Source: a virus
IMG/VR virus record: IMGVR_UViG_3300027752_000068
Coordinates: 1 to 30,913 of that record
Reading direction: 5' to 3' (one strand)
DNA: 30,913 nucleotides
The notes under the pieces are model-generated. The model was not told the DNA's origin. It was given only the letters and a program-made list of their open reading frames with translations, and ran no database searches. The position numbers and the translations under genes were made by a program. Below are positions 1-30,913 of this stretch, piece by piece; position 1 is the first letter of the stretch; every line of letters starts with the position of its first letter.

Positions 1-4
1 TTTG

Positions 5-109
5 TTACTTTAATAATATGTTTAAAACATTCAAAGCGCGCAACCGGATCGGCAAGCCATATGCGGAACATGCTTTGAGGTGGATTATTACTATTGATAA
101 TTTTTGCAT
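5..109 (-). CDS. Small hypothetical protein (34 aa), end of leftward cluster
   Basis: This short reading frame starts at an ATG nine bases after a good ribosome binding site (GTGAGGAG) that overlaps the stop of the 38-aa gene upstream. It encodes 34 residues beginning MQKLSIVII, with no recognised domain. The reading frame is uncertain. A second frame, opening with ATG at 71-69 (MFRIWLADPVARF), looks at least as protein-like and runs off the left edge without a stop, but has no ribosome binding site. Either a real 34-aa peptide or a longer gene cut by the window edge is possible. No function can be assigned. Confidence 0.35.
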   Translation of the reverse strand: MQKLSIVIIHLKACSAYGLPIRLRALNVLNILLK

Positions 110-122
110 TTTGTTTATCTCC

Positions 123-239
123 TCACAGGTTTAAAAATAGGACAGCGCCGATTGCCAGCCCGGCGCAAGCGCCTAGGCTGATTTGCAATAGTATGGCGCG
201 GACTTGTTGGCGTATTAGTTTTGATTGGCGGCGGGTCAT
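123..239 (-). CDS. Small single-pass membrane protein (38 aa)
   Basis: The protein starts with a basic stretch (MTRRQSKLIRQQVR) followed by one hydrophobic segment from about residue 16 to the C-terminus, rich in Ala, Gly, Leu and Ile. This predicts an inner-membrane peptide with its N-terminus in the cytoplasm. The start ATG overlaps the stop of the preceding 72-aa gene as ATGA, so it is probably translated by coupling. Position in the ArdA cluster suggests an early accessory role, but nothing in the sequence identifies a function. Confidence 0.6.
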   Translation of the reverse strand: MTRRQSKLIRQQVRAILLQISLGACAGLAIGAVLFLNL

Positions 240-454
240 GTTTGAACCCTTCCAGCTAGTTTTTTGAATGTAGCGCAAGCCCGGTCAATGCCGTGCGATT
301 TTACGCCGCTTATGAATTGGGCGCGCGTTATGTTGCGCCCGGTGTTGCTTTTCAATTGAGCGGTAAAGTTATGCCCGGTTGAAGTTTCTTCAATAACGAT
401 AAAACCCGCGTAATAATCGACAATGTGATTTTCGGTTGTCCAAAGATTTTGCAT
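236..454 (-). CDS. Hypothetical protein (72 aa) downstream of ardA
   Basis: The ribosome binding site AAGGAG lies in the last codons of ardA, eight bases before the ATG, and the end overlaps the next gene as ATGA. The gene is therefore part of a coupled leftward operon. The 72-residue product is soluble-looking and mixed alpha/beta. Its C-terminal half is moderately basic (RNITRAQFISGVKSHGID). I do not recognise the family. Being coupled to ardA makes a host-interaction role plausible, but that is inference from context only. Confidence 0.75.
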   Translation of the reverse strand: MQNLWTTENHIVDYYAGFIVIEETSTGHNFTAQLKSNTGRNITRAQFISGVKSHGIDRACATFKKLAGRVQT

Positions 455-458
455 TTAC

Positions 459-956
459 TTAGCTCCTTATGATGACTGTGAGTTTTCCGGCTTCAATTAC
501 CGTGTAATCGTGGCGAATGTAGCGAGCGTGCGATTCATAATCAAAATGGCATGCAACCATAGGTTCAACCCCGTGCAACATTTCGTCCGCTAATTCGTCC
601 GCATAATCTTGGAAACTATCGCAGCAAAATGCGTTTTCGCAATCTTGCCCGGCTTGATCGACGTTGCCGTTGCAGTTGTCGACAATGGCGCGCACTACAT
701 TTTTGCCTAAATGGTCATACTCCTCAACCAAGCGGGAATAATCTGCAATTGCCTGCAAGTCTGGATTTTCGCCAAAGTTTGGCAAATCGTCATAATCGTG
801 AATGGCGTATTCTTCCGCGCCGGGCGTTGGTGACGCGTCAAGCATGTTCTGGATTTGATCGCGGATTTCGTCCATCCATTCCCCGGCAACGTCAATCCAT
901 TTGCCGTGCATTGTTCCATTGTTGTAAGATGCTAAGCATGCTGCATAGATTTTCAT
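459..956 (-). CDS. ardA: ArdA-type antirestriction protein
   Basis: The 165-residue product matches ArdA in length and in its family landmarks: an N-terminal strand followed by a G-x-W segment (IYAACLASYNNGTMHGKWID), a central IHDYDDLP segment, a helical LVEEYDHLG segment, DSFQDYADELADE, and a C-terminal FDYESHARYI motif. I count 32 Asp/Glu against 10 Lys/Arg, a strong negative charge. ArdA proteins are DNA mimics that occupy the DNA-binding groove of type I restriction-modification enzymes. In a phage this would protect incoming DNA. The start is set by GGAG eight bases upstream. The gene follows a 5-codon leader ORF and a duplicated leader module, suggesting common early control with the two genes upstream. 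Confidence 0.92.
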   Translation of the reverse strand: MKIYAACLASYNNGTMHGKWIDVAGEWMDEIRDQIQNMLDASPTPGAEEYAIHDYDDLPNFGENPDLQAIADYSRLVEEYDHLGKNVVRAIVDNCNGNVDQAGQDCENAFCCDSFQDYADELADEMLHGVEPMVACHFDYESHARYIRHDYTVIEAGKLTVIIRS

Positions 957-964
957 TTGATTAA

Positions 965-1044
965 CTCCATGTTTGTGTTGTGTTGTAATCTTGGGTCTTA
1001 TTGAGACAGGCCACGTTGGGCCTGCCCTATAAGGTCAAGGTTTA
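965..1044 (-). repeat. Leader module copy A (upstream of ardA)
   Basis: This module begins at the TAA stop of the 75-aa gene and runs to the ATGGAG before ardA. It is nearly identical to copy B at 1278-1350, differing by a few short indels and a substitution in the hairpin loop. It contains an inverted repeat, CAGGCC/GGCCTG around a 6-base loop, and next to it a small GTCT/AGAC dyad. Lying between two genes in the same direction, it could be a transcript-processing hairpin, an attenuator or a protein-binding leader. No clear U-tract follows the hairpin. Confidence 0.8.
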
Positions 1045-1269
1045 TGTGAATAAATTCACTACATGCCGAACCAAGTAGGTTTTATTAGACCCTACCATTG
1101 CCCTAAATACATCCTTGCCCTCAAGCTTGCCCCTTGAGACTTGCAACCAATATCCCATGTCGTCTTTTTGCACTTTGTGTTCTGGTTTTTTTGCATTGGC
1201 GTCTAAAGCTTTTACCATTGCCTTTACATCTGATTTAGTTGTTACGAATGTTTCATACTCTAGTTTCAT
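1042..1269 (-). CDS. Hypothetical protein (75 aa) of the early leftward cluster
   Basis: The protein is 75 residues, lysine-rich and soluble-looking (MKLEYETFVTTKSDVKAMVK), and ends HVVNLFT. I recognise no family. The start codon follows GGAG by eight bases and overlaps the stop of an 18-nt mini-ORF. The stop codon marks the first base of leader module A. Flanking by two copies of the same leader suggests it is expressed as a unit with ardA and the 59-aa gene. A small early host-directed protein is possible, but this is inferred from position only. Confidence 0.75.
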   Translation of the reverse strand: MKLEYETFVTTKSDVKAMVKALDANAKKPEHKVQKDDMGYWLQVSRGKLEGKDVFRAMVGSNKTYLVRHVVNLFT

Positions 1270-1277
1270 CTGCTTCT

Positions 1278-1350
1278 CTCCATGTTTGTGTTGTGGTCTT
1301 GGTCTTATTGAGACAGGCCGCGTTGGCCTGCCCTATAAGGTCAAGGTTTA
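1278..1350 (-). repeat. Leader module copy B (upstream of the 75-aa gene)
   Basis: This is the second copy of the leader found at 965-1044. It starts at the TAA stop of the 59-aa gene and ends in the ATGGAG that precedes the 75-aa gene. The hairpin arms CAGGCC/GGCCTG are fully conserved and the loop changes from ACGTTG to GCGTT, so the stem but not the loop is kept. The conserved block from TAAACCTTGACC through the stem suggests a functional RNA or DNA signal and not chance similarity. Confidence 0.8.
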
Positions 1351-1527
1351 GAACTCAGCGGCTAGGCAGCGCAGTTCCTCTTGGTAATCATCCCAGCGCA
1401 TATGCGCCGCGTTGTGAATGTCTTTTGCGTCAAGCCAATCTGAAAGGCGGTCAACTTGCTTTTCAGTAGCTAAGGCAAATTCAAAGTTTTCGGCTAGGTA
1501 GTGCTGTTTGATTGTTTCGTATGTCAT
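1348..1527 (-). CDS. Hypothetical protein (59 aa), first gene of the leftward cluster
   Basis: This 59-residue frame (MTYETIKQHYLAENFEFALA... ending LRCLAAEF) has a GGAG ribosome binding site eight bases before the ATG and typical helical, charged composition with several Trp and Asp. It is the gene nearest the divergent control region, so it is probably the first in the leftward transcript. I do not recognise the family. Its stop codon is the first base of leader module B. Confidence 0.7.
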   Translation of the reverse strand: MTYETIKQHYLAENFEFALATEKQVDRLSDWLDAKDIHNAAHMRWDDYQEELRCLAAEF

Positions 1528-1796
1528 GTGATCGGCTCCATTGTTTTGTGTGTCTGTGTCTGTGTCATTAGAATAGGAGCGGAATGCGGCAATGTATATT
1601 GTTACGTTACGTCACTTATATTCTAGCCATATGTGTTGCAAATATAGAACAAAATCGAGGAACGGGTTTTTATGAGTTGGGCATAGGAAAAACAGCTCCC
1701 GGCAATGTACGGCGCTAAAATCAGGCTGTGCGTTGAATTGCCTGTTTTACCGTACCACGGCGCACCGAACCACAATGCCACACGCAGCGCGTCCGC

Positions 1797-1853
1797 TTAA
1801 CTGAACGCTTGTTCAATTACAATGATGCAATTAACTGAACGCTTGTTCAATTA
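1797..1853. repeat. Two direct copies of an operator-like dyad
   Basis: A 23-bp sequence occurs identically at 1797-1819 and 1831-1853, 34 bp apart start to start. Each copy contains the inverted repeat TGAAC-GCTT-GTTCA, which resembles sites bound by dimeric helix-turn-helix regulators such as TetR-family proteins. That likeness is by eye. The second copy lies 13 bp before the heptad array, whose cores GAACAC and GTGTTC share the GAAC/GTTC half-sites. Confidence 0.8.
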
Positions 1854-1866
1854 ATGTAGCCCAATG

Positions 1867-2125
1867 ATATACAGTATGTCGAACACTGAGTACGGTAGAC
1901 TGTATACAGTGTTCTGTATTTGGTATTCTGTATACGGTATACGCAATACAGTGTTCGATAGACCGAACACTAAGTACGGTATACGGTATACAGTGTTCTG
2001 TATTCTGTATTTGGTAGACAATGTTTAGTATGTTGAACACTGAGTACGGTATTCTGCATTCGGTATACGGTATTCTGTATACGGAATACGCAATACAGTG
2101 TTCGGTATTTGGTAGGCGGTATGTA
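1867..2125. repeat. 37-unit heptanucleotide repeat array (GTATWCN)
   Basis: Cut into seven-base units from 1867, the whole stretch falls into 37 consecutive heptads with no insertion or deletion. Consensus is GTAT(A/T)C then a variable base. By my count G is at position 1 in 31 of 37 units, T at position 2 in 27, A at 3 in 29, T at 4 in 30 and C at 6 in 30. GTATACG occurs at 1930, 1937, 1979, 2063 and 2077; GTATTCT at 1923, 2000, 2049 and 2070; GAACACT at 1881, 1965 and 2035; GTGTTC at 1909, 1951, 1993 and 2098. Three super-units each open with GAACACT-RAGTACG. The core hexamers are palindromes (GTATAC) or reverse complements of each other (GTGTTC/GAACAC). Confidence 0.95.
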
Positions 2126-2140
2126 AAAATGCCCCCCGGG

Positions 2141-2168
2141 TCGACGTTTTCTGGGGTAGTGTTATTAT
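2141..2168 (+). promoter_or_regulatory. Candidate promoter for the late (terminase) operon
   Basis: A -35-like TCGACG and a -10-like TATTAT are separated by 16 bases, directly after the heptad array and about 115 bases before the terS start. The match to the sigma-70 consensus is moderate (4/6 and 5/6). It is offered because some rightward promoter is expected here and this is the best candidate seen. A phage-specific late promoter would not be recognised by this approach. Confidence 0.35.
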
Positions 2169-2283
2169 TATACCTCTAACACACACGAGCGCCACCGTGT
2201 GTCACCGGGTGCCAACCCCCCGTACCCCCTTGCCTTACACCCCCTAAACAATGTAAAAAAAATATAAAATGGGAGTTCCACAA

Positions 2284-2784
2284 ATGGCAGGCAAACCTTT
2301 ACGCAAGCGCATACTCGCGGACATCGCCAAGCGAGGCGGAGCAGATTACTTGTTTGACCAGCTCGCCTCTGGCAAGACACTGACCAAGCTTGCTGCTGAG
2401 TATGAGTGCAGCCGTGAGTATCTCAGCAAGTCCATCCACGCCATCCCTGAGTATTCTTCTGCCGTGTCAAAGGCGCGGCAAGCTGCGGCAGATGCGTTGG
2501 TTGAGCAGGGCTTGGAGATGGTTGACGCGCTAGACGGGGCCAGCACCACGTCGGAGATTTCGGCCACGCGTGAGAAGGTGCAGTGGCGCAAGTTTATGGC
2601 AGGCTCGTATAATCAGGAGCGATACGGCAATCGGCCCCAGACGAATGTGACGATTAGCGTGAGCGACATGCACCTAGACGCGCTACGCAAGGTCAACTCC
2701 GATCTTGCCGCGATTGATACTGAGGATCGTGAGCGTGAGTCCCGCGCGATTGACGCAGATTATGAGGATGTCACAGATGACTGA
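2284..2784 (+). CDS. terS: Terminase small subunit
   Basis: The 166-residue protein has a basic N-terminus, a helix-turn-helix at about residues 24-50 (SGKTLTKLAAEYECSREYLSK), a long helical middle containing VDALDGASTTSEISATREKV and WRKFMAGSYNQERYGN, and an acidic tail ending YEDVTDD. This is the usual plan of small terminase subunits, which recognise phage DNA and deliver it to the large subunit. The start at 2284 is chosen over the ATG at 2269 because GGGAG sits eight bases upstream of it. The end overlaps the large subunit by eight bases. The non-coding repeat region just upstream may contain its recognition site. Confidence 0.85.
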   Translation: MAGKPLRKRILADIAKRGGADYLFDQLASGKTLTKLAAEYECSREYLSKSIHAIPEYSSAVSKARQAAADALVEQGLEMVDALDGASTTSEISATREKVQWRKFMAGSYNQERYGNRPQTNVTISVSDMHLDALRKVNSDLAAIDTEDRERESRAIDADYEDVTDD

Positions 2785-4177
2785 CGCCAATCCATTTGAT
2801 GAGTTTGTGCTGCGTTACCGCGATGATCCTGTTTTGTTTGTGCAGGAAGTGCTGGGCGCAACGCCATATGACTATCAGGCTGAGTTTCTTAACGCGCTGG
2901 CAAACGGCGAGCGTAAGATGTCTGTGAGGTCTGGCCACGGTACTGGCAAGTCAACGACGGCGTCTTGGGCTATGCTTTGGTACGTCATGCTTCGGTTTCC
3001 AAATAAGGTTGTGGTTACGGCACCCACGTCCGGCCAGTTGTTTGATGCTTTGTTTGCTGAGTTAAAGCGTTGGATTAATGAGCTGCCGGATCAGTTAAAG
3101 GTTTTGTTGACGGTTAAATCCGACCGGGTTGAGCTAACTGCGGCTCCGTCTGAGGCTTTTATTTCGGCTAGAACGTCACGCGCTGAGACGCCCGAAGCAC
3201 TTGCTGGGGTACACTCTGCGAATGTGCTGTTGGTTGTGGATGAGGCTTCTGGTGTGCCTGAGAAGGTGTTTGAGGCTGCTGCGGGTTCTATGTCCGGCCA
3301 CGCTGCGACTACGATATTGTTATCCAACCCGACGCGTTCTAGCGGTACGTTTTACGAAAGCCAGACGCGCCTTAAAGACACTTGGTGGACACGGCGTTGG
3401 TCTTGCGTTGATAGCCCACTGGTGTCTGACGAGTTTGTTGATGAGATGCGTGCGAGATACGGTGAGGATAGCAATGCTTTCCGCATTCGTGTGTTGGGCG
3501 AGTTTCCTATGGCGGATGATGATACGATTATTCCGTTCCACTTGGTTGAGAGTGCCATTCGCCGCGATATTCAGGTTACGCCTGACCAGAAGCCTATTTG
3601 GGGCTTGGACGTGGCTAGGTTTGGTTCGGACAAGACTGCGCTGTGTAAGCGGTATGGCAATGTTGTGACTGAGATTACGTCTTGGCAGGGCTTAGATTTA
3701 ATGCAGACTGTTGGGCGCGTTATGGCCGAATACGAGGGCTTATCGCCCTCTATGCGGCCCAGCGAAATATTGGTTGACAGTATTGGCGTTGGCGGTGGCG
3801 TTGTGGATAGACTGCGTGAGTTGGGTGCGCCTGTGCGTGGGATTAATGTTGGCGAAGCTCCTGCTATGGGCAATACTTACATGAATTTGCGGGCTGAGCT
3901 TTGGTTTAAGACTAAGGGTTGGTTAGAGGATCGTTCGTGCAAATTACCGAATGACGATCAATTGCTGGCAGAGTTAACTGCGATTAGATTTTCGTTTACG
4001 CCCGGCGGCAAGATGAAAGCTGAGAGCAAGGACGACATGCGCAAGCGTGGGCTGAGGTCGCCGGATTTGGCAGATGCTTTATGTTTGACTATGGCGAGTG
4101 ACGCGGCGACTGCTTTGTCCGGCGCTATGTCAAGTTGGAAGAAAGCTATCAAGCGTAATTTGAAAGGCATTGCATGA
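2777..4177 (+). CDS. terL: Terminase large subunit (packaging ATPase/nuclease)
   Basis: The 466-residue protein carries an N-terminal ATPase with Walker A RSGHGTGKS (51-59) and Walker B LLVVDEAS (151-158), and a coupling motif near LLSNPTRSSGTFY. A C-terminal RNase H-like nuclease follows, with acidic residues in GLDVARFGSDKTAL (D278), ILVDSIGVG (D334) and SPDLADAL (D430/D433). This motor translocates and cuts DNA at the portal. An upstream GTG-type extension in the same frame is rejected because the ATG at 2777 has GAGG nine bases before it and overlaps the end of terS. The stop overlaps the next start as ATGA. All expected catalytic residues are present. Confidence 0.96.
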   Translation: MTDANPFDEFVLRYRDDPVLFVQEVLGATPYDYQAEFLNALANGERKMSVRSGHGTGKSTTASWAMLWYVMLRFPNKVVVTAPTSGQLFDALFAELKRWINELPDQLKVLLTVKSDRVELTAAPSEAFISARTSRAETPEALAGVHSANVLLVVDEASGVPEKVFEAAAGSMSGHAATTILLSNPTRSSGTFYESQTRLKDTWWTRRWSCVDSPLVSDEFVDEMRARYGEDSNAFRIRVLGEFPMADDDTIIPFHLVESAIRRDIQVTPDQKPIWGLDVARFGSDKTALCKRYGNVVTEITSWQGLDLMQTVGRVMAEYEGLSPSMRPSEILVDSIGVGGGVVDRLRELGAPVRGINVGEAPAMGNTYMNLRAELWFKTKGWLEDRSCKLPNDDQLLAELTAIRFSFTPGGKMKAESKDDMRKRGLRSPDLADALCLTMASDAATALSGAMSSWKKAIKRNLKGIA

Positions 4178-4362
4178 AACCTATTCCATTTCATAAGCTA
4201 TCGCCGAAGATGAAAAATATTCGTATGAATAATTGGATTAAGACATATATTGGGCGTGGGTTAGATTTAGAGGATGCTCAGTACGCTGCGAGGTGGCGCG
4301 CTGGGCATTGGAAGTTAAATGATAGGATGAAAAAAGTCATGGATGGCTTGGAAGATGTGTGA
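4174..4362 (+). CDS. Hypothetical basic protein (62 aa)
   Basis: The start is coupled to terL by an ATGA overlap. The 62-residue product is basic and helical, with a YIGRGLDLEDAQYAARWRAGHWK core, and ends in an acidic MDGLEDV. Small unknown genes directly after terL are common in such genomes. I do not recognise a family. The aromatic and Arg-rich centre could bind nucleic acid, but this is speculative. Confidence 0.75.
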   Translation: MKPIPFHKLSPKMKNIRMNNWIKTYIGRGLDLEDAQYAARWRAGHWKLNDRMKKVMDGLEDV

Positions 4363-4427
4363 TATTGACCCTGCGTGGCCTTTATAAAATAAATGTGTTA
4401 CTGTGCTGAAAAATGAGGATTGATGAC

Positions 4428-4508
4428 ATGACGCCATGTAAAGGCTGCCCGACCCCTGCTGCTTGCAAGCGCGCTGGCACTTGCTTAAAGAAAAAATACG
4501 GAAAGTAG
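4428..4508 (+). CDS. Mini cysteine-rich protein (26 aa)
   Basis: This tiny frame encodes 26 residues with four cysteines in the first 19 positions (MTPCKGCPTPAACKRAGTC) and a basic end. The C-x2-C-x5-C-x5-C spacing suggests a small metal-binding knuckle. GAGG lies nine bases before the ATG, and the stop lies nine bases before the next start, inside that gene's AGGAGG region. An in-frame ATG at 4413 would add five residues but lacks a binding site. Function unknown. The good translation signals and Cys pattern argue that it is real. Confidence 0.6.
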   Translation: MTPCKGCPTPAACKRAGTCLKKKYGK

Positions 4509-4517
4509 GAGGCTCAC

Positions 4518-5450
4518 ATGGGCATTTTTGATTTTTTAGCTACCGACAAGCAAATGGGTCGCCGTAAGAAAAAGTACGACCCGGATGACACATCTGATTT
4601 GGGCCTTGGCGGTTTAAAGTCTTTGCTTGGCACACGGGGCGCTGCTTCTAAAGATGCTCGCGGTGATGCTATGATGTCTAAAACCGCAAATGATAAGCTG
4701 CCGGGTTATTTTAATCCAGAAACGCGCGAATATGTGCCGTGGTACGTTGATTTGTTTGACGGCGGCGGATTGAACCAGTCTGAGGGTTTGCTTGGTAAGG
4801 ACGCGCAGGAGATACCAACTGCTGTCGGCTTGCTTGAAACTAATGGCGCACCCGTTCAGCGTGCGGCTCAGATGCGTCCACAAATGCGGCCCGACCCACT
4901 TGATCCGTTTGGTGGTGCAGGACCAAATATACAGGAAAACCCGTTAGGTCCGTTTGGTGGCTCAGGTCCAAATATCCCAGAAAACCCGTTAGGTCCATTT
5001 GGTGGCGTAGGTCCATATGGCAACTGGTCTGGAAATGAAGCTGGTATGGGCGGAGGCGAAGTTATTTCTAACAGCCAAATGAACCAAGAAATGTATGGTT
5101 ATGACTACCCAACTGAATTTAAGCTAGGCGCTGAGCCATCATCTCTATTAAGTGTAGACCAGCCAATTTTTTCCGGAGAAGAAAAAGATGGTTTTATGGA
5201 ACTTTCCCAACCGTCTGACCGTGCCATTCAGCGCAACATGCCAGCATACCCTGCACAGGTTGCTGGGGTTGTCGGCACAGATGCTATGATGGGCAGGCAA
5301 GTAAATCCAATATCCCAAGCTAATGCGGCCGAGTTTCAAAGGTTTCGGGCGAAATTTGAGGATCTTCTTAGGCGCAATGGCCAATGGGGTTTCCCTGATA
5401 GGGAGGCGGATGCGTTTCAGGCTTTAAAAGCAAGTGGACAAAATTACTAA
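4518..5450 (+). CDS. Hypothetical structural protein with 15-residue Pro/Gly repeats
   Basis: A strong AGGAGG precedes the ATG by five bases. The 310-residue protein has a basic N-terminus (MGRRKKKYDPDD) and Met/Gln/Gly/Pro-rich low-complexity stretches. Three tandem 15-residue repeats of the form NPLGPFGGxGPNIxE occupy about residues 126-170. The C-terminus (about 265-310) looks like a folded helical segment. I recognise no family. Its position between terL and the adaptor, and its disordered composition, suggest a minor virion or assembly protein. The overlap TAATG couples it to the adaptor gene. Confidence 0.7.
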   Translation: MGIFDFLATDKQMGRRKKKYDPDDTSDLGLGGLKSLLGTRGAASKDARGDAMMSKTANDKLPGYFNPETREYVPWYVDLFDGGGLNQSEGLLGKDAQEIPTAVGLLETNGAPVQRAAQMRPQMRPDPLDPFGGAGPNIQENPLGPFGGSGPNIPENPLGPFGGVGPYGNWSGNEAGMGGGEVISNSQMNQEMYGYDYPTEFKLGAEPSSLLSVDQPIFSGEEKDGFMELSQPSDRAIQRNMPAYPAQVAGVVGTDAMMGRQVNPISQANAAEFQRFRAKFEDLLRRNGQWGFPDREADAFQALKASGQNY

Positions 5451-6070
5451 TGGCAATCACAACTTACGCAGAGCTAAAATCAACCATCGCAGGTTTTCTT
5501 AACCGCGATGACTTAACCGCTATAACTAGCGATTTTGTCACGCTGGCTGAATCTAACTTGGCTCGCGACATTCGCCATTGGCGGCAAGAAAAACGAAGCA
5601 CGGCTGAGCTTGATACGCAGTATAGCGCAATCCCTGCTGACTTCCTGCAAGCTGTTAGGTTTTACATTACCAGCGGCGAGACACGCCCACTTGAGTTAAT
5701 CTCGCAGTTTCAATTACTTGACCGCAAGTACACCAACTTTAACACCAGCGGCGAGCCTGCTTACTATGCGATTACTGCCGGTGAGATTGAAATTTATCCT
5801 GTACCAGATGGGACTTACACGGTTGAGCTGTATTACATATCCAAATTGGCTGCGTTAAGTGATAGCAATACGAGTAACTGGTTACTTGAGCATTACCCTG
5901 ACGCATACTTGTATGGCTCGCTCATACATTCTGCGCCATACTTAAAGGACGACGCTCGCTTGCAAATCTGGGCAGCTTTGTATCAAAGCGCAATTGATGC
6001 TATAAATGCAGAGAGCGAAAAATCGAAATTTGGCGGATCAGGCCGTCGCATGAAAATAAGGGCGTATTAA
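5450..6070 (+). CDS. Head-tail adaptor protein (SU10 adaptor/gp6-like)
   Basis: The 206-residue protein opens TYAELKSTIAGFLNRDDL and continues with helices, then QYSAIPADFLQAVRF and a beta-rich centre, and ends in a helical segment containing EHYPDAYLYGSLIHSAPYLK. This pattern fits phage adaptors that form the ring under the portal. DAYLYGSLIHSAPYLKDD in particular is typical of gp6-like adaptors. The family assignment to the SU10-type adaptor is from memory and not a search, but it agrees with the SU10-like portal and capsid further on. The start overlaps the preceding stop. Confidence 0.75.
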   Translation: MAITTYAELKSTIAGFLNRDDLTAITSDFVTLAESNLARDIRHWRQEKRSTAELDTQYSAIPADFLQAVRFYITSGETRPLELISQFQLLDRKYTNFNTSGEPAYYAITAGEIEIYPVPDGTYTVELYYISKLAALSDSNTSNWLLEHYPDAYLYGSLIHSAPYLKDDARLQIWAALYQSAIDAINAESEKSKFGGSGRRMKIRAY

Positions 6071-6071
6071 C

Positions 6072-6452
6072 ATGAGCTTTTCAGACACATTTGAAACCAA
6101 AGTTTTAACTTGGGTTTTTACCACAGGCACCGCGACACGCCCAACTGCGTGGTATGTTGCACTTTACACAGCCGCACCATCCGACCCCGGGGGCGGAACT
6201 GAAGTCTCTGGCGGCGGTTATGCAAGGCAGGCTGTTACGTTTACTGTTTCTGGCAACACTGCCTCAAACAATGCTGCGATTGAATGGCCAGTTGCCACAG
6301 CGGGTTACGGCACGGTTACTTACGTCGGCGTTTTTGACGCTGTGACTAGCGGGACTTTGATTGCTTATGCAGCGCTAACGACGAGCAAGGCGATTGATAC
6401 CGGCGATGTATTTAGGCTCCCATCTGGTGATCTTGACGTCACGCTAGACTAA
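6072..6452 (+). CDS. Conserved phage structural protein (tail/fibre associated, 126 aa)
   Basis: The sequence begins SFSDTFETKVLTWVFTTGT, followed by WYVALYTAAPSDPGGGTEVSGGGYAR, a pattern seen in a common family of small phage tail or fibre-associated proteins. The rest is beta-rich with alternating hydrophobics (GTVTYVGVFDAVTSGTLIAY). It probably forms a beta-sandwich on the virion surface. The ORF ends in a TAATG overlap with the next repeat protein, which suggests the two are made together. Exact role unknown. Confidence 0.65.
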   Translation: MSFSDTFETKVLTWVFTTGTATRPTAWYVALYTAAPSDPGGGTEVSGGGYARQAVTFTVSGNTASNNAAIEWPVATAGYGTVTYVGVFDAVTSGTLIAYAALTTSKAIDTGDVFRLPSGDLDVTLD

Positions 6453-7117
6453 TGGCTGAATATCGCAGCGGTTACGGTAAAGCTACATACGGCTCGTATA
6501 ACTACGGGCTGGATGGCTTTGTTACGGACGGCGCTGGCACGATTATTATTACGACAACTACCGCAGCCGCATCGGTTCGCGTTAGATTAACTGCGTCAAT
6601 TGTTGTTGGCGTATCCACAACATCGTCTGAAGCTACTAGGGTGCGTGAGGCTTCGGCGTCTAGCACGACTGCGGCGACGACTGCGTCATCTGCCCAGCGC
6701 GTGCGTGAAAGTGATGCCGTTTCTGCTGGCGTTGCAACGGTTACGGCGTCTTGCATCCGTAAGCGGAATGCTTACAGTTTGATTACTGCGGCGGCTACTA
6801 CCAGCTCTGACATGGTTCGCGTTAGGCCAACTGCGGCAGAAATATCTGCTGCGTGTAGCGTGTCGGCCAATGCGGAAGCGATATATATCAGCAGTGCTGA
6901 CATTGTTTGCGTTATAACATCTGTAGCAACGTGCAACCGGGTTCAGTCGAGTAGTGCTTTAATTAGCACTGTTTTGAGTACGACTTGCAGTGCTGTTAAG
7001 AAGTGGGAGCCGATACCTAACACACCTGAAGTTTGGACGCCTGTTGATCCTGCAACGGAAATATGGCAGAGTGTTCCTAACGCACCGGGTAACTGGACCG
7101 CGCTTTCCCCACATTGA
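6452..7117 (+). CDS. Tail-associated repeat protein (20-residue and 10-residue repeats)
   Basis: After a Tyr/Gly-rich head (MAEYRSGYGKATYGSYNYG) and a Thr-rich linker, residues 41-180 consist of seven repeats of exactly 20 residues. Each has basic residues near the start (RVR in several copies) and Ala/Ser/Thr/Val alternation, typical of repeated beta-strands. Residues 185-215 then place Trp at 185, 195, 205 and 215, a second exact period of ten. This suggests a fibrous beta-structured shaft with an aromatic tip, located by context in the tail. No enzymatic motif is visible. Family unknown to me. The start is coupled to the previous gene. Confidence 0.7.
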   Translation: MAEYRSGYGKATYGSYNYGLDGFVTDGAGTIIITTTTAAASVRVRLTASIVVGVSTTSSEATRVREASASSTTAATTASSAQRVRESDAVSAGVATVTASCIRKRNAYSLITAAATTSSDMVRVRPTAAEISAACSVSANAEAIYISSADIVCVITSVATCNRVQSSSALISTVLSTTCSAVKKWEPIPNTPEVWTPVDPATEIWQSVPNAPGNWTALSPH

Positions 7118-7134
7118 CGGAATAAAGCGCTTTT
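7100..7134 (+). terminator. Weak terminator-like hairpin at the end of the repeat-protein gene
   Basis: GCGCTTT at 7100-7106 pairs with AAAGCGC at 7124-7130 across a 17-base loop, followed by TTTT. The arms straddle the stop codon of the repeat-protein gene. The loop is long for an efficient terminator, so this may only attenuate transcription into the fibre gene. An isolated TATAAT (7144-7149) follows, but no -35 box stands at normal spacing. Confidence 0.35.
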
Positions 7135-7177
7135 CAGGAGAAGTATAATTCTGGCTAACGCCGCATAGGAGATTATT

Positions 7178-9781
7178 ATGGCTGATACAACGACAACGGC
7201 ATATGGCTTAACAAAGCCAGAAATTGGCGCTTCCGAGGATACTTGGGGTACAAAGATCAACACTGATCTGGATACTTTGGATACGGTTGTAAACGCGATT
7301 GGCGGTAAGACTGCCGCTGCTACGTTGTCCTATGCAGATGCGGCCAAGATTGCGACGACTGCCACCGGGGTGGATGTTACAGGCACAGCCGTAACAGACG
7401 GTTTAACCGTAGCTGGCAACCTGTCAGTCGATGGCGGCACAATCAAGCTGGACGGTAACTATCCTGTTGGTACAGGCAACGTGGCGTTGGGTAATACTGC
7501 GTTGGATAGTTTAACGTCAGGCGGCAACAATACAGCCATTGGTCGTGATGCAATGACAGCAAACACCTCTGGTGGAACTAACGTAGCTTTGGGTGGAAGG
7601 TCACTAGAAGCAAACACAAGTGCAAGTAATAATATTGCTGTTGGCTACGGTGCAATGCTTGTAAATACTACAGGGGCGAATAATGTAGGCATTGGTTACA
7701 ATGCACTACTCTCCAACACCACCGCCTCTAACAACACGGCAGTTGGGTATCAGTCGCTTTATGCTAATACTACTGGCGCACAAAACACGGCTATTGGTAG
7801 GCTTGCGCTTGATGCAAACACTACTGCTAACGAAAATACAGCCGTAGGTAACTCTGCACTTGGGGCAAATACAACTGGTGCATCTAACTCTGCTTTAGGC
7901 AGTGGTGCGATGACTTCCAATACCACAGGTACTACCAATGTTGCGATTGGTGATTCTGCCCTTTACTCCAACACCACCGCCTCCTACAACACTGCAGTTG
8001 GGTATCAGGCTGGGTATACAAATAGTACTGGTATTCGTTTGTCGGCCCTTGGGTATCAGGCATTATACACAAACACTACTGGCACAGATAACGATGCATT
8101 TGGACACCAAGCCCTTCGCACTAATAACGGAAACTATAATCAAGCGTTTGGTCGTTCTGCTCTGTATAGTAATACTTCTGGCACAAGTAATGTAGCTATG
8201 GGTTCTAACCCTTTGTATACAAATACTACAGGTAGCTATAACGTAGCATTGGGCATGGAGTCACTATTCTCCAACACCACCGCCAACGCCAACACCGCAG
8301 TTGGGTATCAGTCGCTTTATGCAAATACTACAGGTTACTCAAACACCGCTGTTGGCCATCAATCGTTAGACAGTAATACCACGGGTGCAGGAAACAGCAC
8401 ATTTGGTCATGGTGCTGGCGCAGGTAATACCACAGGTACAAACATAAATATCTTTGGCATAAACGCTGGGTTGTCCAGCACAACAGCCAATAACATTACT
8501 GCGTTTGGTTCAGATACTTTACGCAACAATACTGCGTCTAACAACGCTGGTTTTGGCTCTGGCGCTTTATATACTAACACAACAGGTACTGGAAATACTG
8601 CACTTGGCCCAGCCGCATATGGATCAACGCAAGGCCCACTTGGTCTTAACACCTCTGGAAGTTCCAACACCGCTATTGGTATGCAAGCACTACTCTCTAA
8701 CACCACCGCATCCAACAACAATGCTTTCGGTTTTCAGGCGCTGTACTCAAATACAACGGGCGCTGTTCAAACGGCAATGGGTCACGCTGCCTTAAATGCT
8801 AATACGACAGGTACTGAAAATACTGCCTTTGGCGGCGCAGCATTACTGGATAATACAACAGGCAACTATAACGTGGCAGTAGGGCGTAATGCCTTAGCCA
8901 ACAACACCACCGCATCCAACAACACCGCTGTTGGGTATCAGGCTGGGTATAATACAACAACTCAACCGGAAAATACATTTTTAGGCGCTGGCGCTGGTTA
9001 TTCTAATGTCACAGGTACAAAAAATACCTTTGTTGGTATGAACGCGGGTTATTATTGTACAGGTTCAGACAACACTATCCTTGGCCGTTTCTCAGGCAAC
9101 CAAGGCGGCTTGGACATCCGCACCTCAAGCAACAACATCGTGCTGTCGGATGGGGATGGTAATCCTAGGGTTCGGGTTGATTCTAGTGGATTAGTATCTA
9201 TTGGAGCAGCTACCAGCCCCCACGGAGGAACAAGGCTTTACCTTGAGAATAGCGCTTCAGCAAACGGGCTATCCCAAGTCAATAACACCCACAACGTAAG
9301 CGGAGATGTTGCAAACGGATGGTGGCTTGGCTCTAATTGTAACAATACAAGTTCTTATTTTCTTCAGTGTGGTATTACTGGTGTTGCCAACCAGTTGTAT
9401 ATCTACGGCAACGGAAACATACAAAATACTAACAACAGTTACGGCGGTATTTCGGATGTTAAACTTAAAGAAAACATTGTTGATGCTTCCTCACAATGGG
9501 ATGACATTAAAAACTTAACTGTTCGTAAGTATAGCTTAAAATCAGACAATCTTGATGCCCCTAATATGCTTGGTGTTATTGCTCAAGAAGTTGAAGATGC
9601 TGGAATGGGTGGTCTTGTATTTGAAAGCCCTGATCGTGACACGGACAACAATGTTTTAGACACTACAACCAAGCACGTTAGTTATTCCATCCTCTACATG
9701 AAAGCAGTCAAGGCACTGCAAGAAGCAATGGAACGCATTGAGGCATTAGAAACTAAAGTCACAGCCCTAGAAGGAGCATAA
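7178..9781 (+). CDS. Tail fibre/spike with YadA-like repeats and S74 chaperone domain
   Basis: The 867-residue protein starts with a fibre N-terminal module (about 1-100: YGLTKPEIGASEDTWGTKIN). It continues with about 32 repeats of mostly 17 residues (about 101-650) built on NTAxGxxAL...NTTG, resembling the left-handed beta-roll heads of trimeric adhesins such as YadA. After a linker, a C-terminal peptidase S74 domain starts at about S759 (SDVKLKENI), followed by a terminal coiled coil (KAVKALQEAMERIEALETKV). S74 domains trimerise the fibre and then cut themselves off before the conserved Ser. The protein probably binds the host surface. TAGGAG precedes the start. Confidence 0.9.
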   Translation: MADTTTTAYGLTKPEIGASEDTWGTKINTDLDTLDTVVNAIGGKTAAATLSYADAAKIATTATGVDVTGTAVTDGLTVAGNLSVDGGTIKLDGNYPVGTGNVALGNTALDSLTSGGNNTAIGRDAMTANTSGGTNVALGGRSLEANTSASNNIAVGYGAMLVNTTGANNVGIGYNALLSNTTASNNTAVGYQSLYANTTGAQNTAIGRLALDANTTANENTAVGNSALGANTTGASNSALGSGAMTSNTTGTTNVAIGDSALYSNTTASYNTAVGYQAGYTNSTGIRLSALGYQALYTNTTGTDNDAFGHQALRTNNGNYNQAFGRSALYSNTSGTSNVAMGSNPLYTNTTGSYNVALGMESLFSNTTANANTAVGYQSLYANTTGYSNTAVGHQSLDSNTTGAGNSTFGHGAGAGNTTGTNINIFGINAGLSSTTANNITAFGSDTLRNNTASNNAGFGSGALYTNTTGTGNTALGPAAYGSTQGPLGLNTSGSSNTAIGMQALLSNTTASNNNAFGFQALYSNTTGAVQTAMGHAALNANTTGTENTAFGGAALLDNTTGNYNVAVGRNALANNTTASNNTAVGYQAGYNTTTQPENTFLGAGAGYSNVTGTKNTFVGMNAGYYCTGSDNTILGRFSGNQGGLDIRTSSNNIVLSDGDGNPRVRVDSSGLVSIGAATSPHGGTRLYLENSASANGLSQVNNTHNVSGDVANGWWLGSNCNNTSSYFLQCGITGVANQLYIYGNGNIQNTNNSYGGISDVKLKENIVDASSQWDDIKNLTVRKYSLKSDNLDAPNMLGVIAQEVEDAGMGGLVFESPDRDTDNNVLDTTTKHVSYSILYMKAVKALQEAMERIEALETKVTALEGA

Positions 9782-9783
9782 CT

Positions 9784-9999
9784 ATGATTGACGCACCAAC
9801 CACAGAAGAAATCGCAGCACACTACACAGCAATGGGTCACTCAGTTGACTTGATTAACGCTGGGCAACCAGAGGATATGTCCGATGAAGATTGGGCAGAC
9901 ACAGTGTCTCGCAATGTAGAGCATCTGGAAATCATGGTAGCTAAAGACTACTGGACTACAGAAGATATGACCGCTGCTAATGCTGCAATCGCAGCTTAG
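9784..9999 (+). CDS. Hypothetical protein (71 aa) after the tail fibre
   Basis: An AAGGAG overlapping the fibre C-terminus lies seven bases before the ATG. The product is 71 residues and acidic, helical throughout (EEIAAHYTAMGHSVDLINAG, MSDEDWADTVSRNVEHLE). Small acidic proteins directly downstream of fibre genes sometimes act in fibre assembly, so that role is possible by position. I do not recognise the family. Confidence 0.75.
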   Translation: MIDAPTTEEIAAHYTAMGHSVDLINAGQPEDMSDEDWADTVSRNVEHLEIMVAKDYWTTEDMTAANAAIAA

Positions 10000-10025
10000 C
10001 TTAACTTAACTTAAAGGAGACTGTC

Positions 10026-10247
10026 ATGGGTAAAAATGAAAAGAACCTCATCACTGTCAACGACATCGAATACAATGTAGATGATTTCACTGACGCACAG
10101 AAGACTATGCTTAATCATGTAAGCGATTTGGATCGTAAGCTGGGTTCCGCACAGTTTAACTTAGATCAGCTTAACGTGGGCCGTGAGGCTTTTGTCGGAA
10201 TGCTGGCAAGCTCGCTTGAAACACCAGCGGAAGACGACGCTGAGTAA
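10026..10247 (+). CDS. Small helical phage protein, DUF6447-like
   Basis: The 73-residue product begins with a short beta motif ITVNDIEYNVDDFTDAQK and continues as a long helix (LNHVSDLDRKLGSAQFNLDQLNVGREAF). This two-part plan resembles the DUF6447 family of small phage proteins found near fibre genes. The assignment is by eye. AAAGGAG precedes the ATG by six bases and the gene is the last before a strong terminator. Function unknown; the helix may form a coiled-coil oligomer. Confidence 0.7.
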   Translation: MGKNEKNLITVNDIEYNVDDFTDAQKTMLNHVSDLDRKLGSAQFNLDQLNVGREAFVGMLASSLETPAEDDAE

Positions 10248-10268
10248 GCCAGCCAAAATAACGCAATC

Positions 10269-10291
10269 GGCCAGCTATGTGCTGGCCTTTT
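10269..10291 (+). terminator. Rho-independent terminator after the fibre genes
   Basis: A perfect seven-base GC-rich stem, GGCCAGC (10269-10275) and GCTGGCC (10281-10287), with a five-base loop TATGT, is followed by TTTT. It lies 21 bases after the stop of the 73-aa gene and before a promoter-like site, so it probably ends the first late transcription unit. Confidence 0.85.
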
Positions 10292-10317
10292 GCATATCCG
10301 GCACAATGTGTTATATT
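10290..10317 (+). promoter_or_regulatory. Candidate promoter upstream of the tail-hub gene
   Basis: TTGCAT (10290-10295) and TATATT (10312-10317) are spaced by 16 bases, just after the terminator and 30 bases before the next start codon. The -35 match is weak and the -10 is good. Its position right behind a terminator makes an independent transcription start here likely. Confidence 0.45.
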
Positions 10318-10346
10318 GGCCGCAATCCGATTTGCGAGAGGCGACA

Positions 10347-11828
10347 ATGGCTTTAATTGATCTGAACATTCCCGCTGGCGTCTACAAAAACGGGACGGAC
10401 TTGCAAAGCATGGGTCGCTGGCATGATGCGAGCTTAATCCGCTGGGGCGACGGCGTTATGCGCCCAATCGGCGGTTGGCGTTTACGCTCCTCAACAGCGG
10501 CCAACGCAACTCTTCGCGGCATGTTGACTTGGGTAGCCAATGACGACGTGCGCTGGATTGCTTCAGGTACATACGACAAACTTTATATTTGGACCGCACC
10601 CGGTGTGCGCTATGATATTACTCCTGCCGGTCTAACCGCTGGTAGAGAAGACGCCATTTCGTTTACTGGCTTTGGCGGCGGTACATACGGCAGTTATGGC
10701 TACGGCATTGCCCGGCCTGACACAGTTCGCATTCAGCCAGCTACAAGCTGGGATTTGGAATCATGGGGCGAGTATCTGCTGGCCTGCAACGAAGACGACG
10801 GCAAGATTTACGAGTGGCAACTCAACACCGCCGTAGTGGCAGCAGTTCTGTCTAACGCTCCAGTTGACAACCTTGGCTGCGTTGTAACTGAAGAGCGCTT
10901 CCTGTTTGCGCTTGGCGCTGGCGGCAATCCTCGCAAGGTACAATGGTCAGACAGAGAAAATAATAATCTATGGACGCCAGCCGCTACAAACGAGGCCGGT
11001 GATCTTGAGCTAAACACGTCCGGCGCGCTGATGAAGGGCATGACCGTTCGCGGCCAGACTTTGCTTTTAACAACGCGCGACGCCCACGTTGCAAATTATA
11101 TTGGCCCACCTTATGTCTACGGCATTGAGCGTGTTGGCACGTCATGCGGATTAGCTGCAAAGCAAGCTGCCGTTGTCGTTGACGCTGGCGCATTCTGGAT
11201 GGGCGTTAATTCGTTTTACACATATCAAGGTGGCGCTGTGCAAGAGCTGCCGTGCGACGTGGCTGACTATGTGTTTAATGACATCAACAAAGGTCAGGTT
11301 AGCAAGGCGTTTGGCATGTCAAACTCAATGTTTGGCGAGGTAACTTGGTTTTACCCAAGTGCAGCGTCAACTGAGAATGACCGCTACGTCACATACAACT
11401 ACACAGAAAACACTTGGATGATTGGCAACTTGGCTCGCACGGCTGGCATTGACCGTGGCGCGTTCCGCCAGCCCATGATGGCTGACCCGGCAGACTATAA
11501 GATATATGAGCATGAGATTGGCTTTGACTACGGCACGTTAACGCCGTTTGCTGAAACTGGGCCGTTCCGCATTGGCACGGGCGACCAAGTCATGAGCGTG
11601 ACTGAATTATTGCCGGATGAAAAATCGCAAGGCGACGTGAATGCTATTTTTAAAACGCGCTTTTATCCAAACGGCACGGAACGGTCATACGGCCCGTATT
11701 CTATGAGCAACCCAACGTCGGTCAGATTTACCGGGCGTCAGGTTCGAATGCGTGTTGAGGGTGAGCGCTTGGCTGATTGGCGCGTAGGCATTAATCGGCT
11801 TGACGCTGTTGGCGGCGGTCGTAGATGA
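10347..11828 (+). CDS. Tail hub/DNA-stabilisation protein (P22 gp10-like candidate)
   Basis: The 493-residue protein is beta-rich with many Trp/Tyr/Gly and strand-like segments such as MLTWVANDDVRWIASGTYDKLYIW, WGEYLLACNEDDGKIYEWQ and EVTWFYPSAASTENDRYVTYNY. This suggests a beta-propeller. Size and context match P22 gp10-like packaged-DNA stabilisation proteins, which close the portal channel in short-tailed phages. This is inferred from fold pattern and place, not from a search. The start at 10347 has GAGAGG in front. An upstream in-frame extension is rejected because it would begin inside the terminator. The end overlaps the next gene as ATGA. Confidence 0.6.
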   Translation: MALIDLNIPAGVYKNGTDLQSMGRWHDASLIRWGDGVMRPIGGWRLRSSTAANATLRGMLTWVANDDVRWIASGTYDKLYIWTAPGVRYDITPAGLTAGREDAISFTGFGGGTYGSYGYGIARPDTVRIQPATSWDLESWGEYLLACNEDDGKIYEWQLNTAVVAAVLSNAPVDNLGCVVTEERFLFALGAGGNPRKVQWSDRENNNLWTPAATNEAGDLELNTSGALMKGMTVRGQTLLLTTRDAHVANYIGPPYVYGIERVGTSCGLAAKQAAVVVDAGAFWMGVNSFYTYQGGAVQELPCDVADYVFNDINKGQVSKAFGMSNSMFGEVTWFYPSAASTENDRYVTYNYTENTWMIGNLARTAGIDRGAFRQPMMADPADYKIYEHEIGFDYGTLTPFAETGPFRIGTGDQVMSVTELLPDEKSQGDVNAIFKTRFYPNGTERSYGPYSMSNPTSVRFTGRQVRMRVEGERLADWRVGINRLDAVGGGRR

Positions 11829-12484
11829 CCCAGCAGAACCGTCCACCAGAGCCGCAGGATAAAGATTGGCAGACTTGGGGCCGACGCCTCATGTCGTACT
11901 TGTCCCAAACGCGCTCTGCGTTGGTTCAGCAAACTGGCGGTGAGAGTGCGGCAGACGATGGCACGATTATGTGGGACAGGGAAAACCTGTATCCGGTCGT
12001 AAGCAAAAATGGTGCTTGGGTTCAGATTGTGCTTGAAGACGGCCAGTATTCTGGCGGCATTACGGCAGATCAAACTGCGGCGGTTATTAATACGGCGTAC
12101 GCTTTAACGTACACCGCTGAGATTTCGTCCGGCATTGCTAATGGCACTCCAGCATCTCGCATAGTTTTTGATGAAGCTGGCGAATACATGATTAGCTTCT
12201 CAGCACAGATTTCATCAACGTCTGCTTCAACAGTAAACTTCTGGTTTTGGCCACGGGTTAATGGATCAGACGTTACCGGGTCAACAATGAAGAATGCGTT
12301 ACACCAAAACGGGGCAACGCTGGTTGTTTCGCGCTCATCAATATTTGATCTTAACGCTGGGGATTACTTAGAGGTAATGTGGGCTGTGGATAGCACTAAC
12401 GGTTTTCTCGACGCAACAGCCGCAACTGCGTTTGCGCCTGCCGCGCCGTCATCAACAATAGCAATTACGAGGTTGCATGGATAG
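11825..12484 (+). CDS. Virion protein with C1q/TNF-like beta-sandwich
   Basis: The first 80 residues contain a helical WQTWGRRLMSYLSQTRSALVQQ segment and a short strand-rich region. The C-terminal ~135 residues follow the jelly-roll pattern of C1q-like trimers: ASRIVFDEAGEYMISFSAQIS, VNFWFWPRVNGSDV, SRSSIFDLNAGDYLEVMWAV and a final STIAITRLHG. Such domains cap phage fibres or sit on head and tail surfaces. Start coupled to the hub gene by ATGA; end overlaps the next gene. A decoration or tail-accessory role is the best guess. Confidence 0.6.
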   Translation: MTQQNRPPEPQDKDWQTWGRRLMSYLSQTRSALVQQTGGESAADDGTIMWDRENLYPVVSKNGAWVQIVLEDGQYSGGITADQTAAVINTAYALTYTAEISSGIANGTPASRIVFDEAGEYMISFSAQISSTSASTVNFWFWPRVNGSDVTGSTMKNALHQNGATLVVSRSSIFDLNAGDYLEVMWAVDSTNGFLDATAATAFAPAAPSSTIAITRLHG

Positions 12485-12839
12485 CGAACTAGAGCGTTGC
12501 AGGACTTGGATTGAAGCTGCCTTGGGTTACTCAGGCGGCACTCACGACTTTATTGACGTGGCCGAAGGTATATACAAAGGCACCATGCAGTTGTGGCCAA
12601 CGCCAAAAGGGTGCATAGTCACTGAAATTGTGGTATATCCACGGAAGAAGATTTTAAACGTGTTTCTTGGTGGCGGTGAATTGGACCAGATTTTGGATAT
12701 GCACGACGATGTAATAGAGTGGGCCAAAGCACAAGGTTGCGTAGCCCTAACCATGACTGGCCGCTTTGGCTGGAAGAAACCATTGAAGGCGCACGGTTGG
12801 GAAGCCCAGCATTCGTCATATGTTAAGGAGTTTGGCTAA
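12477..12839 (+). CDS. GNAT-fold-like small protein (120 aa)
   Basis: The 120-residue protein shows strand-strand-helix organisation: GCIVTEIVVYPRKKILNVFLGGGELDQI, a helix MHDDVIEWAKAQGCVAL, and a C-terminal GRFGWKKPLKAHGWEAQHSSYVKEF. The last pattern (Ax2xGC...GRxGW...GW) resembles the end of GNAT acyltransferases and of a class of podovirus internal proteins often annotated that way. Whether acetyl-CoA is bound cannot be told. A degenerate, structural use of the fold is possible. It overlaps genes on both sides, within the ejection-protein cluster. Confidence 0.55.
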   Translation: MDSELERCRTWIEAALGYSGGTHDFIDVAEGIYKGTMQLWPTPKGCIVTEIVVYPRKKILNVFLGGGELDQILDMHDDVIEWAKAQGCVALTMTGRFGWKKPLKAHGWEAQHSSYVKEFG

Positions 12840-14377
12840 TGTCCAAAGGTGGATCAACGACTTCAGCAGTCACAATCCCAGAATACATTGAGGCCGCTGC
12901 CCAGCGTAACCTGAATAAAGCCGAGCGTATTTCGCAAATTGGCTACACACCGTATTATGGCCCAGACGTTGCGGCGTTTACGCCTATGCAGCAAGCTGGC
13001 TTTCAAAACACGGCTGACTTAGCCGGTGCTTACGGCATGGCAGCGCCATCTTCGCAGCAAGACATTTACGGTGGCATGGGGCCAGCAACAACTTACGCTG
13101 GCGGCGTTCAGGGTTATTCCTCTGCGCCAATGTTTGAGCAGTCGTTGCAGACATTGGGCGAACGTCGTCCCGGCCAAAAGTCTTACATTGATAGCTTCTT
13201 TATCGACCCGTACAGCGGTGGCGGTTCTGCTGGCAACTTTGCTCCGATTGATTACACTGGTTATCAGACTAATGCAGCAGCGGCTCGCGCTGGCGGCGGA
13301 GACGGCGGTGGTGGCGGTGTGGTTGGATCAGGCCAGACGGCAAGCACAGGATCAGACGGCACTTCTGGCTCTTGGGTCAGCGACCAAGAAACATATGGCG
13401 CACCGGGAGGTTTCCTTGGTGGAAGCAGTCAGGTTGAAACTGATTACATCAATAACCCTAATATTTCTGATGAAGACTTTTGGAATACCTTTGAAAGCGG
13501 AAACACTGGGCAACAAGCTAGCTCAATGATAACCAATGCAGCCCCAAGTTATGTCGATGGGCAAGGGCTTACTGTTGGTATCACAAACACAGACATGGCT
13601 GGAACTGGCACCCAGATTATGAACGACATTGGCGAGGGTATTACAAACTATGCCGCTAGTTCGCTTCCTACATCAATTTTCCTTGGCGACTCTTACAAAA
13701 CTGGCGGAATGAATAATCCAATCAAAACTCCAACGGTTCAAGAAATGATTGTTAACGCGCCAAGCGAAATGACTTATCAGCCCGATACTGGCAGCTACTC
13801 CGGTGGCACCGACAATATTTACACAGCTCCAAGTTCTGGCGGCTCTGGCGGCTTTTTTTCCGGAGGCGGCTCAGACGGCAAAGGAAACTTTGGCGCGGTG
13901 GGTGACTTCTTTGCTGGCAGCCAAACTCCAGCTCCGGTTGCAGCTCCAACTCCCGTATTACCAGTTGGTAGGCCAGTGGGTAATACAGGAAAAGACTCTG
14001 CTGGTCGTGACACCGGCGACAGCAAAGTTATCTGCGCCGCTATGAATAAGATGGGCTTATTGCCTGACGACATTTACGCGCTGGATTCGGAGTTTGGCCT
14101 AAAGGTCAACCGCGAAGACCCAATGCTAGGCGATGGTTATCGCCTGTGGGCTTTGCCGGTGTCTGAGTTTATTAAGAAGGACACGCTTGGTGCTAGAGCA
14201 TTGCGCGCATTCATGCGGCCCATCACATTGGCTTGGGCAAAAGAAATGGCGCACCAGATGCGTCCAGACGACTATAAACCAAACTATGCTGGCAAAGTTA
14301 TCATGGCCATTGGCCATCCAACTTGCCGCGCAATCGGCCACGTTTTCCTTGGTCGCCTAGTAAAGAAGGACGTGTAA
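12839..14377 (+). CDS. Candidate ejection protein with conserved C-terminal domain
   Basis: The 512-residue protein has a low-complexity Gly/Ser/Ala/Thr-rich N-terminal two thirds (for example RAGGGDGGGGGVVGSG near residue 150). The compact C-terminal ~120 residues begin at SKVICAAMNKMGLLPDDIYALDSEFG and include DGYRLWALPVSEFIKK and GHPTCRAIGHVFLG. That C-terminal block recurs in marine phage virion proteins as I recall it. The gene sits at the head of a run of large virion proteins before the portal, the usual place for proteins injected with the DNA. Function is inferred. Confidence 0.6.
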   Translation: MSKGGSTTSAVTIPEYIEAAAQRNLNKAERISQIGYTPYYGPDVAAFTPMQQAGFQNTADLAGAYGMAAPSSQQDIYGGMGPATTYAGGVQGYSSAPMFEQSLQTLGERRPGQKSYIDSFFIDPYSGGGSAGNFAPIDYTGYQTNAAAARAGGGDGGGGGVVGSGQTASTGSDGTSGSWVSDQETYGAPGGFLGGSSQVETDYINNPNISDEDFWNTFESGNTGQQASSMITNAAPSYVDGQGLTVGITNTDMAGTGTQIMNDIGEGITNYAASSLPTSIFLGDSYKTGGMNNPIKTPTVQEMIVNAPSEMTYQPDTGSYSGGTDNIYTAPSSGGSGGFFSGGGSDGKGNFGAVGDFFAGSQTPAPVAAPTPVLPVGRPVGNTGKDSAGRDTGDSKVICAAMNKMGLLPDDIYALDSEFGLKVNREDPMLGDGYRLWALPVSEFIKKDTLGARALRAFMRPITLAWAKEMAHQMRPDDYKPNYAGKVIMAIGHPTCRAIGHVFLGRLVKKDV

Positions 14378-14378
14378 G

Positions 14379-15470
14379 ATGGCTGGCGGAACAGGTGTAC
14401 CTCAAGCAAGAGGCAAAAACGTCCCTGACTGGATGATCAACAACCCTAACTATGATCCAATGGTACCCAGTTTATCGGCTATGCGGGAGTACACGAACCC
14501 TACTACGGGAGAGTCGTACATGGGTACTGGCGCTGGCCAGTACATGCTTGACCCTTCATTGAAGGGCGATTTTGTTAATCCCAATGGACCGGTTAGTCTT
14601 ATGCCTCAATCTAACGGCCCACAAGGCAATCTTATGGGTGCCAACATGGTTGGCCGCGGTGGCACTAGCATGCCGCAACAAAATCCAAATCTTTTTGACA
14701 ACTCCAGTCGCCCAAGTTCTATGAATAATTTTGGCGCAGGCAAAGGCGGCGGCGGGCAACCTGCCATGCCGAGTAACCTTGCGGGCCAACCCCCGCAACA
14801 AGGCCAATACGCGCCAATGGCTCCACAGGGTCAGTTTAATGTAAACCAAGCATCCGCTGGCGCATTGCAGCAAGCTCTAGGCACAACCCAGCAAGCAATG
14901 CAGCGGCCAATCGACATTGGCGCTTATGCTAACCCATATGAAAATCAAGTTGTGCAGCAATCCATGCGTGATGTTGGCAGCGCTGCGAAAATGGGTCTTA
15001 ATCAGCTTGACGCTCAAGCTGGTGCAGCCAAAGCCTTTGGCGGCTCACGTCACGGCATTGCGCAATCAGAAACAATGAAGGGCTTTAACCAGCAGGCAAT
15101 GGACCAAGCTGCCCAACTTCGGTCGCAGGGCTTCAACACATCATTGCAAGCTGCAATGGCTGACCGTCAGGCTCGACTTGGCGCTGCGTCTCAACTTGGT
15201 GGTCTTGGTCAGCAAGCGTTCGGCGTGGGTCAGACTATTCAAGGCAATCAACAACAGCAAGGCTTGCTACAGCAAAGCATTCAGCAAGCGCTTATTGACG
15301 CTGCAAGGCAGCAATATGCTGGCTACACGGGCGCACCACAAACGGCGCTTCAGGCTCCGCTGGCCGCACTTGGTGTAACGCCAACGCCGCAAACCACAAC
15401 CAACTCAATGCAGCCCGGATTGTTTAATTATCTACAACTTGGCGCAGGCATGGTTGGCGGAAGTAAATAG
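14379..15470 (+). CDS. Gln/Ala-rich virion (ejection) protein (363 aa)
   Basis: The N-terminal 150 residues are Pro/Gly/Asn-rich and probably disordered. From about 155 to 320 the protein becomes Gln/Ala-rich and helical (ASAGALQQALGTTQQAMQRPIDIGAYANPYENQVVQQSMRD..., then repeats of AxxLGxLGQQAFG). The ANPYxxxVVxxxxRD pattern followed by Ala/Gln helices is common in podovirus internal virion proteins that are delivered into the host. No enzyme motif is seen. AAGGA in the preceding gene's end provides the ribosome binding site. Confidence 0.65.
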   Translation: MAGGTGVPQARGKNVPDWMINNPNYDPMVPSLSAMREYTNPTTGESYMGTGAGQYMLDPSLKGDFVNPNGPVSLMPQSNGPQGNLMGANMVGRGGTSMPQQNPNLFDNSSRPSSMNNFGAGKGGGGQPAMPSNLAGQPPQQGQYAPMAPQGQFNVNQASAGALQQALGTTQQAMQRPIDIGAYANPYENQVVQQSMRDVGSAAKMGLNQLDAQAGAAKAFGGSRHGIAQSETMKGFNQQAMDQAAQLRSQGFNTSLQAAMADRQARLGAASQLGGLGQQAFGVGQTIQGNQQQQGLLQQSIQQALIDAARQQYAGYTGAPQTALQAPLAALGVTPTPQTTTNSMQPGLFNYLQLGAGMVGGSK

Positions 15471-15482
15471 GAGTTTAGTAAG

Positions 15483-16661
15483 ATGGTTATGAAGCTAGAA
15501 GAGCAAGACATGATGGGCAATGCCCAAGCAAACCAGCCTCGCAGCGGGTTGCTTGGCTTGTTTGATAAAGCAATGAAGACCAATGACGAAACTGGCCTTA
15601 GCCCATTGCAAAACTTTGCTGCGGCTCTTGACCCTATGATCCTGCCGGACCTTCGCGGTGGCCAAGCAATACGCCAGCAAGGCGTTCAGCGTGTTGGCAC
15701 AATGTCTAAGAATAAGACTGTTGATATGCTGCGTAAGCAAGGTCGGAACGACCTAGCTGACGCTGTAATGAATGGCACTATTGGCGCTAAGGAAGCGTTT
15801 GGAGTTATGCAGGGTGAGAAGGCTGCGGATACTGCGTTTGGACGGCAGAAGGATTTGGCTAGATTGACTGCAAGCTTAACAGCTCCGACAGCAGCTAAAA
15901 CGCCGACCAGTGTGCAAGAGTATCAGTATGCTGTTGCAAATAATCAACTTCCGGAGGGTGTTTCTACATTCCCAGAATATGAAAAATTTATTGCTAGAGC
16001 TGGTCGAAACGTTCCAGACCAAACGATGCACCCAACATTAAACCGCCCTTTAACAACATTTGAGTTGGAGAAAGACAAAAAATATGCAGATTTGTTACCA
16101 GATTTAACTTTGTCGGGAATTTCTACGGCGGCTAGAAACGCAGCAACAATTAAAACTGTTATTGAGCAATTAGGAAATCCTAAAGAAGGTCAAGATTTAA
16201 CGGGTCCATATCAAGGAATGTTAGGGGCTTTGGGAAGGAACATATTTGCTACAGAGTCTCAAGAGGCTTTTAACAACGTTGCCTCCGTTCTTCAGCAGTC
16301 TTTAAGGGAAATTCTTGGTGGTCAATTTGCAGAAAAAGAAGGTGCGGCACTTATTGCAAGGGGTTATGATATTTACGCTCCACCAGAAGTTAACGCTGCA
16401 CGCCTAAGAGCGCTTTATACTCAACTTGAAGCCACTGCCGCTAATAAAGCTAAACTTATGGAATATACTGGAACTTACGGAACTACCGCTGGTTTTGGTG
16501 GGTCCGCAGGCCAACCAGATGTTCAAGATTTTTATAGCGCAATGTCTCAAGCTGAAAAAGGTTTAGGTTTTAAACAACCTAAATCTACAGGCGTAAATAA
16601 TGTAGAGCAGTATAGACTTAATCCACAAACTGGAAAAGTGGAGCGTGTTAATGCCGATTAA
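15483..16661 (+). CDS. Candidate ejection/internal virion protein (392 aa)
   Basis: The protein contains a short low-complexity start, an SGLLGLFDKAMKTNDETGL helix, a PTSVQEYQYAVANNQLPEGVSTFPEYEKF segment and a long helical region (about 200-340). The VQEYQYA...FPEYxxF motif recurs in phage internal proteins. GGAG lies ten bases before the ATG at 15483; an in-frame ATG at 15489 is also possible. Base composition becomes visibly more A/T-rich from about 15.9 kb on. The 3' end overlaps the next gene by 11 bases. Confidence 0.65.
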   Translation: MVMKLEEQDMMGNAQANQPRSGLLGLFDKAMKTNDETGLSPLQNFAAALDPMILPDLRGGQAIRQQGVQRVGTMSKNKTVDMLRKQGRNDLADAVMNGTIGAKEAFGVMQGEKAADTAFGRQKDLARLTASLTAPTAAKTPTSVQEYQYAVANNQLPEGVSTFPEYEKFIARAGRNVPDQTMHPTLNRPLTTFELEKDKKYADLLPDLTLSGISTAARNAATIKTVIEQLGNPKEGQDLTGPYQGMLGALGRNIFATESQEAFNNVASVLQQSLREILGGQFAEKEGAALIARGYDIYAPPEVNAARLRALYTQLEATAANKAKLMEYTGTYGTTAGFGGSAGQPDVQDFYSAMSQAEKGLGFKQPKSTGVNNVEQYRLNPQTGKVERVNAD

Positions 16662-18372
16662 TGTTGATGTGGGAAATAACCGCTTTATAGAGTTTCCAGA
16701 CATAGAAACTGCAAACGCATATTTTGCTAATCAAGGTAAAGTTCCTGAAAAGCAAGGATGGCTAAAAGATTGGCTTGGCCGTCCACAGGGCGTTTTTGAA
16801 GAACCTACTACTTTTGGCGAAATTGCCCAAGACGTAGCAAGAGCTGTTCCTGCGGGTCTTGGTCGCGCCGCTATTGGAATAGCAGAGCTTCCAGAAATGG
16901 CTCTTCGCGCTTCTCAGCGAGGAAAGGAAGAAGTGTTTGGGCTTCTTGGGGCTGACGTTGAGAAAACTCCAATTACTGATACTTTTACTGGACAAGCTTT
17001 AAGAGGCGCTGCTAATATTTCTGGTCTTGGTAATGATTTGCAATACAGGGGCGAAACCGAACTTGGTCAACGGCTTGGAACTGGAGCTGAATTTGCGGCA
17101 GCAGCCCCACTTGGCGCTGGTTCTTTATTAAGAAAAGGCGCCACTCAATTTGCTGGAGGTGTTGCCGCAGAAAGTGCTGGTCAACAATTTGACGAAACAG
17201 GATACGGCGACGCCGCCCGTCTTGGCGTTGGCGTATTGTCACCTACTGGAATTTCAACCGCAAGAACGGCTATTAGTCCTATACGAAACATTAGAGGCAA
17301 ACTTGCCGATGATGTAAATCTTCTTTCAAAATACGGGATTGATACGAGTGCGGGTCAGCAAGCTGGACAGGGATACCTTTCTAGAAAAGAACTATCTCAA
17401 GGCGAAACTGCGGCACAAAAAAATCAAATAGAGCAATTTTCTTCTGCTGTTATGAAAATTTTGGGTGGAAATACTGCTGTGGCCGTTGGCGCTCCATTAA
17501 GGGAAGCGCAAGAAAGAATTATTTTAGAAATGAAAAATTCAGTTAACGGGCTTTCTGCTCGCGCTGACGACATGGACATTAATGATTTATTTGTAAGTTT
17601 AGCTAGATTTAAAAAAGTTAAAGCTACTGGAGAAGCTGGCAAGGTTCCAAAAAAAGAATTTGCTGATATTTTTGATAGACTTCGAAAGTCGCAAAAAGAT
17701 GGATTAGCAATAGACGCAGAGGAATATGTATCATTTCGACAGCGTTTGTCAGCAATTACGTCTAAGGGCGATAATGAAGCCGTAGTTACAGCAAATGAAA
17801 TGATTAAAGTTCTTGATAATATAGCGGATCGAGCTTTTAGTTCTTCTGGTGATACAGGAAGAATGCAGCAAATTGCAGCGGCTAGGTCAAAATATAGAGA
17901 TTACCTTGCCGTAGAAAATGCTTCAATTAAAGCTGCAAAAAAAGGTAAAGAGTTTATAAACCCGCAAGACTTAAACGTTTCATTTCTTTCTCAAGCTTCG
18001 CGTTCTTCGGTCCAAGGTACTCGAGGGGAATTGGCCGATTTAGCTCGTTCTGGCGTAAAAGTTATTCCAACAAAGGCAGGAGACGCTCAAGAAGCATTAA
18101 GAGATATATTTGCATCTTTTAGCACATATGGCACAATTGGCTTTGGAGGAGCGCAAATTATTAAAGACTTTACAGACATTTCTCCAGCTTATGTTGCTAT
18201 GGCATTGGGAATTTCTACGGCAATGTTAGAAAGAGCAATTTCAAGCAAAACCGGCCAAAGTTATTTAAAAAATAGATTAATGCAGAAAAATCAAACTGCT
18301 CTCAGCGCTGATAGCGCAAGGGCGGTTATTGCAGCGCTTGCTAACCAAAATACAGCAGAGGACCAGCAATAA
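16651..18372 (+). CDS. Candidate DNA-ejection protein (573 aa)
   Basis: The sequence begins MPINVDVGNNRFIEFPDIETANAYF, a start seen in phage ejection proteins, then has an Ala/Gly-rich amphipathic region (about 50-200: FGEIAQDVARAVPAGLGRAAIG, AEFAAAAPLGAGSLL) that could insert in membranes. A long charged helical segment follows and the C-terminus is Ala/Lys-rich. Start 16651 (ATG) is preferred over GTG at 16645 because GGAG lies seven bases in front. The gene is markedly A/T-rich in third positions compared with the portal gene that follows, suggesting separate ancestry. Ends in a TAATG overlap with the portal. Confidence 0.65.
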   Translation: MPINVDVGNNRFIEFPDIETANAYFANQGKVPEKQGWLKDWLGRPQGVFEEPTTFGEIAQDVARAVPAGLGRAAIGIAELPEMALRASQRGKEEVFGLLGADVEKTPITDTFTGQALRGAANISGLGNDLQYRGETELGQRLGTGAEFAAAAPLGAGSLLRKGATQFAGGVAAESAGQQFDETGYGDAARLGVGVLSPTGISTARTAISPIRNIRGKLADDVNLLSKYGIDTSAGQQAGQGYLSRKELSQGETAAQKNQIEQFSSAVMKILGGNTAVAVGAPLREAQERIILEMKNSVNGLSARADDMDINDLFVSLARFKKVKATGEAGKVPKKEFADIFDRLRKSQKDGLAIDAEEYVSFRQRLSAITSKGDNEAVVTANEMIKVLDNIADRAFSSSGDTGRMQQIAAARSKYRDYLAVENASIKAAKKGKEFINPQDLNVSFLSQASRSSVQGTRGELADLARSGVKVIPTKAGDAQEALRDIFASFSTYGTIGFGGAQIIKDFTDISPAYVAMALGISTAMLERAISSKTGQSYLKNRLMQKNQTALSADSARAVIAALANQNTAEDQQ

Positions 18373-20453
18373 TGGAACTTAAACCAAAATCACGCAGCGA
18401 AGTCGAAGGCATTGTCCAAACTGCAATCTCTGACGCGGTAGACTTTGTTGAAAGCGAAATAAGCCAAGACCGGATCAAGGCTCAGCGCTACTACGACGGC
18501 GAAGTTGATCTAGGTTACGAGGATGGACGCAGCAAGGTTGTAGCTACTAAAGTACGTGATACCGTACGTGCGGTGAAGCCAAGCCTGATGCGAATTTTCC
18601 TTAGTACAGCCAAGCCAGTGGAATATGTGCCGCACGGCCCAGAAGACGTAGCAATGGCTGAGCAAGCCACTGAGTTTATGCACCATGAGTTTACCCGGCT
18701 AAACGGCTATCGGGTTATGAACGACGCTTTCCAAGACGCGCTGGTCAAAAAACAAGGCATCGTAAAAGCATACTGGATGACTTACCCAGAGGCAGAGATT
18801 TACACATTCACTGATCTGTCAGACGACGAATATACTTACCTAATAGACGATGACGACGTGACTGTAATTGAGCATAGCGTTGAGCTTTCTATTGAGCTGG
18901 ACGAGATGGGCATAGAGATGGAAATGCCAGTCCACAGCGCAAAACTAAGCCGCCAGAAAGAAAAGGGCGAGCTGTGCATTGAGAGCGTTCCGCCGGAAGA
19001 GTTCTTCGTAAACAGTGACGCTCGCAGCCTGAAAGATGCATACATAGTTGCGCACAGAACTGACATGCGAGCTGGCGATTTAATCGCTATGGGCTACGAT
19101 CCAGAAGTTGTCTTAGACTTAGACAGCTTTGAAGACGGCTCAGACATGACCGAAGCCGAAGTCCAAGAGCGGCGCGGCTATAGCATGGATACGTCGGACG
19201 AGGATATGCAAGACCCAGCAATGCGCAATGTTGCCGTAACAGAGGCTTACATGCGAATTGACGTGGACGGCACTGGCATTCCAGTTCTTCACAAAATCAC
19301 ATGCGGTGGCACGGCATACGAAATGCTGGACTTTGAGCCATGCGATGAGTTGCCGTTTGCCAAGTTTGAAATTGACCCAGAACCACACACGTTCTATGGC
19401 CGCTCATTGGCTGAGATTGTTATGGACGACCAAGACGCCGCAACCTCTGTGCTGCGCTCAATTCTTGATAACGTAGCCATGACGAACAACCCTCGCTTGG
19501 GTATTGTTGAAGGCGCAGTTAACATTGACGACGTGCTAAACAACGAGATTGGCGCAATCGTAAGAATGCGCGCACCCGGCTCAGTCCAAGAATTAACCGT
19601 GCCATTTACTGCCGGTCAGACACTTGGCGCACTAACATACCTAGATAGCCTCGTAGAGACGAAGACAGGTGTGTCACGGGCCTCAATGGGCTTAGACCCG
19701 GGCGCAATGCAGTCTACAACTAAGGCCGCTGTGCAGGCCACTGTGCAGTCGGCGGCGGGTCAAGTTGAGGTTATGGTTCGCAACCTTGCAGACGGAATGC
19801 GTGATTTGTTTGGCATCATGCTGCGCTTGATGAGCAAGAATGTTGACGAAGAGCAGATGATGCGGATGAACGGCACGTTTGTGCCGGTTGATCCACGGGT
19901 CTGGGATTCAAGTTTTGATGTTGCCATCAACGTGGGACTTGGCACTGGCCGTGAAGAAGAAAAGATCATGGCGCTAGGCCAAGCACTGCAAATGCAAATG
20001 ACAGTTTACCAAACTTACGGGCCGATGAACGGCTTGGTCAGCATGACTAATATCCGCAACACATTGGCCGATCAGTTGGCCATCTCTGGCATTCGCAACG
20101 CTGACCGTTACTTTGCGCCAATTACGCCTGAGATTGAAATGCAGATGCTTCAACAGCAACAGCAGGCTCAAGCTCAGCAAGGTCAAGCGGCCGATCCAAA
20201 CGCCGCATTCTTGCAGGCTGAGCAAATAAAGGCTCAAGTTAAGATGCAATCTGACATGGCTAAGTTACAGCTTGATGGCCAGAAGGCAGCGGCCAGCGAT
20301 GACCTAAAGCGCGACCAGATGGCTCAAGATTTGCTGGTAGATGCAGCTAAAATCTACGGCGAATATGGCACATCGGTTGATGTTGCTCGCATCCAAGCTG
20401 AGCAAGATAAGATGCGGATGATCGGTGGCATGGCTCAAGGAATGCCGCAATGA
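18372..20453 (+). CDS. Portal protein
   Basis: At 693 residues it has the size of P22/SU10-type portals. The N-terminus (SRSEVEGIVQTAISDAVDFVESE...AQRYYDGE) and the following VRAVKPSLMRIFLSTAKPVEYVP segment match the clip and wing pattern of podovirus portals. ASMGLDPGAMQSTTKAAVQATVQ, at about residue 435, is a typical late-portal motif preceding the long stem helices. A Gln-rich barrel-like tail begins at about residue 593. Twelve copies would form the DNA channel at one capsid vertex, docking the terminase and then the adaptor. The next gene overlaps as ATGA. Confidence 0.9.
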   Translation: MELKPKSRSEVEGIVQTAISDAVDFVESEISQDRIKAQRYYDGEVDLGYEDGRSKVVATKVRDTVRAVKPSLMRIFLSTAKPVEYVPHGPEDVAMAEQATEFMHHEFTRLNGYRVMNDAFQDALVKKQGIVKAYWMTYPEAEIYTFTDLSDDEYTYLIDDDDVTVIEHSVELSIELDEMGIEMEMPVHSAKLSRQKEKGELCIESVPPEEFFVNSDARSLKDAYIVAHRTDMRAGDLIAMGYDPEVVLDLDSFEDGSDMTEAEVQERRGYSMDTSDEDMQDPAMRNVAVTEAYMRIDVDGTGIPVLHKITCGGTAYEMLDFEPCDELPFAKFEIDPEPHTFYGRSLAEIVMDDQDAATSVLRSILDNVAMTNNPRLGIVEGAVNIDDVLNNEIGAIVRMRAPGSVQELTVPFTAGQTLGALTYLDSLVETKTGVSRASMGLDPGAMQSTTKAAVQATVQSAAGQVEVMVRNLADGMRDLFGIMLRLMSKNVDEEQMMRMNGTFVPVDPRVWDSSFDVAINVGLGTGREEEKIMALGQALQMQMTVYQTYGPMNGLVSMTNIRNTLADQLAISGIRNADRYFAPITPEIEMQMLQQQQQAQAQQGQAADPNAAFLQAEQIKAQVKMQSDMAKLQLDGQKAAASDDLKRDQMAQDLLVDAAKIYGEYGTSVDVARIQAEQDKMRMIGGMAQGMPQ

Positions 20454-20692
20454 CAACAGAAATACGCATAGAGGCAGATGATGCCCGTCGTTTAAAACAC
20501 GACACTGCTTTCCAGCAGTTTGTGCAGAGTGTGCGCGATAATCAAATGCAGATTTTCGCAAACAGTGGTGCGGCTGACGTAGCTGCCCGTGAAGAGGCTC
20601 ACGCAATTATGCGTGCGCTAAACCAGATCGAAGTGACGCTTGACGCTGCCCTTGCAGCAGAGACACTTTTAGATCGCAAACAGAGGAAGTAG
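20450..20692 (+). CDS. Hypothetical helical protein (80 aa) between portal and scaffold
   Basis: The 80-residue product is almost wholly helical and charged (RIEADDARRLKHDTAFQQFVQSVRDN; IMRALNQIEVTLDAALAAETLLDRKQRK). It starts within the portal stop (ATGA) and ends six bases before the scaffold start. Its position between portal and scaffold suggests a minor assembly factor, but no family is recognised. Confidence 0.75.
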   Translation: MTTEIRIEADDARRLKHDTAFQQFVQSVRDNQMQIFANSGAADVAAREEAHAIMRALNQIEVTLDAALAAETLLDRKQRK

Positions 20693-20697
20693 TACCG

Positions 20698-21675
20698 ATG
20701 GAATCGACTACTCTAGACGCAGCAGTAGAAAGCCTACTGGCACCCGCAGAAGATAATTCTGGCGGAGATAATCTTGATGAAGCCGTAAACTCAATGATTG
20801 AGCCTGATGACGATCAATCTGAAGAAGTTGAGCTTGCAGACGAAGATCAAGATGACGTTGAGGCATCCAGCGACGATGATTATGATGATGCCGAAATTGA
20901 CGACGAAGACCTAGTAGAAGCACCGGCTGAAGACACCAACCTTATCTCCGTCAAAGTTGACGGCAAGGAAGAGCGATGGACACTGGATCAGTTAAAGCAA
21001 TCTGCTGCGGGACAAGCGGCAATTAATAAGCGGTTTCAAGAAGTTGCTGAAGCGCGAAAGCAAATTCAGCAACATGCAGCCGCATTGCAACAGCAACAGC
21101 AACAAGTCATGCAGTTGCACCAGCAAGCGCAAAATGGTGGTTTGCAAGCCCCAATCCCGCCAACACGGGAGTTATTCGAAAGTGACCCAATTGGGTACAT
21201 GGAAGAAAAGCTCAAGTATGACGAGGGTAAGGCACAATACGACCAAAATATGTACCAACTTCAGAATGTGCAAAATCAGCGCGCGCAGGCTCAACAAGCG
21301 GCTCACCAAGCCTACCTTCAAGAGCAAGCACAAGTGTTGACACAGTTCATTCCTGAAATTGCCGATCCTCAAAAGGGTGAAGCAATTAAAAACGCATTGG
21401 TTGATACTGGTGTTTCTTACGGGTTTACGCCTGAAGAGATGCAGAATGTAACCGATGCTAGATATGTGCGCGCGTTGAATGACGCCCGTAAATATCGTGA
21501 GCTGGTATCAAAGCGCAAATCAGCACAGTCCAAGGGTGAGAAAGCCCGGCCTGTGGTAAAAGCTGGCGCGAAAAAACGGCAAGACGGAAATGCTGAAACT
21601 CGTAGAAAAGCGCAGACGCGCTTGCAGAAAACAGGTTCAGATGCAGACGCATTAAGCCTGATGTTTAAACAGTAA
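20698..21675 (+). CDS. Capsid scaffold protein
   Basis: The 325-residue protein has a very acidic N-terminal third (about 12-80, with DDQSEEVELADEDQDDVEAS), a Gln/Ala-rich coiled coil (about 115-210), and a basic C-terminal helix-turn-helix ending DADALSLMFKQ. This charge layout, with a basic capsid-binding tail, is the standard one for scaffolding proteins. It would guide capsid assembly around the portal and then leave. GAGG in the previous stop region serves as ribosome binding site. No protease motif is visible, so scaffold exit without cleavage, or by another protease, is implied. Confidence 0.85.
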   Translation: MESTTLDAAVESLLAPAEDNSGGDNLDEAVNSMIEPDDDQSEEVELADEDQDDVEASSDDDYDDAEIDDEDLVEAPAEDTNLISVKVDGKEERWTLDQLKQSAAGQAAINKRFQEVAEARKQIQQHAAALQQQQQQVMQLHQQAQNGGLQAPIPPTRELFESDPIGYMEEKLKYDEGKAQYDQNMYQLQNVQNQRAQAQQAAHQAYLQEQAQVLTQFIPEIADPQKGEAIKNALVDTGVSYGFTPEEMQNVTDARYVRALNDARKYRELVSKRKSAQSKGEKARPVVKAGAKKRQDGNAETRRKAQTRLQKTGSDADALSLMFKQ

Positions 21676-21695
21676 GTCTTTGAAAGGACACTCTA

Positions 21696-22658
21696 ATGGC
21701 CCAGCCAACCAACCTATTTGATACCTACGATTCTGTAGGCATCAGGGAAGACCTAAGCGATATGATCTACAATGTAGACCCTAGCGCCACACCGTTTTAC
21801 TCCAAGTCGAGCAAGACAAAAGCAAAAAACACTCTCGTTGAGTGGCAAACACAAGCATTGCGCGGTTCGCAGGTAAATGCTCACATCGAAGGCGACGCAA
21901 CTTCTGCCGATGCCGTAACTCCAACTGTCCGCCTTGGCGCACGCACACAGATTTTCAAAAATGCTGTAGTCGTGTCCGATACGGATGAAGCCGTTGACAA
22001 TGCAGGCCGTGCCAAAGAATTGGCATACCAAACTTTGCTCATCGCTAAAGAGCAAAAATTGGACATCGAAAAGGCTCTTTTTGCTAACCAAGGCAACGTA
22101 GGCGGAAGCAATGTTCTTGCCCGTAAAACTGGCGGTGTACCATCATGGTTGATTACTAACGTAAACTTCAGGACTGGCGGAACTCCATCAGGCGCAAACC
22201 CAACTGGCGACGGCTCCAACGCTCGTACAGATGACAGCGTACCAACTGCATTCTCGCAAGCCAAGTTTGACGACGTTATGCAGTCAATCTGGGAAGAGGG
22301 CGGCAAGCCAGATACTTGCTATCTCTCAGCTTTCCAGATGAATGTTGCTTTGGGCTTCACTGGTAACAACAACCAGCGTTCAGCAGTACAAGCTGGCGAC
22401 GAAACTGTTGTTAAGTCACTCGCAGTTTATGTGACACCTTGGGGTACAGTGCAGTTTATGCCTTCTCGCGAAAACCGCAGCCAAGACGTCTTCATTTTGC
22501 AGGACAACATGTGGGAATGCGCAGTATTGCGTGGAACCAAGAATGTTGCACTTGCCAAAAATGGCGACAACACAACTCGTCAAGTCACAACCGAATTGGC
22601 TCTTTGCTCTAAGAACGAAAAAGCAAACGGCGCGATTTACGACAACACAACTTCGTAA
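21696..22658 (+). CDS. Major capsid protein (SU10_MCP/DUF5309-like)
   Basis: The 320-residue protein starts AQPTNLFDTYDSVGIREDLSDMI and follows with NVDPSATPFYSKSSKTKAKNTLVEWQT, the signature I associate with the SU10-type HK97-fold major capsid family. Other typical segments are RLGARTQIFKNAVVVSDTDEAVDNAGR and QSIWEEGGKPDTCYLSAFQMN. It would form the icosahedral shell. GAAAGGA lies before the start, and a strong hairpin follows the stop, as expected for a highly expressed gene. Confidence 0.92.
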   Translation: MAQPTNLFDTYDSVGIREDLSDMIYNVDPSATPFYSKSSKTKAKNTLVEWQTQALRGSQVNAHIEGDATSADAVTPTVRLGARTQIFKNAVVVSDTDEAVDNAGRAKELAYQTLLIAKEQKLDIEKALFANQGNVGGSNVLARKTGGVPSWLITNVNFRTGGTPSGANPTGDGSNARTDDSVPTAFSQAKFDDVMQSIWEEGGKPDTCYLSAFQMNVALGFTGNNNQRSAVQAGDETVVKSLAVYVTPWGTVQFMPSRENRSQDVFILQDNMWECAVLRGTKNVALAKNGDNTTRQVTTELALCSKNEKANGAIYDNTTS

Positions 22659-22668
22659 TATACTAAGT

Positions 22669-22693
22669 AAAGGGGCGGCTTTGTCGCCCCTTT
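22669..22693 (+). terminator. Terminator hairpin after the major capsid gene
   Basis: A nine-base stem, AAAGGGGCG (22669-22677) and CGCCCCTTT (22685-22693), encloses GCTTTGT. The stem is very stable but the 3' U-run is only three long, so it may stop only part of transcription or protect the mRNA end. It lies between the capsid gene and the small-protein/lysis cassette. Confidence 0.75.
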
Positions 22694-22712
22694 AACTCAA
22701 CCGGAGAATGAC

Positions 22713-22904
22713 ATGAAAAAAGTTTTAGTTGTAGGCTTCAAGATACACACGTCTCTTGGAAAGCTGGTCAAAGATGACATAGCAGAGCTGCCCGACGCAG
22801 AGGTTGAAACCCTCCAGCGCGTCCGTCCAGATGCACTTAAAGTGCTTGGTGACGTTAAGCCAGCTCCCGCACCCGCACCCACTAAGCGCGCCAAGGCCGC
22901 ATAA
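22713..22904 (+). CDS. Small protein with Pro/Ala/Lys tail (63 aa)
   Basis: The 63-residue product starts with a beta/alpha segment (KKVLVVGFKIHTSLGKLVKDDIAELPDAEVETLQ) and ends in a PAPAPAPTKRAKAA tail. It looks like a short head-tail or lattice protein linked to the capsid genes, but I do not recognise the family. CGGAGAATGAC before the ATG gives the ribosome binding site. Confidence 0.7.
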   Translation: MKKVLVVGFKIHTSLGKLVKDDIAELPDAEVETLQRVRPDALKVLGDVKPAPAPAPTKRAKAA

Positions 22905-22907
22905 GAC

Positions 22908-23195
22908 ATGGCCAAAATTTCAGAAACTATTAGCTTTGAGGGTGACGACATGGTCATCCATCAGCGACACGACGTGAGCCAAGCTATGAAGGACGCGGAA
23001 ATGGCCAAAGCCGCTGGCATAGGCATGTCTGGCGATAACCGACTTGTCGGCTTTTTGGAAGGCCCGGTTCTTGCATCATGGTTAAAGGAAGCCGGTGTAT
23101 CATGGTCTGATACAGAAGCTGCCAAGGAAGTGGTAAAGCGCAAGATGATGTCTGGCGAGTTTTCCAAATTCCGCGTTTGGGAAGGAAGTTACTAA
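22908..23195 (+). CDS. Conserved phage protein of unknown function (95 aa)
   Basis: The 95-residue product has an N-terminal basic/acidic strand region and a conserved-looking C-terminal helical motif, VLASWLKEAGVSWSDTEAAKEVVKRKMMSGEFSKFRVWEG. This pattern (WLxEAGVxxxDxxAxxxVxxRKM) is familiar from many podovirus genomes, where it lacks a known role. It starts three bases after the previous stop. It may be a small virion component, by position. Confidence 0.75.
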   Translation: MAKISETISFEGDDMVIHQRHDVSQAMKDAEMAKAAGIGMSGDNRLVGFLEGPVLASWLKEAGVSWSDTEAAKEVVKRKMMSGEFSKFRVWEGSY

Positions 23196-23196
23196 A

Positions 23197-23430
23197 ATGG
23201 AAATGGACGTAATCTTGAATTTACTTTTTGCCGGAGTTATCAGCGGTCTTGGCTGGTGGATAAAAACACAAAAAGAGGAGCTTGATCGCGTCCGTATCCT
23301 ACTCAATAGAACCCGCGAAGAAATGGCCAAAGAATACGTTACCAAGTCTGACAGCAACCAAGTTCTTTTGCAGATAATGAATAAGTTTGATCGGTTAGAA
23401 GAGAAGATTGACAAGCTGATGGCGAGGTAA
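23197..23430 (+). CDS. Single-pass membrane/coiled-coil protein (77 aa)
   Basis: One hydrophobic segment at about 6-22 (ILNLLFAGVISGLGWWI) is followed by a charged helix with Lys/Glu/Leu spacing typical of a coiled coil (EELDRVRILLNRTREEMAKEY; NKFDRLEEKIDKLMAR). The sequence type is a frequent partner of phage lysis genes. It may be a spanin-like or holin-regulating membrane protein. No lipobox is present. The gene is directly followed by a 57-aa gene one base later. Confidence 0.75.
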   Translation: MEMDVILNLLFAGVISGLGWWIKTQKEELDRVRILLNRTREEMAKEYVTKSDSNQVLLQIMNKFDRLEEKIDKLMAR

Positions 23431-23431
23431 C

Positions 23432-23605
23432 ATGCTCTGCGTTTTGGTTTTTCTATCTTGGGGTCATACTTGGATTGATGGGTCAAATCAACTGTCCAAA
23501 TATTGCTACTATGATTGCCAAGGCAAAAAGAATGGCAGTTGGTACGATAAGGTTTACAGGGTATCCCCGAATTATAACTGCCCCGCAAGGATTGTGTTTG
23601 CATGA
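23432..23605 (+). CDS. Small Cys-containing exported protein (57 aa)
   Basis: GAGG precedes the ATG by five bases and the stop overlaps the next start as ATGA. The 57-residue product has a hydrophobic N-terminus (LCVLVFLSWG), then a soluble part with cysteines at about 25, 29 and 50 (YCYYDC; YNCPARIVF). The layout suggests export and a disulphide in the periplasm. Cys3 is too near the N-terminus for a normal lipobox. Function unknown. It is too short to be found by simple length filters. Confidence 0.65.
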   Translation: MLCVLVFLSWGHTWIDGSNQLSKYCYYDCQGKKNGSWYDKVYRVSPNYNCPARIVFA

Positions 23606-24078
23606 TTGATCCATTCACAGCATTTGCCGCCGCCACTTCTGCCGTTTCGGCAATCAAAAAGGGCATCCAACTCGGCAAAGATATTGGCGGCATTTCATCT
23701 GATTTGGGAAAATTTGCCACTGCGCTTTCAGACATAAACTGGGCGCACAAACAATCAGAAAACCCGCCTTGGTATGCAGTATTGTTTGGGAGTAGTGGCC
23801 CAAGTGCGATGGACATCTTCGCCAAGAAAAAACAAGCGGAGGCCATGCGTGCTGAGATTAAGCAATATATTCAATTCGGCTTTGGGCAATCTGCGTGGGA
23901 TGAGCTGCTTTACATTGAAGCCCAAGTTCGCAAGGACCGCCAGAAAACTCTGTATCGCAAGGCGGAAATACAACAGACAATTATGGAGTGGGCTTTGGGC
24001 ATTCTGGTGGTGGTATCAGGATTTGGTGTCCTTGGCGTGGGCGTTTATTATCTCGGCAAAAAGCAAGGGAAATGGTAA
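23602..24078 (+). CDS. Conserved phage membrane protein (158 aa)
   Basis: The N-terminal 120 residues are helical and charged (MIDPFTAFAAATSAVSAIKKGIQLG; SAWDELLYIEAQVRKDRQ), and residues about 133-152 form one transmembrane segment (LGILVVVSGFGVLGVGVYYL), followed by KKQGKW. From memory, very similar proteins with the MIDPxTAFAxATxA start occur in many marine myo- and podoviruses, without a settled role. Being located between two holin-like genes suggests a lysis or membrane-remodelling task. Ends in TAATG with the next gene. Confidence 0.8.
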   Translation: MIDPFTAFAAATSAVSAIKKGIQLGKDIGGISSDLGKFATALSDINWAHKQSENPPWYAVLFGSSGPSAMDIFAKKKQAEAMRAEIKQYIQFGFGQSAWDELLYIEAQVRKDRQKTLYRKAEIQQTIMEWALGILVVVSGFGVLGVGVYYLGKKQGKW

Positions 24079-24275
24079 TGGCAACTAAACTAGATGAATG
24101 GAAAGTATTGCCCCGGCTTATGATGCTGGCGGTAACTGTGCTAACATATCAGGCGGTGCATTGGTTTATGTCTTTACCCGATCCAAGCATATCTCAGTCA
24201 GGGCTTGTTAGCGTCTGCATGGGCGCGCTCACAGGCTGCTTCGGCATTTGGATGAACGGTAAGGAGGTAAAATAA
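24078..24275 (+). CDS. Two-span holin-like protein (65 aa)
   Basis: The 65-residue protein has a charged head (MATKLDEWKVLPR) and two hydrophobic segments at about 14-31 and 41-58, with a short charged tail. This is the topology of small class II/III holins. An upstream in-frame extension is rejected because the ATG at 24078 overlaps the previous stop. GGTAAGGAGG near the end serves the next gene. It could be the true holin or an antiholin to the next protein. Confidence 0.7.
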   Translation: MATKLDEWKVLPRLMMLAVTVLTYQAVHWFMSLPDPSISQSGLVSVCMGALTGCFGIWMNGKEVK

Positions 24276-24661
24276 TGTTTCAAACTTTACTGGGGCCAAT
24301 TGCAAATATCGTCGGGAGCATCGTAAATGGTAAGATGGAGCAGAAGGCCGCCGAAACTAAAGTCAAGATTGCGAAAGCTGAAGCTCAAGCCCAGATCATG
24401 CTGTCACAGGCCACCTCTGAGGCCGATTGGGAAAAGGTCATGGCAGAGGGTTCACGCGATAGCTGGAAAGATGAATGGCTTACCGTGTTGTTTTCAGTGC
24501 CTCTGATACTAGCATTCTTCGGTGAATGGGGCCGGGTTATCGTAGCTGAAGGCTTTGCCGCGTTGGATGTCATGCCAAGCTGGTATCAATACACGCTTGG
24601 CGTAATCGTAAGCGCCAGCTTTGGCGTTCGATCTGCAACTAAATTTTTCGGGAAGAAATAA
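24275..24661 (+). CDS. Holin (3TM-type)
   Basis: The 128-residue protein has a short amphipathic N-terminus (FQTLLGPIANIVGSIVNG), a charged helix rich in Lys/Glu/Ala, then DSWKDEWLTVLFSVPLILAFF and QYTLGVIVSASFGVRSATKF as membrane spans. The KDEWLTVLFS...P motif is that of the phage 3TM holin family (PF11351, from memory). It would open the inner membrane at the time of lysis so the endolysin reaches the cell wall. AGGAGG lies before the start and the gene is joined by TAATG on both sides. Confidence 0.85.
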   Translation: MFQTLLGPIANIVGSIVNGKMEQKAAETKVKIAKAEAQAQIMLSQATSEADWEKVMAEGSRDSWKDEWLTVLFSVPLILAFFGEWGRVIVAEGFAALDVMPSWYQYTLGVIVSASFGVRSATKFFGKK

Positions 24662-24915
24662 TGGTTACTCCAAGCAAAGGCAAAGCGCGCGTTAAGGTTA
24701 CGTCCAGCGGCAAGAAAGTCAGCTACGGTCAAGCTGGAAATGCAAAGGGAGGTGGCCCAAGGGTCAAGCCCGGCACATCCAAGGGTGACGCTTATTGCGC
24801 GCGCTCCGCTGGCCAAAAGAAAAGTCACCCAAAGGCTGCGGCTGATCCAAACAGCCCGTTAAACCTGTCACGCAAGCGCTGGAAATGCTCCGGCACAAAA
24901 TCAAAGAGGAGCTGA
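24661..24915 (+). CDS. Small basic protein, DUF6321-like (84 aa)
   Basis: The 84-residue product is very basic and contains GPRVKPGTSKGDAYCARSAGQKKSH and a C-terminal LSRKRWKCSGTKSKRS, close to the pattern of the DUF6321 family as I remember it. The two cysteines and the RKRWKC motif suggest a nucleic-acid or cell-surface role. It is one of three consecutive small basic proteins between holin and endolysin. A role in lysis or in the virion is not established. Confidence 0.75.
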   Translation: MVTPSKGKARVKVTSSGKKVSYGQAGNAKGGGPRVKPGTSKGDAYCARSAGQKKSHPKAAADPNSPLNLSRKRWKCSGTKSKRS

Positions 24916-24917
24916 AT

Positions 24918-25073
24918 ATGGGACTTTATTCTAACATCAACGCTAAGAAGAAACGCATTGCCGCTGGCAGTGGCGAGAAAATGCGCAAGCCGGGTGCAAA
25001 GGGCGCACCGGCCAAGGGCGCGTTTAAACGTGCAGCCCTTACGGCAAAGAAGCCCAATAGGAGGACATCATAA
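24918..25073 (+). CDS. Very basic small protein (51 aa)
   Basis: An AGAGGAG in the end of the preceding gene gives the start at 24918. The product has 51 residues, begins MGLYSNINAKKKRIAAGSGE and is rich in Lys, Arg, Ala and Gly (pI clearly high). MGLYxNIN starts are common in short proteins of marine phages. It might bind DNA or the cell wall; not recognised further. The stop overlaps the next start as TAATG. Confidence 0.7.
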   Translation: MGLYSNINAKKKRIAAGSGEKMRKPGAKGAPAKGAFKRAALTAKKPNRRTS

Positions 25074-25240
25074 TGGCGGCTGGCGTTAAGCACTATTTCA
25101 AGAACGGCAAAGAGCATACGGGCGCTACTCACAAAGCCAATGGCAAGGTTATGTCTGGCGCACGGCACACTGCCTCTAGCAAATTCTTAGTCCACAAGAA
25201 AGATTTGTCGGCTACCGCAAAAAAGATGGCCAAAAAATGA
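25073..25240 (+). CDS. Small basic His/Lys-rich protein (55 aa)
   Basis: The 55-residue product begins MAAGVKHYFKNGKEHTGATH and carries further motifs RHTASSKFLVHKK and ATAKKMAKK. It starts in the TAATG overlap with the previous gene and ends in an ATGA overlap with the endolysin, so it is translated in a coupled row. Function unknown. The pattern KHYFKNGKEHTGxTHK suggests a compact, conserved motif. Confidence 0.7.
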   Translation: MAAGVKHYFKNGKEHTGATHKANGKVMSGARHTASSKFLVHKKDLSATAKKMAKK

Positions 25241-25860
25241 GCGAGGCAATGAAAAACCTGCAAGCCAAAATCGGCGTTGGCGCTGATGGTGCGTTTGGGC
25301 CAAATACCGCTAAAGCCATCGCCAAGCATTTTAACCTGTCGCCTGAGCGTGGCGCGCATCTTATGGGTCAGGCCCACCATGAAAGCGGTGGCTTTAAGCG
25401 TACCCGTGAGGGGCTGCACTACTCAACGCCGGAACGCATTCAAGCTGTATGGCCATCGCGCTTCCCTACCGTTGACAGTGCCAAGCCATATGCGCGCAAT
25501 CCGTCAGGTCTAGCCAACAAGGTCTACGCTGACCGCATGGGCAATGGCAATCAGGCATCGTGCGAAGGCTCGCTATATTGTGGCAGAGGCTTTCTGCAAC
25601 TCACAGGCAAATCAAATTATCTCAGCTTTGCATCCGACATGGGCATCCCCGAAGTTATGACCGATCCGGACCTAGTTGCCAGCACATACGCGTTTGAGAC
25701 TGCTCTGTGGTTTTTCCGCACCAATGGCTTGTTTAAAATAGCTGAGACGGGTGTTGATGAGGAGACGATCCGCAAAATCACTAAACGCGTCAACGGTGGC
25801 TATCACGGTCTTGATGATCGGATTGAGCAAACCAATCAAATCTATGGATGGCTTAGCTAG
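25237..25860 (+). CDS. Endolysin, GH19 (chitinase-like) lysozyme
   Basis: The 207-residue enzyme has a short N-terminal peptidoglycan-binding-like segment (residues 8-30: LQAKIGVGADGAFGPNTAKAI). A GH19 domain follows, with the catalytic acid in AHHESGGF (E49) and the typical CGRGFLQLTGKSNY motif (115-128). GH19 phage enzymes cleave the glycan strands of peptidoglycan. No signal peptide is present, so release depends on the holin genes upstream. The ATG overlaps the stop of the 55-aa gene. Confidence 0.92.
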   Translation: MSEAMKNLQAKIGVGADGAFGPNTAKAIAKHFNLSPERGAHLMGQAHHESGGFKRTREGLHYSTPERIQAVWPSRFPTVDSAKPYARNPSGLANKVYADRMGNGNQASCEGSLYCGRGFLQLTGKSNYLSFASDMGIPEVMTDPDLVASTYAFETALWFFRTNGLFKIAETGVDEETIRKITKRVNGGYHGLDDRIEQTNQIYGWLS

Positions 25861-25871
25861 GCTAGCCAACC

Positions 25872-26246
25872 TTGCAGGATCAAGCCGCAAGCGCAAATGT
25901 CGGACGGGCCGGGGAATACCTCGCCCTAAGCCGACTTAGTCTCGCAGGATACTTCTGCACACTTGCGCCTTCGCAGGACCATGACGCGTATATACAGATG
26001 GATACACGCATACTGACTTTGCAGGTCAAGACGTCATCAAAAATCAGGCACCAGAAATATCAATTCTTCACCAAGCAAAGCGAAATCCGGCAGCGGTCTG
26101 ACGTTTACGCATTCGTGTCGATGGACCTTAATAAGATTTTCTTCTGCCGTGGAGATGACCCAATAATCAGGCCAAGCTCAACGCACTTGGATGCTGAATT
26201 ATTTGAGCCGGGTAGTATGCAAGAAGTTTTATCTTCGTTCGATTGA
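25872..26246 (+). CDS. PD-(D/E)XK nuclease-like protein
   Basis: The 124-residue product fits the small PD-(D/E)XK nuclease fold: GRAGEYLALSRLSLAGYFCTL with E15, D38 in SQDHDAYI, and Q51-V-K53 in LTLQVKTSSK, then strands and helices (SDVYAFVSMDLNKIFF). Such proteins include Holliday-junction resolvases and small endonucleases (PDDEXK_5 type, from memory). The only start codon available in frame is TTG at 25872, since a TAG lies three codons upstream. A weak AGG precedes it. It is the last gene of the rightward operon and could trim DNA for packaging. Confidence 0.7.
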   Translation: MQDQAASANVGRAGEYLALSRLSLAGYFCTLAPSQDHDAYIQMDTRILTLQVKTSSKIRHQKYQFFTKQSEIRQRSDVYAFVSMDLNKIFFCRGDDPIIRPSSTHLDAELFEPGSMQEVLSSFD

Positions 26247-26256
26247 TTTGGCTTTG

Positions 26257-26321
26257 CTAAGTAATATCGCAGTATTACTTGCCTCTCTAAAATACATCTA
26301 AGTAATCTCCCAGTATCTTTT
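26257..26321. repeat. Imperfect direct repeat with hairpin at the convergence point
   Basis: Two 24-bp copies, at 26257-26280 and 26298-26321, match at 19 of 24 positions and lie 41 bp apart. The first contains a perfect eight-base inverted repeat AAGTAATA/TATTACTT around TCGCAG (26259-26280); in the second the right arm has diverged. The block lies between the ends of convergent operons. A bidirectional terminator or a regulator site is possible. No clear U-run follows the hairpin on either strand. Confidence 0.7.
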
Positions 26322-26544
26322 AACTATTCGGCCTCGCCACTGGCCGGATGCTGCTTGACGGCATGTCAGTTCGCTCACATTGCGCCATGCTATCTCTAGA
26401 CTGCGCTAAGATGACGGGGTAGATCGCATCAATAGCCACTGAGCATGTCTGCATGTCCTTGAAGTAAACAGTTGACGTGGCCTCATAGGAGGTCACGCCA
26501 ATGTTTACGGTGTAGGTCAGGATTAGTGCTGCCCAGTAAGTCAT
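26320..26544 (-). CDS. Small exported/membrane protein with two Cys (74 aa)
   Basis: The start ATG overlaps the stop of the preceding HTH gene (ATGA), which supports it as a real gene. The 74-residue product opens with a hydrophobic stretch (YWAALILTYTVNIGV) followed by VYFKDMQTCSVAIDAIYPVILAQSRDSMAQCER, with cysteines at 34 and 56. This looks like a periplasmic domain with a disulphide. It is similar in plan, though not clearly in sequence, to the 57-aa protein of the late operon. Function unknown; last gene of the leftward replication operon. Confidence 0.65.
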   Translation of the reverse strand: MTYWAALILTYTVNIGVTSYEATSTVYFKDMQTCSVAIDAIYPVILAQSRDSMAQCERTDMPSSSIRPVARPNS

Positions 26545-27305
26545 CGTTCATCCTCAAATGGTGAATGGAATGCCTCGATAGGCTGCTTGCAGAACACCCA
26601 GCGCCATTGCGGCTTAGTCTGGTCCTTGATTTCCACATAATCGCGCACCCGGTGTATTTTTTCAGCTAAAACCAATTTCTTCATATAGCTGGCTGTGCGT
26701 GGGATACTATCCCCAAGCAACTCAGCGGCGTCTGCGACGGTAACGCGCTGGTCATCGCTCAGCATGCCGATAAGTTTCTCACCTTGCGCTATGCCATACG
26801 CCTTACGCCTGCTAGCTATTTCAAGCGCGCCCTTGTGCATCGTGCTTTGCCGTGGCTTCATCGACGGCAATGGCCCACGGTTTTTTAGTTTGTATTGCAG
26901 CCGCTCAAACTCAAGAATGCAATGGCCGTAAGTTATCTCGTATCGCTTATACTTGTCAGTGACGCCCTGAAGGCTTGCCTTTAGTCTGCCTTCGGGAGAG
27001 CGTTTAAAGCGGATTTCAGCCTCTCTAGCAGCACGCTCTGCTCCTGTAGCCTCTGCTGCAAGTTTGGCCTCTTCAAGGTGTTCGGCTCGCTCAGCATGAT
27101 CGAGTTCACTCTCTCGAGCCTCTGGATATACTTCATTATTTTTTCCATGCCTTACCTTTCTGGCTAAAGTTATACCTAATTTTTTTGCGATGCGGTGGAC
27201 CGTTGAATTGGAAATGTGCAGCAATTCTGCAATCTCGCCCTGACACATATTCATCTCAGCGCACTTGATGAGATGATCTATTGTGGCGTCTGAAGTCTTG
27301 GTCAT
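26541..27305 (-). CDS. DNA-binding protein with two HTH regions (254 aa)
   Basis: A helix-turn-helix near residues 20-45 (NMCQGEIAELLHISNSTVHRIAKKLGI) is followed by a long charged helical linker and a second winged-helix-like part near 185-235 (SDDQRVTVADAAELLGDSIPRTASYMKKLVLAEKI). The plan suggests a transcription factor or replication-associated DNA-binding protein. The start at 27305 is chosen because it overlaps the stop of the small zinc gene (ATGA); 14 further residues in frame upstream are rejected. It sits in the replication operon after the primase-helicase, which fits an operon regulator or an origin-binding protein. Confidence 0.75.
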   Translation of the reverse strand: MTKTSDATIDHLIKCAEMNMCQGEIAELLHISNSTVHRIAKKLGITLARKVRHGKNNEVYPEARESELDHAERAEHLEEAKLAAEATGAERAAREAEIRFKRSPEGRLKASLQGVTDKYKRYEITYGHCILEFERLQYKLKNRGPLPSMKPRQSTMHKGALEIASRRKAYGIAQGEKLIGMLSDDQRVTVADAAELLGDSIPRTASYMKKLVLAEKIHRVRDYVEIKDQTKPQWRWVFCKQPIEAFHSPFEDER

Positions 27306-27469
27306 TCGTCTTCCTCCATAGGCTCTACTTGGCCTGTTCCTGCGCAATTATCGCATTCAGTTGTTTCTGTGTCTGGAAAGCCATAATCATTGTTAAGGCT
27401 TTGCGTGACAAACGTCTCGCGTTCCTGTGATCCAGTGCCATTGCACTCAGGGCAATCAATCCATTCCAT
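27302..27469 (-). CDS. Small zinc-binding protein, DnaJ-like CxxCxGxG motifs (55 aa)
   Basis: The start overlaps the HNH gene stop (TAATG) and the end overlaps the next start (ATGA). The 55-residue product has two CxxCxGxG-type motifs, CPECNGTG (6-13) and CDNCAGTG (39-46), separated by an acidic linker, and ends in EPMEEDE. DnaJ cysteine-rich zinc centres have this motif twice per zinc. Here one pair of motifs would bind a single zinc ion. No J domain is present, so a chaperone role is not implied. Confidence 0.75.
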   Translation of the reverse strand: MEWIDCPECNGTGSQERETFVTQSLNNDYGFPDTETTECDNCAGTGQVEPMEEDE

Positions 27470-27771
27470 TACTCTTCTCCCTTAGCTGCATCTATGTGGT
27501 GTTTGTTTGCGTAAGTGTGGATGGCGTGGCAGTTGGCGCACAACACCTCACACTTTTCCATTTCGGCCACGACGTTTTTCATTACGCCTTTACTGGCTAA
27601 CTTTGAAACACTCATAACCTTATCTGAAGGGTCCAAGTGGTTAAAATGTAAAGCCACAGGATGCTCAGCGTAGCCGCAGCGATTGCAGCCTGCATTAATT
27701 TTAAAATTGTCTACAAATGCCCTAATTTTTGCCGCGCGCTCGACGGCCAATTGCTGCGCCCTGCTACGCAT
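27469..27771 (-). CDS. HNH endonuclease
   Basis: The 100-residue protein has the HNH order: a C-x2-C knuckle (C29, C32 in CNRCG), LHFNHLDP (H42, N44, H45), and a second knuckle followed by histidines (CEVLCANCHAIHTYANKHH, C78-x2-C81-H82). Free-standing HNH nucleases occur in many phages as packaging partners or as homing enzymes. Here it lies in a replication operon, coupled by TAATG to the primase-helicase, which favours a mobile or replication-linked origin over packaging. The gene it may home into is not evident, since its neighbours look intact. Confidence 0.85.
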   Translation of the reverse strand: MRSRAQQLAVERAAKIRAFVDNFKINAGCNRCGYAEHPVALHFNHLDPSDKVMSVSKLASKGVMKNVVAEMEKCEVLCANCHAIHTYANKHHIDAAKGEE

Positions 27772-29672
27772 TACGAAACATCCTTACATTTACCGTCTTT
27801 ATCAGTGAACCAAACGAAACCCTCGTTCTGCACCAAATGTCCTGCGCCAATCAACGCTTCAATAGACTGCTTATATGTAGAGCGCGGATTTGCCACTGAG
27901 GACACTTTGCCAACAAAGTGATCCTTCACTGTCTCCTCAGAGATAACCCAAAAGGTGCGTGGCTCAGGCCAGCCGGGGCCACCCGGATTTGGATTGCCTA
28001 TGCCCTCGCCGCGCAATTGCGTAAACACCTTGCGAATAAGCAACTGGTTCTTGCCCTTGATGCGTGGCTTGTTGGCTTCCTCAATCTCACTGTCTGACGC
28101 CTTGTGAATGGTACAGGTTGTTACAGCATCGCCATCCTCATCTATGCCAAGCTCAATCACGTTTAGCTTGAACGAGAATAGCGTACCCGTCTCCATGTCG
28201 CGCTGCTTAGTTGCCCTTGCCGTGCGCATGCCCGTGGCTTCATCGTGGTCCAACTCAATCTCTGTGTCGGTTGCCGCGCGTAAACTTGAGTGGCCGCGCG
28301 CTCCCGCTGCTTTATCTTTGCCTGAGTGATGCACAACTGCCAAGCTGGCACTTGTTATCTCGCGCAGCTTATCGCAGTTGCCAATAAACTTGGTCATGTC
28401 TTCCGGAGAGTTTTCATTGCCGCCAGCCATAGAGCGGCTGAGCGTGTCCACAACAATAAACTTAACTTGGCCGTGCTTGCGAGACACCTCACGGCATAGC
28501 TTCTCCAGCACGACCATGTCCACGTCGCCATCAAGCAAGTTTACCGGCAAAGGTCTAACGGCAAGCTTAACGTCCTTGTGTTCGGGGTACTGTCGGCTGA
28601 GAGCCACAACCCGGTTGTGCATCCCCATGCCGCCTTCTGTGGCGAGATACAAAACTGAGCCGCCAATAACTTTATGGCCGTTCCATTCCTGCCCGGCAGC
28701 AATATGCCAAGCCATGTCTAAAGCGAAGAACGACTTGCCCACGTTGGACGGGCCATAGATCACAGACATCTGCCCGTCGCCCAACCAGCCCTTAACAAGG
28801 TAGTTGCGGCTGAGTTGCGGTATTGCCTCACCCGGCATGAAGATTTGGTCCATCACGCTCTGCACTGTCAGCGCCTTGCGTGTTGCATCTGGGCCTTGGT
28901 TGACCCACATGTCGGAATAGTCCCAGCCATCATTCTCAGGCATGATGTACTCAACGCCCAACTCAGAGAATGCGCGCTCACACTCTTTGCGGCCAGCGTC
29001 GTCATTATCCCCGGCAATAACAAATTCTGTGTCGGGCTTAGCTTGTTGCAGGTTGTCTACAACTGCCAAGATATTGCCAGCGTTCAGTGCGAAGACGCAG
29101 GGCTTCCCTGTGGCTTCATGCACTGTGGCAGCGGTTGCCCAGCCCTCTGCGATATATGCAAAATCACGAATAGGCCCACCAATCACACTAAAGTTACCGA
29201 TCACCGGGAGCTGGTAGGAGAATTTCTTCTTGCCATCTGCGTCGATAAACTGCGCGCCAACGCGCTTGCCCTTCACGTCAATGATTGGGATTGATAGAGT
29301 GTCGCCGTCAATCTTAGCGTTGTGAAGCTTCAGGCGCTTCTTTTCGAGATACGGGTGACTGCTCATAGCGTCACGCTCAGGCCATTCAACATCTCGTCTC
29401 ACCTCCACTGTCGGCGTGTGTCCCGGCTGTGGCCAGAGTGACATATCGCGCAGCCTATCCTTGATTGATTTATAATCGTTGCACTTGCGGCAATTGACCA
29501 TAACTTCGCCTTGAAATTCTTTAATCCAAAATCTGTCTGTGCCTGAGCAAGATGGGCATGGGCCATGAAACTCGCCCTGCGCTGTTTTCTTCAGCTCAAG
29601 ATTGCTAATAATTGTTTGACCAAATTCGCTCCAACGTGCGTTTGGAAACTTGCTCTGTGTTAAGACTTTCAT
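27771..29672 (-). CDS. Primase-helicase (zinc ribbon, TOPRIM, RecA-like ATPase)
   Basis: The 633-residue protein has a zinc ribbon (C39, C42, C61, C64), a TOPRIM primase core (E176 in IAEGWATAA; GDNDDAG at 221-227) and a RecA-like/RepA-type helicase domain with Walker A GPSNVGKS (307-314), Walker B FIVVDT (405-410) and HHSGKD (448-453). It would unwind DNA and lay primers at the replication fork, like T7 gp4. ATG at 29672 is preferred because AAGGA lies nine bases before it. An upstream in-frame extension of 24 residues would run through a hairpin and is rejected. Confidence 0.9.
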   Translation of the reverse strand: MKVLTQSKFPNARWSEFGQTIISNLELKKTAQGEFHGPCPSCSGTDRFWIKEFQGEVMVNCRKCNDYKSIKDRLRDMSLWPQPGHTPTVEVRRDVEWPERDAMSSHPYLEKKRLKLHNAKIDGDTLSIPIIDVKGKRVGAQFIDADGKKKFSYQLPVIGNFSVIGGPIRDFAYIAEGWATAATVHEATGKPCVFALNAGNILAVVDNLQQAKPDTEFVIAGDNDDAGRKECERAFSELGVEYIMPENDGWDYSDMWVNQGPDATRKALTVQSVMDQIFMPGEAIPQLSRNYLVKGWLGDGQMSVIYGPSNVGKSFFALDMAWHIAAGQEWNGHKVIGGSVLYLATEGGMGMHNRVVALSRQYPEHKDVKLAVRPLPVNLLDGDVDMVVLEKLCREVSRKHGQVKFIVVDTLSRSMAGGNENSPEDMTKFIGNCDKLREITSASLAVVHHSGKDKAAGARGHSSLRAATDTEIELDHDEATGMRTARATKQRDMETGTLFSFKLNVIELGIDEDGDAVTTCTIHKASDSEIEEANKPRIKGKNQLLIRKVFTQLRGEGIGNPNPGGPGWPEPRTFWVISEETVKDHFVGKVSSVANPRSTYKQSIEALIGAGHLVQNEGFVWFTDKDGKCKDVS

Positions 29673-29709
29673 TATATGTTTCCTTACTAACTGCCTAGTG
29701 GCTCCAGAT

Positions 29710-29746
29710 TTATGCCCCGGTGTTAACTGAACCCGCCGGGGCATAA
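29710..29746. promoter_or_regulatory. Strong inverted repeat between the SSB and primase genes
   Basis: TTATGCCCCGG (29710-29720) and CCGGGGCATAA (29736-29746) form a perfect 11-bp stem with a 15-base loop that contains the palindrome GTTAAC. No U-run follows it in the direction of transcription (leftward), so it is not a standard terminator. It could slow transcription, protect an mRNA end or bind a protein, and it sits 38 bases before the primase start. Confidence 0.75.
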
Positions 29747-29750
29747 GTTC

Positions 29751-29777
29751 TTAGACTTGACACCGTGTCGTGTCTAA
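29751..29777. promoter_or_regulatory. Interrupted dyad at the end of the SSB gene
   Basis: TTAGAC (29751-29756) pairs with GTCTAA (29772-29777), and inside it GACAC pairs with GTGTC around a single base (29759-29769), separated by two-base internal loops. The dyad starts within the SSB stop codon. Together with the stronger hairpin next to it, it makes a tandem of two secondary structures in a 100-base gap. It may act as a processing or termination element. Confidence 0.6.
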
Positions 29778-30418
29778 AAAGGAATTTCGTCCTCAAAAGC
29801 AGCATTGGACAAAGCAGCCGGGGCAGATGTAGCCATAGCAAACGGATCGTCAACCTCCGGCTTAGACAGTGTTGTGGCGCTTGCGGTAAAACCACCCGAC
29901 ACGGCAGTAAACGGATCATCCTGACCCTGCATCTCTGCAAGCTCAAGCACCTGAACTGCGCGTAACCTAAGTGACACGCCGTTAATGCTGCCAGTGTTGT
30001 ATGGGACAACAACCACGGCAACGTTGCACTTGCTGCCAGTTGTTAGCATGAAGTCGTCGGCCAGTTTATTGCGCGCCGCGTCAACCTGCTTCGGTGGCTG
30101 TGTCTTGTCTCCGCCGTAAGCACCCTTTAGCTTACACTTGCCTACGACTTCGCCATCGTCGTTGCGCTTGTATGGAAGCATTGCTGGCTTGTCCGGCCAT
30201 TTGCGTTTTACGTCAAGCGCGGACGCATTCTTGTAAGCTTCCATGCACAGGTTGTGCAATTCCTTTGCCTTGTCATCTGACATTACAAAAGACATTTCGT
30301 ATGCCGCACCATCATCCAACGGATCACATTTTACGCTCTTATTGTCGTAAGTGTCAAATTTGTACGTTGAATTAAGTCGAGGGTAACGGGCAGTCACGTC
30401 TGTTATCATATGTTGCAT
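29774..30418 (-). CDS. Single-stranded DNA-binding protein, T7 gp2.5-like
   Basis: The 214-residue protein has an OB-fold-like body with aromatic and basic residues (ARYPRLNSTYKFDTYDNKS; KCKLKGAYGGDKTQPPKQV; GVSLRLRAVQVLELAEMQ). A flexible Ala/Thr/Ser-rich linker follows, with an acidic C-terminal tail ending FEDEIPF. That tip is the hallmark of ssDNA-binding proteins, which use it to dock partner replication enzymes. AAGGA lies eight bases before the ATG. It would coat ssDNA for the primase-helicase and RecE-like nuclease encoded next to it. Confidence 0.85.
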   Translation of the reverse strand: MQHMITDVTARYPRLNSTYKFDTYDNKSVKCDPLDDGAAYEMSFVMSDDKAKELHNLCMEAYKNASALDVKRKWPDKPAMLPYKRNDDGEVVGKCKLKGAYGGDKTQPPKQVDAARNKLADDFMLTTGSKCNVAVVVVPYNTGSINGVSLRLRAVQVLELAEMQGQDDPFTAVSGGFTASATTLSKPEVDDPFAMATSAPAALSNAAFEDEIPF

Positions 30419-30438
30419 TATGCAATTCCTTCTGATTT

Positions 30439-30455
30439 GTGCAGCACCCCTGCAC
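30439..30455. promoter_or_regulatory. Small hairpin before the SSB gene
   Basis: GTGCAG (30439-30444) and CTGCAC (30450-30455) form a six-base stem with a five-base loop, in the 46-base gap between the RecE-like gene stop and the SSB start. The SSB ribosome binding site follows a few bases further on, so the hairpin could set SSB translation. It has no following U-run in the transcribed direction. Confidence 0.4.
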
Positions 30456-30464
30456 TGGGATTAG

Positions 30465-30913
30465 TTAAAACGCGGTTTCACTGTCCATCCAAGCTGGCAG
30501 ATGTATCGTGCCAAGGTCGGGCCAGTTAGTGCCGTATTCGTCATTGTCTTGAGCCTGCTTAATGTCTACCAGCGTTGCCATCATGCGATTGTGGGCGTGG
30601 CGCAGGTACATCTCAGATAGCTCGTAGCAAGCCGTAACGTGTGGCGCGTCTTTTTCCACACAGACGAATATAAAGTTATCCACCCGCACTTTATTAAGGC
30701 GCAAAACATGCATGTAAAACGCCGCCTGTACGTCGTAACCAAACGTTCGAACGGCGCGGTCAAAGCCACGCGGTGATGCGTCTTGGCATGTCTTGACGTC
30801 CAGCACGATGCCAGCCTCCCGCAAAAGACCATCTGGACGAGTTTTCAACTCAATGTCAATGTCGGGGTCTGTGGCGAAGAACGAAGCTTCTGCCAGCAAA
30901 TCAGGATTGGTGA
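30465..30913 (-). CDS. RecE-like PD-(D/E)XK exonuclease (5' end outside the window)
   Basis: The C-terminal part of a nuclease of the DUF3799/RecE type is visible. KTRPDGLLREAGIVLDVKT carries the PD...DxK catalytic motif, and TFGYDVQAAFYMHVLR is the characteristic following helix. The reading frame is open to the right edge without a stop. A TTG near the edge is a poor start, so the gene is most likely cut by the window. Such 5'-3' exonucleases supply single strands for recombination, together with an annealing or SSB protein, here encoded next. A recombinase partner may lie upstream, outside the window. Confidence 0.8.
   Translation of the reverse strand, partial: TNPDLLAEASFFATDPDIDIELKTRPDGLLREAGIVLDVKTCQDASPRGFDRAVRTFGYDVQAAFYMHVLRLNKVRVDNFIFVCVEKDAPHVTACYELSEMYLRHAHNRMMATLVDIKQAQDNDEYGTNWPDLGTIHLPAWMDSETAF

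Follow-up and report, generated by a model that had tools for sequence, protein, structure and literature searches.

The spacer between the early genes and terS

The window (the whole 30,913-nucleotide stretch of viral DNA analysed here) comes from a podovirus-like marine phage. Judged by the portal protein, the nearest cultured relative is a phage of Octadecabacter: Octadecabacter Antarctic DB virus 2 has a portal with 49% identity. No DNA match to a cultured phage was found. The window is an incomplete genome; contig L120, which is 99.9% identical to it over 7.7 kb and carries an identical heptad array, bridges its two ends via 4.8 kb of additional early genes. In the related near-complete contig G001, the ends overlap by 215 bp at 99%.

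The array sits in a ~750-bp spacer, with leftward small genes (including that for ArdA) on one side and the rightward terS and terL on the other (Table 1). An earlier reading made from the letters alone (the sequence-only reading) had placed it in non-coding DNA next to terS, at an early/late switch region. This placement was borne out: the array is non-coding and lies upstream of terS, in the spacer from which early and late genes diverge. The array ends ~15 bp before a putative late promoter and ~160 bp before the start of terS. The promoter consensus scan itself gave 4 sites where 1.9 were expected, which is not significant; the GTGTTATTATTA of the putative promoter was kept in 10 of 10 aligned relatives. 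A C-rich stretch lies to the right of the array, as does the putative promoter. One ORF on the minus strand (1831-2040) crosses the array and is unlikely to be a gene, the array length differing among relatives.

To the left of the array is the operator-like palindrome TGAACGCTTGTTCA, in two copies; relatives have 0-2 copies, and it occurs also in some that lack heptads. A leader segment is present in two copies (~86%) between the small leftward genes, at 951-1044 and 1264-1350; the copies contain GACAGGCC...GGCCTGCCC, which is likely to be a hairpin or terminator.

Table 1. Features of the terS spacer and associated genes in the window.
Feature	Position	Strand	Basis
59-aa ORF, first leftward ORF past the spacer	1351..1527	-	ORF list for L120 (same phage), 6138-6317
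Palindrome-like TTACGTTACGTCA (TGACGTTACGTCA in relatives)	1602..1614	.	Sequence and relatives
Palindrome TGAACGCTTGTTCA, copy 1	1802..1815	.	Sequence and relatives
Palindrome TGAACGCTTGTTCA, copy 2	1836..1849	.	Sequence and relatives
Heptad array, 37 units, core GTATAC or more loosely RWRYWY, seventh base free	1867..2125	.	Sequence, lag-7 autocorrelation, profile score
Left-type module GTATGTC-GAACACT-GAGTACG	1874..1894	+	Sequence; comparison with L005, L006, L161
Right-end module CAATACA-GTGTTCG-GTATTTG-GTAGGCG-GTATGTA	2091..2125	+	Alignment of relatives
Putative late promoter TCGACG-N16-TATTAT, TG before second hexamer	2141..2168	+	Consensus scan, conservation
terS, terminase small subunit	2284..2784	+	PHROG 1482, E 7e-10
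terL, terminase large subunit	2777..4177	+	PHROG 2, E 5e-45
HTH protein, alternative candidate reader	26541..27347	-	Pfam HTH_24, E 2e-8

Periodicity and composition of the heptad array

The array consists of 37 contiguous degenerate 7-bp units, the first starting at 1867 and the last at 2119, in steps of 7 bases and with no off-register indel. Within the array, identity at lag 7 was 0.58, and remained at 0.54-0.58 at all multiples of 7 up to 49; at other lags it was 0.13-0.32, and the window-wide mean was 0.25 (sd 0.05). The 25 top-scoring lag-7 windows (100 bp each) of the whole window all lay inside the array. A heptad profile built from the array scored 184.7 on it and had 0 matches in 100 shuffled sequences. 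The autocorrelation suggested as a check by the sequence-only reading thus gave a lag-7 peak far above background, and the coordinates and register given there were exact. The individual copies that it had listed were also found: GTATAC at 1902, 1930, 1937, 1979, 1986, 2063 and 2077, GAACACT at 1881, 1965 and 2035, and GTGTTC at 1909, 1951, 1993 and 2098. Its statement that all 37 heptads fit GTATWCN was correct as to unit number and the lack of indels, but not as to the core, which is exactly GTATWC in only 11 of 37 units and fits the looser RWRYWY in 27 of 37.

Mean identity between units was ~57%, because of which Tandem Repeats Finder reported only fragments of the array. Neighbouring units were no more alike than distant ones; similarity peaked instead at a distance of 147-154 bp. 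Positions 1-6 of the heptad (the core) are constrained and position 7 is free, and variation at core positions 2 and 5 is almost only A versus T. The array also has a second level of organisation, in the form of recurring modules that start with GKATGTY-GAACACT-RAGTACG; GAACACT-RAGTACG recurs in the window at 1965-1978 and 2035-2048. No further heptad array was found above shuffled background in the window, L120 or G001, other phage promoters included. Repeats of another kind occur at 7178-9781, in an 867-aa tail-type protein made of many NTT(G/A)xxNTAxG repeats.

Self-complementary units could form a long functional stem, as structured RNA or as a DNA hairpin. As RNA, the plus strand of the array folds to -94 kcal/mol; however, sequences with shuffled heptad order or shuffled columns folded equally well or better (means -98 and -102), and an Rfam scan yielded only sub-threshold microRNA matches. 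The hairpin is evidently a by-product of unit symmetry, since the shuffles fold no weaker, and we rejected it as a function; this explanation is extremely improbable. Covariation analysis of the dyads showed no consistent complementary signal within GTATAC or across TACNGTA. Between neighbouring units, positions 4/3 alone leaned complementary and positions 5/2 leaned the opposite way, signals that are explained by linkage between modules.

Turnover and register of the array in related phages

Close phages were found through TerS, and their arrays were compared at the same spacer. Heptad numbers at this fixed place were 37 in the window and L003/L120, ~33 in L005, 13 in L012, 12 in L006 and L161, 8 in L004, and 7 in L007, and heptads were absent from the terS spacer of L009, L020 and L053. 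In L004, L007, L009 and L053, a degenerate array of 11-bp period was present at the heptad site, instead of or beside heptads; these arrays have GGCAA/GTCAA cores, e.g., AGGCAAGAGTA. TerS stays 93-99% identical while the 7-bp and 11-bp arrays replace each other. Because close relatives have 7-8 heptads or another repeat at this place, the exact repeats are probably not essential. The multi-copy binding site proposed in the sequence-only reading is plausible; an essential signal built of 37 units is unlikely, because L004, whose TerS and HTH protein are each 99% identical to those of the window, has only 8 heptads.

The right-end module, which reads CAATACA-GTGTTCG-GTATTTG-GTAGACG-GTATG across arrays, was kept in 7 of 7 array-bearing phages compared, and its motif was present in only seven viral contigs. 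In L012, GTATTCA replaces CAATACA, and there is a 28-bp insertion of duplicated GTATTTG-GTAGACA units. The last 24 bp of the array were more similar to those of L012 than were the flank and the terS coding sequence (P 0.007-0.046 per comparison, in six comparisons among related sequences). The heptad counts of the relatives, the modules and the kept 24 bp indicate that the array gains and loses units and blocks, and that its promoter-side end is its most stable part.

Comparison with relatives bore out the unbroken register, with zero off-register indels in ~122 heptads of seven phages, but not a fixed copy number, which ranged from 7-8 to 37, some relatives having no heptads. In the flanking DNA, 1-3 indel events were counted per 9-36 substitutions, i.e., ~1 per 10. 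The sequence-only reading had taken the kept register as a sign of selection on spacing. This does not follow, because indels are rare in the flanks as well and copying of whole units or blocks preserves the register; the register is compatible with selection and is no proof of it. Stronger hints come from the freedom of position 7, from the restriction of positions 2 and 5 to A/T variation and from the conservation of the right end. In the pair L110/L122, which have ten-heptad arrays of equal unit number (L110 1388-1457, L122 4842-4911), the heptads differed at 5 of 70 positions versus 8 of ~690 neighbouring non-coding positions. This faster change of the heptads speaks against strict constraint.

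Several of these observations would be expected of repeat DNA without a dedicated reader, i.e., a heptamer satellite that arose through slippage and then expanded blockwise through recombination, in a spacer where insertions are tolerated. The register would survive as whole units are copied, and with the indel rate of the flanks an indel-free array is only marginally surprising. Copy number varies between near-identical phages and other repeats replace the heptads, the similarity peak at 147-154 bp resembles that left by block duplication, and no reader gene is unique to carriers. Heptameric repeats are over-represented in many bacteria, and polymerase slippage has been proposed as their origin (PMC4692102); similar GTATTCN/GAATACN heptamer arrays were seen in many bacterial phyla among the matches listed. 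On the other hand, there is no excess similarity between neighbours and hence no sign of recent single-heptad slippage. Constraint acts on the core and not on the seventh base, the comparison with L012 shows conservation of the right-end module, and tandem arrays are concentrated before terS, not spread over the rest of the non-coding DNA (see below). Given how common heptameric repeats are and how much the copy number varies, we consider this explanation a strong rival and only somewhat unlikely.

The bacterial arrays (loci L234-L351) came from a scan of bacterial genomes that selected for GTATWC, and as matches listed they give no basis for frequencies. Several of them include GAACACT, GTGTTC or GTAGAC-type variants, as in the phage. 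Many other GTATWCN matches in viral and bacterial contigs were rejected as relatives of the array, being simple bacterial heptamer repeats or coding GAATACA repeats, the latter belonging to one phage group.

The array also resembles the bacterial heptameric repeats of the STRR, TAACTGA and GGGAATC types, which are intergenic and variable in copy number (PMC4692102, PMC4679880). Like STRR, it is composed of tandem heptamers, is intergenic, and differs in copy number between close relatives at one place. In contrast, STRR copies are mostly near-perfect and located at many places in a genome, whereas the phage units show their ~57% identity without neighbour excess and form a single array in each of the window, L120 and G001.

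Candidate reader proteins and possible functions of the array

A 53-aa ribbon-helix-helix (RHH)-like protein is encoded in L120 (9278-9436), within the 4.8 kb absent from the window, by a gene that adjoins a RuvC-like resolvase gene. In a profile search of solved structures, it matched NikA (E 0.0019) and CopG (E 0.34); its match to the NikA-like Pfam family was weak and below the cut-off. The predicted model consists of two helices (pLDDT 80), with the expected DNA-contacting strand modelled as helix. Structural matches of this model were individually insignificant, with RHH antitoxins and CopG prominent among them. The 53-aa gene is conserved and occurs also in relatives without heptads. The HTH protein was likewise found in phages without heptads, being present in 9 of 13 related records. 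No DNA-binding gene unique to heptad carriers was found; the search returned just a free-standing HNH-like protein and spurious ORFs.

RHH-type genes were observed beside heptads in unrelated contigs. In L185, seven GTATACA/GTAGACA heptads (10973-11021) lie directly behind an Arc-like RHH gene (PHROG), which is convergent with another gene. In L156 (2990-3097) and L167, the region between terS and terL contains GTATACG heptads, which end 16 bp ahead of a 76-aa gene called RHH-like as judged by sequence only; the L156 protein had no family match, and its single-sequence AlphaFold model was poor. These neighbours are leads, found post hoc among a handful of arrays.

Contiguous heptads are known as binding sites of omega, the RHH protein of plasmid pSM19035, which places one dimer on each contiguous, unspaced 7-bp unit, the units overlapping promoters (PMC9499535). 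In omega/parS, units occur in both orientations with the consensus WATCACW, sites contain 7-10 units, and at least 4 contiguous units are required for full activity (PMC9499535). The phage array is likewise contiguous, unspaced and gap-free, has units in both orientations, and exceeds 4 units. It differs from omega/parS in that 0 of 37 heptads fit WATCACW, the cores being GTATAC-like, and in having 37 units rather than 7-10. Its putative reader, the RHH-like protein below the Pfam cut-off, is encoded elsewhere in the genome. No ParA partner was seen among the phage proteins scanned, which represented part of the genes. In MetJ met boxes, an RHH dimer occupies each of 2-5 contiguous palindromic boxes of 8 bp. 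The phage units are similarly contiguous and palindromic, with a period of 7 instead of 8 bp.

We tentatively favour the explanation that the heptads are a multi-copy, iteron-type array for protein binding, located next to the putative late promoter in the control region between the leftward early genes and the rightward late genes, of which terS is the first; its most likely reader is an RHH-like protein. A small dimeric DNA-binding protein would bind with one dimer per heptad. Since each 7-bp step covers two thirds of a helical turn, contiguous dimers would cover every face of the DNA in one filament, as omega does on WATCACW heptads (PMC9499535). This filament would stop ~15 bp short of the putative late promoter and would tune transcription of the late genes and possibly also of the early genes. 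By analogy with the heptads of omega/parS, the phage's own 53-aa protein is most likely the reader and is the best candidate. Features of the array that argue for such binding are the kept register and right-end module, the constrained core and the occurrence of the units only here; the existence of the RHH-like protein, the RHH neighbours in unrelated contigs, the omega precedent and the enrichment in two phage families point in the same direction. Arguing against it are the variable copy number and the relatives that have no heptads at all, the absence of dyad covariation, the fast-changing heptads of L110/L122 and the presence of the RHH and HTH genes in non-carriers, together with the sub-cut-off RHH assignment, the helix modelled in place of the DNA-contact strand and the lack of a family match and of a good model for the L156 protein.

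The position of the array over the terS promoter region would also suit a packaging site. In SPP1, pac spans the terS promoters and has direct repeats both there and further upstream; its boxA repeats are not shared with SF6, yet TerS is still exchangeable, binding being largely sequence-unspecific (PMC4737164). The array could correspondingly be part of a pac region in which TerS recognises repeated or flexible DNA before its own gene largely by shape, with the repeats interchangeable. As in SPP1, the repeats are upstream of terS and its promoter and differ among relatives, and here 7-bp and 11-bp arrays are exchanged beside a nearly constant TerS. The overlapping ends of G001 and the joining of the window ends by L120 fit a circular or permuted genome; however, a permuted assembly is no proof of headful packaging. 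Unlike the few longer boxes of SPP1, the array is one long series of 7-bp units, and a 7-bp period rotates successive sites by 240 degrees each, so that successive bends cancel and the array is unfit for one-face wrapping. A role in pac is quite unlikely.

Iteron-like repeats in a divergent spacer, with replication genes in the leftward arm, could alternatively belong to a replication origin read by a phage initiator. The cumulative GC-skew minimum of the window is at 1281, ~0.6 kb from the array, but that of G001 (12256) is ~3 kb from its array; moreover, skew flips also where transcription diverges, and no initiator was tied to the repeats. We regard an origin as very unlikely.

Tandem arrays upstream of terS were not restricted to phages close to the window. 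They were also seen in the spacer preceding the presumed terS of another phage family, that of L110 and its relatives, whose TerL is only remotely similar (24% identity over 204 residues). With the threshold used, the periods there were 7, 10, 11 or 19; a lower threshold added some arrays of period 9. Among non-coding segments of at least 100 bp in both families, tandem arrays were present in 21 of 92 upstream of terS versus 7 of 268 elsewhere (Fisher 1.4e-8 pooled; 0.002 and 0.0001 for each family alone). These p-values are overstated, because the sequences are related, in part redundant and so not independent, we set the threshold ourselves and ORF masking was crude; the direction was the same in both families. 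One reading of this distribution is that the terS spacer is a general control or packaging locus at which unrelated phages keep a short-period array (7, 9, 10, 11 or 19 bp) while sequence and period are free to change, the array being read in the present phage by an RHH protein that forms an omega-like filament on the 7-bp units. This broader reading is rather unlikely.

The sequence-only reading had suggested that such an array next to terS is undescribed. This claim must be narrowed, since contiguous heptad arrays read by an RHH protein (PMC9499535), direct repeats over the terS promoters of a pac region (PMC4737164) and an excess of heptameric repeats in many bacteria (PMC4692102) are known; the elements of the case are of known kinds and their combination is new, the open-licence papers searched containing no account of an array like this beside a phage terS. 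If a small phage protein does coat the array, contiguous-heptad binding, known from one plasmid partition system, would extend to phages and reach the early/late switch of lytic-type marine phages, and the natural copy-number series of 7-8, 12, 13, 33 and 37 units would be suitable for a study of cooperativity. If nothing reads it, the array is a clear example of a degenerate, register-keeping array that looks selected and is replaceable in relatives. In either case, the occurrence of unlike tandem arrays before terS in two phage families merits a broader survey. In the second family, the tandem arrays (period 7, 9, 10, 11 or 19) were lineage-specific and were observed within 800 bp upstream of terS in L402-L481.
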